Assembly (NCBI RefSeq): GCF_000378185.1
Contig: NZ_KB899379.1
Span: forward strand, 106,720 to 170,719
DNA: 64,000 nucleotides
Source of the DNA: Salinimonas chungwhensis DSM 16280
GTDB lineage: Bacteria > Pseudomonadota > Gammaproteobacteria > Enterobacterales > Alteromonadaceae
Direction of reading: 5' to 3'
Part shown: piece by piece, positions 1-64,000 of the stretch
Position numbering within the stretch: the stretch's first letter is position 1
How the letters are laid out: every line of letters starts with the position of its first letter
Made by a program: the position numbers and the translations under genes
The notes under the pieces: model-generated
The model's database searches: none
Seen by the model: only the letters and a program-made list of their open reading frames with translations
Told to the model about the DNA's origin: nothing

Positions 1-414
1 GTATCGGTAAAGCGCTTTTTACAGCCCTTCAGCTCAGGTTCAACGCTGAACAGAATAAGGGAAAGCAAGTCTCATCAGGGACGATGAGACAAGGGTAAAC
101 AGGGCCACGGATGGCCCTATTGACCTGGTTGCTTTCACCTGTTCAGGGTTGAACCGTTTTGAGCTGCCAGGGCGCGTGGGGTGTCCAGAGGGGATAGCGC
201 CCTGTCCCCTCTGGTTGCTGCCGGGCAACCCCGGCGAATGCTTAAATAATCCTGACAGGCTGGGAAAATACCACCCGGGATAAAAAAAGGGATAGCGCCC
301 TTTCCCCTCTGGTTGCTGCCGGGCAACCCCGTTGAATGCTTAAATACCCCTGACAGGCTGGGAAAGTACCACCCGGGATCAAAAAAGGGGCTGGCGCCCC
401 TTTATTTGTATCTG
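1..414. repeat. Non-coding structured region with tandem 98-bp repeat
   Basis: No convincing gene lies here. Positions 191-288 and 289-386 are two copies of a 98-bp unit, nearly identical, each containing a GGTTGC...GCAACC hairpin and ending in CACCCGGGAT plus an A-run. A third unit start at 387 is diverged and forms the der terminator. The left part (about 29-172) is a large imperfect inverted repeat: arms GGTTCAACGCTGAACAG (37-53) and CTGTTCAGGGTTGAACC (139-155), enclosing hairpins at 69-90 and 101-118. A perfect 10-bp stem with a 10-nt loop sits at 185-214. Short reading frames here repeat the same peptide and are artefacts of the repeat. Confidence 0.75.
381..403 (-). terminator. Rho-independent terminator after der
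   Basis: GGGGC-TGGC-GCCCC stem (387-400) followed on the minus strand by six T (complement of 381-386). It lies 12 bases past the der stop. A second, weaker hairpin with a T7 tract at 282-303 repeats the arrangement. Confidence 0.75.
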
Positions 415-1860
415 TTATTTACGTTTTTTGTGGAACGACATCATCCGCTTACGTTTTCGCTGCTGGGAAAGCGTTAGCTGATTTTTCTTACCTTCAAACG
501 GGTTTGCCCCTTCTCTGAATTCAATTTTAATTGGCGTACCCATAACATTCAACGCACGCCTGAAGTAATTCATTAAGAAGCGTTTATACGCCTGAGATAA
601 GTCATCCACCTGATTGCCATGAATAACAATAACAGGAGGATTATAACCACCGGCATGAGCATATTTCATTTTAACCCGACGACCGCGCACTAACGGCGGC
701 TGATGCTCATCCTGGGCCATCTCCATGATCTGCGTAAGCATTGCGGTATTGATTCGTTTAGTGGCGCTTTCGTACGCTTCATTCACTGAATCAAACAGAT
801 TACCAACGCCGGAACCGTGTAGTGCAGAAATAAAGTGAAGTCGGGCAAAGTCGATAAATCCAAGGCGGCGGTCGAGCTCACGTTTGATTTCGTCTTTGAC
901 ATCGGTGTCCAGACCATCCCACTTATTTACTGCGATAACCAACGAGCGACCTGAGTTTAGTACAAAGCCCAGTAAGCTAAGATCCTGATCAGAAATACCT
1001 TCTCGGGCATCTACCACCAGCAGCACAACATTCGACTCTTCAATGGCTTGCAATGTTTTAACAATCGAAAACTTTTCTACTGCTTCAGAAACCTTGCGAC
1101 GCTTTCTGACTCCCGCAGTATCAATGATGACATATTCACGCTCATCACGCTCCAGGGGTATATAAACACTATCTCTGGTGGTTCCCGGCAAATCATAAAC
1201 AATAACCCGCTCTTCACCTAAAATACGGTTAGTCAGGGTTGATTTACCGACATTGGGCTTGCCCACAATAGCCAGTTTGATTGGTAAATTCTGCAGACGT
1301 TCGAGCTGTTGTTCTGCTGATAATTCCTCACCTTCGTCGTCTTCTACCCTGGTCATCTCAGGAAATGCTTCACTTAACGAGGCCATTGAGGTATCCAGTA
1401 GCTGGCTCACCCCCCGGCCGTGTGCAGCAGCTATCTGGTAAACATTCCCCAGGCCCAGTCGATAGAACTCAGCACTTTCGCTGTGGCCATCGATACCATC
1501 TACTTTGTTGGCAACCAGATAAACCTTTTTATCCACTTTTCGCAGATGTTCAGCAATGCCCTGATCGGCCGGTAGCAAGCCAGCGCGGGCATCCACCATA
1601 AACAAAACAACATCTGCTTCGTCAATCGCCAGTAGCGACTGTCGGGCCATGTGTTCATCAATACCTTCTTCATCGCCGGTAATACCACCGGTATCCACAA
1701 CGATAAATTGCTTATTGTCATAAGTTGCCTGGCCGTACTTGCGGTCGCGGGTGAGGCCAGGAAAATCCGCCACCAGTGCGTCCCGGGTATTGGTCAATCG
1801 GTTAAACAGAGTGGACTTACCAACATTCGGGCGTCCCACCAGTGCAACTACAGGCAACAT
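415..1860 (-). CDS. der: Ribosome-associated GTPase Der (EngA)
   Basis: Double-Era-like GTPase needed for 50S ribosomal subunit maturation. Two G domains are visible in tandem. The first has GRPNVGKST at residues 9-17, DTGG at 56-59 and NKVD at 118-121. The second has GKPNVGKST at 200-208, DTAG near 247 and NKWD at 312-315. A C-terminal KH-like domain ends in a basic tail rich in K and R. The length of 481 residues is normal for gammaproteobacteria. It is the last gene of the rlmN-to-der cluster and has a terminator on either side, so it may also be transcribed from its own promoter. Confidence 0.98.
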
Positions 1861-1885
1861 GATGTATTCCTACATGAAAAAAGAG

Positions 1886-1921
1886 TTAAGAACAAACAGG
1901 CCGCGTCACAACGCGGCCTGT
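1886..1921 (-). terminator. Terminator between bamB and der
   Basis: Perfect 10-bp stem (1896-1905 with 1912-1921) and 6-nt loop. On the minus strand it is followed by a T-rich tract (TGTTTGTTCTT). It would attenuate or end read-through from bamB into der. Confidence 0.65.
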
Positions 1922-1968
1922 CCTTAAGTACATATTATAGCGGCTCTGGCCTTATTCGTCAGCCAGTA

Positions 1969-3228
1969 CTATTGCTCGCTGCTCAGCATGGCGATGGTGC
2001 CATCCTGGGTGACAGCGATGATATTGTCACCAACCTGAATCGGCGCAACATACACTGACTCGTCCTCATCGTCTCCGCCAAGATTATAACGCGCAACGAT
2101 GGCACCACTGTCCTTCTCAAGCCAGTGCAAATACCCCCAGTTATCACCCACAACAAGGTGATTGCCCACTGGTTGCGCTTCGGTAAGGTTGCGGCGCTTT
2201 AGTGAGCTTTGTGACCACAACTCAACACCATTGCGGCGATCAAGTCCGTAAACGGTTGAGTTCTTATCAACTAAAAACAACTCATTCCCATCCATAGATA
2301 AATCTCGGTAAGCGCCATATTCGCGCTTCCAGATAACGCGCCCACTGCGCAGCTCTACTGCTGCTAATGAACCATTATAGGAAATAGCATAGACAATTCC
2401 TCCATACAGTAGAGGAGTGACATCGACGTCAACGATACGCTCAAGTTCCGTGGCACCAGAAGGGGTTGTGATTGCGGTTTCCCACGCAACCATGCCAGAC
2501 TCAAGAATATTAACCTGAATCTTACCGGTGGGCGTGCCTACTAACGTGCCACCATTGGCGGCTACCGGCGCTGAGATACCCCGTAAACTTAACGGCGGTA
2601 CATCGCCTTCATTAAGCCAAAGCTGCTCACCGGTTTCGGTGTCCAGAGCAAACAGAGAACCGGCGCCAGTGTTTACCACCAGTAAACCCTCAGCTACCGC
2701 AGGTGGTGCCAGAATTTCGCCGGGTACCGAAGTACTCCACGCTAAGCTGCCATCATTGTTATTCAGTGCCAGAACGGAACCATTTTCAGTGCCAACATAT
2801 AACATATTGTCATCTAGCGTCAGCCCCGCGATACGTGCTGATTTTCCTGACTCCCAGAGTTGGGTCAGGCTGCTTAGCATGCCATCACTATCATACGCGG
2901 CGAAGTCTTTTTCCCAGAGTTTGTCACCGCTTGTTACATCAATGGCGGCCACCTGCCCATGGCGACTGGCCATATAAACCACATCGCCGTTAGTCACAGG
3001 GCGCAAACGCGAAAAATAATCATCAACACCATCGCCTACAGAGGTTTCCCAAATAACCTGAGGCTGAAACTTTTCCTCGATGGGCTTTAACGTACGAATT
3101 TCAACTTCTTCGTCGTCTGCGAACCAGTTTGATACGGTTGTGCAGCCACTCAGCGTGACTGATAGCGCTAACGTCAGGCCCAATGCCCGTGATACCCGGC
3201 TTATGCGGCCTTGTGTTACTTGTGACAA
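1969..3228 (-). CDS. bamB: Outer membrane assembly lipoprotein BamB
   Basis: Beta-propeller lipoprotein of the BAM complex, which folds beta-barrel proteins into the outer membrane. The N-terminus is a lipoprotein signal with lipobox LSGC (Cys about residue 29). The rest is a run of PQQ-like WD blades, for example repeats ending in GDKLWE, GSLAWS, GEQLWL and GRVIWK. Length 419 is slightly longer than E. coli BamB. The start is TTG, supported by AAGAGG eight bases upstream and by the lack of any later ATG before the signal peptide. It lies 19 bp after yfgM, matching the conserved order yfgM-bamB-der. Confidence 0.95.
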   Translation of the reverse strand: MSQVTQGRISRVSRALGLTLALSVTLSGCTTVSNWFADDEEVEIRTLKPIEEKFQPQVIWETSVGDGVDDYFSRLRPVTNGDVVYMASRHGQVAAIDVTSGDKLWEKDFAAYDSDGMLSSLTQLWESGKSARIAGLTLDDNMLYVGTENGSVLALNNNDGSLAWSTSVPGEILAPPAVAEGLLVVNTGAGSLFALDTETGEQLWLNEGDVPPLSLRGISAPVAANGGTLVGTPTGKIQVNILESGMVAWETAITTPSGATELERIVDVDVTPLLYGGIVYAISYNGSLAAVELRSGRVIWKREYGAYRDLSMDGNELFLVDKNSTVYGLDRRNGVELWSQSSLKRRNLTEAQPVGNHLVVGDNWGYLHWLEKDSGAIVARYNLGGDDEDESVYVAPIQVGDNIIAVTQDGTIAMLSSEQ

Positions 3229-3247
3229 TTCAGCTACCTCTTGGACG

Positions 3248-3868
3248 TTACGAGCCTGTGGCTACAGATAAATTATCCAGCTTCATTTTTACCAGCTGGT
3301 TGGCGGTGTCACTTTCCAGTGCTTTTGTATAGGCCATCCTGGCGTCATCAGCCTGACCTTTTTTTACGTAGGCATCGCCACGGATTTCAGCAACCAGCGC
3401 TGCAAAGGACTCACTCTTAATCCCATCCAGTGTTACCAGCGCTTTATCTGCGGCATCCATTTCGATTTGCAGCCGGGCCAGCCGCACACCGGCCAACGCG
3501 CTGAGGTGGGAGTCTTCTGCTCTGTCTAACAAGAGTTTAAACTGAGCAGCTGCACCTTCCAGGTCGCCCTGCTCCACCAGCTGACGGGCGGCAATTAGCG
3601 CAGCAATATCGCCATAACCATTATCAGCATTAGTCTTAGCGAATTCCCTGACGCTCTCCACATTACCTTGTTCAGTAGCGTTTTCGATGACTGTCTGATA
3701 CTCAGAAGACGCTTGTGCTTTTGCTTCGAGCTGACTTTCGCTGTAATAGCGCCATCCCCATAAGCCACCAAGGCCGAGCACAGCACCAACAATAATGGCG
3801 GTGCCATTGTCTTTCCAAAACCGCTTTATCGCTTCGACCTGCTGATCTTCTGTCGCGAACTGTTCCAT
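3248..3868 (-). CDS. yfgM: YfgM family ancillary SecYEG translocon subunit
   Basis: Membrane-anchored TPR protein that in E. coli associates with SecYEG and the periplasmic chaperone PpiD. The sequence shows a short cytoplasmic N-terminus (EQFATEDQQVEAIKRFWKDNG), one transmembrane helix near residues 23-40 and a periplasmic helical repeat domain. I chose the ATG at 3868 (206 residues) over an in-frame TTG six bases upstream, because AGAGG sits at a good distance from the ATG. It lies between hisS and bamB, as in E. coli. Confidence 0.93.
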   Translation of the reverse strand: MEQFATEDQQVEAIKRFWKDNGTAIIVGAVLGLGGLWGWRYYSESQLEAKAQASSEYQTVIENATEQGNVESVREFAKTNADNGYGDIAALIAARQLVEQGDLEGAAAQFKLLLDRAEDSHLSALAGVRLARLQIEMDAADKALVTLDGIKSESFAALVAEIRGDAYVKKGQADDARMAYTKALESDTANQLVKMKLDNLSVATGS

Positions 3869-3914
3869 TACCAACCTCTACTGTATGTATCAGTGTATCG
3901 TGACACTGTTATTT

Positions 3915-5192
3915 TTATTCCATCATCGTTGCGAGTGAGCCAGGCACCTCTGCCAGGGCGATGGTGACCTGCTCCTGCTGCCCGCGCAACGGTTTAATTG
4001 TGACCTGCTTATTCTGAGCTTCTTCTTCGCCGATAAGCAACGCGACCCGCGCGCCGGTTTTATCCGCGCGCTTGAGCTGCTTCTTCATATTTCCGCCACC
4101 GCAATGCATGGTAATTCGGGTTTGTGGCAGCGCATCACGCAGTTGCTCTGACACGGCCATAGCATAAACAGCAGCTTCATCACCCAGTGCAGTGACATAA
4201 ACATCCGCGCTGGCATTATGCTGTGTTTGTGCGTCCAGCGTTGTCAGTAATAAAACCAGGCGCTCCATTCCCATCGCAAAGCCTACCGCTGGCGTGGATT
4301 TTCCGCCTAACTGTTCTACCAGGCCATCATAACGCCCACCGGCACATACCGTACCCTGCGCACCAAGACTATCAGTAACCCATTCAAATACGGTGCGGTT
4401 ATAATAATCCAGACCACGAACCAGCCGTGGATTAACTTCATATTCGATGCCCGCCTGGCGTAATCGTTCACACAACTGTGAAAAATGTTGGGCGGAGGCA
4501 TCATCAAGATGATCAAGCAGTGAAGGTGCACCTTCCAGCGCTTTCTGAACATCCGGATTTTTGCTATCCAGAACCCGTAATGGATTGGATTCCAGGCGAC
4601 GCTTTGAGTCATCGTCCAGCTGGTCAGCACGGGATTTCAAAAATGCGATTAATGCCTCTCGATACGCCTGACGCGCTTCATTAGAGCCCAGCGAATTGAT
4701 TTCCAGTCTGACATGATTGCTGATGCCAAATGCTTTCCATAGCCTGGCACTTAGCATGATGACTTCTATATCAATATCAGGGCCATCCAGCCCGTACGTC
4801 TCAACGCCAAACTGATGAAACTGACGATATCTGCCTTTCTGCGGACGCTCATGTCGAAACATCGGCCCCATGTACCACAGACGCTGCTGCTGGTTGTACA
4901 ACAAGCCATGCTCATTTCCAGCCCGCACACAACTTGCCGTGCCTTCAGGCCGTAAGGTCAGATTGTCCCCATTACGATCCTCAAAGGTATACATTTCTTT
5001 TTCGACAATATCGGTCACTTCCCCGATAGAGCGCTTGAAAAGCTCGGTACTTTCTACGATGGGCGTGCGAATTTCCTGATAGCCATAGCTGGCCACCACC
5101 TGCCGCAAGGTCGACTCAACTTGCTGCCAGATACCGGAAACGTCCGGCAGGCAGTCGTTCATGCCACGAATAGCCTGTATTGTTTTAGCCAC
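3915..5192 (-). CDS. hisS: Histidyl-tRNA synthetase
   Basis: Class II aminoacyl-tRNA synthetase charging tRNA-His. Visible signatures are motif 2 ([16 protein letters not shown]), the histidine-binding HisA motif ([13 protein letters not shown]), motif 3 (GFAMGMERL) and a C-terminal anticodon-binding domain. The length of 425 residues is normal. The start is GTG ([12 protein letters not shown] follows), and E. coli hisS also begins with GTG. It belongs to the ispG-hisS-yfgM-bamB run. Confidence 0.97.
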
Positions 5193-5268
5193 CTGAATTT
5201 CTCATACTGCTGATAAATAAAAGCCCGGTATTATAGGGACATTGCGGATAAACAACAATCGTTGCCTG

Positions 5269-6390
5269 TTACTCGTCTTTCACAGACACTGCGATTTTTT
5301 GCGCGCTGTCTAACTGAGTAGCTTTTGCCCGGATACGACGTTCCAGTTGATCCACCAGCTCACCATTTTTCAGGCGTACTTTCTGCCGTTTCCCGTCTTC
5401 GTAGAAGCCACTCATATTTCTGGCTCCTGTCAGACCCAGGTCGGACACTTCTGCTTCCCCGGGACCATTGACCACACAGCCAATGATAGACACATCCATA
5501 GGTGTGAGAATATCTTCCAGGCGTTGTTCCAGCGCATTAACCGTACCGATAACATCAAACTCCTGACGCGAGCAGCTGGGGCAGGCGATAAAATTGATGC
5601 CACGGGAACGAACACGCAACGACTTTAAGATGTCGAAACCTACTTTGATTTCTTCTACGGGATCGGCCGCCAGCGATACGCGCAATGTATCGCCGATGCC
5701 TTCGGATAACAGCATACCCAGCCCCACAGCGCTTTTTACTGCGCCAGCTCTTAAGCCGCCTGCCTCGGTAATACCTAGATGCAAAGGCTGATCAATTTTT
5801 TGGGCCAGCCCGCGGTACGCACCCACCGCTAAAAACACATCAGACGCTTTTACACTCACTTTAAACTGGTCAAAATTCAACTTATCGAGAATGTCTACAT
5901 GCCGCATGGCAGATTCTACCAGCGCCTCGGGCGTCGGCTCACCGTACTTTTCCTGCAGATCTTTTTCCAACGAACCGCCGTTAACGCCAATTCGGATGGG
6001 GATGCCTTTATCTTTAGCGCAGTCCACTACCGATCGAATGCGGTCCATGTTACCGATATTGCCGGGGTTGATGCGCAGACAGTCGACCCCATACTCTGCC
6101 ACCCTAAGCGCAATGCGATAATCAAAATGAATATCCGCCACTAGCGGTACCGTGACCTGACGGCGAATTTCCTTGAACGCTTCAGCTGCATCCATGGTGG
6201 GAACTGAGACCCTGATAATTTCACCGCCCACACTGACGATGCGGTTGATTTGAGCAACAGTAGCTTCTACATCGGTGGTCTGAGTATTGGTCATTGACTG
6301 CACCGCAATGGGCGCGCCATCACCGATCGGAACGCTACCCACGTTGATTCGGGTTGATTTTCTGCGTTTTATCGGACTTTCTGCAAACAT
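5269..6390 (-). CDS. ispG: 4-hydroxy-3-methylbut-2-enyl diphosphate synthase (flavodoxin)
   Basis: Catalyses the penultimate step of the MEP isoprenoid pathway, converting MEcPP to HMBPP with a 4Fe-4S cluster. The N-terminal part reads as a TIM barrel ([28 protein letters not shown]). The C-terminal cluster ligands are visible as Cys270, Cys273 (CPSC) and Cys305 ([10 protein letters not shown]). Length 373 is standard. It follows rodZ by only 2 bp, so the two are probably co-transcribed. It will depend on the SUF system encoded 10 kb away for its cluster. Confidence 0.97.
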
Positions 6391-6392
6391 GA

Positions 6393-7415
6393 TTATTCCT
6401 GCATCGGTAAAGAAAAGCGCGCAGTGCGGCCATTCTGAAATTCTGATATATCTACAGATTCACCATTAAAGGTAATCTCAACATTGTCAGGTGCACCTAA
6501 CGTGACACTGACTGGCGGCTGACCAGTAATCGGCATAACCCGACCTGCACGTTTTACGCCGGTGGCAATAACCTCGCCAGAAGCATCTTCAATATTTACC
6601 CAGCAATCTTCCCCGAATGAAAACGTCATTTGTGCGGTTCCGGCGTCAGCATTGTTGGGTTCTGCCACGCCTGAGTCAGGCGTCTGCCGCGATATCGGGT
6701 CATCAATATCGCCGGCTGAATTTACCGTCGTGTCGGGCTGATCAGCAACTGTAGACGATACGGTTGTCACATCATCTGTTGTTTCTTGAGTGAGCGCTTG
6801 AACCTGGGAATCGTTTTGTGTGGGCGCGCTACCGGTACTGACAGAGCTTGTCGGTTCTAAGGCAGAGCGCTCATCATTGTTAGGTGTCTGACCGGCTGGT
6901 GAGGCAGTACGTGGCGATGCGGTAACCCCGGCATCGGAAGGACTGAGCTCATCCATTGACGCGGTGACACCATCGTCCAGGTTATCATCCTGCTGATACC
7001 ACCAGGCCACGACGCCAGCTACCAGCAAAAAGAAAATAACGTACGTAACCATCATCCAACGATCGTCGTGGGCTTGTTTGGAGACCTTACGCGAGAAACT
7101 TTGTAATTCCGCCGGCGGCTCGGTAGTCGTATGCGTGTTTTCAAACGCACGAATAATCTTAGCGTCGTCCAATCCAAGGTGTTTGGCGTAATTACGTACG
7201 TACCCCTTGGTGAACGTCACCGACATGCTGTCGTCGATTTTATCATTTTCGATATCTTCGACGGTGGTCGCTTTGACAAAAATCTTCGCGGCGATATCCT
7301 GCTGGCTCAGCCCTTGCTGTTCACGTGCCCGCTTTAATATCGTACCTGGTGACAACGCCGACTGTTCAGGAGCATCCTGAGCTGTGGCCTGGTGATGTAC
7401 ATCTTCTGAATTCAT
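6393..7415 (-). CDS. rodZ: Cytoskeleton protein RodZ
   Basis: Bitopic membrane protein linking MreB filaments to the cell-wall elongation machinery. It has an N-terminal Xre-type helix-turn-helix domain (about residues 22-90; [18 protein letters not shown]), one transmembrane helix at about 121-140 followed by the periplasmic side, a low-complexity Ser/Thr/Asp/Gln-rich linker to about 250, and a C-terminal DUF4115 beta domain ([20 protein letters not shown]). Order pilF-rodZ-ispG-hisS is conserved in gammaproteobacteria. Confidence 0.95.
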
Positions 7416-7423
7416 TCAACTAC

Positions 7424-8593
7424 CTAGTTTGTTTGTTGCTCAGGTGGAACCAGCCACAATCGGGTTCCCGCCTCCAGCAAATCGCTATCTGTCAGTTGGT
7501 TCCATTTTTGTAGTGTCGACATTTTGATATTGTACGTAACAGATATACGGTACAGGTTCTCAGCCTCCTGAACAACGTGTATACGCTGCTGTCGGGCTGA
7601 TTCTTCGCTACCTGAACGCACTTTAGTCATTTTTTCAGTCCGTTTGGACTCAGTCGCCTCTGACTTTGTCTCTGTGCCCCTGTGTTTATCACTGTGGCTT
7701 GAGGACTGTACATTACTATTTTCGGCTGCATGATCGGGGGGCTGCCTGGATGCCTCGCTATCCGGCCCTGCCTCGCGCTGCATCGGCGCTTCAATACGCC
7801 TGGATTTTGCCTTTTGCTTACGCTTGAGCACGGGTTTGTCGGTGCGGATAATCTCATACTCGCGAGCTTGTGCACTATCAGGATACATACTCACCAACAT
7901 GGCTCCATAGGCCTGCTGACTTTCCAGATCTTTCTGTCCTCGGGCGATTTCTACCGCAAGCCACAATGAATCGGGACTGATACTGGAGACTTTTTCATAG
8001 CGTTTAAGGGCATCAGAGGCTTTTTCCCAACGCGCCGTTGCGACATATTCCTGGGCCAGTAAAAAGAGGGTTTTAGCCCGGGAAGGCTGATGATTTAACG
8101 CATCATTAAAATAGTTGATAGCATCATCATGAAAGCCGCGCTCGGCTGCGCAAATGCCCATGTTTTCGTAAGTCAGAACCGCATTGGAATACCGCTGGTT
8201 TTTTATGGCCTGAGTGAAATATTTATTGGCCTGCTCGTATTCACCCTGTGCGCACAAATAGGCGCCGTAGCTATTGGCGATATCGGCATCCCGGGGCGCC
8301 AGATCCATAGCATTTTCAAAATACTCAACTGCGCGGGCTTTATCCTCAACAGCCTGGTAATAATACGCCATAGCATAATGAACCTGCGCCTGGCGCGGAC
8401 CAAACTCCAACGCTTTATCTAGATTTTTCTTGGCCTGAGAATACTGCCCGTTTTTCAGGTAAGTCAGCCCCAGCGACATACGGGTTTTTGCCGCTTGTTC
8501 AGTATCAAAATTATCACCCAGCATACCAGGCTGGGACTGGCTGACACATCCTGTCAGTATAAAAAAGCAGACAATCAGGCCTTTGCGTATCAC
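7424..8593 (-). CDS. pilF: Type IV pilus biogenesis lipoprotein PilF/PilW with C-terminal LysM domain
   Basis: The N-terminal two-thirds is a PilF/PilW pilotin-like lipoprotein. It has signal and lipobox LTGC (Cys about residue 16), then six or so TPRs (for example NGQYSQAKKNLDKALEFGP, PRDADIANSYGAYLCAQG). In type IV pili this protein helps the PilQ secretin reach and assemble in the outer membrane. After about residue 250 comes a charged linker rich in K, E, S and R, then a LysM fold at about 338-384 (IHVVQEAENLYRISVTYNIK...GTRLWLVPP) that would bind peptidoglycan. At 389 residues it is about 130 longer than usual PilF. The start is GTG with GGAG eight bases upstream. Confidence 0.9.
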   Translation of the reverse strand: MIRKGLIVCFFILTGCVSQSQPGMLGDNFDTEQAAKTRMSLGLTYLKNGQYSQAKKNLDKALEFGPRQAQVHYAMAYYYQAVEDKARAVEYFENAMDLAPRDADIANSYGAYLCAQGEYEQANKYFTQAIKNQRYSNAVLTYENMGICAAERGFHDDAINYFNDALNHQPSRAKTLFLLAQEYVATARWEKASDALKRYEKVSSISPDSLWLAVEIARGQKDLESQQAYGAMLVSMYPDSAQAREYEIIRTDKPVLKRKQKAKSRRIEAPMQREAGPDSEASRQPPDHAAENSNVQSSSHSDKHRGTETKSEATESKRTEKMTKVRSGSEESARQQRIHVVQEAENLYRISVTYNIKMSTLQKWNQLTDSDLLEAGTRLWLVPPEQQTN

Positions 8594-8616
8594 GCTACGA
8601 TCTCCATATGCATCAG

Positions 8617-9735
8617 TTACTGCGCCATTTTTACCGAAATCTGCTCGCCCTTCATCTGTTTTTTCAACATTCTTTTCGTGCGGTCGGCCACTTCACCGAC
8701 TAACTGGCCACACGCGGCGTCAATATCATCACCCCGGGTTTTGCGCACGACTACCGTGAAGCCATACTCCATCAGCACTTTAGCAAACCGGTCCATTCTT
8801 GAATTAGACGAGCAGGTATAAGGAGAACCTGGATAAGGATTAAACGGAATAAGGTTTATTTTACTGGGCGTATCTTTCAATACTTTTGCCAGTTCATGTG
8901 CCTGCTCAGTGCTATCGTTGATGTGGGAGAGCATGACATATTCAACAGTCACGCGGCCCTGATTAGCTTTAGACTTACTCAGATAACGACGAACGCCGGC
9001 TAGAAACTCTTCAATATTATACTTTTTGTTAATGGGCACAATTTCATTGCGCAACTCGTCATTGGGCGCGTGTAACGAGATCGCCAGCGCTACATCAATC
9101 ATATCGCCCAGCTTGTCCAGTGCCGGCACCACCCCAGAGGTGCTTAGTGTTACCCGGCGCTTAGACAGACCAAAACCATAGTCATCCAGCATAATATCCA
9201 TGGCCGGAACAACATGTTTAAGGTTCAGCAAGGGCTCACCCATGCCCATCATCACGACATTGGTTACGGGGCGCTGACTGGTATCTTTAGACAGCCCCAG
9301 ATGGGTTGCCACACGCCACACCTGGCCAATAATTTCGCTGCAGGTAAGATTACGGTTAAAGCCCTGTTGCGCGGTAGAACAGAACGTACATTCCAAAGCA
9401 CACCCGACCTGCGAAGAAACACACAGCGTGGCCCGATCTGCTTCAGGGATCCAGACGCTCTCCACTTCCTGGCCTCCTTCCAACGCCAGCACAAATTTAA
9501 TGGTGCCATCGCTGGCTTCCTGAAAATAAGCAATTTCCGGGGCGCGGATTTCGCTGTGTTCTTCCAGCTTAGCCCGTAAGTTTTTATTCAGGTTAGACAT
9601 CTGCGCAAAGTCACTGACACCATGATGATAAATCCATTTCATCAACTGGTCAGCGCGAAATGGCTTTTCGCCAATTTCCTTAAAAAACCCACGCAACCCT
9701 TCGCGATTTAGATTTAACAAATTTGTCTTTGCCAT
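8617..9735 (-). CDS. rlmN: Dual-specificity 23S rRNA/tRNA adenine C2 methyltransferase RlmN
   Basis: Radical SAM enzyme that methylates C2 of A2503 in 23S rRNA and A37 in some tRNAs. The cluster motif CALECTFC gives Cys112, Cys116 and Cys119, and the conserved C-terminal catalytic Cys is in [10 protein letters not shown] start it at the ATG giving [17 protein letters not shown] (372 residues), because that aligns with the usual RlmN N-terminus. A longer frame begins 75 bases upstream without support. The Shine-Dalgarno is weak. It lies 23 bp before pilF. Confidence 0.96.
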
Positions 9736-9900
9736 AGGATGAATGACCTTACCTTTACCGGGTGAAAAAGCTGTACAGCGCATGTCGGGAACAGGGGCAG
9801 TTCTGTACAAAAATTGGGCGCGAATTTTACCACACCGCGCCCCCTGGTAAAAGCAGCTTTGCTGTTACAGAAGTTTGCGGATAGCTATTCGCTTTCATAC

Positions 9901-9930
9901 AAAAAAGGAGAGCTAATGCTCTCCTTTTCA
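9901..9930 (-). terminator. Terminator after ndk
   Basis: Stem AAGGAGAGC/GCTCTCCTT (9905-9913 with 9918-9926) with TAAT loop. A T6 run follows on the minus strand and a T4 run on the plus strand. It isolates ndk from rlmN. Confidence 0.85.
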
Positions 9931-9951
9931 TTATGCGATGTTAACTCACAC

Positions 9952-10383
9952 TTAACGAGTACGCGGGCAGATTTCTTCTTCAGAGAAAAAATAGGCAATT
10001 TCACGTGATGCAGATTCTGGCGCATCAGAACCATGAACCGCATTTTCGTCAATAGACGCTGCATAGTCAGCACGTAGCGTGCCAGCTGCAGCATCTGCAG
10101 GATTAGTAGCACCCATGATCTCGCGGTTTTTAGCAATCGCGTTTTCACCTTCAAGCACCTGAACCATCACCGGGCCAGATGTCATGAAATCTACCAACGC
10201 GCCAAAGAAAGGACGCTCTTTATGCTCTGCATAAAAACCTTCAGCCTGTTCTTTGCTCAGGTGCACCATTTTGGATGCAACAATGCGCAGACCTGCTGTT
10301 TCAAAACGGTTGTATATAGCGCCGATAACGTTTTTTGCCACCGCATCAGGCTTAACAATAGAGAATGTACGCTCTAGAGCCAT
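9952..10383 (-). CDS. ndk: Nucleoside diphosphate kinase
   Basis: Transfers the gamma phosphate between nucleoside triphosphates and diphosphates, balancing NTP and dNTP pools. The active-site histidine is His117 in [12 protein letters not shown], and the family start [17 protein letters not shown] is present. Length 143 is standard. It is a single gene with a clear terminator downstream, placed next to rlmN as in many gammaproteobacteria. Confidence 0.98.
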
Positions 10384-10533
10384 GTTCTAGTCTCCGATAA
10401 TTCGTTTAAAAATTTTGGCCGCGAATTATAGGCAATAAAACACTGATTTGCCAGAGGCGTTTTACCCGAACGCGGAATTGATTTCAAAAGCAGTCTAACA
10501 CAGCGATTGTGAAAGACCGATTACACTGACAAT

Positions 10534-10959
10534 TTAGGCAGCTGATTGTCTGGCCAGTGTTTGAATTCTGGCTACAATAGCGCGCAGACCATTACCGCGG
10601 GTTGGGCTGATATGACGCTCTAAATCCAGTTCATTGAAATAGCCGTTGATATCGAACGCCAGAATCTCCTGAGGTGTCTTATTATCATAGGCGGCCAGTA
10701 CCAGTGCCAGTAGCCCCTGAACAATAACGGCATCACTGTCCACTTCAAAACGAATTTTGCCATCTTCAATGCGTTCGATAAGCCACACTGAACTTTGGCA
10801 ACCTTTGATCAGGCGGTCATCAGTTTTTTGCTCATCTGACAATCCGTCGATTGCTTTGCCTAAATCAATAATGTACTGATAGCGCTGCTCCCAGTCATCA
10901 AAGAACGCTAAATCATCTACAATTTCCTGACTTTCTGGTAATTCCATTGGGTTAGTCAA
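10534..10959 (-). CDS. sufE: SufE family sulfur acceptor protein
   Basis: Accepts persulfide sulfur from SufS and passes it to the SufBCD scaffold. The acceptor cysteine is in KGCQSSVW (residue 54, or 50 from the alternative start). The start is uncertain: TTG at 10959 has AGGTGG just upstream (close spacing), while ATG at 10947 fits E. coli SufE numbering (Cys51) better. It is the last gene of the suf operon, 12 bp after sufT. Confidence 0.93.
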   Translation of the reverse strand: MTNPMELPESQEIVDDLAFFDDWEQRYQYIIDLGKAIDGLSDEQKTDDRLIKGCQSSVWLIERIEDGKIRFEVDSDAVIVQGLLALVLAAYDNKTPQEILAFDINGYFNELDLERHISPTRGNGLRAIVARIQTLARQSAA

Positions 10960-10971
10960 TCCACCTGTATG

Positions 10972-11508
10972 CTAAAAAAATAAACCGGCTTCCAGTTGCG
11001 CCTCTTCGCTCATCATATCTCTGGACCACGCCGGATCGAACACCAGCTCAACATCCACAGTTTTAACAAACGGCACCATCGCCACGCGATACTCTACATC
11101 GCCCACCAGCACCGGTCCCATGCCACAACCTGGAGCAGTAAGCGTCATTTCGATACTGACTGCCTGTCTCTCCTGATCGACGTCTACTTTATAAATAAGC
11201 CCTAAGGAGACCAGGTTGATGGGAATCTCGGGATCATAAATAGTTTCCAGAGCATCCCAGATTTGCTGTTCACTGATTTTACCGTCTTCAGGTTCGGGGA
11301 AATCCAAAACCTTGGCAGTTCGCCCAATGGCATCGGCATCGGTACCATCAATGCGATACATGTTGCCATGCCATGTGATGGTATAGTTTCCACCCAGCTC
11401 CTGAGTAATCGTGACAAACTCCCCTTCCGGGACCACTGTAATATCGCCGGCTGGCACCAAACGCGCTGTACATTTGCGTTCGGTAACCACCATTTTTTGT
11501 GCTGCCAT
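10972..11508 (-). CDS. sufT: Iron-sulfur assembly factor SufT (DUF59/MIP18 family)
   Basis: SufT proteins act in maturation of Fe-S proteins. The C-terminal half carries the DUF59 fold with IYDPEIPINLVSLGLIY and the conserved cysteine in TLTAPGCGMGP. The N-terminal extension (about 75 residues, GDITVVPEGEFVTITQELGGNYTI) is typical of SufT rather than short MIP18 proteins. Length 178. It sits 8 bp after sufA inside the operon, which supports the assignment. Confidence 0.92.
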   Translation of the reverse strand: MAAQKMVVTERKCTARLVPAGDITVVPEGEFVTITQELGGNYTITWHGNMYRIDGTDADAIGRTAKVLDFPEPEDGKISEQQIWDALETIYDPEIPINLVSLGLIYKVDVDQERQAVSIEMTLTAPGCGMGPVLVGDVEYRVAMVPFVKTVDVELVFDPAWSRDMMSEEAQLEAGLFF

Positions 11509-11516
11509 GGATTTCC

Positions 11517-11873
11517 TTAGCCGATGTTAAAGCTTTCGCCGCAACCACATTCATCAACAACGTTGGGGTTATGGTACTTAATGATACCGTTCACCCCTTC
11601 GGTGACATAATCGATCTCGGTGCCGCGGATAAGTGATATTGCTTTATGGTCTACTGCCACCATCACATTTTCACCTGCTTCTATGGTCTCATCACCCTCG
11701 GCCGGGCCATCCGCAAAGTCGATAACATAAGCATAACCGGTACATCCGCTAACCCGGGTGGATAAACGAATCCACTTCTTGTCACTGCTTTGCAGCTTTT
11801 TAGAAAAATGTTTTAACGCAGAGTCAGTCAGCGATACAACCTGCGCACTGGGTACAAACGTTTCTACACTCAT
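11517..11873 (-). CDS. sufA: A-type Fe-S carrier protein (SufA/IscA family)
   Basis: A-type carrier that moves Fe-S clusters from the SufBCD scaffold to targets. The three invariant cysteines are present: Cys44 (SGCTGY), Cys109 and Cys111 (ECGCGESF). Length 118 matches SufA. The position between sufS and sufT, 12 bp from sufS, supports sufA over iscA or erpA, which share the fold. Confidence 0.93.
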   Translation of the reverse strand: MSVETFVPSAQVVSLTDSALKHFSKKLQSSDKKWIRLSTRVSGCTGYAYVIDFADGPAEGDETIEAGENVMVAVDHKAISLIRGTEIDYVTEGVNGIIKYHNPNVVDECGCGESFNIG

Positions 11874-11885
11874 ACGATTCTCCTG

Positions 11886-13103
11886 CTATGCCAGCATAGT
11901 CTTGGCTTTGTTTAAAGCACTAAACAAGGCATCGACTTCATCCAGGGTATTATAAATTGAGAAGGATGCCCGCGCTGTGCCGGGAATGCCAAGCCGTTTC
12001 ATTAACGGTTGCGCACAATTATCGCCGGTGCGAATGGCAATGCCCTGGCGATCCAGAATAAACCCTACATCGGCCGGATGCGCGCCTTCCAGCAAAAAGC
12101 TTAATACCCCTATTTTATCAGGGGCTGTTCCAATCAGTTTCATGCCACTAAAGGCATGGGCTTGTTCGTGGGCACTTGCCAGCAATGTTCTTTCGTGCGT
12201 CTGCAACGCCTGCGTGTCTAACGCGCTGAACCAATTAATCGCAGCGGCTAAACCAATAGCCCCGGCAATGTTTGGCGTTCCCGCTTCCAGTCTGTTGGGC
12301 AAGACACCCCAGGTGGCACTTTGATAGGTGACCTCCTGAATCATCTCCCCCCCCGTCAGCCAGACAGGCCAGTCCTGCAACACCGACTGTTTACCCCACA
12401 GTGCACCAATACCGGTAGGCGCAAACATCTTATGGCCAGAAAACACATAAAAGTCACAGCCAATATCCTGCACATCGACATTACCATGGGCGATGCCCTG
12501 CGCGCCGTCGATAAGGACCCAGGCACCGACTTTCTTAGCTTCTGCGGTCAACGCTTTGATTGGGTTAACGGTACCCAACGCATTCGACACATGGGGCATG
12601 GCCACCAATTTTGTGGCATCGCTTAGTAAATGGATAAAGGCAGCCGTATCCAGCTCACCATTATCTTTGATTGGCGCGATCTTTAGTGTTGCACCAGCGA
12701 ACTGACAAGCCTGCTGCCAGGTAACCAGATTAGCATGATGCTCCATCTCAGTGACCAGTACCTCATCACCGGCGCCTAATAACTTACCCAGACCATTGGC
12801 CACCAGGTTAATTCCTTCGGTGGTTCCACTGGTCCAGATAACTTCCTCGCGGGCCCGGGCATTGATAAAGCTGGCGACCGTATCGCGCGCGCCCTCATAG
12901 CGACGGGTCGCTTCGTCGGAAAGCTGATGCGCCCCGCGATGCACATTGGCATTACACGTGGTGTAATAATCAATAATAGCATCAAGTACGGCCTGCGGTT
13001 TTTGTGTCGTAGCCGCGTTATCCAGATAAACAAGCGGCTTACCATCAATTTCACGTTGAAGAATAGGAAATTGCTTACGCAGTGCCGTTACGTCGAAGCT
13101 CAT
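11886..13103 (-). CDS. sufS: Cysteine desulfurase SufS
   Basis: PLP-dependent group II desulfurase that turns cysteine into alanine plus enzyme-bound persulfide for SufE. The PLP lysine is Lys225 (FSGHKMFAPTG) and the catalytic cysteine is Cys363 (RTGDNCAQPLMKRLG). The short loop around this Cys is the group II pattern. Length 405. The ATG overlaps the sufD stop in ATGA, so translation is probably coupled. Confidence 0.97.
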   Translation of the reverse strand: MSFDVTALRKQFPILQREIDGKPLVYLDNAATTQKPQAVLDAIIDYYTTCNANVHRGAHQLSDEATRRYEGARDTVASFINARAREEVIWTSGTTEGINLVANGLGKLLGAGDEVLVTEMEHHANLVTWQQACQFAGATLKIAPIKDNGELDTAAFIHLLSDATKLVAMPHVSNALGTVNPIKALTAEAKKVGAWVLIDGAQGIAHGNVDVQDIGCDFYVFSGHKMFAPTGIGALWGKQSVLQDWPVWLTGGEMIQEVTYQSATWGVLPNRLEAGTPNIAGAIGLAAAINWFSALDTQALQTHERTLLASAHEQAHAFSGMKLIGTAPDKIGVLSFLLEGAHPADVGFILDRQGIAIRTGDNCAQPLMKRLGIPGTARASFSIYNTLDEVDALFSALNKAKTMLA

Positions 13104-14359
13104 TTAACCTCCATCTGGGCAAACCGATCATTCAGTTTTGGTAATAACCATTGACGGATCGCCGCGTCAGGCATTTTATTCACCAGTTCCTGAATGAACC
13201 CAAAGTTCAGCATTACCAATGCCTTGCTGCGGTTCACACCACGGGTTAACAGATAAAATAAGGCTTCTTCGTCAATTTCTGCCACCGTTGCACCATGGGC
13301 GCATTTCACATCGTCAGCATAAATCTCAAGCTCAGGCTTGGTATTGATGATACCACGCCGGGATAACAGCAAGTTACGGTTATTAAGCTCAGCCAGTGTA
13401 TTTTGCGCATCACGGTGAATATGGATCCGGCCGTTAAATACCGCGCGAGCCCGGTCGCCCACGATGCCTCTGGCATTTTCTTCGGTGGTGCCGTTGGGTA
13501 CCGTGTGTTCGATATTTGAATGCAGGTCGAACAGCTCACCTTCAGCAAGCAGATACACTGCATTCATTTTAGCGTCTGCATGTTCACCAGCGTGGATGAT
13601 ATCCACATCAAGACGAGATAGCTCGCTACCATAACCGACGACAGTACTATTTAGCGTAGATTCGTCGCCCAGCTGAAAATGAGTGCCACCAATTTGCTTC
13701 GCCTGGCCGGTCATCATCGCAAAACGATAATGTTCCAGATGGCCTTTTTCAGCGATCGCATATTCAGAAAATGCAGTGGACATACTCGCCACCGTGCCTT
13801 CGGCATGTTCGAAAATCTTTGCTGATGCGCCTTTTCCCACACGTACCAGAATACGGGTGTGCGCATCCACATCCTGGGTCACCAGGTTTGCTACGCGGAT
13901 AACCTGGTCCATTTGAACACCGTCAGCCACATCGATAAAAATACCCTGCGTGCTGGCAATATCGTTCACCAGGCCAAATATATGACGCGCAGGCTTTATC
14001 TGGCCGAATACTTCGCTGGCCGCCTGTTTCTGCGTGTCATCCAATTGGTCAAAAGACGCAATAGTGACCCCCTCAGGCGTTGCTAACTGCGACGTGTCAG
14101 TGGCAAGTTTACCGTCCACAAACACCAGTTCGAAAGCACTCAACCCTTCAATGGAAGGGGGCTGCGCACTTGCAGCCTGCTGCACATGCTTAACTTCACG
14201 TTTTTCCAGCGATGTCAGCGGCGTAAAGCGCCATGCTTCGTTGCGGCGCCCCGGCCAGCCTGCCTGTTCTAGAGAGCTCAACGCCTGCTTGCGAAACGGA
14301 GCCAGAAAATCCGATGTTGCAGACGCGCTCTCAATGACCTCATTTAGCCATTGACTCAT
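13100..14359 (-). CDS. sufD: Fe-S cluster scaffold component SufD
   Basis: Partner of SufB and SufC in the SufBC2D scaffold. The C-terminal half shows the beta-helix core (HLEHYRFAMMTGQAKQIGGTH is part of it) and the SufBD family ending EALFYLLTRGVNRSKALVMLNFGFI. The conserved histidine context KCAHGATV is present. Length 419. It overlaps sufC by 4 bp and sufS by 4 bp. Confidence 0.96.
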   Translation of the reverse strand: MSQWLNEVIESASATSDFLAPFRKQALSSLEQAGWPGRRNEAWRFTPLTSLEKREVKHVQQAASAQPPSIEGLSAFELVFVDGKLATDTSQLATPEGVTIASFDQLDDTQKQAASEVFGQIKPARHIFGLVNDIASTQGIFIDVADGVQMDQVIRVANLVTQDVDAHTRILVRVGKGASAKIFEHAEGTVASMSTAFSEYAIAEKGHLEHYRFAMMTGQAKQIGGTHFQLGDESTLNSTVVGYGSELSRLDVDIIHAGEHADAKMNAVYLLAEGELFDLHSNIEHTVPNGTTEENARGIVGDRARAVFNGRIHIHRDAQNTLAELNNRNLLLSRRGIINTKPELEIYADDVKCAHGATVAEIDEEALFYLLTRGVNRSKALVMLNFGFIQELVNKMPDAAIRQWLLPKLNDRFAQMEVK

Positions 14360-15117
14360 GCTTCTGCCTCCTCGTATTTTTTACCTAAAAATGAATAACC
14401 TGATTTTTCAACTTCATGAGCCAGTGACGCATCGCCACTTTTCACAATCTTGCCATCAGCAAGAATGTGTACAAAATCAGGTTTAATGTAATCCAACAGA
14501 CGCTGATAATGCGTTACTACTATAAAGCTTCGCTCACCGTCTCGCTGACTGTTAACGCCATCAGCCACCACTTGCAAGGCATCCACATCAAGACCAGAAT
14601 CCGACTCATCAAGAATTGCCACACGCGGCTCGATTAGAATCATTTGCATGATTTCATTGCGCTTTTTCTCGCCGCCAGAGAAGCCTTCATTCACACCGCG
14701 CTTTAAAAAGTCCAGCGGCAGCTGAACCTGCTTGGCGGCGGCTTTGGCTTTTTTCAAAAATTCAGCCGCCGATAATGGCTCTTTACCCTGATGCTCACGG
14801 ATAGCGTTTACCGACTCTTTCATGAATTCCATATTGCTGACACCGGGGATCTCCACCGGATACTGGAATGCCAGAAACAAACCAGCCTGGGCCCGTTCTT
14901 CCACTTCCATATCCAACAGATCTGCGCCATCTAACTCGACACTGCCTTCGGTGACTTCATAGCCATCGCGGCCGGATAACACGTAGCCCAGTGTGGATTT
15001 ACCGGCCCCATTAGGGCCCATGATCGCGTGAACCTCACCGGGTTTGACTTCCATTTCCAGCCCGTGAATGATGGATTTATCTTCAACGCTTGCATGTAAA
15101 TTATTAATCTTAAGCAT
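14356..15117 (-). CDS. sufC: Fe-S assembly ATPase SufC
   Basis: ABC-type ATPase of the SufBC2D scaffold. Walker A is GPNGAGKST (residues 34-42), the signature is FSGGEKKRNEI and Walker B is VAILDESDSGLD. The SufC-type Q-loop FQYPVEIPG is also clear. Length 253 is standard. It lies 2 bp after sufB and overlaps sufD by 4 bp. Confidence 0.98.
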   Translation of the reverse strand: MLKINNLHASVEDKSIIHGLEMEVKPGEVHAIMGPNGAGKSTLGYVLSGRDGYEVTEGSVELDGADLLDMEVEERAQAGLFLAFQYPVEIPGVSNMEFMKESVNAIREHQGKEPLSAAEFLKKAKAAAKQVQLPLDFLKRGVNEGFSGGEKKRNEIMQMILIEPRVAILDESDSGLDVDALQVVADGVNSQRDGERSFIVVTHYQRLLDYIKPDFVHILADGKIVKSGDASLAHEVEKSGYSFLGKKYEEAEA

Positions 15118-15119
15118 TA

Positions 15120-16556
15120 TTACCCCACTGAACCTTCAAGACTGATTTCGAGAAGTTTGCCTGCTTCTACCGCAAACTCCATCGGTAATTCTTTAAATAC
15201 TTCTTTACAGAAGCCGTTAACTATCATGGATACTGCTTTTTCTGCATCCATACCACGCTGTTGACACAAGAACAGCTGGTCGTCACTAACCTTCGACGTG
15301 GTCGCCTCATGCTCCACGATAGCGCTGGGGTTGCGACTTTCGATATAAGGAAAGGTATGCGCGCCGCACTGGTCACCAATAAGCAGCGAATCACATTCGG
15401 TGAAGTTGCGCGCGCCATCGGCTTTGGGTCCCATCTGAACCAGCCCGCGATAAGCATTGTTACTGCGACCAGCTGAAATGCCTTTTGAAATAATGGTAGA
15501 CCGGGTATTTTTACCGATATGAATCATTTTTGTCCCGGTATCAGCCTGCTGGCGGCCCCGGGTCAGTGCAACTGAATAAAATTCGCCAACACTGTTATCA
15601 CCTTTCAAAATACAGCTTGGATACTTCCAGGTGACGGCCGAGCCGGTTTCAACCTGAGTCCAGGAAATCTTGGCATTGGTATGTGCCAGGCCGCGCTTGG
15701 TCACAAAGTTGTAGATCCCGCCTTTACCGTTTTCATCGCCTGGATACCAGTTTTGAACCGTAGAATATTTGATCTGCGAATCATCCATGGCCACCAGCTC
15801 AACCACCGCTGCGTGCAGCTGATTTTCATCACGCTGGGGCGCAGTACAACCTTCCAGGTAGCTCACATAGCTGCCTTCATCGGCAACAATCAATGTACGC
15901 TCAAACTGACCGGTGTTTTGTTCATTGATGCGAAAATAGGTCGACAACTCCATCGGACAACGCACGCCCTTGGGAATATAAACAAAAGAGCCATCGGTAA
16001 AAACGGCGCTATTCAATGCAGCATAAAAATTATCGCTACGCGGCACCACTGAACCCATGTATTTTTTAACCAGTTCAGGGTACTTCTGAATAGCTTCTGA
16101 GATAGGACAAAAGATAACGCCGGCTTCTTCCAGTTTTGAGCGGAATGTTGTCACTACTGACACAGAGTCAAAAACCGCATCAACGGCCACACCAGCAAGC
16201 ATTTCCTGCTCGTGCAATGGAATTCCCAGCTTTTCGTAAGTCCGCAACAGTTCAGGATCAACTTCGTCAAGAGACTGTGGCTTGTCTTTCATGCTCTTGG
16301 GCGCGGAATAATAGGCGATTTCCTGAAAATCAATTTTCGGATAATCCACATGCGCCCATTCTGGCTCATCCATTTTCAGCCACGCGTGATAAGCCTTAAG
16401 ACGCCATTGCAGCATCCAGTCCGGTTCGTTTTTCATGGCTGAGATACGGCGGATTACCGACTCGTCCAGGCCATTTTCAAACGTTTCTGATTCTATTTCT
16501 GAATAGAACCCCGCATCGTATTTTCTCGATAACGCCTGTTCGATCTGTTCACTCAT
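15120..16556 (-). CDS. sufB: Fe-S cluster scaffold component SufB
   Basis: Core scaffold subunit on which nascent clusters form. Diagnostic segments include [24 protein letters not shown] (a conserved Cys in SufB) and [30 protein letters not shown]. Length 478 is normal. It is the first gene of the operon, with an IscR-like box about 130-155 bp upstream. Confidence 0.98.
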
Positions 16557-16845
16557 GTTTGGATCTCACTAGTTTGCCTGTCAAAGCGGAGCATTTGTCT
16601 ACGCGGCCATCACGGTCTTGCCACGCATTACTTTTCAAAGCCACCTGAAAAGCTGCTCTACACTGTAAATCTTCGTGCTATTGTATAATACCTGAGTATT
16701 TCACTCAAGTATTTCGCCCGGGCTGGTAAATGTGCAACCAGCTTACCGCAATCGCTGTGATAATGCCGTCTGGCGAGGATTGCGGCGCATCATGCATCAA
16801 CCGGCTGCGTTATTCAACGCACCGATGACCCAAGGTGGAGAATTA
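16557..16845. other. iscS-sufB intergenic region with promoter and hairpins
   Basis: A 289-bp gap inside an otherwise tight cluster. It holds the IscR-like box at 16688-16712, an 8-bp stem CCGCAATC/GATTGCGG (16746-16753 with 16778-16785, 24-nt loop) and a TGCGTT/AACGCA hairpin with 4-nt loop at 16806-16821. The hairpins lie between iscS and the box. Neither has a T-run, so they are not classical terminators. I see no gene. Confidence 0.6.
16688..16712 (-). promoter_or_regulatory. IscR type 1-like operator upstream of sufB
   Basis: A 25-bp imperfect palindrome with outer ends ATACTTGAGTG and ACTCAGGTAT on the minus strand. It matches the type 1 IscR consensus in length, outer bases and A/T centre. 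The inner GACT/AGTC pair is changed to GAGT/ACTC on both arms. A TATTATACAAT stretch immediately follows and could be the -10 region. It would couple suf expression to IscR cluster status. Confidence 0.7.
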
Positions 16846-18015
16846 TTAACTTCCTTTTGCCTGCTGCAATCGCTCTACCACGTCTTTTACTTTACTGACG
16901 GTATAGGCAATATCCTCGTCAGTGGTATAGCGACCCACGGAAAATCGGATACCGCTATGAGCGGTTTCTGCATCACAGCCTATAGCTCTTAGCACATAAG
17001 ATGGCTCAAGACTGGCTGATGTACACGCCGACCCCGAGGAAACGGCAATATCGTTTAGCGCCATCATCAGGCTTTCACCATCGATGCCCACAAAGCTAAC
17101 ATTCAGATTACCGGCTACACGCCGGGTGGGATGACCGTTCAGCTTTACATCATCGATATCTTTAAGGCCGTCCCAAAGCTGGTCGCGCAGTTGTGCAATT
17201 CGTCGGCTGTCCTGTTCCAGGTGAATGGAGGCCAACTCGCAGGCAGCGCCCAACCCAACAATTTGATGGGTGGCTAGGGTGCCTGAACGCATTCCGCGCT
17301 CATGCCCGCCGCCGTGAATCTGCTCGGCAATTTTAACCCGTGGACGTCGCCGTACGAATAACGCGCCGACACCTTTAGGACCGTAAAATTTATGTGCGGA
17401 TACGGCGTACAAATCCACCGGAAGCTCACCCAGGTCTACAGGGAGCTTACCCACGCTTTGCGCACCATCCACATGAAAAACAATACCGCGTTCACGGCAC
17501 AGCGCGCCAATTTCAGCGACATCCTGAATCACACCGATTTCGTTATTCACATGCATCACCGATACAATGATGGTGTCATCACGAAGCGCAGCCTCAACAT
17601 TCTCTTTGCTGACCAGCCCCTGTTCATCCACCTCCAGATAGGTGATTTCAAAGCCCTGGGTGGCCAGATATTCGCAGGTATCCAACACGGCTTTATGCTC
17701 GGTGGTCACAGTAACAATATGCCTGCCCTTATCTTTGTGATACTCAGCAGCGCCCTTGAGGGCCAGATTATTTGATTCTGTCGCGCCCGAGGTAAATACG
17801 ATTTCCCTGGGGTCACAATTGAGCAGGTCGGCAACCTGGTTACGGGCAACATCCACGGCCTCTTCTGCCACCCACCCATACCGGTAAGTGCGCGACGCGG
17901 GGTTACCAAAGTTTCCATCCAGGGTCAGACACTGCATCATCTGCTCTGCCACTACCGGATCCACCGGCGTGGTGGCGGCATAATCTAGATAAACGGGAAG
18001 TGAAGATCGTGTCAT
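16846..18015 (-). CDS. iscS: IscS-type cysteine desulfurase
   Basis: Group I PLP-dependent cysteine desulfurase supplying sulfur for Fe-S clusters, and often for tRNA thiolation. The PLP lysine is Lys209 ([11 protein letters not shown]) and the catalytic cysteine is Cys331 on the long loop [19 protein letters not shown], which marks IscS rather than SufS or NifS. Length 389 is shorter than the 404 residues of E. coli IscS; the family C-terminus that contacts IscU is not evident. Its start overlaps the iscR stop by 1 bp (TAATG). No iscU, hscB, hscA or fdx follows. Confidence 0.94.
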
Positions 18016-18491
18016 TATAGCTGCACACTCACTGAGATATCGGCAATTTTGCGGGTAGTTTTATTCTGACGGTCAGCGACTTCTAACACGTCGCGCTGTG
18101 CCATCAGCTCGCCCAGTGTAATAGTGTTTAAAAATACACTGATACGATCGCTTAAGTCCTGCCATAAACTGTGCGTCAGACAGCGCTCGCCGCCCTGGCA
18201 ATCAGCCTGACCACTACATCGGGTAGCATCGACGGTTTCATCCACCGCGCGAATTACCTCACCGATAGCGATATCTGTAGGTGCGCGGCCCAGCAAATAC
18301 CCCCCGCCGGGACCACGCACACTATCCACCAGTTTTGCTCTGCGCAAACGGGAAAATAATTGTTCCAGGTAGGACAGCGAAATTTCCTGACGTTCTGAGA
18401 TATCGGCCAGAGGCACAGGCCCCTGCGTAGAATGCAGAGCAACATCGAGCATCGCGGTCACCGCGTATCGCCCTTTAGACGTAAGCTTCAT
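18015..18491 (-). CDS. iscR: Fe-S cluster assembly transcription factor IscR
   Basis: Rrf2-family regulator that senses cluster supply and represses or activates Fe-S genes. It has an N-terminal winged helix ([19 protein letters not shown]) and the three cluster cysteines Cys92, Cys98 and Cys104, the same positions as in E. coli IscR. The start has a strong GGGGGAGA. Two adjacent IscR-type boxes upstream indicate autoregulation. It is co-transcribed with iscS. Confidence 0.97.
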
Positions 18492-18529
18492 AAGTCTCCC
18501 CCGGGAAGTTCTGAGAGCAAAATTGTTCC

Positions 18530-18554
18530 ATACCTGACTAAAACGGTCAACTAT
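18530..18554 (-). promoter_or_regulatory. IscR type 1 box 1 upstream of iscR
   Basis: A 25-bp site starting ATACCTGACTAAAAC and ending GGTCAACTAT on the plus strand. It agrees with the type 1 consensus except for one base (G for A in AGTC). It contains a candidate -35 (TTGACC on the minus strand, 17 bp from AACAAT), so bound IscR would block polymerase. Confidence 0.85.
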
Positions 18555-18579
18555 AAAACCTTAAAGTTTAGTCAGGTAT
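18555..18579 (-). promoter_or_regulatory. IscR type 1 box 2 (one good half-site)
   Basis: Directly abuts box 1. The right half TAGTCAGGTAT is a perfect half-site, the left half is degenerate. The tandem arrangement resembles the multi-box iscR promoter of E. coli. Confidence 0.6.
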
Positions 18580-18595
18580 TTGTACTGCGGCTGTC

Positions 18596-19420
18596 TCAGA
18601 TCTTCGGGTCAAATGACTCCTGGTCCCCGCCTTCATCGTAGATGACGGGATCGATGCCGGTGTCGGCAAAGTCTTCTTTGCGCAATGAGCTCAGGTTGTC
18701 AGAACATACATCGCCGCCCATACCGCGAATCACTCCACACAACTCTTCGACCTTATGATCCATTTGATGCATATGTTCGAGCATAATGCCCATGGCATTG
18801 GCTACCGGGTCGGGGTTATCCGGCGATATTGCGTAGGCATCAAAGCCATACTTCTGCGCGATACAGTGGCGCTTATCATTATTCTCAGTAGCTTTTTGCT
18901 GATTGGCATTAGAAGTCACCACACGCCCCGGGATGCCCACCACCGTGGCCCCTGCAGGCGTATCTTTAACCACTACCGAGTTAGAGCCAACCTTGGCGCC
19001 GGCCCCTATCGTAATGGGCCCAAGCACTTTGGCCCCGGCGCCGATAACCACATTATCTTCCAGGGTGGGATGACGCTTGCCTGATGTCCAGGATGTCCCC
19101 CCTAAGGTCACGCCGTGATACAGGGTGACATCATTGCCAATTTCTGCGGTCTCACCGATAACTACACCCATGCCATGATCGATGAAAAAACGCCGGCCGA
19201 GTTTAGCGCCAGGATGGATTTCCACACCCGTCAGCCAGCGGCTGAAAGTAGAGACCGAGCGCGCCAGCCATTTAAGATTGGCTCGCCATAACCGATGACT
19301 GAGTCGATGCATCCAGATGGCATGCAGACCGGGATAATTTGTCAATACCTCAAAGGTATTTCGGGCCGCAGGGTCGCGGTGAAACACGCCCTGTATGTCG
19401 TCTTTAATCCGTTCGAACAT
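18596..19420 (-). CDS. cysE: Serine O-acetyltransferase
   Basis: Makes O-acetylserine from serine and acetyl-CoA, the committed step to cysteine, which then feeds the desulfurases encoded next door. The N-terminal helical region ([18 protein letters not shown]) is followed by left-handed beta-helix hexapeptides ([37 protein letters not shown]). Length 274 is typical of the long CysE found beside iscR. It lies 2 bp after trmJ, so the two form an operon. Confidence 0.96.
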
Positions 19421-19422
19421 GG

Positions 19423-20148
19423 TTAGCTCTTGTTAGACTGCGTGGCCTTGTCGATGGATGAGAGAATACCACGCAGAATATTCAGCTCCTGAGCTTCTGG
19501 TCTGGCGCGATTAAACAGTCGGCGCAGCTTGGTCATTACCATACCCGGATGATTCGGTATGATAAAATTGGTGCCCTGAAGGGTCGATTCAAGGTGTGCA
19601 TAAAATCGCTCAAGATCTTGGTTAAGTGGATAGTCGGTTGCTTCGCTCTCAATGGATTGCTTAGCCAACCAGGCCATACGAACTTCGTAACTTAACGTTT
19701 GTACGGCCATCGCCAGATTAAGGGAGCTGTATTCAGGATTTGCCGGAATACATACGTGATAATGGCACTGCTGCAATTCTTCATTTGTCAGCCCGTTATT
19801 TTCCCGACCGAAGACCAGTGCTACAGGATATTTCGCCACTTCTTTAATCATTTTCTCCCCGCATTCCCGGGGCGCTAACATGGGCCAGGAATGGGTGCGT
19901 GAGCGGGCGGAAGTTCCAACCACCAGCCCACAGTCGGCAACGGCCTCTTCCAGGGTATCTACGATAGTGGCGTTACCCAGCACATCTCCAGCCCCTGCGG
20001 CTAACGCACTGGCTTTTCCATCAGGCGCCTGCACCGGGTCAACCAGACACAGATTACTCAGCCCCATGGTTTTCATCGCCCGGGCGGCAGAACCAATATT
20101 TCCGGTGTGAGAAGTGTTCACAAGAACGATTTTTATATTTTCCAGCAT
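19423..20148 (-). CDS. trmJ: tRNA (cytidine/uridine-2'-O) methyltransferase TrmJ
   Basis: SPOUT-class enzyme methylating ribose at position 32 of several tRNAs. SPOUT motifs are visible: [20 protein letters not shown] near the N-terminus, [14 protein letters not shown] in the middle and [17 protein letters not shown] at the knot. Length 241 is standard. It is divergent from suhB, and trmJ-suhB adjacency is conserved in gammaproteobacteria. Confidence 0.96.
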
Positions 20149-20335
20149 AATTCACGTCAGCGTGTTTGTTTGCGCGCAATACTATCACAGTAGAGCTCTA
20201 GATGGCTATAACCGACAGTGCTCATGGCTTTGTCGCACTGATTGCATATTTGATGCTGACAATGTACACTTCGCGCGTTTTTTAGCCCAGGGCTCCTCTC
20301 TGCGGCACTCGATCTTTTACAATTGGTGGTTATCT

Positions 20336-21112
20336 ATGCATCCGATGCTTAATATTGCGGTGCGCGCTGCGCGCGTTGCTGGCTCTGTTATTGTTCGTGG
20401 TTTTGAATATCGCGACGATTTACAACTGGAATCTAAGGGCGACAATGATTATGTTACCCAAATCGACAAGGAAGCAGAAAAAGCGATCATCAATAAGATT
20501 CGTCAGTCTTATCCGGATCACGCTTTCTTAGGTGAAGAAAGCGGTGAAACAGAAGGCGCGGACCCGGATTTTCAATGGATTATTGACCCGCTGGATGGTA
20601 CCACCAATTTTATCAAAGGCATTCCCCACTTTGCGGTGTCTATTGCGTTGCTTTACAAAGGACGTTTAGACCAGGCCGTCATTTTCGATCCTATTCGCGG
20701 CGAATTATTTACCGCCAGCCGGGGTAAAGGTGCCCAGTTAAACGGTTATCGTATCCGGGCTTCCAAGCCCCGTGACCTGACCAACACCATTCTGGCCACC
20801 GGCTTACCGTTTAAAGACAAAACTAAGTATAGTGAATATGCCCTCAGTCTGAACAAAATTTTCCACGAATGTGGTGATATACGTCGGGCTGGTAGTGCAG
20901 CACTGGATTTAGCCTATGTGGCTGCCGGCCGTCACGACGGTTACTGGGAGCGCGGTATAAAGGCATGGGACATTGCGGCCGGCGAACTGATGGTTCGTGA
21001 ATCCGGCGCGCTGGCCACCGACTTTAAAGGTGAAAACGATCCGCTTTACAAGGGCGAGATTGTTGCAGGTAGCCCAAAAGTTGTGCAGGCCTTGCTAAAA
21101 CACTTAAAATAA
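20336..21112 (+). CDS. suhB: Inositol-1-monophosphatase SuhB
   Basis: Mg-dependent, Li-sensitive phosphatase fold. In E. coli it also takes part in rRNA antitermination complexes. Motifs are EESGETEG (metal), DPLDGTTNFIKG and KAWDIAAGELMV. I start it at the ATG giving MHPMLNIAVRAARVAG, the usual SuhB N-terminus (258 residues). The frame stays open 222 bases further upstream but without homology. Confidence 0.95.
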   Translation: MHPMLNIAVRAARVAGSVIVRGFEYRDDLQLESKGDNDYVTQIDKEAEKAIINKIRQSYPDHAFLGEESGETEGADPDFQWIIDPLDGTTNFIKGIPHFAVSIALLYKGRLDQAVIFDPIRGELFTASRGKGAQLNGYRIRASKPRDLTNTILATGLPFKDKTKYSEYALSLNKIFHECGDIRRAGSAALDLAYVAAGRHDGYWERGIKAWDIAAGELMVRESGALATDFKGENDPLYKGEIVAGSPKVVQALLKHLK

Positions 21113-21120
21113 TGTGCTGA

Positions 21121-21152
21121 AAAAAACGGTGCCCAGGGCACCGTTTTTGTTT
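21121..21152 (+). terminator. Terminator after suhB
   Basis: CGGTGCC-CAG-GGCACCG stem with A6 before and T5GTTTT after. It works in both directions and also serves the convergent small gene. Confidence 0.85.
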
Positions 21153-21154
21153 TG

Positions 21155-21415
21155 TTAGTGAGTCTGATGTGGCAACGGCATTTCAATACAGTCGGGCCAC
21201 AAATAAATAGAACGATTGCATTTTATCTGCTTGGTCGATAAGCAGACCAACACCTTACCACCCACTTCTACAGAAATTTCCTTGTGATGACGAACAATGT
21301 CCGGCGACACCCAGACAGACACGTGATCTTGTTGAAAGGTAGCATCAAAATGCCCCAATTCCTGATTACTGGCACGCAGTACAACAGTGTGAGTTTTAAG
21401 TGGATTGCACAGCAC
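21155..21415 (-). CDS. Small hypothetical protein
   Basis: I do not recognise a family. The 86-residue product is soluble, with a central segment (HVSVWVSPDIVRHHKEISVEVGG) that predicts as beta strands. The start is GTG with AGGAG seven bases upstream, a good initiation signal. It is convergent with suhB and shares its terminator, which supports a real gene. Confidence 0.6.
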   Translation of the reverse strand: MLCNPLKTHTVVLRASNQELGHFDATFQQDHVSVWVSPDIVRHHKEISVEVGGKVLVCLSTKQIKCNRSIYLWPDCIEMPLPHQTH

Positions 21416-21555
21416 AGTATTTCTCCTGACCGATATAGGCGCTGTTGATTACGCCATGTAGTTTTTATCGGATTGCAGGTTACGTGCAAAACACTGCGTA
21501 TTTGTGACAGATCGTCGGCCCCGTACTTTTTTATTAACGTTACTTCCCAGCGGCA

Positions 21556-22458
21556 CTAATCACTTTGCTCCAGACCAACGTGCATTTGTCCCCGTCCATA
21601 ATCCATGGTCAGAATAAAATGCTTCAATATGTCATAGCCGATAAGCCCGGCAACCCGCTTACCCTTGATTCGTGTGCCCGTTCTGGAATACTGACTTTTC
21701 AGGTTGATACTATTGCCTTCGGCATTGAACGAAATCAGTACATTTTCCAGCGTATAGGGCCCGAAGGTTACGTTGTCAACGCGGGTAGATTCTATATATG
21801 CAGAACGTGTCGCGCCCATCGCCCCAGTCACGGCATTGTTATTGGTAATCAGCGCCAGTTCTTCGGCCAGGGAACGCTCAATCAGAATACCACCGCTGTT
21901 ACCGGTATCAAGAATCAGCCAGACACTTTTACCGTTTATATTAACGTTGACCAGCGGCATACCGCTGCCCCGCTGATCGACGATATTGATGTTTTCAAAT
22001 TCGCTGAGTGTCATGGCATCCCGGGTGATGATACGAAGCCGCTTAGCAGGGTAATCAATTTGCATAATATTGCCATAAAACAGCGGCGCACCCAGCAGTA
22101 ATCCTGTGGTGTGGTGCCCCAGTGATAGCCCGATTACCTGATCGAAGGACGTTTCACTATCGAACAGTTTAATGGGGATGCCAGATAATCGGTCTGTCGT
22201 CTTTTCGCCAAACGCACCATTGATTCTGGTTTTGCCAACACGATTATAATCAAGATCATGCTTCCCCATAAACGCTGTATTAATAGCATTAAACTGAGAA
22301 CCGCTATCGAGAATCGCTGAAGTTGGTATACCGCTGACTTCGGCTGGCAGAACAATATGGCCGCCGCTTAATTTAAAATCCAGCCATTTTGTCGCCCCTG
22401 CCTGTGCCGGCAACGATACTACTAAGTAGATGAATAACGTGGCAATGATTTGTTGCAT
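21556..22458 (-). CDS. Secreted aspartyl protease-like protein (retropepsin/pepsin fold)
   Basis: An N-terminal signal peptide (about residues 1-20, ending PAQAGA) directs it to the periplasm. Two catalytic-type motifs are visible: DSG at 51-53 (AILDSGSQFNAI) and DTG at 184-186 (LILDTGNSGGIL). Each is followed by hydrophobic strands, suggesting a two-lobed aspartic protease fold. A segment LIGYDILKHF near the C-terminus is typical of bacterial pepsin-like proteins. The substrate is unknown. The two halves suggest an internal duplication. Confidence 0.75.
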   Translation of the reverse strand: MQQIIATLFIYLVVSLPAQAGATKWLDFKLSGGHIVLPAEVSGIPTSAILDSGSQFNAINTAFMGKHDLDYNRVGKTRINGAFGEKTTDRLSGIPIKLFDSETSFDQVIGLSLGHHTTGLLLGAPLFYGNIMQIDYPAKRLRIITRDAMTLSEFENINIVDQRGSGMPLVNVNINGKSVWLILDTGNSGGILIERSLAEELALITNNNAVTGAMGATRSAYIESTRVDNVTFGPYTLENVLISFNAEGNSINLKSQYSRTGTRIKGKRVAGLIGYDILKHFILTMDYGRGQMHVGLEQSD

Positions 22459-22595
22459 AACAGCTTCCTGCTTACTGATTTAATCCATTGTGCAAAACAA
22501 TAACATGTTTTCAGCAACCATAAACATGTCAGCAAGCAGGAAATTTTATAATCGTTGTTATGCAAATAGTCAGGGACCATTCAAATCACAAACAT

Positions 22596-22627
22596 AAAAA
22601 AAGGCCACCGAAAATGGTGACCTTTTT
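22596..22627 (-). terminator. Terminator after secF
   Basis: Stem AAGGCCACC/GGTGACCTT (one G-T pair) with a 6-nt loop, and a T7 run after the stem on the minus strand. It ends the yajC-secD-secF transcript. Confidence 0.8.
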
Positions 22628-22644
22628 CAAATCAAGCAATAGAT

Positions 22645-23586
22645 TTATGGCATAGGATCCATATCAGCGCCTTCTTTTTCTACTTGCGGCGGCATCAGGT
22701 CTTCTTTACTGATACCCAGCGCAAGCGCCACTGAACTTGCCACATAAATTGAAGAGTATGTACCAATAACCACACCAAATAGCAGGGCGGTAGCAAACCC
22801 GTGAATCAATGCACCACCCTTATAAAACAGTGCCAGCAACACCAGTACCGTGGTTAGTGAGGTGATGATAGTCCGGTTGAGAGTTTGGGTAAGTGAAATA
22901 TTCACAATTTCAGTGGGTGAACCTTTGCGGATTTTGCGAAAGTTTTCGCGGATCCTGTCACACACCACGATGGTGTCATTCAGTGAGTAACCGATAACAG
23001 CCAATACCGCGGCCAGTACAGTCAGATCAAATTCAATCTGCAATACTGAAAACAGACCAAGCGTTAAAATTACATCATGCATCAAAGCCGATACTGACCC
23101 TAACGCAAAGCGCCACTCAAACCGCATCGCCACATAGACCAAAATACACAGCAACGCCACCAGCATAGCCAGACCACCCTGCTCGGTCAGCTCTTCGCCC
23201 ACATTCGGGCCGACAAACTCGATTCGACGCATTTCCACCGTATCGCCGGTGGCGCGCAATGCAGCTACCACCTGGTTACCAATTTGCGCAGACTTTACGC
23301 CCTCTCTGGGTGCGATACGGATAAGCACCGCGTCGCTGGACCCAAAGTTCTGGACAATGGCATCTTCAAAAGTTGCATTGTTCAGGGTGGTTCGAATCTC
23401 TGACAGATTAGCCGGTTTATCATAACCGACCTCAATCAGAGTTCCACCCGTAAAATCCAGCCCCCAGTTCAGGCTGTTCACGGCAAGGGAAACCACAGAG
23501 CCTATCAATAACAACGCTGAGAGCACCATCGTTACGGTGCGCAGCTTCATAAAATTGATCGTCTCAGATACTTTAACTAATCGCAT
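22645..23586 (-). CDS. secF: Protein translocase subunit SecF
   Basis: RND-like partner of SecD that uses the proton motive force to assist Sec export. The first membrane helix is at about residues 16-36, the SecF motif LDFTGGTLIEVGY lies just after it, then a periplasmic domain and five more helices. GYSLNDTIVVCDRIREN is diagnostic. Length 313. It lies 12 bp after secD. Confidence 0.97.
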   Translation of the reverse strand: MRLVKVSETINFMKLRTVTMVLSALLLIGSVVSLAVNSLNWGLDFTGGTLIEVGYDKPANLSEIRTTLNNATFEDAIVQNFGSSDAVLIRIAPREGVKSAQIGNQVVAALRATGDTVEMRRIEFVGPNVGEELTEQGGLAMLVALLCILVYVAMRFEWRFALGSVSALMHDVILTLGLFSVLQIEFDLTVLAAVLAVIGYSLNDTIVVCDRIRENFRKIRKGSPTEIVNISLTQTLNRTIITSLTTVLVLLALFYKGGALIHGFATALLFGVVIGTYSSIYVASSVALALGISKEDLMPPQVEKEGADMDPMP

Positions 23587-23598
23587 AGATAACGCTCC

Positions 23599-25443
23599 TT
23601 AAATCGCCAGCTTTTTCACGCGGCGGCCACCCCAGACAGCATTAACAATAACGCGTGTCAGCAGAATAGCGGTGAACATGGATGTGGCGATACCGATCAT
23701 CAGCGTAATCGAGAACCCTTTTATAGGCCCTGTTCCCACAGCAAATAAGATCAGTGCGGCAATAAAGGTCGTCACGTTAGCATCCATAATGGTGGAAAAT
23801 GCACTGTCGTAACCCTGATGGATTGCCTGCTGAACACTTCTGCCATCACGTAATTCTTCGCGAATACGTTCAAAGATAAGAACATTGGCATCAACTGCCA
23901 TACCTACCGTAAGCACGATACCCGCCATACCAGGCAGTGTAAGTGTGGCACCAGGAATCATCGACATAATACCAACAATCATGACCAGGTTTGATGCCAG
24001 GGCTATGTTGGCAACAACACCAAACGCCTTGTAGTAAATCAGCATGAACAGCAGCACACCTACCAGACCATAGATAATCGCCTGCATGCCCAGTTCAATA
24101 TTTTCCTGTCCAAGGCTGGGACCAACTGTACGTTCTTCAACAATCTGAATCGGCGCAATCAACGCACCGGCACGCAGCAGCAGCGCCAAATCGCGGGCTT
24201 CTTTGGGCGAGTCCAGACCGGTGATTCTGAAGCTACTGCCCAACTGCGCCTGAATGGTGGCCACTGAAATCACTTCTTCGTGTTTTTCAAAAACCAGTTT
24301 TCCTTCGTCAGTTTTCTCACCTGTCGCTTTGTACTCAATGAACACCGTTGCCATGGGAGAGCCGATGTTGCCCCGTGTGCCGCGGGACATTTTGTTGCCA
24401 CCTTCCGAATCCAGCGAGATATTTACCTGTGGGATCCCGTATTCATCCACACTGTTGTTAGCATCAATAATGTGGTTACCCGTTAGCATAACCTGCTTTT
24501 CCAGTAACTGAGGGCGGCCCTCTTTATCATTGATTAACTGGGTACCAGGTGGTACCCGACCGCTAACCGCATCGCGCACATCATGGGTCTGATCCAGTAG
24601 TCTGAATTCCAGCGTTGCAGTGGCGTTAAGAATTTCCTTAGCACGGGCAGTATCCTGTACACCCGGCAGCTGGACGACGATACGATCCGCGCCCTGCTTT
24701 TGAATCAACGGCTCAGCAACCCCCAACTGGTTTACCCGGTTACGCAAGATAGTAATGTTCTGCTTCACTGCGTAGTCGCGAATTTCCTTTAGCTTATCTT
24801 CTGAGAATGATGCACGTAAAACCAGATTTTCCTGTTCGGTAAACGACAGATCGCGATTACGATTACGTAAAAAGAACTGTGCACTTTCCAGGGTTTCTTC
24901 ATCGCGGAATTTTATATCTACATGACCATCGCGCACATTCACTGAACGGTAACGGATACTTTCCTCGCGCAGTGCTGTACGAAAATCACCTTCAGCATCT
25001 TCTAAGGACTTCGCAATTGCTTCGCTCATGTCCACTTCCATCAGAAAGTGCACACCACCACGCAAATCAAGACCCAGTTTCATGGGAGAAGCTCCCAGAT
25101 CTTCGAGCCACTGAGGTGTATCAGCAGCCAGGTTCATAGCCACAACATAGTCATCGCTTAACGCACGTTCGATGTTTTCGCGCGCTTTAAGCTGTGCTTC
25201 AGAATCTCTCAGACGAACCAGGATCTGACCGTCTTCAAATTCTATGCGCTTGGCATCAATGTTATTAGCTTCCAGGGTTTCCCGAACCTGGTCCACCATC
25301 GCTTCGGTTACAGTAGCATTTCTGCCAGCAGAGATTTGAACGGCGTTGTCTTCGCCATAAAGATTAGGAAGGGCGTATAACGTACACATTGCCACCAGCA
25401 GGACTGCAACAAGTACCTTCCAGACAGAATTCTTGTTTAACAC
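23599..25443 (-). CDS. secD: Protein translocase subunit SecD
   Basis: Six-helix RND-like membrane protein with a large periplasmic P1 domain. Motifs are [15 protein letters not shown], the C-terminal [14 protein letters not shown] and an N-terminal helix ending [11 protein letters not shown] start at GTG 25443 (614 residues), because AAGGA lies eight bases upstream and the resulting LNKNSVWK start fits the family (E. coli 615). A TTG-initiated frame extends 11 residues further without support. Confidence 0.97.
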
Positions 25444-25503
25444 GGACAAATTCCTTTTAGCCGGTAGCCGGAACATGAATATCCGGCTCCGGCGTAGAAC
25501 TGT

Positions 25504-25839
25504 TTAGATTGCTTTCATTGTGCCTTTAGGCAGAACAGCTGTGACTGAAGACTTCTGCACGACGATTTCGTTGGTCTCGTTCAGTGCAATTTCAATAAAG
25601 TCTTTTTCTTCGGATACTTTGGTGATTCGTCCTACCAGTCCACCCTGAGTAAGAACCTCATCACCTTTACTCAGCGATGCAACCAGTGCTTTATGCTCTT
25701 TTACACGCTTGGCCTGCGGGCGATACAGTAAAAAATAAAAAATAAGACCAAAAACGCCTAGCATAATCAGCATTTCAAAGCCGCCTCCCTGTTGGCCGCC
25801 CGCTGCCTGTGCGTATGCGTTAGAAATGAATAAGCTCAT
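25504..25839 (-). CDS. yajC: Preprotein translocase subunit YajC
   Basis: Single-span membrane protein associated with SecDF. The helix is at about residues 20-40 (MLIMLGVFGLIFYFLLYRPQ), followed by the RPQAKRVKEHKALVASLSKGDEV cytoplasmic motif. Length 111 is normal. The order tgt-yajC-secD-secF is conserved. Confidence 0.96.
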   Translation of the reverse strand: MSLFISNAYAQAAGGQQGGGFEMLIMLGVFGLIFYFLLYRPQAKRVKEHKALVASLSKGDEVLTQGGLVGRITKVSEEKDFIEIALNETNEIVVQKSSVTAVLPKGTMKAI

Positions 25840-25863
25840 AATCTTCCTCTATCTTCGTTGTTG

Positions 25864-27003
<1,140 letters not shown>

Positions 27004-27109
27004 TCACGCGCAGGCTCTAAAATTAATTTGGCGGCGATTATACCAGTTCTGCAATTCAGATCATGCCCGAAAAAGTCAGTAACGGTAAAAATGTGCGCTC
27101 TGTCGTTTT

Positions 27110-28144
27110 TTACTGCCTCTCAATGAACATACTATCGCCGTAACTGAAGAACCGATATTGCTCTTCAATTGCCTTTTTATAGGCATTCAACACATTCTCG
27201 TGGCCGGCAAAGGCACTGATCAGCATCATGAGAGTGGACTCGGGCAAATGAAAATTAGTGAACATGGCATCCACCACTTTAAAGTCAAAACCCGGGTAGA
27301 TAAATATATCGGTATCATCAAAAAACGGGACAATCTGCTCATCCTGTGCCGCTTTTGCCGCAGACTCCAGTGAGCGCACGGAGGTGGTTCCTACGGCAAT
27401 AACCCGCTTGCCGCGCGCTTTGGTCTGACGGACCAGGTCTACCACCGTCTGGGGTACTTCTGCATATTCTGCATGCATCTTGTGTTCAAGTATGTTGTCT
27501 ACTCTGACCGGCTGAAAGGTACCTGCACCCACATGCAATGTTACGAATGCAGTGTTAACGCCTTTTTCTGCCAGTTGTGCCAATACCGCATCATCAAAAT
27601 GCAGGCCGGCGGTGGGCGCCGCTACCGCCCCTGGCTTTTCATTATAAACAGTTTGATAGCGCTCTTTATCAGTGGCTTCATCAGGCCGGTCTATGTAGGG
27701 CGGTAATGGCATATGACCGTGGGCCTCAAGTAACGACAACACCGTCTCGTCATGGTCAAAATGCAAAATAAACAGTGCGTCCTGCCGGCCGGTAACAGTC
27801 ACCTGCACAGAATCCTCAAGGATCAGCCGGGTATCAGGCTTGGGCGCCTTACTCGCTCTGACATGGGCCAGCACGTAGTTATCTTCTAAAATACGCTCTA
27901 CCAGCACTTCCACCTGCCCGCCGGTGAGCTTTTTGCCTTTCAAACGCGCCGGTATAACCCGGGTGTTATTGAAAATAAGCAAATCTCCTTCTTCCACCAA
28001 ATCGGGCATGTCAGCAAACATCCGGTGAGCCACGGCACCATTTTTCCCATCCAGATGCATCAGGCGGCTGGCACTGCGTCGCTCAGTGGGGTATTTGGCG
28101 ATAAGGGATTCAGGTAATGAAAAATTAAAGTCGCTAAGTTTCAT
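27110..28144 (-). CDS. queA: S-adenosylmethionine:tRNA ribosyltransferase-isomerase
   Basis: Converts preQ1-tRNA to epoxyqueuosine-tRNA with SAM as ribosyl donor. Characteristic stretches are [18 protein letters not shown] and [11 protein letters not shown] start at the ATG giving [18 protein letters not shown] (344 residues), since this aligns with E. coli QueA. A GTG start four codons earlier is possible; neither has a good Shine-Dalgarno. Confidence 0.97.
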
Positions 28145-28181
28145 GAGGTCAGACACTACTAAAGTTGCAAAAAATCAGTGA

Positions 28182-28340
28182 TTGGAAAAACGAGTCATCT
28201 GCGCTATACGTGGCTATTAATCTGCATACCTAATAATGCCCACGGGCTCAACTTAATCGGTTAAGCTATGCCGGATAGTGATGATGTTCTCCCATGTTAT
28301 TCTATTGATACTTTCGCCCGGCATTTGTCCGGGCTTTTTT
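28182..28340 (+). ncRNA. Candidate small RNA between queA and DUF6471 gene
   Basis: An orphan plus-strand unit in a 208-bp gap where both flanking genes lie on the minus strand. It has -35 TTGGAA (28182-28187), a 17-bp spacer, -10 TATACG (28205-28210), predicted start near 28217, and a strong terminator GCCCGG-7nt-CCGGGC followed by T6 (28316-28340). The transcript would be about 124 nt with no convincing reading frame. The hairpin has no T-run on the minus strand, so it is not serving the DUF6471 gene. Confidence 0.45.
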
Positions 28341-28352
28341 ATGCGCCACAGT

Positions 28353-28619
28353 TTACCCGTCTTTGTCCTGAAGATCAGCGAGGATCTCAGCAATATTTTC
28401 AGCCTCCATCCCCTTCCCATTTAACACCATCATGATTGCAAGCAGTAAATCTGCCCCCATAATCCCCTTGTTCACCTTATTACGCAGATTGTCTGCGCTT
28501 TGAATAACGCCAATATGGGCCAGGCGGTCACTCAGCGCCTGATATTTCACACCACGAACCGACATTTGCGACTTCACCAGACGCTGCACGACCATACGCC
28601 ACTGAGTTTGCTCATTCAA
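28353..28619 (-). CDS. DUF6471 family small protein
   Basis: An 88-residue helical protein with the pattern QRLVKSQMSVRGVKYQALSDRLAHIGV...NLRNKVNKGIMGADLLLAIM, which I recognise as the DUF6471 type. These look like compact helix-turn-helix proteins, but no function is known to me. The start is TTG with GGTGA just upstream; the overlapping ATG is out of frame. It is divergent from the yjfI-like gene. Confidence 0.7.
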   Translation of the reverse strand: MNEQTQWRMVVQRLVKSQMSVRGVKYQALSDRLAHIGVIQSADNLRNKVNKGIMGADLLLAIMMVLNGKGMEAENIAEILADLQDKDG

Positions 28620-28800
28620 AATATCACCATTTGTGAGTTATAGTTTACAAAAACACACTTTTTTACACATTTGCACGCCTTTTATTATTGACCGAGTCAG
28701 CGTGTATGTCTACACTGACTCTGCGAATGTTGGCGCAGCGCTGCTTTATGGGTAAAGTGACTGCCTATTTATTCGCTTAACAGGTTAAAGGAGAAACACT

Positions 28801-29190
28801 ATGACATGGGATCTTGCGCAACTGGAATCCCTTTTATCGCAGTACGAGGACTTTGTGGTTACCCACGAGGAAGATTGTCTGCTTATCGCCAACGCTGAAG
28901 GTATTGATGCCTGGCTGGCCATAAGTGGTGAGCAGATTCTGGTAGAAAGCTTGTTATTTTCTGCCGATCAGGTGAAAGACAAAGCCGCGCTGGATCATGA
29001 GATATTGTCATCACATATGGTGTTTCCGCTGACCACAGTGGGCATCTCTACCATCAACGGTCAGGAATACTATACCGCATTTGGTGCGCTCAGCGCGCAA
29101 TCAAAAGCACAGAGTATTGTCATTGAAGTGGAAACCCTGTTTCAAAATGTCGCATCGTTCTTAGATGCTTACGAAACCCATCTTCAATAA
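28801..29190 (+). CDS. yjfI: DUF2170 family protein (YjfI-like)
   Basis: First gene of an envelope module matching E. coli yjfIJKLMC. The 129-residue acidic, soluble protein has the DUF2170 pattern (YEDFVVTHEEDCLLIANAEGIDAWLAISGEQILVE in outline). Its function is unknown. It has a good AAAGGAG ribosome site and sits 22 bp before the PspA-like gene, always its neighbour in this family. Confidence 0.85.
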   Translation: MTWDLAQLESLLSQYEDFVVTHEEDCLLIANAEGIDAWLAISGEQILVESLLFSADQVKDKAALDHEILSSHMVFPLTTVGISTINGQEYYTAFGALSAQSKAQSIVIEVETLFQNVASFLDAYETHLQ

Positions 29191-29212
29191 TCGGTAATTA
29201 CAGGAGAAGCGA

Positions 29213-29893
29213 ATGTCTGTTTGGAAAAAGTTAATTACAGCGGTTAAAGGTGGCGCTACCGAGGCAGCGCAGGCAGCTGCCGATAGCCAGGCGATCCGAA
29301 TTCTGGAGCAGGAAATCCGCGAAGCCAAAGAAGAGTTGCGAAAGTCAGACCATGCCCGTACGCAGATTCTGGCCAAAAGTAAACTGTCGCAACAGAAGAT
29401 TGACAGTTACGATGCATCCATCAGCGAATATGAAGCCCATGCCAGAAAAGCAGTAGATACTGATCGGCAGCTGGCCCTGGATTGTGCTCAGAAGGTCTCT
29501 GATTTAAAAGAAGAGCGAGACCAGGAACAGGCTTATCTTGATCAGTTTAAAAAATCTGAGAAGCAGCTTGCTGGCAACATTCAGCAGGCCAAAGCGAATT
29601 TGCGTCGGCTTGAGCAACAGGTCGACATGGTTAAGGCTACTGAGAGCGTGCAAAAAGCGCAGGTGTCAGTCTCATCGCGTCATATGGGTGCGAACAGCAA
29701 AATGAAGACTGCTACTGAATCGCTAAGCCGTATTCAGGAAAAGCAAAAGCTGCGCAATGCCGAACTGGAAGCGGCTGAAGAGCTTGCCAGCGAAGACAGC
29801 AATTCAGATTTAGAGGCGCGGCTTTCCAAAGCCGGTATCAAGGGCGGAAAATCTTCCGCCGACGATGAGCTCAGCAGAATTATGGGCAGTTAA
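29213..29893 (+). CDS. yjfJ: PspA/IM30 family protein (YjfJ-like)
   Basis: An ESCRT-III-like membrane-remodelling family whose members coat and protect stressed inner membrane. The 226 residues are almost wholly coiled coil (VEKE-type heptads from about residue 20 to 190), beginning MSVWKKLITAVKGGATEAAQ, a probable amphipathic membrane-binding helix. Length matches PspA (222). It is followed by a terminator, so yjfI-yjfJ can be a unit of their own. Confidence 0.9.
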   Translation: MSVWKKLITAVKGGATEAAQAAADSQAIRILEQEIREAKEELRKSDHARTQILAKSKLSQQKIDSYDASISEYEAHARKAVDTDRQLALDCAQKVSDLKEERDQEQAYLDQFKKSEKQLAGNIQQAKANLRRLEQQVDMVKATESVQKAQVSVSSRHMGANSKMKTATESLSRIQEKQKLRNAELEAAEELASEDSNSDLEARLSKAGIKGGKSSADDELSRIMGS

Positions 29894-29896
29894 GCA

Positions 29897-29920
29897 AAAA
29901 GGGCCGTACGGCCCTTTTTT
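29897..29920 (+). terminator. Terminator after the PspA-like gene
   Basis: Palindrome GGGCCGTACGGCCC (29901-29914) with A5 before and T6 after. It separates yjfI-yjfJ from the channel gene. Confidence 0.85.
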
Positions 29921-30014
29921 GATCGTAACAGATAGTTCGCACAGCTTGCCCGGCACCGCCGTGAAAGGCATACTGATGCTATAACGATAATAGAAACAGG
30001 ATGTTAATCGGCTC

Positions 30015-31067
30015 ATGGCCTCCTGGATACAGATTCGAAGACTCATGCTTCGCTACTTCAGCGAATCTCGATGGTACACAATTGTACTGGTTACTCTGCT
30101 TTACTCGCTGATGAGCTGGTCATTGCTAAGTGCTGCCGGCGAGCAGGCACTTATCAATCAGGTCGACTTTATTTACTGGCTGGCTGTGACAGCATCAACG
30201 GTAGGTTATGGCGATTTATCACCACAAACCTCCGCCGGCAAAATGATTGTTGCGCTGTTCGTTATTCCGGCCGGGCTAAGCATTTTTGCCATGGTCATTG
30301 GGCGTATCGCCGGGTGGGTAAACAATCAGTGGAAGAAAGGATTAACAGGTATGAAAACGCTGCATGTATCAAATCACATTCTGGTCATTGGATGGAATGA
30401 ACAGAAAACCTTATTACTGCTGGAGTTATTGCTAAAAGAACGTGAAGATCTTGCCAGCAAACCTGATATTGTTCTTTGTGTCAAAGCTGACATTACCAAC
30501 CCCCTGCCCGGCCAGATAGAATTTGTGCACGTTGAGTCTTTTAACAAGGATACCGATATGGATCGGGCCTGTATCAGCGAAGCCAGTGTTATTTTGATTG
30601 ATAATCCGTCCGATGACCTGACGCTGACCACAGCCCTGTACTGCACAAAACGCAACCCAGAGGCACACCAGGTCGCCTATTTTACCGATGATAATCTGGT
30701 CACCTTACTGCAAACTCATTGTCCCAACGTAGAATGTACGCCCAGCGTGGCTGTGGAAATGCTGGCAAAATCAGTTTTTGACCCGGGCTCCAGCATGCTG
30801 CATCACGATTTGTTGAGTGTGGATGAGGGACAGGCCCAGTTCTCTGTGGCCCTGCCAAAAGATTGCGGACAACTGACCGTGGGCCAGTTGTTTATCAATA
30901 TGAAAAAGCATTACGACGCCATTTTTATAGGCTTTGCTCCCGGTGGTGTGTATAAAAACATGGTGGTTAATCCTGATTTTGATGTCACACTGTCGCCTGA
31001 CGATAAAGTTTATTACATTGCCAGTGCCCGGGTAAAAAATATCGACTGGCAAAAACTGGGGAGCTGA
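30015..31067 (+). CDS. Potassium channel protein with RCK-like regulatory domain
   Basis: Two-helix ion channel. TM1 is at about residues 21-40, the selectivity filter TVGYGD is at 62-67 and TM2 at about 77-97. Then a cytoplasmic Rossmann-like RCK/TrkA-N domain starts near 120 (HILVIGWNEQKTLLLLELLL) with a second part to 350. Such channels respond to nucleotides or ions. It sits between the PspA-like and DUF2491 genes, one base before the latter, so it is part of the membrane-stress module. The Shine-Dalgarno is weak; the ATG at codon 11 is an alternative start. Confidence 0.88.
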   Translation: MASWIQIRRLMLRYFSESRWYTIVLVTLLYSLMSWSLLSAAGEQALINQVDFIYWLAVTASTVGYGDLSPQTSAGKMIVALFVIPAGLSIFAMVIGRIAGWVNNQWKKGLTGMKTLHVSNHILVIGWNEQKTLLLLELLLKEREDLASKPDIVLCVKADITNPLPGQIEFVHVESFNKDTDMDRACISEASVILIDNPSDDLTLTTALYCTKRNPEAHQVAYFTDDNLVTLLQTHCPNVECTPSVAVEMLAKSVFDPGSSMLHHDLLSVDEGQAQFSVALPKDCGQLTVGQLFINMKKHYDAIFIGFAPGGVYKNMVVNPDFDVTLSPDDKVYYIASARVKNIDWQKLGS

Positions 31068-31068
31068 T

Positions 31069-31719
31069 ATGTTTAGCAAATTATTTGGCCGTAAACCAGC
31101 AGCACCGGACAAACCCAAAGCGCCGGAGATTATGGGGCTTTATCTGGGCGGTTCGTTCGAACTGGACGAGCTGAAACTGAAAATGTTGATCCCCGGTTTA
31201 GTCATTGAATCCTGCACGCCATCTCAGCTTATTCAGGCTGTCGGCGATGCCCCGCTGGACTCAGGGGGAAATTTGCTGCGTTTTTACACAGATGATGAGG
31301 GCTTTTTACAGGTGGTCACCGATGGCGGACTGACTGAAAACCACATTACAGACGTTAAACTGTGGCATTTTTATGATACCAAAACCATTGGCAGTGATGC
31401 CCAATGGCAGGATTGCCTGGATAATCTCATCTCTCAGCCCACCTACGAACTGGAAGGCCATACCTACACACGGGTATGGGATGCGGTGGGCGATAACTCG
31501 CCGCCGGTGGCGGTGACCGAAACCACGTACGAACAGGACGGTGACGTCAGTAAAACCGACCAGTTCATGATGCTCTACGAGCGTCCGTTAGAAGATGACC
31601 GCTTCGAGTCATTGCTCGTTGCGGGCGAAGAAAAGATAGTGAATAACAATAAAGATCGTTGCCTGGTGATCAGCACAGGCTTTGACGTTTTACCTACCGA
31701 TATACAAATCAATGGCTAG
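31069..31719 (+). CDS. yjfK: DUF2491 family protein (YjfK-like)
   Basis: A 216-residue soluble protein with an N-terminal basic patch (FSKLFGRKPAAPDKPKAPE) followed by a mixed alpha/beta domain (LGGSFELDELKLKMLIPGL; RVWDAVGDNSPPVAVTE). DUF2491 proteins occur with PspA and DUF350 genes, and their role is unknown. The start is one base after the channel stop, suggesting coupled translation. Confidence 0.85.
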   Translation: MFSKLFGRKPAAPDKPKAPEIMGLYLGGSFELDELKLKMLIPGLVIESCTPSQLIQAVGDAPLDSGGNLLRFYTDDEGFLQVVTDGGLTENHITDVKLWHFYDTKTIGSDAQWQDCLDNLISQPTYELEGHTYTRVWDAVGDNSPPVAVTETTYEQDGDVSKTDQFMMLYERPLEDDRFESLLVAGEEKIVNNNKDRCLVISTGFDVLPTDIQING

Positions 31720-31729
31720 AGGATTAAGC

Positions 31730-32146
31730 ATGGATTCAATAATGGCGTCGCTGGCAGGGCTGGATAATTTTGCTCTGTACTTTTTACTCTCAATTATATT
31801 TCTGTTCATCTTTAAGTTTGTTTATGCACTGGTAACACCTCACGATGAGTGGAAACTGGTAAAAGAAGAGAAAAATGTCGCAGCAGCGGTGGGGTTTGGT
31901 GGTGCTATCGTAGGCTTTGCACTGGCCTTATCCGGTGCAGCAGCAAATTCTCTGTCAGTAATAGATTTTGCTATCTGGGGCATCGTCGCCATTATCGCTC
32001 AGTCGCTGGCATTTGCCCTGTTGCGGTTTACGTTTATGCCCCGCATTGCTGAGCGTATTAATAATAATGAAGTGTCAGCCGGTGTTATTCTGGCTGCAAT
32101 GTCTGTGGCTGTTGGTTTGCTTAACGCCGCCTGCATGACCTACTGA
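31730..32146 (+). CDS. yjfL: DUF350 membrane protein (YjfL-like)
   Basis: A 138-residue integral membrane protein with four predicted helices (about 14-34, 53-73, 80-105, 118-137), the DUF350 pattern. The start at 31730 is chosen because AGAGGA lies just upstream and because the longer frame overlaps yjfK. Function unknown. DUF350 proteins are regularly linked to glutathionylspermidine-synthase-like genes. Confidence 0.85.
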   Translation: MDSIMASLAGLDNFALYFLLSIIFLFIFKFVYALVTPHDEWKLVKEEKNVAAAVGFGGAIVGFALALSGAAANSLSVIDFAIWGIVAIIAQSLAFALLRFTFMPRIAERINNNEVSAGVILAAMSVAVGLLNAACMTY

Positions 32147-32161
32147 GCCTGCGAGGTAACG

Positions 32162-32776
32162 ATGTCTACGCAAAAACGCACAAAACAAATTAACCTTAGC
32201 CGGATGCGCAAATCTGTAGCGGTTAAACCGCTGGCAGTAGGTGTGGCCGGTATGTTTTTAAGCGCCTGTACCGATAACCGCCAGCAGGCTGATATTTACA
32301 CATCGGTAGAAGACTGCACCAGTGCTAATCCTGATGCCACGCAAGAATGTCAGGCGGCGTATCAGCAGGCGGTGGAAGAAGCAGCCCGCACCAGTCCTAA
32401 ATTTTCGACGGTTTCAGACTGTGAATATGAATTTGGTGATAATCAGTGCCGCCAGGTGTCCACCGACAACGGCAGCTTCTTTATGCCTTTCATGGCCGGA
32501 TACATGGTCAGTCAACTGCTGTCGCCCCGTTCTTACTATTCACAGCCCCTGTTTACCTCATCATCACGCTACTCGCCCTTTCGGTCACGCTGGGTGACTG
32601 CCGATGGGCACATTTTCAGCGGCGATGTAAGAAAGCGTAACTACCGGGTGAATTCGTCAACCTTTAAACCCAAACCCACAGTGTCACGCACCATCAGCCG
32701 TGGTGGTTTTGGCAGCTCGGTCAGAGCAAAATCCGCCTGGGGCAGTCGCTCTCGTTCCAGCGGCTGGGGTGGTTAA
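32162..32776 (+). CDS. yjfM: DUF1190 lipoprotein-like protein (YjfM-like)
   Basis: A 204-residue protein with a basic N-terminus, then a hydrophobic stretch ending in lipobox LSAC (about residue 36), then the DUF1190 pattern (YTSVEDCTSANPDATQECQ, FMAGYMVSQLL, RSRWVTADGHIFSGDVR). The C-terminus is rich in Ser, Arg and Gly. Probably anchored in the envelope. It sits 15 bp after yjfL and 5 bp before the ATP-grasp gene. Confidence 0.83.
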   Translation: MSTQKRTKQINLSRMRKSVAVKPLAVGVAGMFLSACTDNRQQADIYTSVEDCTSANPDATQECQAAYQQAVEEAARTSPKFSTVSDCEYEFGDNQCRQVSTDNGSFFMPFMAGYMVSQLLSPRSYYSQPLFTSSSRYSPFRSRWVTADGHIFSGDVRKRNYRVNSSTFKPKPTVSRTISRGGFGSSVRAKSAWGSRSRSSGWGG

Positions 32777-32781
32777 CCCTT

Positions 32782-33945
32782 TTGTTCCGCCACCGAATAG
32801 CGCCACGGCCAGACTGGCAGCAACAGGCGGCTGAGTTTGGCTTTCACTTCCATACCATGTATGGCGAGCCTTACTGGGATGAAAGTGCCTATTACCAGTT
32901 CAGCCTTGAGCAAATTGAGCAGGACATTGAGGCGCCCACTGCCGAATTGCATCAGATGTGTCTGGCCGCCACCGAACGTGTGGTGAACAGTGATGCGCTT
33001 CTGGCCCGGTTCAGCATTCCCGCGCCTTACTGGGGGTTGATTCGGACAGCATTTGCCCGGCGGGAGCCGTCTTTGTATTCGCGTCTCGATTTGGTTTATG
33101 ACGGCAAGCATCCGGTTAAGCTGCTGGAAAATAACGCCGATACACCGACCTCGCTGTATGAATCCGGCTTCTGGCAATGGCTGTGGTTGGAGCAAAATGT
33201 GGATAAGGGTGCGCTCCCCCGCCAGTCTGATCAGTTTAACTCTCTGCAGGAAAAGCTCATCCACCGTTTTGCCGATATTGCCCGGCAAAAACACCTTACT
33301 CAAATGCACTTTTCCTGCTGTAAGGATACTGATGAAGATCGCGGCACCGTACAATATCTGCAGGATTGTGCCGCCGAAGCCGGGTTAGATACTGATTTTG
33401 TCTTTATTGAAGATATTGGTCTGGCTGATACCGGTGTCTTTACCGATTTGCAGGATGCGCCTATCACTGACTGCTTTAAGCTTTATCCGTGGGAGTTTAT
33501 GCTGGCCGACCCATACGGCGAAGCACTGGTAGAGGCAGACGTAGACTGGATTGAACCTATCTGGAAAGCGATTATTTCCAACAAAGCTATCCTGCCTTTG
33601 CTGTGGCAGATGTTTCCCGGGCATCCCAACTTGCTGGAAGCCTACTTTGCCAACGACTGTCCGGCGCTATCTACCGGCAAATGGGTAAAAAAGCCGCTGT
33701 TCTCACGCGAAGGTGCAAATATCTCAATGATCGAAGACCAGCAGGAGAAAGCGTTATCTGACGGCCCCTATGGCGAAGAAGGATTTATTGTTCAGGCTTT
33801 TCATCCACTTCCACGATTTGAACGTAATTACACATTGATAGGAAGCTGGCTGGTGGATAATTTACCAGCTGGGATCTCTGTCAGAGAGGATTCGTCTTTA
33901 GTCACACAGGATTTGTCGCGGTATCTCCCGCATATAATTTTATGA
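32782..33945 (+). CDS. yjfC: Glutathionylspermidine synthase family ATP-grasp protein (YjfC-like)
   Basis: ATP-grasp ligase related to the synthetase half of GspS, expected to form an amide bond. The real substrate of the YjfC group is not established. Family stretches include GEPYWDESAYYQFSLEQIE, KLLENNADTPTSLYESGFWQW and KPLFSREGANISM (nucleotide-binding loop). The 387 residues lack the N-terminal amidase of E. coli GspS. The start is TTG: E. coli YjfC also begins with a short L/F-R-H stretch, which aligns here. It overlaps the rhomboid gene by 4 bp. Confidence 0.9.
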   Translation: MFRHRIAPRPDWQQQAAEFGFHFHTMYGEPYWDESAYYQFSLEQIEQDIEAPTAELHQMCLAATERVVNSDALLARFSIPAPYWGLIRTAFARREPSLYSRLDLVYDGKHPVKLLENNADTPTSLYESGFWQWLWLEQNVDKGALPRQSDQFNSLQEKLIHRFADIARQKHLTQMHFSCCKDTDEDRGTVQYLQDCAAEAGLDTDFVFIEDIGLADTGVFTDLQDAPITDCFKLYPWEFMLADPYGEALVEADVDWIEPIWKAIISNKAILPLLWQMFPGHPNLLEAYFANDCPALSTGKWVKKPLFSREGANISMIEDQQEKALSDGPYGEEGFIVQAFHPLPRFERNYTLIGSWLVDNLPAGISVREDSSLVTQDLSRYLPHIIL

Positions 33946-34502
33946 GCCAATTACCCAGACTACGTTCACAATTTCGCCTCATCGCCATCGTTGGCGCTGT
34001 GTTAATTCTGCTTGAGATTATCAATCTCATTACCCTAAACAGTTTAATCAGCCTGGGCCTTGAGCCGCGCAGCTTACCCTCGCTGTGGAACATAATTACG
34101 GCACCGTGGGTGCATCAGACACCGGCGCACCTGATTGCCAATCTGCTGCCGCTGTTGCTGTTTATCTGGCTGACCCTGCAGTGGGGCAACAAAACTTTCG
34201 TAAAGGTTACCCTGACGGTATTTGTGGTTGCCGGACTTGGCGTGTGGCTGTTTGGTCGCTCGGCGATTCATCTTGGTGCCAGCGGCATGGTATATGGGTA
34301 CTTCGGCTTTTTGCTGTGGGCAGGATTCAAGACCAAAAAAATCCCGTATATGATCATTTCCGTGTTAGTGGCGATTGTCTATGGGGGGTTAATTTTAGGT
34401 GTGCTTCCGGGGCGCGAATTTGTGTCCTATGAATATCATCTGTTTGGATTCCTGGCCGGTTTACTGGCTGCATGGCGCTGGGGTGCCACCAGCACCGTGT
34501 AA
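33942..34502 (+). CDS. Rhomboid family intramembrane serine protease
   Basis: Six-helix membrane protease. The catalytic serine is Ser114 in GASGMVYGYFG and the histidine is His166 in SYEYHLFGF. The HxxxN motif of helix 2 (HLIAN, about residues 63-67) is also present. Length 186 is compact. Its ATG overlaps the yjfC stop (ATGA), so it is translated with the yjf module. A link to cleaving a membrane protein of that module is inference. Confidence 0.9.
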   Translation: MSQLPRLRSQFRLIAIVGAVLILLEIINLITLNSLISLGLEPRSLPSLWNIITAPWVHQTPAHLIANLLPLLLFIWLTLQWGNKTFVKVTLTVFVVAGLGVWLFGRSAIHLGASGMVYGYFGFLLWAGFKTKKIPYMIISVLVAIVYGGLILGVLPGREFVSYEYHLFGFLAGLLAAWRWGATSTV

Positions 34503-34644
34503 TGCGCTGTGTCTTATCACTGCTGACTTAATCTCCATAAAATTCAGTATCTTCACAAATTGATACAGAAAAAGTGTGTTGCAGACGTTGGCAGTGACCA
34601 TCAGACTCTTATAATGCAGTTAAGATAAGTGATATGAAGTATTC

Positions 34645-35352
34645 ATGACCTCCACCAACCAATCGGCTCAAAAACAGAACCAGGGCTTTTTCGGCAACCT
34701 GGCGTTTAATATTATTATTCCTGTGGTCATCATGAGCTATACCAGTTCGGATGACCTCCTAGGCCCTGCCTGGAGCATTGTGGCAGCGCTGGTGTTTCCT
34801 ATTGGCTATGGGCTATGGGACTTAAAACAATCTGGTAAAGTGAATGGCTTTTCGGTGCTGGGCATCATCAGTGTTCTGCTGACCGGCGGCATCAGCCTGT
34901 TAAAGCTACCCGCTGAATATATTGCAATTAAAGAGGCAGCGATACCGGCACTTATTGGTATTGCGGTGCTGGTAACACAATATACTAAAAAGCCGCTGGT
35001 TAAGATGCTTATTCTGAACGATCAGATTATCAACTGGAATGCACTTAACGATGCCCTTGAGCGTACCGGCAAAGAGCAAGAGTTTCGCCGCAAGGTAGCA
35101 AATAGTTCCTACATTGTTGCCACCTCATTTTTTGTCTCCTCGGCACTTAACTATATTCTGGCAAAGGTTATTCTGGTCAGCGAGCCTGGCACAACGGCTT
35201 ATACAGAAGAGCTGGGGCGTATGACAGCGCTAAGCTATCCGGTAATTGTCATTCCCAGCATGATTTTGCTGGTCACCGCGCTGTGGTACCTGTTCAACCA
35301 GATTGGCAAAATCACCGGTGAGGACCTGGATAACTTCCTGAATCATCAGTAA
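34645..35352 (+). CDS. VC0807 family membrane protein
   Basis: A 235-residue integral membrane protein with about five to six predicted helices (first about 18-32, last about 205-222), of the type annotated as VC0807 family. No function is known. Stretches such as PIGYGLWDLKQSGKVNGFSV and the hydrophilic NDQIINWNALNDALERTG loop are visible. It stands alone, 142 bp after the rhomboid gene. Confidence 0.65.
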   Translation: MTSTNQSAQKQNQGFFGNLAFNIIIPVVIMSYTSSDDLLGPAWSIVAALVFPIGYGLWDLKQSGKVNGFSVLGIISVLLTGGISLLKLPAEYIAIKEAAIPALIGIAVLVTQYTKKPLVKMLILNDQIINWNALNDALERTGKEQEFRRKVANSSYIVATSFFVSSALNYILAKVILVSEPGTTAYTEELGRMTALSYPVIVIPSMILLVTALWYLFNQIGKITGEDLDNFLNHQ

Positions 35353-35522
35353 GCCTGTACTAACGGCGTTATCAGAAGATAACGTCGCCCTCCCCAGCCT
35401 CTTGTGCTTTCAATGTTACCAAATGGCATAAGCTTGACACATGGTGTCTGCAATATCGTTGAGGCGAGGATGATAATGGTCGCTGACCACGATGAGATTC
35501 GACGTGATTAGCTGTGGGTAGG

Positions 35523-35546
35523 CGCAAACGCAAACGCAAACGCAAA
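35523..35546. repeat. Short tandem repeat (CGCAAA)4
   Basis: Four perfect 6-bp units just beyond the alkaline phosphatase terminator. No function is evident. Confidence 0.8.
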
Positions 35547-35574
35547 AATAATACGGGGGCCTGAATGCCCCCGT
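35545..35574 (-). terminator. Terminator after alkaline phosphatase gene
   Basis: Perfect 8-bp stem ACGGGGGC/GCCCCCGT with a 6-nt loop. TATTATTTTTG follows on the minus strand. Confidence 0.85.
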
Positions 35575-35587
35575 CGGTTACGAGTTG

Positions 35588-37012
35588 TTACTCGCAATGA
35601 AAGTCTTCGTGAAAATCACAGTCATCTTCAGCCGGCATTGCCACCGGCGTATCTGTTGTTTTCATGTTGCCGGTAGATTCGGTCACAAAGGCTTTCATGC
35701 GATGGGCAATATCTGTGTTATCCATTTGGCCTACAAACGCGTGACTCCCCGCGCCGAAGGAAAACACTTCAACATCTACGCCAGTGTGACCGGATGTGGT
35801 CCAGCCAGTATTACTCTTCATATCCAGAAATTTCTTAAGGGTAACTTCACGGTCGGCGGCTTTATCCTGCTCCAATACCTTGTTCAGCATGTTGTGATCA
35901 TCCTCGGTAAAAGCAAAACCAAACTGCTGACTGATATAAGCAAGCGGCTGGTCCATGTCCGGAATATTACGCGCCACCGTACTTACTGACGACTTCATAT
36001 CTTTTAGAAATTCAGGCGCCCAGCGATAATCACCTTTGGCACCAATGGTCAGCCCGCCGGTGCTGTGATCGGCAGTGAGTACGACCAGGGTGTCAGGATT
36101 ATTTTTAACATAGGTTTTCAGATAGCTGATCGTTGCGGCCAGATCATCCATTTCCGCCATGGCCGAACCGATGTCATTCGCATGACCAGCCCAGTCGACC
36201 TGACTGGCCTCAACCAACAAGAAAAATCCTTCGGGGTTTTCCAGGTGCTTAATTGCATGCTCGGTAAGGTAGGATAAACGGTGTGCGCGCTTATCATCCA
36301 GCGCTGGCGGCAGGCCTACCGGGGCAAATAAACCCAGTACGTCAGAGCCCGCCGGTATTGTAGCCAGTTTATTGTAGCTATCGACATACTGATAATCAGC
36401 ATCGATAAATTCAGCAACCAGATCACGGTCGTCCCGTTCGAAATATTGGGTGCCTCCGCCCAACATAACATCAGCGACAATTTCACCATTTATGCGATCA
36501 TCAAAAAAGCTATCGGCAAGGGCGTTGTAGTTTTTACGGCTTTCATTGTGAGCAATATAAGAGGCCGGTGTCGCATGGTTAATCTGGGAAGTGACCGCCA
36601 CACCGGTCCGCATGCCCTGCTTCTTAGCCAACTGCAGCACAGACTCAACCCTGACCTTATTATGGTCTACACCTATAGCACCATTATACGATTTTGCGCC
36701 GCTGGCAAGTGCGGTGGCTGATGCCGCAGAATCTGTTACATAGCCGGAGACATGATGCGGATAGGTCGAGGCGTTGCCCGTCAGGATATCATCGAACACG
36801 ACGGTTTCGACCTGCGGGGTAGACGGATCATCCATAAAATTACGATAGGCTGTGGTATAGGCGGGGCCCATGCCGTCGGCTACCACCATGATAATATTCT
36901 TAGGGGTGCTCACCCTGGCTTCTGTCTGCTTGCCAGATGGCTGCGCGACAGACATACATCCGGTCAGCGCCACGGCGCTCGCCAGAGACAAAAGAGATAC
37001 TCGTTTAAACAT
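35588..37012 (-). CDS. Alkaline phosphatase (PhoA superfamily lipoprotein)
   Basis: Releases phosphate from monoesters in the periplasm or at the cell surface. The signal ends in lipobox LTGC (Cys19). The zinc/magnesium site begins VVADGMGP (Asp46), and the nucleophile is Ser95 in VTDSAASATALASG. Other metal-binding stretches are VDWAGHAND, TADHSTGGL and SGHTGVDVEVF. Length 474. The C-terminus holds two cysteines (DCDFHEDFHC) that may form a disulfide or bind metal. It is a single-gene unit. Confidence 0.94.
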   Translation of the reverse strand: MFKRVSLLSLASAVALTGCMSVAQPSGKQTEARVSTPKNIIMVVADGMGPAYTTAYRNFMDDPSTPQVETVVFDDILTGNASTYPHHVSGYVTDSAASATALASGAKSYNGAIGVDHNKVRVESVLQLAKKQGMRTGVAVTSQINHATPASYIAHNESRKNYNALADSFFDDRINGEIVADVMLGGGTQYFERDDRDLVAEFIDADYQYVDSYNKLATIPAGSDVLGLFAPVGLPPALDDKRAHRLSYLTEHAIKHLENPEGFFLLVEASQVDWAGHANDIGSAMAEMDDLAATISYLKTYVKNNPDTLVVLTADHSTGGLTIGAKGDYRWAPEFLKDMKSSVSTVARNIPDMDQPLAYISQQFGFAFTEDDHNMLNKVLEQDKAADREVTLKKFLDMKSNTGWTTSGHTGVDVEVFSFGAGSHAFVGQMDNTDIAHRMKAFVTESTGNMKTTDTPVAMPAEDDCDFHEDFHCE

Positions 37013-37114
37013 GCTGTAGTTCCATCAAAAAAGTCTGCGTAAATTGTAAAGCACCGCCTCAGCAGTCACCAAAGAATTTGCTGTAAGTGACTTATTTTCA
37101 ACGATGTATACCCG

Positions 37115-38068
37115 TCAGGGTGCATCTTGCGACAATTGCCGTAGCCGTTGCAAGGCCACTTCCACCAGCATGTCAGGCTGAAACTTGGAAATAAACCGGT
37201 TACAACCAACCTTCTGTACCATCGCCTCATTAAAACTGCCACTTAGCGAGGTATTCAGGGCGATGAACAAATCTTCCATCCGCGGATCGGCGCGCACCTC
37301 AGCGGTGAGTCTGTACCCGTCCATTTCAGGCATTTCGGCATCAGTGTACATCAGTAATATTTCATCATTAATACAGCGGCCCTCATCGGCCCATTTTTTC
37401 AACAGGGCCAGCGCGTCCGCGCCGTTGCGACTTTCAATAATTTGCATACCAACCTGCCCTAAGGTATCTCTTACCTGTTTGCGGGCTGTGCCTGAGTCGT
37501 CCACCACCAGCACTGTATGGCCTCTTAGCCGTTTAACATCTGTTTCAGCCAGCAGCGCATCAGAAATGGTGGCGTCGTATTCAATGATCTCAGCCAGCAC
37601 CTTTTCCACATCGATGATTTCAACCAACTCATTTCGATCATCTATATTCATTTGCGTGATGGCGGTCAGATAGTTTGCTTTACCGATAGAGCGTGGCGGT
37701 GGCTCAATATCCTGCCAGGACGTATTTACGATGCTCAGCACTTCGCCAATTAAAAACCCCTGCACGCTGCGATTATATTCAGTAATAATGACATTACACG
37801 GGTAGTCGCCGTCGTTTTTGGGGCGCATTTTTATGGCCTGCCGCAAATCGATGATCGGGATGGTGGAACCGCGGTAAGTGGTCACTCCACGTAAGTTACC
37901 ATGGGCGCCGGGCAAGGTGTTCAGCGGGGGAACCTGAATGACTTCTCTGACTTTAAAAACATTCATGGCAAACGCATGGCGCGACCCAAGCCTGAACATC
38001 AACAGCTCCAGGCGGTTCTCGCCAACCAATTTTGTGCGCTGATCTACTGACGCTAAAACATTACTCAT
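37115..38068 (-). CDS. cheV: Chemotaxis coupling protein CheV
   Basis: CheW-like domain (about residues 15-165; GVTTYRGSTIPIIDLRQAI) fused to a receiver domain (about 184-310). Receiver residues are Asp190/Asp191 (VVDDS), phosphoacceptor Asp243 (YTDAEMPEMDG) and Lys in FISKFQP. CheV links receptors to CheA and tunes adaptation. Length 317 is normal. No other chemotaxis genes are nearby. Confidence 0.95.
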   Translation of the reverse strand: MSNVLASVDQRTKLVGENRLELLMFRLGSRHAFAMNVFKVREVIQVPPLNTLPGAHGNLRGVTTYRGSTIPIIDLRQAIKMRPKNDGDYPCNVIITEYNRSVQGFLIGEVLSIVNTSWQDIEPPPRSIGKANYLTAITQMNIDDRNELVEIIDVEKVLAEIIEYDATISDALLAETDVKRLRGHTVLVVDDSGTARKQVRDTLGQVGMQIIESRNGADALALLKKWADEGRCINDEILLMYTDAEMPEMDGYRLTAEVRADPRMEDLFIALNTSLSGSFNEAMVQKVGCNRFISKFQPDMLVEVALQRLRQLSQDAP

Positions 38069-38330
38069 AATCTGATACTTCCGGCTTCGATGAGATGGTT
38101 ATAGATAATTTCGCAGTAAAATACAATTTACCAATGGTCGAATATGCCTCCTGCCTTGCATCTTCAGATGTTTGCTTGAACACCCCTGCATTCACAAGAT
38201 AAATGGCGACAATCCAAATTATATATTTACGTTATCTTAAAAACCCGCCTAGGATAAAACTGACCTTACAAAATTTGTTGCCGCACAACGGCCAGCAAGA
38301 ACCCTACAAATAAAATAATGGAGAACGAGC

Positions 38331-39926
38331 ATGTCGCAATACCAACAAGATATCGACGCCATCGCAACGTTAAAATCAACGCAAAAAGGCACATGGGATA
38401 GTATCAGCCCCGAATACGCCGCGCGAATGAAAGCGCAGAACCGGTTTAAAACAGGTTTGGACATTGCCCGCTATACAGCCGCTATCATGCGTCAGGATAT
38501 GGCCGATTATGATGCCGACAGTGCTCAGTACACGCAGTCTTTAGGCTGCTGGCATGGGTTTGTTGGTCAGCAAAAGATGCTGGCGATTAAAAAACACCAT
38601 GGCAACACCAGCAAACGCTATCTGTACCTTTCCGGCTGGATGGTTGCAGCCCTGCGCTCTGAATTTGGTCCGCTGCCTGATCAGTCCATGCACGAAAAAA
38701 CATCGGTACCGGCATTAATTGAGGAATTATACACATTTCTTCGCCAGGCTGATGCACAGGCGCTGGGCAAGCTTTTCCAGCAGTTAGATGATGCCAAAGA
38801 TAAAGGCCAGGATACTACCGACATTCAGTCCCAGATTGATAATTTTGAATCCCATGTGGTACCGATTATTGCTGATATTGATGCCGGTTTTGGTAACGAG
38901 GAAGCAACGTATTTGCTGGCCAAAAAGATGATCGAAGCCGGTGCCTGCTGTATTCAGATTGAAAACCAGGTGTCAGATGCCAAGCAGTGTGGTCACCAGG
39001 ACGGCAAAGTCACTGTTCCCCACGAAGATTTTCTGGCCAAAATCAATGCTGTGCGTTATGCATTTCTTGAGCTGGGGGTGGACGATGGTGTTATTGTGGC
39101 ACGTACTGACTCACTGGGTGCAGGCCTTACCCAGAAAATCCCGGTTTCACAGCAGCCAGGTGACCTGGCATCGCAATACAATGCGTATCTTGATTCAACC
39201 GATGTTAATGATGCCAGCGACTTAAATGATGGCGATATGGTCATCAAGCAGGATGGAAAACTGGTTAAGCCTACCCGTTTGCCGAATGGTCTGTTTCGCT
39301 TTAAACCGGATACGGGTGTGGATCGTGTGGTACTTGATTGTATTACGTCGCTTCAAAATGGGGCTGACTTGCTGTGGATTGAGACAGAAAAACCTCACGT
39401 GGGCCAGATTGCCGATATGGTGAACCGAATCCGCGAAGTAGTACCCGATGCCAAGCTGGTTTACAACAACTCGCCGTCATTCAACTGGACACTTAATTTC
39501 CGTCAACAGGTGTTTGATCAATGGCAGCAGGAAGGTAAGGACGTATCAGCGTATAATCGCGACAGCCTGATGTCTTCCGAGTATGACGATTCGGCGCTGG
39601 CAAGCGAAGCCGACCAGAAAATCCAGAGCTTCCAGCGCGACGCAGCCCGCGAAGCCGGTATTTTCCACCACCTGATTACATTGCCAACCTACCATACCGC
39701 TGCGCTGTCTACTGACAACCTGGCAAAAGGCTACTTCGGCGATGAAGGCATGCTGGCTTACGTTAAAGGTGTGCAGCGCAAAGAAATCCGCGAAGGGCTG
39801 GCCTGTGTTAAACACCAGGCGATGGCGGGCTCAGATCTGGGGGATACACACAAGGAATACTTCTCAGGTGAAGCTGCGCTTAAAGCTTCCGGTGAAGACA
39901 ATACCATGAACCAGTTTGATGTCTGA
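38331..39926 (+). CDS. aceA: Isocitrate lyase
   Basis: Splits isocitrate into glyoxylate and succinate in the glyoxylate shunt, needed for growth on acetate and fatty acids. The catalytic cysteine is Cys220 in DAKQCGHQDGKV, with metal-binding DIDAGFGN nearby. Length 531 marks the longer isocitrate lyase subfamily of Pseudomonas and marine gammaproteobacteria, not the 434-residue E. coli type. It has a good GGAGA ribosome site and its own terminator, and is divergent from cheV. Confidence 0.95.
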   Translation: MSQYQQDIDAIATLKSTQKGTWDSISPEYAARMKAQNRFKTGLDIARYTAAIMRQDMADYDADSAQYTQSLGCWHGFVGQQKMLAIKKHHGNTSKRYLYLSGWMVAALRSEFGPLPDQSMHEKTSVPALIEELYTFLRQADAQALGKLFQQLDDAKDKGQDTTDIQSQIDNFESHVVPIIADIDAGFGNEEATYLLAKKMIEAGACCIQIENQVSDAKQCGHQDGKVTVPHEDFLAKINAVRYAFLELGVDDGVIVARTDSLGAGLTQKIPVSQQPGDLASQYNAYLDSTDVNDASDLNDGDMVIKQDGKLVKPTRLPNGLFRFKPDTGVDRVVLDCITSLQNGADLLWIETEKPHVGQIADMVNRIREVVPDAKLVYNNSPSFNWTLNFRQQVFDQWQQEGKDVSAYNRDSLMSSEYDDSALASEADQKIQSFQRDAAREAGIFHHLITLPTYHTAALSTDNLAKGYFGDEGMLAYVKGVQRKEIREGLACVKHQAMAGSDLGDTHKEYFSGEAALKASGEDNTMNQFDV

Positions 39927-39956
39927 GGGACAATAGGTCACTGGCATTTCCCAACC

Positions 39957-39980
39957 AGGCTCCTTTAAGGAGCCTTTTTT
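39957..39980 (+). terminator. Terminator after aceA
   Basis: AGGCTCCT-TTA-AGGAGCCT stem followed by six T in total. Confidence 0.88.
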
Positions 39981-40169
39981 ATTGCAGACTTGCCGCGGCT
40001 ATTCTCCCCGGCCCGTCAGCCTTTCCCACAGGGCTCTGTAAACCAGTCCAATATTCCCTCAACCCGGTTAATGCTACATGCAGTTATAAGACTAAATGAC
40101 TATCTGACAAGCGCTTCCATTATCTTTATACTCAGCCTTTACATTTTGTTGTCACAAGGCATTTATAGA

Positions 40170-41126
40170 ATGAATATCGCCAAAGTGGATCTCAATCTTC
40201 TGGTCTATCTGGATGTATTGCTGCGCGAGAGGTCTGTGACCCGCGCGGCTAATCAGCTCAGTATCACGCAGCCAGCCATGAGTAATGGCCTGAAAAGATT
40301 GCGCGACCTGTTTAAAGATCCGCTGCTGGTCAGAACCAGTGATGGCATGACACCCACCAAACGAGCTCTGGAATTACAACCTGTTATCCGCGATGTGCTT
40401 AGTCGCCTGGAAAGCTCCATTCAGCCGGAAACCGATTTTGAGCCAGCCACCAGCCGGCGTACCTTCAGAATTATGACCAGTGACTATGCTGAAAGCACGC
40501 TGCTGTTGGGGCTGTTGAATGAGCTGGCGGTTCACGCGCCCAATATCACGCTGGATTTAATCACGCCATCGGATGTTACCTTTCACGATGTGGAACAGGG
40601 CAAAGTGGACATGGCCATTAACCGTTTTGAAGAGTTGCCTTTATCGTTTCATCAAAAGGTCATCTGGTACGATACGTTCAGCTGTGTGCTTAGTGCAGAG
40701 CATCCGCTGGTGGATAACTGGGACTTGGATGGCTACCTCAACGCCCGTCATGTCTGGGTCAGTAAAACCGGCTTTGGGGTGGGCGTGGGAATTGATCCCA
40801 ACGAAGTGCAGAAACTGGGCTGGGTAGATGCAGAGCTGGTTAAGCTGGGCAAGCATCGTGATATACGGGTTTTTACCCGGCACTATCACGCGGCCCTGCA
40901 AATTGCCAAAACACAGCATTTGATTGCCACCCTGCCCACCAAATCAGCGCGCCTGCTGGCCGATGACTCCAGCGTAGTGCTTAAAGCGCCCCCCTTTGAT
41001 ATTCCGCCTATCGCGCTGAAAATGGCCTGGAGCGCCCTGCTTCATCACGATGCCGGTCATATCTGGCTGCGGCGATTAATAGGAGAGGTAGCACAACGTA
41101 TGAACGAGGGAGAGACATTCAGCTAA
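40170..41126 (+). CDS. LysR family transcriptional regulator
   Basis: N-terminal winged helix-turn-helix (DLNLLVYLDVLLRERSVTRAANQLSITQPAMSNGL in outline, residues 6-45), then a NodD/SyrM-like effector domain. I start it at the ATG giving NIAKVDLNLL (318 residues); the longer frame has no homology upstream. It lies between aceA and the malate synthase gene in the same direction, so it likely regulates one or both. Its effector is unknown. Confidence 0.88.
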   Translation: MNIAKVDLNLLVYLDVLLRERSVTRAANQLSITQPAMSNGLKRLRDLFKDPLLVRTSDGMTPTKRALELQPVIRDVLSRLESSIQPETDFEPATSRRTFRIMTSDYAESTLLLGLLNELAVHAPNITLDLITPSDVTFHDVEQGKVDMAINRFEELPLSFHQKVIWYDTFSCVLSAEHPLVDNWDLDGYLNARHVWVSKTGFGVGVGIDPNEVQKLGWVDAELVKLGKHRDIRVFTRHYHAALQIAKTQHLIATLPTKSARLLADDSSVVLKAPPFDIPPIALKMAWSALLHHDAGHIWLRRLIGEVAQRMNEGETFS

Positions 41127-41208
41127 TTTATGACAAGGATACAAATCATAAATTAAAAATAAGGCGGTTATCTCTCTACACTGGTTAAAAAACAAAGGAG
41201 AGAACTCT

Positions 41209-43401
41209 ATGGCTGGTAACCAAAAAGAACAGTATACCCAACAGGGCCGCCTTAAAATCGCCTCTACCCTACACCACTTTATCAACGAGCAGGCGCTGCC
41301 TGGCTCTGGCATTCAGCCCGCGCATTTCTGGCAGTCATTTGAATCTATCCTGCTGGACCTGACCCCCACCAATCAAGCACTGCTGGAAAAGCGCCAGTCA
41401 TTGCAAACCCAGATTGACGAATACCACCGGACCGGCCAACCCGCCAGTGGCGAAGCGTATGCGGCCTTTCTGCGTGATATTGGTTATCTGGTCAGCGCGC
41501 CTGAAGAGGTGGCCGTAAGTACCGACCGTGTAGATGAAGAAGCCGCCACCATGGCCGGGCCTCAACTGGTGGTACCTATTAATAATGCCCGCTACGCCCT
41601 TAATGCCGCTAACGCCCGCTGGGGCAGCTTGTATGATGCCTTTTACGGCACTGATGTCATTGGCCAGGAAGGTGAGCTTGCGCCGGGCAAAGATTATAAC
41701 CCGACTCGCGGCCAGGCGGTGGTTACCAAAGCCAAAGACTGGCTCGACAGCGTGCTCCCGTTGCAAACAGGCAGCCATCACAAGGTTACAAACTACTGGA
41801 TTAAGGACGGCGCGCTAGCTGTAAAATTTGCTGACAATACCGAGACAAGTCTTTGTAACAGCGCCGCTTTTGCAGGCTACCGTGGCGAGCAGCAGTCACC
41901 TGATGCCCTGCTTTTTTTGCATAATCAGCTGCATTTCGAAGTACAAATCAACCGCACTCATCCGGTGGGCAAAAATGATACCGCCGGGGTCAGCGATATT
42001 CTGATGGAAGCAGCCCTGTCTACCATTATGGATTGTGAAGATTCTGTGGCGGCAGTGGATGCTGAAGATAAAACCCTGGTGTATCAGAACTGGCTGGGGC
42101 TGATGAAAGGCACGCTGGCGGTAGCGGTTAATAAAAATGGGCAGCAATCCACCCGCACCCTGAACCCGGATCGTGATTATCTCAGCCCCGCGTCTCACAA
42201 CCCCTTTAAGCTGCATGGCCGCAGCCTGATGTTTGTCAGGAATGTGGGCCACCTGATGCAAAACGATGCTATTCTGGTGGATGATGAACCGGTATATGAA
42301 GGCCTCATGGATGCCATGGTGACGGCCCTTATCGGTATTCACGATATCAAAGGAAACGGCGAGTATACTAACTCCCGCAAGGGCAGCATTTATATCGTAA
42401 AACCCAAAATGCACGGGCCTGAGGAAGTGGCCTTTGCCAATACCCTGTTTCAGCGCGTTGAACAGGCTTTAGGGTTAACGGCAAATACGCTCAAAATGGG
42501 TATCATGGATGAGGAGCGTCGGACCAGCGTCAACCTGAAAGCCTGTATTGCGCAGGCCCGGGAACGCGTGGTCTTTATTAATACCGGCTTTTTAGACCGC
42601 ACCGGAGATGAAATACACACCTCAATGCTGGCCGGCGCGTTTGCGCCCAAAGCTGAGCTGAAACAGCGCCCCTGGATCGCCGCATATGAAAAAGCCAATG
42701 TGATGACCGGTTTAGAATGTGGGCTGTCGGGTAAAGCGCAAATTGGTAAAGGGATGTGGCCTGTGCCTGATCACATGCAGGCAATGATGGAGACCAAGAT
42801 TGGTCATCCGCAAGCCGGGGCAACCACCGCCTGGGTCCCCTCGCCCACAGCGGCCACACTGCACGCTCTGCATTATCATCAGGTTGATGTATTTGAAATA
42901 CAAAAGTCGTTGGAAAACAGTGATTTCGATGGACTGTCAGATATTTTAACAATCCCGCTTATGGATACTTCTGCGCCGCTTGATGAAGCGACCATACAGC
43001 GCGAGCTGGATAATAATGTACAAGGTATTCTGGGTTATGTGGTGCGCTGGGTTCATCAGGGCATAGGCTGCTCGAAAGTACCGGATATCGATAATGTCGG
43101 GTTAATGGAAGACAGGGCAACACTGCGGATTTCCTCCCAGCACATTGCCAACTGGCTGGTGCACGGCGTGGTGACCCACACCCAGGTTGAAGAAACACTG
43201 GCGCGTATGGCCAAGCTGGTGGATGAACAAAATGCCGGTGACAGTGCATACATTCCCATGCACCCTGATTATAACAACGCCACAGGGTATCTGGCCGCGC
43301 GGGATTTGATTTTTAAGGGGACCGAACAGCCCAGTGGTTATACCGAACCGCTGTTACATGCCCGTCGCCGAGAAATGAAAGCCGGGCTTGCGATTGAGTG
43401 A
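41209..43401 (+). CDS. glcB: Malate synthase G
   Basis: Condenses glyoxylate with acetyl-CoA to give malate, completing the shunt begun by AceA. Family stretches include [46 protein letters not shown] and [17 protein letters not shown]. At 730 residues it is the single-chain G isoform (E. coli 723), not the shorter A isoform. A good AAAGGAGAG site precedes the ATG. Confidence 0.97.
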
Positions 43402-43732
43402 GCGTAACATAAACCTGTGACCTACTGAGCAGCCTGCGGCGTCAACGCTCAGGCCACCCCGGTAAGGTTTTATTCATCAATACGCGATGGCCGGCCATGC
43501 CGGCCATTCGCTGTGACTTCGATATTGTTTATCCATCGGTTTGTTGCTCACCAGAATTCAACCGTAGGTATCGACGCCGATACCCGTAAGGTCTATAACA
43601 GACCATTTACTGCTTGGAAATTATGCAAACTGATGCAACACTTATCGAGCGGTTTGGTATTCAAGCTCCATACAGTACAAACGAGTCTGCCCGTAAGCGC
43701 AGATATGGCGTGAATCAGAGAAGTAGTTGCAT
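43402..43732. other. Intergenic region after glcB
   Basis: A 331-bp gap. It contains a perfect hairpin ATGGCCGGC-CAT-GCCGGCCAT (43487-43507) without a T-run, and no gene I can support. A 66-codon frame at 43513-43713 shows no ribosome site or family features. Confidence 0.6.
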
Positions 43733-44620
43733 ATGCCCAATAAGCAAACATTTATGGGAAACCTTTCCCGCAAAGTAAATAGCACCAGAATTGGTAAAAT
43801 GATTAAAGGCTATAAGCAGCTTCGCGAAGCCAATTATATTTCATCACACTTTGGTACTTATCTGACGCCACTGATGGCTAACGACCACGAACTGCGCAAT
43901 GCAGCGTTTAAGATCCGTCACAATGTGTATTGTGAAGAACTTAAATTCGAGCCGCTGGCTCCCGATGGTCTGGAAATGGACGAATTTGATCAGTACTCAC
44001 GACACTGCCTGATCCGCCACCTTAACAGCAGCAGCCTGGCAGGCACCGTGCGCACGGTCCGCCCGTTACAGGATCATGAGTTACTTCCTATTGAAAAGTA
44101 TTGTCTGTCTTCGATTACCCGGCATGATTTAAACCCGCAGAATTTTGACCGCAAAGATGTATGTGAAATATCCCGGCTGGCCGTACCTGCTGAGTTCCGT
44201 CGCCGTCAGATGGACCGTTTCGCCGGTGCCGCTACGGGTGTGATTAACCGCGAGGCCTACTCAGAAACCGAATTGCGCTGCTTTCCATTTATCGCGATTG
44301 GTTTGTACTTTGCTGCCGCAGCCACTGCCATTGAAGGCGACATTCGCCACGCCTTTGTCATGATGGAACCGCGTCTGGCACGCAGTATGAGTTTTGTGGG
44401 TATTCGCTTTGAACAAATCGGCCCGGTGGTCGATTATCACGGCAAGCGTGCCCCTTATTACATCAACAAAGAATTGCTGATGGATAACCTGAAACCCGGA
44501 TTCCGGTCAATGTTAGATACCATCCGCGGCAATATCCGTGAACAGTTACCCAGTGTAGAAACCTTCTATCAAAACGAAATCGCTTTATCTGCTGAGCCGC
44601 TGCAACGTAAGGCCCACTGA
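43733..44620 (+). CDS. PEP-CTERM/exosortase system-associated acyltransferase
   Basis: Member of the N-acyl-homoserine-lactone-synthase-like GNAT group found only beside exosortase/PEP-CTERM systems. Recognisable stretches are FKIRHNVYCEELKFEP, DEFDQYSRHCLIRH, GTVRTVRP, EISRLAVPAEFRRR and MMEPRLARSMSFVGIRFEQIGP. It probably acylates an amine in matrix or anchor chemistry, but the product is not known. I prefer ATG 43733 (295 residues) over TTG 43727 from ribosome-site spacing. No exosortase gene is in the window. Confidence 0.88.
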   Translation: MPNKQTFMGNLSRKVNSTRIGKMIKGYKQLREANYISSHFGTYLTPLMANDHELRNAAFKIRHNVYCEELKFEPLAPDGLEMDEFDQYSRHCLIRHLNSSSLAGTVRTVRPLQDHELLPIEKYCLSSITRHDLNPQNFDRKDVCEISRLAVPAEFRRRQMDRFAGAATGVINREAYSETELRCFPFIAIGLYFAAAATAIEGDIRHAFVMMEPRLARSMSFVGIRFEQIGPVVDYHGKRAPYYINKELLMDNLKPGFRSMLDTIRGNIREQLPSVETFYQNEIALSAEPLQRKAH

Positions 44621-44762
44621 AAAGCACAAAAAAGCGTTGATAACACGGGTGTAAAGAAATTCGACACAATTTAACGCCCCAATATCAGGCAGTTAAAAGC
44701 AGTTTCTCTACCTATACCCATAAAGCGCCGTTCGCGCGGCATTATCAAAAAAAATCGGGCAC

Positions 44763-44793
44763 AAAAAAAAGGGCGTAAACAACGCCCTTTTTA
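44763..44793. terminator. Bidirectional terminator between acyltransferase and epimerase genes
   Basis: AAAAGGGCG (44767-44775) pairs with CGCCCTTTT (44783-44791), with A8 before and T5 after. It serves both convergent genes. Confidence 0.88.
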
Positions 44794-44813
44794 CTTTGTG
44801 TGATAAAGGAGTA

Positions 44814-45830
44814 TTACACCTTGTAATAATCCCGGTACCATTGCACAAAGTTATTAATGCCCGTCTCAATAGTGGTGGTCGGGCGATAACCGGTATCGTT
44901 TACCAGCGCCTCAACATCGGCAAATGTATCGGGCACATCACCAGGCTGTAATGGCAGCAGTTCTTTCTCCGCTTTTTTACCCAGTGCATTTTCCAGCGTT
45001 TCGATATAGGTCAGCAGATGTACCGGCGTTTGTGCACCAATGTTATACACTTTCCATGGCACCTTGCTCGAGCCCGGGTTGGGTTTCTCGCCGGTCCAGT
45101 TAGGATCTGCCTGGGCGGTGTTATCCAGCGTACTGATGATACCTTCGACGATATCGTCAATATAGGTAAAGTCACGGCGGTGGTTACCGTGGTTAAATAC
45201 TTTGATGGGCTCGTCTTCCAAAATCGCTTTGGTAAACAGGAACAGCGCCATATCCGGCCGCCCCCACGGCCCGTATACCGTAAAGAAGCGCAGGCCTGTG
45301 GTCGGCAGGTTATATAAGTTACTGTAGGTATGGGCCATCAGCTCGTTGGCTTTCTTGCTGGCAGCGTACAGTGACATTGGGTGATCGACATTGTCTTCCA
45401 CCGCAAATGGCATGCTTTCGTTGGCGCCATAGACTGAACTGGAAGAGGCATAAACCAGATGCTTCACTGCATTGTGGCGACACCCTTCCAGAATATTCAT
45501 AAAGCCGACAATATTGGAATCGATATACGCATGGGGGTTTTCGATGGAATAACGCACCCCGGCCTGGGCAGCAAGATGCACGACTTTGTCGAACTTTTCT
45601 TCGGCGAACAGAGTTTCCATACCTTCACGATCTTCTACCGACATTTTCACAAAGCGGAATTTATCGGCGCCGGGTAACGCGTTAATACGCTCAAGGCGTG
45701 CGTCTTTTAAGGTTGGATCGTAGTAATCGTTAAGATTGTCCAGCCCGACTACTTCATCGCCCCGCTCCAGCAGGTACATTGATACGTGCGAACCTATAAA
45801 ACCCGCCGCTCCGGTAACAAGCACTTTCAT
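44814..45830 (-). CDS. NAD-dependent epimerase, UDP-glucuronate 4-epimerase type
   Basis: Short-chain dehydrogenase fold with NAD-binding TGAAGFIG (residues 6-13) and catalytic Tyr155/Lys159 (YAASK). The [13 protein letters not shown] stretch and [14 protein letters not shown] are typical of UDP-glucuronate (CapI-type) epimerases, giving UDP-galacturonate for capsule or lipopolysaccharide. Length 338. It lies 13 bp after the nucleotide-sugar dehydrogenase gene, so the two work in one pathway. A UDP-GlcNAc-type (WbpP) specificity is less likely. Confidence 0.88.
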
Positions 45831-45843
45831 TTTAAGCGTTTCC

Positions 45844-47118
45844 TTATAAGCGTATATCTACGCCAGATTTATCAAACATGTATTTCAAATCAAAAATTAC
45901 CGCATCGTCTTTGCAGAAGCTACGTAAATCTTCTTTCGACCAGACTTTGAACTGGTTATGCGCTACCGCACCGATGATGGCATCGTACTTACCCTGCTCA
46001 GGCTTGTCTGCCAGTGTCAGGCCGTACTCATGCAAAACCTCTTCCGGGTCAGCCCACGGATCGTAAATATCCAGGTTAACGTTGTATTCGCTCAGTTCCG
46101 TAGCAATATCCACCACCTTGGTATTGCGGATATCCGGGCAGTTTTCCTTAAAGGTGATACCCAGCAGCAACACATTGCCGCCGTTGACCATAATCTGCTT
46201 TTTCAGCATGGTTTTAACCAGCCGGGACACCACATATTCGCCCATTCTATCGTTGATGCGCCGACCGGCCAGAATGACATCCGGGTGGTGACCAAGCTCT
46301 TCAGCTTTATGGGTAAGATAGTACGGGTCAACACCAATGCAGTGGCCCCCCACCAGGCCTGGGCGAAATGGCAGGAAGTTCCATTTGCTGCCTGCCGCTT
46401 CTAATACTTCTTCTGTATCAATACCGGCTTTGGCAAAAATCATCGCCAGCTCATTGATTAACGCGATATTCAGGTCCCGCTGGGTATTTTCAATTACCTT
46501 GGCAGCTTCAGCCACTTTAATGGAGGAAGCACGGTGGGTGCCGGCGGTAATGATCTCACGATACAGCGCATCTACCTTATCTGCGATCTCCGGCGTGCTG
46601 CCAGCGGTGACTTTTACAATAGATTCCAGCCGGTGCTGTTTATCGCCCGGATTGATTCGCTCGGGACTGTAGCCAGCAAAGAAATCCTTATTAAAGGTCA
46701 GGCCGGATTTTTTCTCGATCAGCGGGATGCAGTATTCTTCCGTGGCGCCCGGATACACGGTGGATTCATATATCACCACAGTATTGGCCGAAATGACCTC
46801 ACCAATCATCTCGCTGGCTTTATGCAGCGGTGTCATGTCCGGCTGCTTGTTGCTGTCGATGGGAGTGGGCACCGTTACGATGATGACATCGCAACCCGAC
46901 AAAGCAGATGTGTCGTCAGTAAAGCTTAGCTGAGACGCGGCTTTTAACTCATCCGGGGTGACTTCCAGTGTGTGATCTTTGTTTCCCTGTAACTCTTTAA
47001 CCCGTTGCGAGTTAATATCAAAGCCTACGGTAGGACGATAACGTCCAAACGCCACAGCCAGAGGTAAACCTACATAACCCAGGCCAATGACGGCAATTTT
47101 GTTAAATTCTACTGACAT
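45844..47118 (-). CDS. Nucleotide-sugar dehydrogenase (TviB/WbpO type)
   Basis: UDP-sugar 6-dehydrogenase oxidising the C6 alcohol to a uronate in two NAD steps. NAD-binding is GLGYVGLPL (about residues 12-20), and the catalytic cysteine is Cys260 in [15 protein letters not shown]. The overall pattern ([25 protein letters not shown]) resembles the Vi-antigen TviB and WbpO group, which act on UDP-GlcNAc or UDP-GalNAc, rather than the UDP-glucose type. Length 424. Confidence 0.88.
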
Positions 47119-47200
47119 ACAATTACAACGCTCATTTTTTGTAATGATGTTTGCACATCTTGTTTAGCATGAAAACGACTATCTTGCCTGCAGACCAGGC

Positions 47201-47971
47201 CTACTGCAACGGAATGTTATGCTTACGGGCCAGCGCAATAATGTGGCTGGCCGGAATGGCATAGGTAATTCCACTGGGGCGGGTGATAGCCGACTCTTTG
47301 GTTTCTTTTACAAATACTTTATTAATCACTGCAAACACTTCACGGGTGTCGGCCCGGTACACCGGGCTGCCACTGTTACCCGGATAGGCAACAATATCCA
47401 GCTGATATACCATAAAAGGATTACGCAAACGTTGCATGAATTGTTCAGATATCTGCGTGCTGTTTTTAGCCGCGATAATATTGGGCGTGAAAGCCGCCAC
47501 AATGCCGGCATGAGTAGCCGGATACAGCCCCAGTACACCACCGATGGGAAAGCCGGTAACGGCGATGCGGGTGCCGTCATTAACGGGCGTGCCGTCACGA
47601 TACAGGGGCAGCGCTGGCAGCGTTTTGCCAATTTTCAGGATGGCAATGTCATGCTCCTCATCTTTATATACTGCCTGCACGGGCAGTATATCGCCCTTTT
47701 TTCCATGGCCGACGAAAACGGTGCGCTGATATTTCACATCATCCGGCACCTGCATATCGATAACATGAGTATTGGTTACCACATACTGGCCATTGCCAAT
47801 CACAAAGCCGGTACCCTTTAACTGATGACTTACCGTGGCCAGTGGCGCCACTAACCCTATGCCCACCACGGAGGGCTTAACCTGACTGACGGTATCAGCC
47901 AGTGAAGCTGCATAAACCTTGCTTACCATCATAACCGCTAAAACAACCAGCAGGCCGCCTCTCAAACGCAT
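47201..47971 (-). CDS. Secreted trypsin-like serine protease
   Basis: Signal peptide (about residues 1-21, ending KVYA) then an S1-type domain with the full triad: His69 (VTNTHVID), Asp108 (DEEHDIAIL) and Ser200 (YPGNSGSPVY). No PDZ domain follows, so it is not a DegP type. Length 256. I prefer ATG 47971 over the GTG nine bases upstream because AGGTGG precedes it. It is divergent from the E1-like gene. Substrates are unknown. Confidence 0.85.
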   Translation of the reverse strand: MRLRGGLLVVLAVMMVSKVYAASLADTVSQVKPSVVGIGLVAPLATVSHQLKGTGFVIGNGQYVVTNTHVIDMQVPDDVKYQRTVFVGHGKKGDILPVQAVYKDEEHDIAILKIGKTLPALPLYRDGTPVNDGTRIAVTGFPIGGVLGLYPATHAGIVAAFTPNIIAAKNSTQISEQFMQRLRNPFMVYQLDIVAYPGNSGSPVYRADTREVFAVINKVFVKETKESAITRPSGITYAIPASHIIALARKHNIPLQ

Positions 47972-48164
47972 TGTTACCACCTTTAAAAATGAAATCCTTT
48001 TACGGCACTTATTTTATATTGCCTGTGTATATAATAGTATGCATCAATATCATCCTGAGCACTATCATACTGATGCCTCTGTTCTATACTCTGGAATGAA
48101 ATTACAGGCTTCATGTACCACAGGCGAACCAGCGTTAACGCGTAAAAGTAAGAGAGATTAAGCA

Positions 48165-49022
48165 GTGTTTGATTACGATACCGCATTTTCCAGAAACATC
48201 GGCTGGGTAACCCACGATGAACAGGCCCAGTTACGGCAAAAACGGGTTGCTATTGCCGGCTGCGGCGGCGTGGGGAGTCTGCACGCGCTTACCCTGGCCC
48301 GCCTTGGCATAGGAAAAGTGAATTTGTCAGACTTTGACGAATACGATGTGCATAATTTTAACCGGCAAGCTGGCGCGTTTTTATCTACGGTAGGTGAAAA
48401 CAAAATGCAGGTGATGCACAACATGCTAAAAGACATCAACCCTGAGATGGATATCCGCGATTTTGGCGATGGTGTTAATGAGCACAATGTGGATGATTTT
48501 CTGCAGGATGTCGACCTTTATATAGATAGCCTGGATTTTTTTGCCCTTGCCGCCCGCAAGCTGGTTTTTCAGAAGTGCTATGAAAAGAATATTCCGGTGG
48601 TTACTGCCGCCCCGCTGGGTATGGGCTGCGCGCTGCTGTGTTTTATGCCCGGCAAGATGACCTTTGAGGAATATTTCCGGTTTGAGGATAAAGCCGACGA
48701 AGAAAGCCAGCTCATTCAGTTTCTTATCGGTCTTTCGCCGGCGATGTTACAGCGTAATTACCTCATGGATGATTCGGCCGTCAGCTTTAAAGAGCGCCGC
48801 GGACCATCAACCGGCATGGCAGTGAACCTGTGTGCCGGTATGGCTGAAACCTACGCGCTGAAGATCCTGCTTAAGCGCGGTGAAGTGCTCACCGCGCCTT
48901 ACGGGCTGCACTTTGACGCCTACCGCAATAAGCTTACCCGTACCTGGTGCCCCAAAGGTAACCGCGGGCCTTTGCAACGCCTGAAATTTAAAATTGCAGC
49001 AAAAATTGTGGCGGATAATTAA
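48165..49022 (+). CDS. ThiF/E1-like adenylyltransferase family protein
   Basis: Nucleotide-binding GCGGVGS (residues 32-38) and the E1-type DFDEYDVHNFNRQAG stretch are clear. The two CxxC zinc motifs of ThiF/MoeB are missing, so it belongs to an atypical E1-like group. No ubiquitin-like or thiamine-pathway partner is adjacent, so the substrate is unknown. Length 285, GTG start with AGAGAGATT upstream. It ends before the first PEP-CTERM promoter. Confidence 0.82.
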   Translation: MFDYDTAFSRNIGWVTHDEQAQLRQKRVAIAGCGGVGSLHALTLARLGIGKVNLSDFDEYDVHNFNRQAGAFLSTVGENKMQVMHNMLKDINPEMDIRDFGDGVNEHNVDDFLQDVDLYIDSLDFFALAARKLVFQKCYEKNIPVVTAAPLGMGCALLCFMPGKMTFEEYFRFEDKADEESQLIQFLIGLSPAMLQRNYLMDDSAVSFKERRGPSTGMAVNLCAGMAETYALKILLKRGEVLTAPYGLHFDAYRNKLTRTWCPKGNRGPLQRLKFKIAAKIVADN

Positions 49023-49109
49023 GCATTTATTCGTCAGGAATTTTTACATAGTACTATTTCATTACCCCAATAAAAACAACAAACACCGTAAAATCAATAT
49101 CTTATTGTT

Positions 49110-49127
49110 TTGGCATGATAGGTGCTA
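49110..49127 (+). promoter_or_regulatory. RpoN (sigma-54) promoter, PEP-CTERM gene 1
   Basis: TTGGCATGATAGGTGCT: GG at 49112-49113 and GC at 49124-49125, exactly 10 bases apart. The predicted start is near 49137, giving a leader of about 58 nt. Confidence 0.7.
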
Positions 49128-49194
49128 CATCATTTGTACCTTTTGCTTTCAAAGATGAAAGCGTTTTAAAGTTTACAGATAACTGGAAGTAATC

Positions 49195-49962
49195 ATGCAA
49201 ATTAAACACTTGGTAAAGTCCATCGCACTAACTGCGGGTATCGCGGCATCTTTTTCTAGTCATGCAGACTTTGTTGAATTTTCAATCGATGAAAATTACG
49301 CATCTGGTGGCAACGGCAAAATTATCGTTGCTGATAAAATTAATGGCGGGTATGTAGAACGCCTTACCTTTGATGCAGCTGGTAACTTTACTGCGAATGC
49401 CTTTGCTACCTTCGGCTTGCTTTACAATGGAACTACATCATTGAAAGGGAGCGACATCGGTCTAAACAACACCTACTCACTTTACGCAACGTTTGAAGCG
49501 CAGGGTTACACCGGCCAGGATGATAACACGCAGTTTTTGATTGGTGAGACCGGCGGTTTTCAGCTCTTCTTAGACAGAAACAACAACACTCGCTTATCAG
49601 CGAATGACGATATTGATTCAGTTATAAACACCGGTGACGATATTTTGTTAGGCGGCGCTGATGTTTTAGGCCCCAATGTGGCAACAAGTAGCACCATTGG
49701 TAATAGAACAGTAACAGCATTCAATTTTGATTTTTGGAATTTCTCATTAACAGCTGAGGGTGACCAGTACTTTGTATCGCCTGAACCATTCTCAATGGCG
49801 GTTAATGTAACGGGTGATTTCGATGAGTTTGGTCAGGGTAACGAACAAATTATCCGTGGCGACTTAGACGCCGTATTTTATGAAGTGCCAGAACCTTCAA
49901 CACTGGCAATATTGGGTCTTGGGTTGTTGGGCTTGGGCGCGTCCAGCCGTCGTAAAGCTTAA
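49195..49962 (+). CDS. PEP-CTERM sorting domain protein 1 (PepA-like)
   Basis: Exported protein of 255 residues. The signal peptide is residues 1-24 (SSHA before DFVEF) and the C-terminal sorting signal is VPEPSTLAILGLGLLGLG followed by RRKA. Exosortase A is expected to cleave before the hydrophobic stretch. The body is acidic, has no cysteine and predicts as beta, with conserved ADKINGGYVERLTFD. This resembles the flocculation protein PepA of Zoogloea, but that match is from memory. It is the most diverged of the four paralogues. Confidence 0.9.
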   Translation: MQIKHLVKSIALTAGIAASFSSHADFVEFSIDENYASGGNGKIIVADKINGGYVERLTFDAAGNFTANAFATFGLLYNGTTSLKGSDIGLNNTYSLYATFEAQGYTGQDDNTQFLIGETGGFQLFLDRNNNTRLSANDDIDSVINTGDDILLGGADVLGPNVATSSTIGNRTVTAFNFDFWNFSLTAEGDQYFVSPEPFSMAVNVTGDFDEFGQGNEQIIRGDLDAVFYEVPEPSTLAILGLGLLGLGASSRRKA

Positions 49963-49984
49963 CTGTTAATCACATGACATTATA

Positions 49985-50010
49985 AAGGTGGCCATTTGGC
50001 CGCCTTTTTT
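49985..50010 (+). terminator. Terminator, PEP-CTERM gene 1
   Basis: AAGGTGGCC-ATTT-GGCCGCCTT (one G-T pair), then a T-run. Confidence 0.85.
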
Positions 50011-50376
50011 ACTACCAAAAGACACTGAGTGCGTAAGATATATTTGGGGTAATTAACACTGCAAATTAAACAAATAAGCGCTGGTCGAACCACTACTTTA
50101 AACAGGTTCAAACAATTTTGTCGGCACGAGTTGCTGACAAACAAACTTCAGCTGGAACCATAAAATAATTGAGGTGTTTTGGCGGTTTTCTTTGAGTGAG
50201 ATGCCTGACACTGTAATCAAATTTATATTTGCTCGAGCAGATACTCTTATTAACTTATCTTGCTTCCCCTACAATAAAAGTTTGCAATGATGTGTGTGTC
50301 AGGAAACTTTACGACCAAGTAACTCAACCCTTCTAATCAAAATAAAATAGCTATCAATAACAATAACTTGTAAAAT

Positions 50377-50393
50377 TGGCACTGATGATGCAT
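50377..50393 (+). promoter_or_regulatory. RpoN (sigma-54) promoter, PEP-CTERM gene 2
   Basis: TTGGCACTGATGATGCA: a near-consensus -24/-12 element, GG at 50378-50379 and GC at 50390-50391 with 10 bases between. The predicted start is near 50403. Confidence 0.8.
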
Positions 50394-50405
50394 ACATCAA
50401 TTCAA

Positions 50406-50443
50406 GTGACCTACTCAGTCACATCCGCGGGCTACTCAGCCGC
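50406..50443 (+). promoter_or_regulatory. Tandem ACUC-loop stem-loops in the leader of PEP-CTERM gene 2
   Basis: Two 17-nt elements, GTGACCTACTCAGTCAC (50406-50422) and GCGGGCTACTCAGCCGC (50427-50443). Each folds as a 4-bp stem, one bulged base, CU/AG pairs and an ACUC loop. They lie between the predicted start and the ribosome site (GGAG 50457-50460). Confidence 0.55.
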
Positions 50444-50469
50444 TCAAATTGGAATATGGAGATATAAAT

Positions 50470-51225
50470 ATGAAAATGAATAAATTGGTAAAATCTTTAG
50501 CATTAACAGCTGGTATTGCTGCGTCTTTCTCAAGCTATGCAGACTTTGTAGAGTTCACTGTTGATGAAAGTTATGCTGCGGGCTCAGGCTCTATGGTAGT
50601 TGCTGATAAAATTAACGGTGGCTATGTAGAACGTATAACCTTTGACGGGGCCGGTAACTTCACAGCATCTGCGTTTGCCACGTTCGGTCAATTCTTCAAC
50701 GGTAGTAACTCTTTGAATACTGGTCTTAACAACACCTATTCATTGTATGCAACATTCGAAGCGCAAGGTACTGCTGATTCACAAGGAAATGTTGAATTTT
50801 TCGTTGGTGATACTGGCGGCTTCCAGATCTTCTTAGATAGAAACAACGATACTGGTCTGTCTGATGAAAATGATGTCGATTCTGTCTCTAACACAGGCGA
50901 CGATGTACTGTTGGGTATGTCTGACATGATTGGTGAAAATTTGGGTACCAGCACCACAATCAATGGCAAAACAGTTACTGCGTTTGACTTTGACTTCCTG
51001 GATTTTTCTTTGACAAGTGAAGGTGACCAGTATTTCGTTTCACCTAGACCATTCTCCATGATGGTTAATGTGAACGGTGATTTTGATTCGTTCGCGCAAA
51101 CTGGTGAGCAGATTACTCGTGGTGACGTAAGTGCACAGTTCTACGACGTACCAGAGCCTTCAACGCTAGCTGTTTTAGGTATTGGCCTACTAGGTCTTGG
51201 TGCCTCTAGCCGCCGTAAAGCGTAA
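50470..51225 (+). CDS. PEP-CTERM sorting domain protein 2 (PepA-like)
   Basis: 251 residues: signal peptide 1-24 (SSYA before DFVEF), a beta-rich cysteine-free body, and the PEP-CTERM signal at about 227-251 (VPEPSTLAVLGIGLLGLG, then SSRRKA). An Asp/Asn-rich segment LDRNNDTGLSDENDVDS at about 122-138 looks like a calcium-binding loop. The start is at the ATG after ATGGAG; the frame extends seven codons upstream only by chance. It is very similar to genes 3 and 4, so recent tandem duplication is likely. Confidence 0.92.
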   Translation: MKMNKLVKSLALTAGIAASFSSYADFVEFTVDESYAAGSGSMVVADKINGGYVERITFDGAGNFTASAFATFGQFFNGSNSLNTGLNNTYSLYATFEAQGTADSQGNVEFFVGDTGGFQIFLDRNNDTGLSDENDVDSVSNTGDDVLLGMSDMIGENLGTSTTINGKTVTAFDFDFLDFSLTSEGDQYFVSPRPFSMMVNVNGDFDSFAQTGEQITRGDVSAQFYDVPEPSTLAVLGIGLLGLGASSRRKA

Positions 51226-51247
51226 TTATTAGGTATATTCATTATTG

Positions 51248-51272
51248 AGGCGACCATCAGGTCGCCTTTTTT
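51248..51272 (+). terminator. Terminator, PEP-CTERM gene 2
   Basis: Perfect AGGCGACC-ATCA-GGTCGCCT stem and a T6 run. Confidence 0.88.
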
Positions 51273-51627
51273 ATTGCTAATTAGGCTACAAACTCTCATC
51301 GAATGGGATTATCATCAATGATTGCTTATATTCGAAGCTATGATGGTATTGTTGATATGCCCCCCCCTTCTCCTGAAGATGTCCTTTCACCTTTTTTGGT
51401 CTGCTCTAACCCGCCTTCGGCTGTATCACACGTCATGCAGCATCGCCACCAGGTTTTACAAAATTATTGAGTCGGTCTAAGACTCATAAGATAAGTGCCA
51501 TAAACCTGAGCCTCCAACAAAACTAATGCAAAAGTTAGTAAATTAGCAATTGTCAGGATTTTTTACGATTTTATTTGACACTTTTCATCAGCAACATATA
51601 AACATTTGAAATCAACAGCTTAAAAAG

Positions 51628-51644
51628 TTGGCATTACAAATGCT
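51628..51644 (+). promoter_or_regulatory. RpoN (sigma-54) promoter, PEP-CTERM gene 3
   Basis: TTGGCATTACAAATGCT: GG at 51630-51631, GC at 51642-51643, 10 bases apart. It is preceded by CTTAAAAAG, as in gene 4. The predicted start is near 51655. Confidence 0.75.
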
Positions 51645-51655
51645 TATTCCCTAAT

Positions 51656-51693
51656 GTGGCCTACTCAGTCACATCTGCGGTCCACTCAGCCGC
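51656..51693 (+). promoter_or_regulatory. Tandem ACUC-loop stem-loops in the leader of PEP-CTERM gene 3
   Basis: GTGGCCTACTCAGTCAC (51656-51672) and GCGGTCCACTCAGCCGC (51677-51693). Compared with gene 2, A-U in stem 1 becomes G-U, so pairing is kept. The bulged base of stem 2 changes from G to U. One inner pair of stem 2 is lost. Confidence 0.55.
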
Positions 51694-51718
51694 TCAAATT
51701 GGAATATGGAGATAAAAT

Positions 51719-52474
51719 ATGAAAATAAATAAACTAGTAAAGTCATTAGCTCTCACAGCTGGTATCGCTGCGTCTTTTTCCAGTCACGCAGATTTTGTAG
51801 ACTTCACTGTAGACGAAAATTATGCTGCAGGTTCTGGTTCTACAGTAGTTGCTGATAAAATTAATGGTGGTTATGTAGAGCGCATTACTTTTGATGGTGC
51901 CGGTAATTTCACAGCGTCTGCGTTTGCTACATTCGGCCAATTTTTCAACGGCAGCAATTCTTTGAACTCTGGCTTAAACAGTACGTACTCACTGTATGCT
52001 ACTTTCGAAGCGCAAGGTACCGCTGGCTCACAAGGTAATGTTGAATTTTTTGTTGGTGATACGGGTGGCTTCCAAATCTTTCTTGACAGAAACAATGATA
52101 CTGGCCTGGCCGTAGAAGATGATATTGATTCGATTTCTAACACGGGTGATGACGTGTTGCTGGGGATGTCTGAGATGATTGGCGAGAACCTGGCAACAAG
52201 CTCGACGGTCGAGGGCAAAACGGTGACAGCATTTGATTTCGACTTTCTGGATTTTTCACTTACTGCCGATGGCGACCAATATTTTGTGTCCCCCCAACCA
52301 TTCTCAATGATGGTTAATGTGAATGGAGACTTTGATACCTTTTCACAATCTGGAGAGCAGATCATTCGTGGTGACGTAAGTGCGCAGTTCTACGACGTAC
52401 CTGAGCCTTCAACGCTGGCTGTTTTAGGTCTTGGTTTGTTAGGTCTTGGTGCTTCTAGTCGCCGTAAAGCGTAA
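51719..52474 (+). CDS. PEP-CTERM sorting domain protein 3 (PepA-like)
   Basis: 251 residues with the same layout: signal peptide to about residue 24 (SSHA before DFVDF), acidic beta-rich body, the LDRNNDTGLAVEDDIDS calcium-loop-like segment, and C-terminal VPEPSTLAVLGLGLLGLG plus SSRRKA. The leader is nearly identical to that of gene 2. Likely anchored in or released through the outer membrane after exosortase processing. Confidence 0.92.
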   Translation: MKINKLVKSLALTAGIAASFSSHADFVDFTVDENYAAGSGSTVVADKINGGYVERITFDGAGNFTASAFATFGQFFNGSNSLNSGLNSTYSLYATFEAQGTAGSQGNVEFFVGDTGGFQIFLDRNNDTGLAVEDDIDSISNTGDDVLLGMSEMIGENLATSSTVEGKTVTAFDFDFLDFSLTADGDQYFVSPQPFSMMVNVNGDFDTFSQSGEQIIRGDVSAQFYDVPEPSTLAVLGLGLLGLGASSRRKA

Positions 52475-52496
52475 TTATTAGATATATTAACTGTTT

Positions 52497-52526
52497 AAGG
52501 CGACCGTCTGGTCGCCTTGTTAAATT
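52497..52526 (+). terminator. Terminator, PEP-CTERM gene 3
   Basis: Perfect AAGGCGACC-GTCT-GGTCGCCTT stem. The tail is weaker (TTGTTAAATT). Confidence 0.75.
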
Positions 52527-52689
52527 AAGTGATTTTCTCACTTATACAAGCCTACTCTATTAATTATGGTGGCCCGCCCTCCAAATCTGCTCAATAAAAG
52601 GCCAGTTGATTGTCAGTTTTTTTTACAGTGTCAATTATTCACTTAGCTTCACGCAACTATTCTTGGTCTATTTCAGTGACTTAAAAAGC

Positions 52690-52706
52690 TGGCATCACAG
52701 CTGCAT
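52690..52706 (+). promoter_or_regulatory. RpoN (sigma-54) promoter, PEP-CTERM gene 4
   Basis: CTGGCATCACAGCTGCA: GG at 52691-52692, GC at 52703-52704, 10 bases apart. The predicted start is near 52716. Confidence 0.75.
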
Positions 52707-52716
52707 ACTATCTTAC

Positions 52717-52734
52717 ATGAGTTACTCAGCTCAT
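52717..52734 (+). promoter_or_regulatory. Single ACUC-loop stem-loop in the leader of PEP-CTERM gene 4
   Basis: ATGAGTTACTCAGCTCAT: a continuous seven-pair stem (one U-G) with an ACUC loop. Only one copy, and no bulge. Confidence 0.5.
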
Positions 52735-52756
52735 TTATTGGAATATGGAGATGGTT

Positions 52757-53512
52757 ATGAAAATTAAAAACTTGGTAAAATCTTTAGCGCTAACAACTGG
52801 TTTAGCGGCTTCTTTCTCAAGCTATGCAGATTTCGTTGAATTTACTGTCGATGAGAGCTATGCATCAGGTAACGGTTCAACTGTTGTTGCTGATAAAATC
52901 AATGGCGGGTATGTAGAACGTCTTACTTTCGATGGTGCAGGCAACTTTACTGCTTCAGCATTTGCTACATTTGGTCAGTTCTTTAGTGGTAACAATTCAC
53001 TGAACTCTGGTCTGAATAACGAATACTCTTTGTATGCAACGTTCCAAGCAGAAGGTACTACTGGTACTCAGGGCAATGTTGAATTCTTCGAAGGCAACAC
53101 TGGTGGTTTCCAAATTTTCTTAGACAGAAACAACGATACCGGCCTGGCTGTTGAAGACGACATTGATTCGATCTCTAACACTGGTGATGACGTGCTTTTA
53201 GGTATGTCGGATATGATCGGTGAAAATCTTGGTACAAGCACTACTATAAACGGCAAGACCGTTACTGCTTTTGACTTTGATTTCATGGATTTTTCACTAA
53301 CAGCTGAAGGTGACCAATACTTTGTTTCGCCTATGCCGTTTTCTATGATGGTGACAGTCAACGGTGACTTCGATACATTTAACACAAGTGGTGAGCAAAT
53401 TACCCGTGGTGATGTAAGCGCTCAGTTTGTTGATGTACCAGAGCCTTCAACCCTGGCTGTTTTAGGTCTTGGTTTGTTAGGTCTTGGCGCAACAGGTCGT
53501 CGCAAATCTTAA
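52757..53512 (+). CDS. PEP-CTERM sorting domain protein 4 (PepA-like)
   Basis: 251 residues: signal peptide to about 24 (SSYA before DFVEF), the shared ADKINGGYVERLTFDGAG and LDRNNDTGLAVEDDIDS segments, and PEP-CTERM tail VPEPSTLAVLGLGLLGLG with ATGRRKS at the end. The start is the ATG after ATATGGAG; four upstream in-frame codons are unlikely to be translated. The leader has one stem-loop in place of two. Confidence 0.92.
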   Translation: MKIKNLVKSLALTTGLAASFSSYADFVEFTVDESYASGNGSTVVADKINGGYVERLTFDGAGNFTASAFATFGQFFSGNNSLNSGLNNEYSLYATFQAEGTTGTQGNVEFFEGNTGGFQIFLDRNNDTGLAVEDDIDSISNTGDDVLLGMSDMIGENLGTSTTINGKTVTAFDFDFMDFSLTAEGDQYFVSPMPFSMMVTVNGDFDTFNTSGEQITRGDVSAQFVDVPEPSTLAVLGLGLLGLGATGRRKS

Positions 53513-53531
53513 TCATTAATTGATAGTTCAA

Positions 53532-53556
53532 AAGGCGGCCATTGGCCGCCTTTTTT
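53532..53556 (+). terminator. Terminator, PEP-CTERM gene 4
   Basis: Perfect AAGGCGGCC-ATT-GGCCGCCTT stem, then T6. Confidence 0.9.
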
Positions 53557-53730
53557 GTATAACCCCCACTGGTTTATCGAAAATCCTGAGAAAACGGCTT
53601 TTCCAGCGACTTTGTACATAGTTTATTTTTTGTTGCGTTAAACCGCCTTGAGACATTCTTCGTAACCTTTCTTTTTGTAAGTATTAGGCTTACAGTAGAC
53701 CATCACTTTATAATAGGTTAGTAGTAGGTT

Positions 53731-56298
53731 ATGGATAAAACATTTTTAAAGACTGGCGCTATCGGTGTAATCTCGCTTGGGCTGTTGATGGGTTGTAGTC
53801 AACCTTCTGATGAAGAACGACTCGCAACCGCCACTAAGGCTTTGGAATCGGAGAATTACCAGGAAGCGGTAGTAACTTTACGTAGTGTTTTACAATCCTC
53901 TCCTTCTAATACCCAGGCTCGCTCCCTCCTGGCGGAATCCTACTTCGCGTCAGGTGATATGGAAAGCGCCGTCACCACCTTTGAAAAAGCGCTTCAGATG
54001 GGCAGCAGGCTGTCAGACTTCTCGGATAGCTATTTTACTGCTCTCTATTTTAGCGATAAATTAGACCAGGTGGATACTATCCTTCAAGACTATCAAAATG
54101 ACTTATCCGCTGAGCAGTTAGCCAAAGCACAAGCGATTGCAGGCTTGGTAGCAGCACGTAATAATCAACAAAGTGAGGCAGAAGCTCTTTTTGAAAAAGC
54201 CCTTGCAATCAATGATCCGGCCATCAAAATGCTAAGCGAATTGATTGATACATATTTTATCAATCGTGATACCGAAAACACGGTTGTTATCGAGCGAGCT
54301 AACCAGCAATTTAAAGATGACTTTTTAATAACCTCGTTGGTCGGCGAGATCGCCTATCGTTTACAGAATTTTAAGCTTGCTAAAGACGCTTATGAACGCG
54401 CTTTGGAGGAAAAACCTCTATATTTAAGGTTAAACCTTAATTTAGCGCAGACTTATATCAAATTAGGCGAATTTGAAAATGCCACACCTCATGTTGATGC
54501 CATTCTAAAGCGAGTGAAAAATCAACCTCTTGCTAATCAACAAAAAGCATTGATTGCAATTTCTCAGAAAGATTTTGTTAAAGCAAATACGCTGATTGAG
54601 CGTGCAATGGCAAATGGTATGAGTTCGCCTCTTACGTTTTATATCGCCGGGCTGACAAATTTCAGGACAGATAATTACGAAAGAGCAATACAGAACCTGG
54701 GCCGCATAGTGAACGAGGTTCCCGCCGACCATCCAGCCAAACAAATGTATGTCGCTGCAAAATTACAGGTTGGTTCGTCTTCCGAAGCATTTGAGGTACT
54801 TTCAAGCAACCCCCAGATAACAGCTCAAAATGCAAACCTGGCGGTTAATACAAGTTTTAGCTTGTTGGAAAGTGGTAAGAAACAAGAAGCCCGTAAAATA
54901 ATGGATGCTGTGGACGAATCAACGCTGGACAGTGATCGGAAACGACAACAGCTGGGCATGTTAAAAGCGCTTGCCGGCGATGAGTCTGGAACTAAGTTAA
55001 TTGAAGATGCCAGCAAAGCTATATTATCCGTCAACGATAATGCCAACTCGGCCCAGTCGAAAACACTTTTATTGTCTATGAAAGCTTCATCTGGTGATAC
55101 GGAAGGTGCCCGTCGACTTTTGAACGAATGGACAGAACAACAACCGGACAATGTGCAGAACTATCTGTTATCAGCCGAGCTTGAAAAGTATTTAGGCAAC
55201 CCGGATAAGTTGCCTGAGATTTATGCAAAAGTTTTAGAGCTTCAACCTGACAACGCGGTAGCACTCAACTTTAAAGCAGCCAAGGCTTTTAACAGCGGAA
55301 ATTACGCGCAAGCCAACAAGCTGTTCACGCAAGTTATTGAGCAAGCTCCTAATAATCGAAATGCAATTCTAGGTCGTTTTAAGAGCGCAGCCGCTTTGGA
55401 AAAAGATCTCAGTGAGCTTGTTGAAAATCTATCGAGCAACGCCCAGGTGAGCAGCTTTACACGCCTTTACGCAAACTATTTAGCAAGTAATTACCCCGCC
55501 GTAATCAAAATTGGACAGGGCGCAGCGTTTAACAATATTGACCGGACGATGGCAAATTACCTGATAAGCGACGCTTACTTGCAAACCAATCAACCTAAAC
55601 CAGCAATTGATAAATTACAGAGCATGCTGAGAGATAATCAGGGAGGCGACCAGGTACGGCTCGCACTTGCTAAAGCTTATGCAATGAATAAACAAATTAA
55701 TAAAGCACTTAATACATTACAGACGGTACAAAGTGCCAGCCCACAGATAAGCAATGCATCCTCACTGACCAAAGCACGACTGTATTTAGGCAAAAACGCT
55801 GCAAGCAATGCCAAAGCTGCACTTGCCGAGGTGACAGAGGAAGGTCGTGCTAGTTCAGAATACCTGCAGCTTGAAGGACGCACAAATCTAGCTTTGGGCG
55901 AGACAGAGAAAGCCGTAGACCAGTTACGTCGTTCATATGAAGCAAGTCCAATTGCAAGTACCGCTCAGTATTACTATCAGACATTGGAAGCAAATGGACA
56001 ATCAGATGATGGCGTGCAAATGCTTGTTGAGCATGTTGAAAAACACAATGATCCCCAGGTAAAAATGTTGTTAGCCGGCGTAATGGCGAAGACGCAACCC
56101 CAAAAGGCCATAAACTATTACCAGTCGTTGGTTGATGAAAATCCTGATAATTGGGTTGCTATGAACAATCTTGCATGGCTATTGGGTGAACAAAACCAGC
56201 TGGATAGAGCCTATAACGTTATTAGGGAAGCGCTTGATAAGTCTCCACGTAATCAAACGCTGCTGGATACCAAAGCCGATATTGAAGCGAAAATGTAA
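53731..56298 (+). CDS. prsT: PEP-CTERM system TPR-repeat lipoprotein PrsT
   Basis: An 855-residue lipoprotein (lipobox LLMGC, Cys22) made of about 20 tetratricopeptide repeats (for example ESENYQEAVVTLRSVLQSSP, NPDNWVAMNNLAWLLGEQNQLDRA). It matches the PrsT family known only from genomes with exosortase A and its exopolysaccharide cluster. It is thought to work in periplasmic or outer membrane handling of polysaccharide or PEP-CTERM proteins. No sigma-54 element precedes it, unlike the four genes before it. It is followed by the glycosyltransferase genes. Confidence 0.92.
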   Translation: MDKTFLKTGAIGVISLGLLMGCSQPSDEERLATATKALESENYQEAVVTLRSVLQSSPSNTQARSLLAESYFASGDMESAVTTFEKALQMGSRLSDFSDSYFTALYFSDKLDQVDTILQDYQNDLSAEQLAKAQAIAGLVAARNNQQSEAEALFEKALAINDPAIKMLSELIDTYFINRDTENTVVIERANQQFKDDFLITSLVGEIAYRLQNFKLAKDAYERALEEKPLYLRLNLNLAQTYIKLGEFENATPHVDAILKRVKNQPLANQQKALIAISQKDFVKANTLIERAMANGMSSPLTFYIAGLTNFRTDNYERAIQNLGRIVNEVPADHPAKQMYVAAKLQVGSSSEAFEVLSSNPQITAQNANLAVNTSFSLLESGKKQEARKIMDAVDESTLDSDRKRQQLGMLKALAGDESGTKLIEDASKAILSVNDNANSAQSKTLLLSMKASSGDTEGARRLLNEWTEQQPDNVQNYLLSAELEKYLGNPDKLPEIYAKVLELQPDNAVALNFKAAKAFNSGNYAQANKLFTQVIEQAPNNRNAILGRFKSAAALEKDLSELVENLSSNAQVSSFTRLYANYLASNYPAVIKIGQGAAFNNIDRTMANYLISDAYLQTNQPKPAIDKLQSMLRDNQGGDQVRLALAKAYAMNKQINKALNTLQTVQSASPQISNASSLTKARLYLGKNAASNAKAALAEVTEEGRASSEYLQLEGRTNLALGETEKAVDQLRRSYEASPIASTAQYYYQTLEANGQSDDGVQMLVEHVEKHNDPQVKMLLAGVMAKTQPQKAINYYQSLVDENPDNWVAMNNLAWLLGEQNQLDRAYNVIREALDKSPRNQTLLDTKADIEAKM

Positions 56299-56392
56299 TT
56301 TTCTAGCGAAGAGACTTATCACTATTGACTTGTGCTGTCACCATTGTAACAGCACTACCTAACGCTATAACTCAGGTAAGAAGGACTATACG

Positions 56393-57313
56393 TTGCCTAC
56401 GGTGAGTATTTTAATTGCGGCTTATAATGCCCAGGAGTTTATTGCCAGAGCAATTGAAAGTGCTTTGGCCCAAACAGTACTACCTCATGAGATCATCATT
56501 GTAAACGATGCCTCAACTGATGATACCGCTGATGTTTTGGACAGATTTGCGCGTAAAAGCGAATTAGTCAGCGTACATCATTTAGCAGTGAATAGTGGCC
56601 CTGCGGCAGCACGAAACATAGGGCTGGACGTTGCAACCGGTGATTATCTGGCCATATTAGATGCCGATGATGCTATCGAATCTTCCTTCATTGACAGCAT
56701 TGTTAATGCAATTGAATTATACCCGGCCCACGTCTATGCCACTAACTTCTATTGGTATGATATAGCCCGGGGTGAGCCACTTGCAAAAGGTTTAGCTCAA
56801 TCTGAAAAAGTCAAAGAAGTCAATAAATATGATTTTGTAAAGGGGGCCCGCCCTTACTCAGAAGAAGCCGACTATGGCTTATTACAACCTGTATTCAGCA
56901 CGTCTTTTCTACGTCAGAATCAGTTGCGTTACCCTACTGATATTCGTCATGGAGAAGATTTTTCACTGCTGGTTAACTTGCTGTTGTGCGATGCAAAATT
57001 GGTAGTCTTAAAAGCCCCCCTTTATCTTTATACTACCCGTGACTCGGGTTTTAGTCAGACAATCCCAGATTACCCGAAAATGGCAGATGAGACGCTCAAA
57101 CTATGCCATCAGTCTAGTGTTAAAAACGATGACAGGCTCGTATCGTTATTAAAACAAAGAGCTACTGCGCTAAAACGACTCAATGCGTCAATTTTGCTGA
57201 ACTCCCACAGACAAAAAAAACAGTACAGAGCAATGGCCAGTTCATTGGTGAGCAACAGCGCTTACAGAAAGCTTATGGTCAAGGCAGTCATCAACAAGGC
57301 GCTTAGAAAATAG
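56393..57313 (+). CDS. Family 2 glycosyltransferase
   Basis: GT-A fold transferase. The N-terminus is VSILIAAYNAQEFIARAIESAL. Nucleotide-binding Asp residues lie in IVNDASTDDT, and the metal-binding DxD is in LAILDADDAI (about residues 84-93). Acceptor-side HGEDFSLLVNLL is typical. Length 306. The start is TTG with AGAAGGA seven bases upstream. It opens the exopolysaccharide segment 94 bp after prsT. The sugar is unknown. Confidence 0.88.
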   Translation: MPTVSILIAAYNAQEFIARAIESALAQTVLPHEIIIVNDASTDDTADVLDRFARKSELVSVHHLAVNSGPAAARNIGLDVATGDYLAILDADDAIESSFIDSIVNAIELYPAHVYATNFYWYDIARGEPLAKGLAQSEKVKEVNKYDFVKGARPYSEEADYGLLQPVFSTSFLRQNQLRYPTDIRHGEDFSLLVNLLLCDAKLVVLKAPLYLYTTRDSGFSQTIPDYPKMADETLKLCHQSSVKNDDRLVSLLKQRATALKRLNASILLNSHRQKKQYRAMASSLVSNSAYRKLMVKAVINKALRK

Positions 57314-57337
57314 GATGTTTTGTTTAGGAACACATAC

Positions 57338-58123
57338 ATGTTGACATTATTAACCAAAGTCTATCTGTGGATATTAAAGAAATACATCCGCTTTACCTTA
57401 AGAAACAAGACTATTTTTGTGTTCTCAGGCTTAAGGCGCAGTGGAAACCACGTTTGTATTAACTGGTTCGCTAATGCGGTGTTGCAAAAACCTACCGTAT
57501 TGGACAAAGCCGACTACATGGTTTTTCAGTCGACATGTAAAAAACTGCTACACCTTAATGAAGTAAATATCGTTTCGCCGTTGAACTATGTAAGTTACCT
57601 TCGAAAACACAGAGACAAAATTAGCGCTGCACATACAATTTTTATTTCCCTTGAAGATCTTGTTCCCAATGACACACATTGTATTTATTTCCCGAAAGGT
57701 TCGGACGTTATTTACATTACCCGTTCCGTGTTATCTACGATGGCCTCTCGCTTAGCATATAATATCAAGCGAGCAAAAATGGGCATCGATCGTGGGGATA
57801 TGAATATCGATCAGAATACCTTTAATTTGGTCAGCCTTATCAGAACAAAACAACATGTATGGGATCTAGAAAAATGGTTAACTGATGAGCAGTGGCGAAC
57901 TGACTTTCTGGCGCGTTTTAAATTGAGTAAAGATATTACGCCGGGGATGAGCAGTCAGGGCGGGGGGAGTACGTTTCACGGCCAAAATCAGCTGGATGCT
58001 ACATCTATGACCAACGAGCAACGATGGTCCTGCGTTGAATGGCCTGAGCGTATGCGTGCGCTAATTACGACAAATCGAGAATTGCTAAGCACAGAGGAAA
58101 CACAGTTTATCGCCAATTGGTGA
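57338..58123 (+). CDS. P-loop sulfotransferase-like protein
   Basis: A 261-residue protein starting with a hydrophobic/basic stretch. A nucleotide-binding loop FVFSGLRRSGNHVCINWF (about residues 26-44) resembles the PAPS-binding loop of sulfotransferases. A second segment VIYITRSVLSTMASRLAYN fits the 3'-phosphate-binding motif. If correct, it sulfates an exopolysaccharide, common in marine bacteria. A kinase or other P-loop role is possible. ATG 57338 (AGGA eight bases upstream) is preferred over TTG 57320. Confidence 0.6.
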   Translation: MLTLLTKVYLWILKKYIRFTLRNKTIFVFSGLRRSGNHVCINWFANAVLQKPTVLDKADYMVFQSTCKKLLHLNEVNIVSPLNYVSYLRKHRDKISAAHTIFISLEDLVPNDTHCIYFPKGSDVIYITRSVLSTMASRLAYNIKRAKMGIDRGDMNIDQNTFNLVSLIRTKQHVWDLEKWLTDEQWRTDFLARFKLSKDITPGMSSQGGGSTFHGQNQLDATSMTNEQRWSCVEWPERMRALITTNRELLSTEETQFIANW

Positions 58124-58244
58124 GGTATACATCTTTGACGCGGATTGAGTAGATCCGGTATTGCTTTTGGCTGCAAAAAACTTATTGCTTTTATCGTCGG
58201 GTGAGAGTGGTTTTGAATTAACGATATGATAAACAGGTAGCTTT

Positions 58245-59378
58245 ATGACTCAACCAGCATTTCTTGCTGTCGCTAACTTTTCAGATTACACCGGCTATGC
58301 CTGGCACAACATTTATCGCCTTTTTAAAGATATCTCAAAAAATGTAGCAAACAACGGTATGACGCCTCTTGTATCGTTTGCGCAGATAGAAGGCACAGCC
58401 AATGATTATTTTGATAGTTTTGCTGAAAAACTGCAGCTTGACCCGGATTTATCCCAGGCTAAGAACGTTGACCGGCTGATTGAGTACGTCAAGCAGTACA
58501 ATATCCAGTATATATACCTGACTGACCAACCATCCACATCGCCGGCCTATGCAAAGCTAAGAAAAGCCGGAGTAAAAAAGATTCTATCGCATTGCCGTGT
58601 TTCTGTGGCAAACCCATTTTATCCCGAACCGGAAAGTATAGTTAAGCAAACGGCTAAGTTTCTTTATTCCCGGTTACCCACGATGACCGTTGATAAAGTG
58701 ATTTGCGTATCTGACTTTGTAAAGTACCGCTTGCAACATAAAGCAAAGGTGCCTGCGTCACGACTGGTGACGGTGCCAAATGGTGTGGAAACAAAGCGCT
58801 TTTACAGTGAGCCCAGACCAGTTGTCAATGGAGAGCCAATAACCCTTTTCACCAGTGGCAGGGCAACTGCACATAAAGGAATCAGAGAGCTTATTGAGGC
58901 AGTGGCGATTGTAAATCAGCGTACCGCTATCCCCTTTACTGTCAGATATGCAGGTGACGGCCCGGAGATCGACGCGTATAAAGCCCTGGTTGAAAAACAT
59001 AGCATTCCTAATTTTGCATTTCTTGGCCAGCTTCCTTCCGTGGAGCAGGAGATCCATAATGCCCACGTGTTGGTGATGCCGTCGGCCTGGGGCGATGCTT
59101 TTCCCAGTGCCGTTACAGAATCACTGGCGTCTGGCAGACCACTTATTACCACAAAAGCCGGCGGCATCCCTGAGATTGTGGGGTCGCCAGATAATGCGAT
59201 GCTGGTTCAGCCTGGTGACGTTAACGAGTTAGCCGACGCAATACTGCATTTACTCACGCACCCTGAGAAGTGGAATACGATTGCAGAGGGTGCTTATCAC
59301 CATGTCACCAATCGCTACACGCTGGCCAATTATTACGGTGAAGTGTGGAACGTCATTTCGCAAGAAATTAATCATTAA
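58245..59378 (+). CDS. Family 4 (GT-B) glycosyltransferase
   Basis: Retaining GT-B transferase. The C-terminal half has the donor-binding pattern TLFTSGRATAHKGIRELIEAV and the E-x7-E motif region SAWGDAFPSAVTESLASGRPLITTKAGGIPEIV in outline. The N-terminal half is divergent. Length 377. It has an ACAGGTAG site before the ATG. The donor and linkage cannot be told. Confidence 0.88.
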   Translation: MTQPAFLAVANFSDYTGYAWHNIYRLFKDISKNVANNGMTPLVSFAQIEGTANDYFDSFAEKLQLDPDLSQAKNVDRLIEYVKQYNIQYIYLTDQPSTSPAYAKLRKAGVKKILSHCRVSVANPFYPEPESIVKQTAKFLYSRLPTMTVDKVICVSDFVKYRLQHKAKVPASRLVTVPNGVETKRFYSEPRPVVNGEPITLFTSGRATAHKGIRELIEAVAIVNQRTAIPFTVRYAGDGPEIDAYKALVEKHSIPNFAFLGQLPSVEQEIHNAHVLVMPSAWGDAFPSAVTESLASGRPLITTKAGGIPEIVGSPDNAMLVQPGDVNELADAILHLLTHPEKWNTIAEGAYHHVTNRYTLANYYGEVWNVISQEINH

Positions 59379-59407
59379 TAAACGCCTCAAATAAAAGTAA
59401 ACAAATT

Positions 59408-60499
59408 ATGAAAGCAGAACGTATATTTTATCTGGACGCCATGCGAGGGATCTTGATGATACTTGGCATCGTTATTCATTCTGCTCAAATTTATAGCCCA
59501 GAGGCAGTGCTCAGAGTAGTCAACCCTGATACCAGTATCTTGATGAAGTACCTGGTCGATAGCATCCATCTGTTCAGAATGCCCGCGTTCTTTGTGGTAT
59601 CCGGCTTCTTTTGCTATCTCACGCTGGAAAAGTATGGTGTCGCCAAGTTTTTCAAAGTCCGGTTGTCGCGCATCGCTATCCCACTGGTCACATGTATTTT
59701 TACGTTGAATGTTGCGATGTTCTACGTATTAACCGCCACAGGATGGCGCGATATGTCGCTGACGGAATTTTTCGTAAGCGGCCGTTATATTAATCATCTG
59801 TGGTTTTTAGTTGATCTGATTTACTTTTTTGTTATTACCGCATTATTGCATCATGTCGGAATAGTTCAGAAAATAACCAATGTTATTACATCACTGCCGG
59901 TGTTTAAAAAAATCCCCTTGTGGTCGCTGATATTTGTGCTGCCCTTTTTAACGTTGGGCATCATGTTTCTTAATAAAGTAGGCATTCCTATTTATGTACA
60001 AAAATACGGCGTGTTTGCGCCCTACAGTATTTTATACAACTTCGTGTTTTTTATCTTTGGCTACGCCATGTCAATGCACAGAGCGTTGTACCGTTCATTC
60101 ACCCAGCTAAGTCCGATTATAAGTGGCGGTATACTCGCAGCGGCCCTGTTGCTCCCGTTGGTGATTCCTCAAGGCCAGGGCATACTGGATGAAGTGGTAA
60201 GCGAATATACCTATATACTGGCGCAGTGGTGCAGCATTTCACTTTGTTTTCACTTTTTCTCGCGCTTTCTGGGCAACCATTCGCACCTAAGTGCAAAGTT
60301 ATCAGATGCCTCCTATACCGTTTACTTGTTCCACTTTCTGGCGCTGATGGTGCTGAGTGTCTTTCTGGTAAAGCTGGCGTTGCCCGCGCTTTTAGGGTTC
60401 ACACTAAGCTGCGTAATTGTGTTTGCGGTTACTTATCTGATTCACGTTTTACTGATCAAAAAGGTCGCTGTGCTAAGCTACCTGTTTAATGGTAAATAG
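59408..60499 (+). CDS. Acyltransferase 3 family membrane protein
   Basis: Integral membrane O-acyltransferase with about ten helices. The family N-terminus is YLDAMRGILMILGIVIHSAQIY (His about residue 24), and FRMPAFFVVSGFF is helix 2-3. Such proteins add acetyl or succinyl groups to polysaccharides across the membrane; MdoC is a relative. Length 363. It follows the glycosyltransferase by 29 bp, so it is probably in the same unit. Confidence 0.85.
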   Translation: MKAERIFYLDAMRGILMILGIVIHSAQIYSPEAVLRVVNPDTSILMKYLVDSIHLFRMPAFFVVSGFFCYLTLEKYGVAKFFKVRLSRIAIPLVTCIFTLNVAMFYVLTATGWRDMSLTEFFVSGRYINHLWFLVDLIYFFVITALLHHVGIVQKITNVITSLPVFKKIPLWSLIFVLPFLTLGIMFLNKVGIPIYVQKYGVFAPYSILYNFVFFIFGYAMSMHRALYRSFTQLSPIISGGILAAALLLPLVIPQGQGILDEVVSEYTYILAQWCSISLCFHFFSRFLGNHSHLSAKLSDASYTVYLFHFLALMVLSVFLVKLALPALLGFTLSCVIVFAVTYLIHVLLIKKVAVLSYLFNGK

Positions 60500-60564
60500 T
60501 ATAATGTAAGTATTCGCGCATCTATAGAGGTGGCTAGCGTACAGTAGCCCGTTATCGTAGCAGC

Positions 60565-60595
60565 AAAAAAGCGCTGATATATCAGCGTTCTTTTA
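60565..60595. terminator. Bidirectional terminator between two acyltransferase genes
   Basis: A6 then AGCGCTGATA/TATCAGCGTT stem and TCTTTT. It serves both convergent genes. Confidence 0.8.
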
Positions 60596-60596
60596 A

Positions 60597-61562
60597 TTAC
60601 TTCATAACCCGTATTTTACGCGCTGCCCAGGGTGCACTGAGCAGGTGACGCAGACCTTTAGTGTTACGCATCCATTTGCCCAAGTAATAGCACGCCAGTA
60701 CCACTACAGCTACTTTGATAACGCCCAAACCAACAAAGTCCAAACCTAGCTTTTTCACTACACCATTAAAATAATACAACGCCGGGCGATGCATCAGGTA
60801 AATATAAACCGTGGCTCCACCAATACCCGATAACAATGCAGCAAAAGAAAAGCGGCAGAGGAATTGAGACATACCTGCGATGGCGAATATGCCAATCAGC
60901 GCGACTAAAAAATAAAATGGCCCGAAATACGGTTCGGAAAGGTACTGTCCAAACCACGCAGCAATAAAATAAACAACGAACGCAAAAGGAAACAGAGATT
61001 CGATCTTACCTACCGCTTTACTGATAAGTTCCTGGGATTTTAAGCCTATCCAAAAAAATGGAAATAACTTCACAAGTTTATCAGCAAACCCCACATTGCC
61101 GGAGAGGTTAATTTCTACAACGAAATAGAGAAGAAGCGAAACAACCAGCACAGGCACAAAGGGCATTGAACGGATTATCCGACTAATTAAAAATGCTAAC
61201 GCTAGAGCATATATAAACCATAACGTTGGCAAAGGCTGCCAGAAAATCTGCAGCAGGTTCTCCATGTGGTAGGCCACCCTGCCCTTGTCCGCGAAGATAT
61301 AAAGGCAAACAGTAATAATGAAAGACCATAAAACATAGAGATACACCATATTACCCAGCTTATCGCGATAAAACTTCGTCTGATCAGCACGGTAAATGGC
61401 CGAGCGAGCAAAATAGCCTGAGACAAGAAAAAACAGCGGCATACGTAAATAGCTAAATAACCAGTGAAATCCTTCTGCATGCCAAGAGACTAATAAAATA
61501 ATACTAAACGCTTTGGCTATATCAGCCCAATCTTCTCGAAGTGGCTTAAAACTATTTTCCAT
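60597..61562 (-). CDS. Acyltransferase 3 family membrane protein
   Basis: A second OatA/WecH-like acyltransferase of 321 residues with about ten helices. The N-terminal motif is DWADIAKAFSIILLVSWHAEGFHW (active-site-type His at about residue 28), then LRMPLFFLVSGYFARS. It probably O-acetylates a surface polysaccharide. It is not closely similar to the convergent neighbour outside the common core, so it is not a recent duplicate. It stands alone on the minus strand. Confidence 0.85.
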   Translation of the reverse strand: MENSFKPLREDWADIAKAFSIILLVSWHAEGFHWLFSYLRMPLFFLVSGYFARSAIYRADQTKFYRDKLGNMVYLYVLWSFIITVCLYIFADKGRVAYHMENLLQIFWQPLPTLWFIYALALAFLISRIIRSMPFVPVLVVSLLLYFVVEINLSGNVGFADKLVKLFPFFWIGLKSQELISKAVGKIESLFPFAFVVYFIAAWFGQYLSEPYFGPFYFLVALIGIFAIAGMSQFLCRFSFAALLSGIGGATVYIYLMHRPALYYFNGVVKKLGLDFVGLGVIKVAVVVLACYYLGKWMRNTKGLRHLLSAPWAARKIRVMK

Positions 61563-62132
61563 AATTTAATCGTGTCTTTGTAGTATCGTTAAAGAAAATA
61601 AAGGTATAGATGGGAGCATTAATTTTTAATAGTATATGCTTAGGTGCATAGAAAACCTAAACATTATTATGGCAGGAGAGTGTGCTGCAGCTAGAACTAT
61701 GAGACCCCTGAGAACTTATGGTTCGGATTGCTGAAGCGAAATTCAATGTGCAATTGACAAGAGATTACTCTCTTTACCATTATTTTCAGAGAAAACTTCT
61801 AACTGATATTGGATCTAGCTGCACATATAGTGTCATTTATATATTTTCAGTAAGATTTGCAATCTATAGGCGATGAAATAACAAATTTTTTAATACCGCC
61901 ATTAATCCTGTAAGGCTGCACGTTTTAATATTCTAAGTGTAATACAAGGTTTTGAAACCTATGAAGATACATGTTACGTACCCTGACCAAAATTTTATTG
62001 GTAGGTTTCATAACTGTAAGTTACCAGCAAAAATTTTAGAGTAATGTAATCAGTATCAACTTACCGACACTCTCAACTCGAGCAAGTGTAAGAACATGAT
62101 ATTTAGCGATATTTTTTAAAAAACCTTTAGAT
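61563..62132. other. AT-rich intergenic region with small peptide frame
   Basis: About 570 bp with clearly lower GC than the rest of the window. No complete gene. A 27-codon frame at 61961-62044 begins MKIHVTYPDQNFIGRFHNCK and reads like the start of an exopolysaccharide enzyme cut off by a stop, so it may be a gene remnant. No transposase or repeat ends are visible. Confidence 0.4.
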
Positions 62133-62426
62133 ATGAAAATTTTTACCTATGTTTCAATAATACAACCTATGTTTTCTTTGCAAGTATCTCTCTTTTTCAA
62201 CTATCATTACCACGAAGATACGGATTCATTTGATACTTTTTCCGATAATGGTAAAACTGGAAATACACAGCTATCTATTATTAGGTATGAACGGAATTTT
62301 ATCATAAGATTATTCTTTGAAGTCATCAAATCTATTTATTATAATTTACTTAAATTACAACTTCATTTTGGCAAATCTCTATTCTTTATTTTTAATAATT
62401 TACACAAGAACATTAAGGCTATTTGA
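62133..62426 (+). CDS. Doubtful small hypothetical protein
   Basis: A 97-codon frame, rich in Phe, Ile, Asn and Tyr as expected for AT-rich DNA. I recognise no family. For it: the stop overlaps the next start (TGATG), a coupling arrangement. Against it: no clear ribosome site and biased composition. It could be a remnant of a transferred exopolysaccharide gene. Confidence 0.3.
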   Translation: MKIFTYVSIIQPMFSLQVSLFFNYHYHEDTDSFDTFSDNGKTGNTQLSIIRYERNFIIRLFFEVIKSIYYNLLKLQLHFGKSLFFIFNNLHKNIKAI

Positions 62427-63490
62427 TGCATTTATATCTTAAATTTTCTATTGCGCTTAGTTATTTTCTAATAGGGGGGGCTGCTATTGCAGGGTACGAT
62501 GAAGTATGTGAAGTCCCTGAAAAAACAGCAGCTATTGCATTCTGGGATTTTAACAAAAATGAATCGATTAGCTTAACTAACGGCGCAGTCAGACTTGGTA
62601 GCAGACATAGTGGGATTATTAAGGTCCCAGATACTCCATATCAAGGTTTACGTTTCAGGTTTGAAGGTAAATGGCCAAACGGTGACTCTTCAAGCGAGTT
62701 AAGATATAAAATTTTACAACCCCAATCACACGTTTGGGAATATATGCGAATATATCAACCGAAAAACTTTTATCACAGATTGATAGTTGAGATCACACCT
62801 GAAACAGCTCTCAATCCAGAAAACTGGAAATTTGGTGACCGTATAATCAGTGATAAAGGAAGCACAGCGACTGTAGCAAAGGCATTTGAAAATCGTATTT
62901 TCATAGAAGCTCCTACCTCAATATATAGAAAGTTCTGGGGCGAAGGGAGAGCCATTCGCAATACGAATAACGACATACAGTTTTTTAGCAAAGATAGTAA
63001 ATTTTTGGGTTCCAATAATAAACTTTCTGCAATGTGGCAGGGTAAGTATTCTAATGCAGCGATGATTGTGGGAACGGTCGGTGTATCACGCGACTCAGGT
63101 GGTGCCCCTGGGATCGGATATTGCGAGGCACTGGGAAGCAAATCACGAGACCATGGTACTTTCGGAACTAAGAGTAATAAAATACATTCTTTTGCTCCTC
63201 CCATTTGTTTTGACGTAGCTGATAATGGAAATGTGGTTGAATTTGTGATTGAGCGAAAGCGCGCGACAAACCTAGAGAACCCTGATGGTGTTTACACTAT
63301 TTGGAAACGCACAGCGACGACTGATTGGCATGCTATTTATCATAACAATAAAATCCCAGCTTATCAAAGCGAAAACAATCACTTCGATGCGGGATATATT
63401 TTTGGATGGTCAAATAGCGGTTTTAAAGAAGATACTGATTTTTATCTTTTAAGTTGGGGTTTATGGAATGAAAGACCTAATTTTTTATAA
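62426..63490 (+). CDS. Secreted protein of unknown function, possibly jelly-roll polysaccharide-binding or lyase
   Basis: 354 residues with a signal peptide (about 1-21, GGAAIAGYDE). The body is rich in beta strands (SGIIKVPDTPYQGLRFRFEGKWP, YHRLIVEITPE) and Trp/Tyr, and ends YIFGWSNSGFKEDTDFYLLSWGLWNE. This pattern resembles concanavalin-like jelly-roll proteins such as heparin-lyase-type polysaccharide lyases, but no catalytic motif can be assigned. AAGG seven bases before ATG 62426 decides the start. The base composition is AT-rich, unlike the housekeeping genes. Confidence 0.6.
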   Translation: MHLYLKFSIALSYFLIGGAAIAGYDEVCEVPEKTAAIAFWDFNKNESISLTNGAVRLGSRHSGIIKVPDTPYQGLRFRFEGKWPNGDSSSELRYKILQPQSHVWEYMRIYQPKNFYHRLIVEITPETALNPENWKFGDRIISDKGSTATVAKAFENRIFIEAPTSIYRKFWGEGRAIRNTNNDIQFFSKDSKFLGSNNKLSAMWQGKYSNAAMIVGTVGVSRDSGGAPGIGYCEALGSKSRDHGTFGTKSNKIHSFAPPICFDVADNGNVVEFVIERKRATNLENPDGVYTIWKRTATTDWHAIYHNNKIPAYQSENNHFDAGYIFGWSNSGFKEDTDFYLLSWGLWNERPNFL

Positions 63491-63492
63491 TA

Positions 63493-64000
63493 CTAAAGCT
63501 TAAACCCATTTTTAAAAATGCCTTTACAAAAACCAAATGCTCTGCCCGAAAAGTAAACTAAATCTACTGCAAATATATTAATAATATTTTTGCAGTTTTT
63601 TAAGTTTTTACTTTTTCTTATTCTATCTACTGAACGTATAGTAACGAGAAAAACTAGTGCTATAATAATTTCGAATGTGTATTTAAATCCTGTCACAGGA
63701 ATCAATACAAGCATTAAAAGATATCCTAATGTAAATACAAAAACTGGCTCTTTAATGGACTTCTTAATCCTAGAACTGTAGCCTTCTGAATGCCATGCTT
63801 GACGCCAAAAAAATTCGTATATTGTTCGAGCATTGCCTAAGTGTTCTACGGATAAATCGTGGTATAGTTGAACATTATACCCTTTTTCAATTAAATCTTG
63901 GTGAAACTTTGAGTCTTCGCCAGCAGTTAATGTTTCAGAGAACCCGTTAACTTTGAAAAATGCACTTTTATTGACCGCTATAGAAGCGCCAAGTAGCTCC
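63493..64000 (-). CDS. Family 2 glycosyltransferase, C-terminal part (runs off the window)
   Basis: The frame is open from the window edge down to a stop at 63493, giving 168 residues. It begins ELLGASIAVNKSAFFKVNGF, then TAGEDSKFHQDLIEKGYNV, the Glu-Asp (ED) acceptor motif of GT2 enzymes. RTIYEFFWRQAWHSEGY follows, then two C-terminal membrane helices (VFTLGYLLMLVLIPVTG and an Ile/Leu-rich stretch). The N-terminus with the nucleotide site lies outside. It converges with the secreted-protein gene, only 2 bp between stops. Confidence 0.8.
   Translation of the reverse strand, partial: ELLGASIAVNKSAFFKVNGFSETLTAGEDSKFHQDLIEKGYNVQLYHDLSVEHLGNARTIYEFFWRQAWHSEGYSSRIKKSIKEPVFVFTLGYLLMLVLIPVTGFKYTFEIIIALVFLVTIRSVDRIRKSKNLKNCKNIINIFAVDLVYFSGRAFGFCKGIFKNGFKL

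Follow-up and report, generated by a model that had tools for sequence, protein, structure and literature searches.

What small stem-loops could do in the leaders of neighbouring paralogous genes is the question raised by a locus of Salinimonas chungwhensis DSM 16280. The window, that is, the whole stretch of 64,000 nucleotides that was analysed, contains four pepA genes in succession and, behind them, prsT, all on the forward strand. Judging from sequence comparison, the pepA mRNAs appear to begin with one or two small hairpins, whose arms vary in concert between related species and which may have a role in protection or control of the message.

Gene Organization and Promoters

The four pepA paralogues lie at 49195..49962 (gene 1), 50470..51225 (gene 2), 51719..52474 (gene 3) and 52757..53512 (gene 4). 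Their products score 200.3, 206.3, 210.6 and 209.3 bits, respectively, against model NF033554 (floc_PepA, cut-off 80), which places all four above the cut-off for the flocculation-associated PEP-CTERM protein PepA. The prsT gene (53731..56298) encodes the TPR lipoprotein of the XrtA/PEP-CTERM system (TIGR02917, 324.2 bits, cut-off 312.2). The regulator PrsR (TIGR02915, 703.2 bits, cut-off 502.6) and RppH, an enzyme of 5'-end-dependent decay (NF001938, 149.1 bits, cut-off 116), are also encoded in the genome. Excerpts of a study on an activated-sludge type bacterium assign PepA a role in floc formation (PMC9850573). The sequence-only reading of this DNA had counted three paralogues; genes 2 to 4 are indeed pepA genes, but a fourth one upstream, gene 1, had been overlooked, and its leader carries a hairpin of its own with a different sequence (49145..49162, from sequence and folding), which begins at the predicted +9.

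Upstream of each of the four genes, a 17-nt motif of the form TGTC or CGTC..TTTAC[A/G] was found by eye, in a comparison with motif 1 of Haft 2006. These putative PrsR enhancers end in TTTACA at genes 1 (49032..49048) and 4 (52611..52627), and in TTTACG at genes 2 (50297..50313) and 3 (51551..51567). Each is followed by a sigma-54 -24/-12 element recognised from the sequence, at 49111..49125, 50377..50391, 51629..51643 and 52690..52704 for genes 1 to 4. With the transcription start taken to lie 12 nt after the GC of the -12 box, +1 is predicted at 49137, 50403, 51655 and 52716. The strict pattern of enhancer plus sigma-54 promoter has two matches in this genome, and the TTTAC-to-TGGC distance is 51-52 or 62-65 in 63 of the 73 leaders in which it is measurable (77 leaders in all).

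This layout corresponds to what is described, in the parts considered, for proteobacterial PEP-CTERM genes, in which motif 1 ending in TTTACA precedes a sigma-54 element (Haft et al. 2006, PMC1569441), and for pepA of Aquincola, whose mapped start lies downstream of an enhancer and sigma-54 element of the same kind (PMC9850573). Each pepA gene of the window has its own PrsR-type sigma-54 promoter; the layout is observed, and we infer its activity from the literature. The promoters had not figured in the sequence-only reading, and the sigma-54 element now places the first hairpin at the predicted 5' end of the mRNA. The earlier placement of the elements just upstream of the ribosome site applies only to the second element of a pair, or to a single one, while the first element lies at the predicted 5' end of the message.

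Hairpins in the Leaders

The five elements described from the sequence are all present at the positions given for them, two each in genes 2 and 3, 4 nt apart, and one in gene 4, and all have an ACTCA core. In gene 2 they span 50406..50422, from the predicted +4, and 50427..50443; in gene 3 they span 51656..51672, from the predicted +2, and 51677..51693. These four are delineated by sequence, folding and covariation. The gene 4 element (52717..52734, sequence and folding) is a hairpin of 7 bp with an ACUC loop that starts from the predicted +2. Behind the hairpins, the ribosome-site stretch TTGGAATATGGAGAT is located at 50449..50463, 51699..51713 and 52738..52752 in genes 2, 3 and 4, as judged from sequence.

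The internal structure of the elements is less uniform than first proposed. A stem of 4 bp, a bulge, CU/AG pairs and an ACUC tetraloop constitute the minimum-energy fold in only one of the four bulged elements (the second of gene 2, where its frequency is 0.22). For the other three, the minimum-energy fold is a stem of 5 bp with a 7-nt loop, and the gene 4 element forms an unbulged stem of 7 bp. All of them nevertheless have an outer stem of no fewer than 4 bp and an apical YYACTCAR. The claim that sequence changes preserve pairing holds, between genes 2 and 3, for one of three differences (A-U to G-U); another falls in the bulge, and the last breaks an inner U-A pair.

By folding, the stems of the window reach -3.3 to -5.8 kcal/mol. 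Folded alone, the five elements give z values of -1.06 to -3.77 against shuffles, and the whole leaders of genes 2 to 4 fold no better than their shuffles (z -0.24, -0.05 and +0.10); the gene 1 leader yields -0.6 kcal/mol over +1..+24. The main support for the elements is positional and comparative.

Folding at the Predicted 5' End across the Genus

PepA genes of the genus were collected above the model cut-off, which gave 48 genes in 12 of the 59 genomes. A leader with a recognisable promoter and start could be read in 47 of them, with lengths of 35 to 67 nt for the leaders, and 38 remained non-redundant at 80% identity. Over +1..+24, the mean fold energy of these 38 is -4.26 kcal/mol, against -2.00 +/- 0.25 kcal/mol in dinucleotide shuffles (z -9.1), and none of 300 shuffles is as low. 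At a 50% identity cap (n=22) z is -5.6, again with 0 of 300 as low, and when leaders with the ACTCA core are removed (32 of the 38 left), z at +1 is -7.5. As related leaders are not independent, all of these z values are inflated.

The signal is confined to the predicted 5' end. In a sliding window it is optimal at -1 to +1 (z -9.5 and -9.3), extends over window starts from about -5 to +3, falls to z -1.9 at +5 and is absent from +9. A second dip occurs at about -30 in the 22-nt profile; because it lies on the promoter itself and is seen in the other set too, it is not read as an RNA signal. In 25 of the 47 leaders a single hairpin attains -3 kcal/mol or better, and 22 of these 25 begin at +1 to +4. 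Over +1..+24, -3 kcal/mol is reached by 32 leaders, with at least one in each of the 12 genomes, whereas the remaining 15, gene 1 included, are weaker. The stem has just 3-4 bp in G100, G299, G330 and G318.

Several comparisons bear on whether such folding belongs to the promoter type or to pepA. Forty other enhancer plus sigma-54 promoters of the genus were hand-picked among the matches listed, 39 of them with an open frame; several of these control genes have a sub-threshold match to the PepA model. The first 24 nt of the controls average -1.57, against -1.22 in shuffles (z -1.6), with 8 of 39 at -3 or better; when the comparison was repeated against 150 shuffles, z was -2.0 at +1 and -2.3 at -1, so that a slight folding tendency of the control group is possible. 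The G+C content is 0.445 in the pepA leaders and 0.357 in the controls, and the shuffles keep composition. No clear effect appeared in 25 non-redundant leaders from other genera and weaker relatives (z -1.4). Outside the family, in a 398-genome sample of the phylum searched at E up to 1e-20, PepA was found only in G624, in three copies; the promoter was recognised in two of the three, and no clear hairpin was seen at +1. The hairpin is therefore mainly a pepA trait of the genus, rather than one of the whole regulon or, in the few cases seen, of pepA elsewhere.

Covariation of the Stem and Conservation of the Loop

For the analysis of covariation, the window elements were combined with those of two further genomes (G303 and G314), giving seven distinct bulged elements, small numbers that were compared with 500 shuffles. 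The outer four pairs hold in all seven, through exchanges of U-A to C-G and G-C to A-U; the outer helix is 100% paired, and two of its four pairs are changed on both sides. Overall, 95.2% of the cells are paired, against 89.1% in shuffles (4 of 500 as high). Covariation scores 0.389, where shuffles average 0.239 +/- 0.054 (3 of 500 as high) and slid versions reach 0 to 0.24. Two of the five measures do not clearly exceed the shuffles, namely the pairs changed on both sides (36 of 500) and the pair types (187 of 500). One inner pair is lost in the second element of gene 3 and in the element common to G303b and G314b. The inner CU/AG pairs and the bulge are not dependable; of the proposed covariation of the stems, the compensatory changes in the outer stem stand, and the inner pairs are insecure. 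RNAalifold returned zero pairs on a plain MAFFT alignment of 28 leaders because arms of unequal length were misaligned. A pairwise stem comparison was set aside, as its paired columns had been picked beforehand and it rests on an automatic hairpin choice that took wrong, longer hairpins for gene 3 and G168_45024.

The loop presents a different picture. ACTCA is invariant in nine of nine elements of G000, G303 and G314, and these three genomes supply all seven of the 47 pepA leaders that have it in a loop. The other leaders have loops such as ACTG, ATTG, ACTT, ATTC, GTTAA and TTG, and the nine other pepA genomes have hairpins at the same place with different loops. The initial emphasis on the ACUC loop was thus too narrow, covering seven leaders of three genomes, while the genus commonly has a hairpin at this position with some other loop.

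A covariance model was built from the nine elements, seven of them with ribosome-site tails, and used to search the 59 genomes with strict filters. It gave 16 matches at E up to 0.0205, all in leaders of genes over the PepA cut-off, and nine of the 16 lay outside the model. The next match (E 0.032, in G300) does not lie beside a gene over the PepA cut-off and is expected by chance over 59 genomes. Much of the score is carried by the ribosome-site tail, so that bare hairpins elsewhere would escape the search; even in genes 2 and 3 the first elements reach only E 0.09, and weaker pepA leaders are intermixed with chance matches.

The genes compared are not recent copies. Between window genes 2 to 4 and those of G303 and G314, 0.37 to 0.66 of the fourfold sites differ, and 137-147 of 237-238 residues are identical. 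G303 and G314 are close to each other (fourfold 0.16 between one gene pair) and represent approximately one lineage. In the aligned leaders, genes 2 and 3 are the same at 59 of 64 positions, but in the adjoining 26 nt upstream at only 13, and 52 of their 110 fourfold sites differ; the leader agreement, set against the fourfold divergence, bears out that the elements are not merely part of recently duplicated DNA. The proposal of a conserved RNA element with covarying stems in pepA leaders is supported to this extent. The shared leader could reflect selection, or gene conversion over a short tract bounded by the two edges of the leader, selection being the simpler account. Both the ACTCA loop and the leader common to genes 2 and 3 are conserved beyond what a plain hairpin would need.

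As to the view that the motif had not been described, the region 49000-54000 has 12 weak matches in Rfam 15 (E up to 10), none in the leaders and none at the gathering score; most of them cover inverted repeats behind the genes. Control of PEP-CTERM genes at the level of transcription is already described in the excerpts of PMC1569441. In mainly open-access literature, searched by title and abstract start, PEP-CTERM was never joined with stem-loop and was joined with hairpin only in asthma work, and, among the papers listed, nothing came up on pepA leaders or on control of PEP-CTERM genes after transcription.

Possible Role of the Hairpins

By analogy, the hairpin could be a pepA-specific 5'-terminal structure that acts like the mRNA stabilisers of ompA and papA, a reading we prefer tentatively and whose probability we put somewhat short of even. 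It is suggested by where the hairpin lies, next to the predicted 5' end, by arms that are exchanged without loss of pairing, and by a loop that is free to vary in most species. The PrsR-type sigma-54 promoter would produce a short leader that opens with a hairpin, a few nucleotides at most from the predicted start. With few unpaired nucleotides at the 5' end, RppH and 5'-end-dependent RNase E would be hindered, decay would be slower, the mRNA of this matrix protein would live longer, and the output of PepA would rise. An A/U-rich stretch with the ribosome site would remain outside the hairpin. In genes 2 and 3 the hairpin is repeated once more before the ribosome site is reached.

According to sections of PMC3997798, structure at the 5' end stabilises mRNA because a single-stranded 5' end is what RppH and RNase E depend on; the Bacillus subtilis enzyme described there requires a minimum of two unpaired nucleotides, with a preference for three or more. 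Such an enzyme may therefore not be stopped by a hairpin at +4, and as the starts in the genus are predicted from the -12 box, an error of 2-3 nt would matter for this argument. The weak stems of the window, the stems of 3-4 bp in four genomes and the 15 of 47 leaders above -3 kcal/mol also speak against a stabiliser. For a function independent of the loop sequence the picture is mixed: loops vary in the genus, yet ACTCA is invariant in nine elements of three genomes.

As a stabiliser leaves the conservation of ACTCA unexplained, a partner that binds the loop is the main rival. ACTCA would then be the site of a protein or small RNA and the stem would present it, with the doubling in genes 2 and 3 raising avidity or allowing feedback on the synthesis of PepA; we regard this as possible, though rather unlikely. 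Stems and linkers change around the invariant loop in all nine aligned elements, the genes compared are old by their fourfold divergence from G303 and G314, and almost all of the leader is preserved between genes 2 and 3. Other loops occupy the same place in nine other pepA genomes, however, and G303 and G314 amount to about one lineage. Up to E 0.0205 the model search matched pepA leaders only, which also counts against such a partner, although its dependence on the tail means that bare hairpins elsewhere would be missed. Somewhat less probable again is a lineage-specific RNA code, in which a YYACUCAR loop, doubled in two paralogues, would be recognised by its own protein or small RNA, one that adjusts several pepA mRNAs together and whose counterparts in relatives would have co-evolved with other loops.

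An effect on translation, by which the hairpin would keep the start region clear or switch with a pairing that hides the ribosome site, is improbable. TTGGAATATGGAGAT is identical in genes 2 to 4, TGGAATATGG recurs in 19 of 47 leaders, and the ribosome site of gene 4 is predicted to pair with early codons; yet the folded region of gene 4 does not exceed shuffles in stability (z -0.38), and no recurring alternative pairing was found by eye. How accessible the site is predicted to be varies widely, from 0.01 to 0.90 with a mean of 0.39 over 44 of 47 leaders, and a ribosome-site switch was rejected on this inconsistency. Still more doubtful is an action of the inverted repeat as DNA or within the initial transcribed region, where it would serve a dimeric repressor as operator or influence promoter escape. 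The repeat does occupy +2 to +20, a position suited to a repressor, and in genes 2 and 3 its copies follow each other at 21 bp, equal to two helical turns, but arms that vary and covary around a kept centre are the opposite of an operator. A CRP site has GTGA and TCAC 6 nt apart; here they are 9 nt apart, and a CRP operator was discarded. Least probable, and already disfavoured, is a functionless leftover of duplicated DNA with chance palindromes. It would accord with the near-identical leaders of genes 2 and 3 and with whole leaders of genes 2 to 4 that fold no better than shuffles; against it stand the signal's dependence on position, seen in 22 to 38 leaders depending on the identity cap, and conservation of the leader where the neighbouring promoter stretch and the synonymous sites are not conserved.

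If the hairpin sets mRNA lifetime, as in the stabiliser reading, PEP-CTERM genes would have a second level of control beyond transcription. The 47 related leaders would then be a natural series in which the rule that a 5' hairpin makes a long-lived mRNA could be tested outside enteric bacteria.

Comparison with Known Systems

CsrA/RsmA-bound leaders belong to matrix-related genes and have GGA in a hairpin loop. The pepA leaders share the link to matrix and have two GGA in the ribosome-site stretch; a CsrA/RsmA target was nevertheless rejected, since the element loops of the window lack GGA, which lies outside the hairpins. With the PrsR/sigma-54 promoters of PEP-CTERM genes, as covered by the parts of PMC1569441 and PMC9850573 considered, they share motif 1 (TGTC..TTTACA), a spacer of about 63 nt, the -24 GG/-12 GC element, the arrangement as single genes and the position of pepA beside prsT. 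They differ in the leader hairpin, which is absent from these published accounts in the parts considered; the text of PMC9850573 contains neither "hairpin" nor "stem-loop", and its "stem-and-loop" denotes a terminator.

There is also a likeness to the 5'-terminal stabilisers of the ompA and papA kind in Escherichia coli (PMC3997798 for papA and the kind in general). The leaders studied here differ from them in their length of 35 to 67 nt, their weak stems and their sigma-54 promoter, and in that they belong to one gene family with many paralogues, with the loop sequence kept in one lineage. The two hairpins of genes 2 and 3 are a point of resemblance. Also common to both are a hairpin at or near the predicted 5' end, an mRNA for a surface protein, and a single-stranded stretch with the ribosome site behind the hairpin.

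Leader elements, ribosome site and gene ends

Where 4.5 copies of the octamer YYACTCAG would be expected, the window contains 16, a count that is reached in none of 100 shuffles, and the five ACTCA hairpins in the leaders of genes 2 to 4 account for only five of these sites. At the ribosome site, sequence comparison revealed that genes 2 (50449–50463), 3 (51699–51713) and 4 (52738–52752) carry letter for letter the same stretch, TTGGAATATGGAGAT, which exceeds a plain Shine-Dalgarno in length and whose core, TGGAATATGG, is present in 19 of the 47 readable pepA leaders of the genus. Perfect inverted repeats lie 3' of gene 2 (51248–51267), gene 3 (52497–52518) and gene 4 (53530–53554), and are apparently terminators; a putative terminator behind each gene agrees with single-gene units.

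PepA genes and promoter spacing

No PepA gene scores above the NF033554 cut-off in 47 of the 59 genus genomes, and the many-copy genomes G305, G323 and G068 (loci L091, L092, L089, L090 and L041) contain 8, 10 and 9, respectively. The distance between TTTAC, part of the putative PrsR enhancer, and the -24 box could be measured in 73 of 77 leaders, which include paralogues and are, hence, not independent. The values cluster at 51–52, 62–65, 73–76 and 84–88, with two leaders at 94. These classes are separated by steps of approximately 11 bp, as if the enhancer had to lie on one face of the helix.

Hairpins in other leaders

A hairpin at or near the predicted +1 is also found in a few other PrsR-type genes (loci L178 and L192; L181 and L194; L195), exemplified by AGCCA...TGGCT arms with differing middles in two genomes. 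Two loci of another genus, L049 and L050, have a hairpin farther downstream in the leader (one with arms AAGTCTG/CAGACTT, one with AAGTT/AACTT), which suggests other leader structures in relatives.
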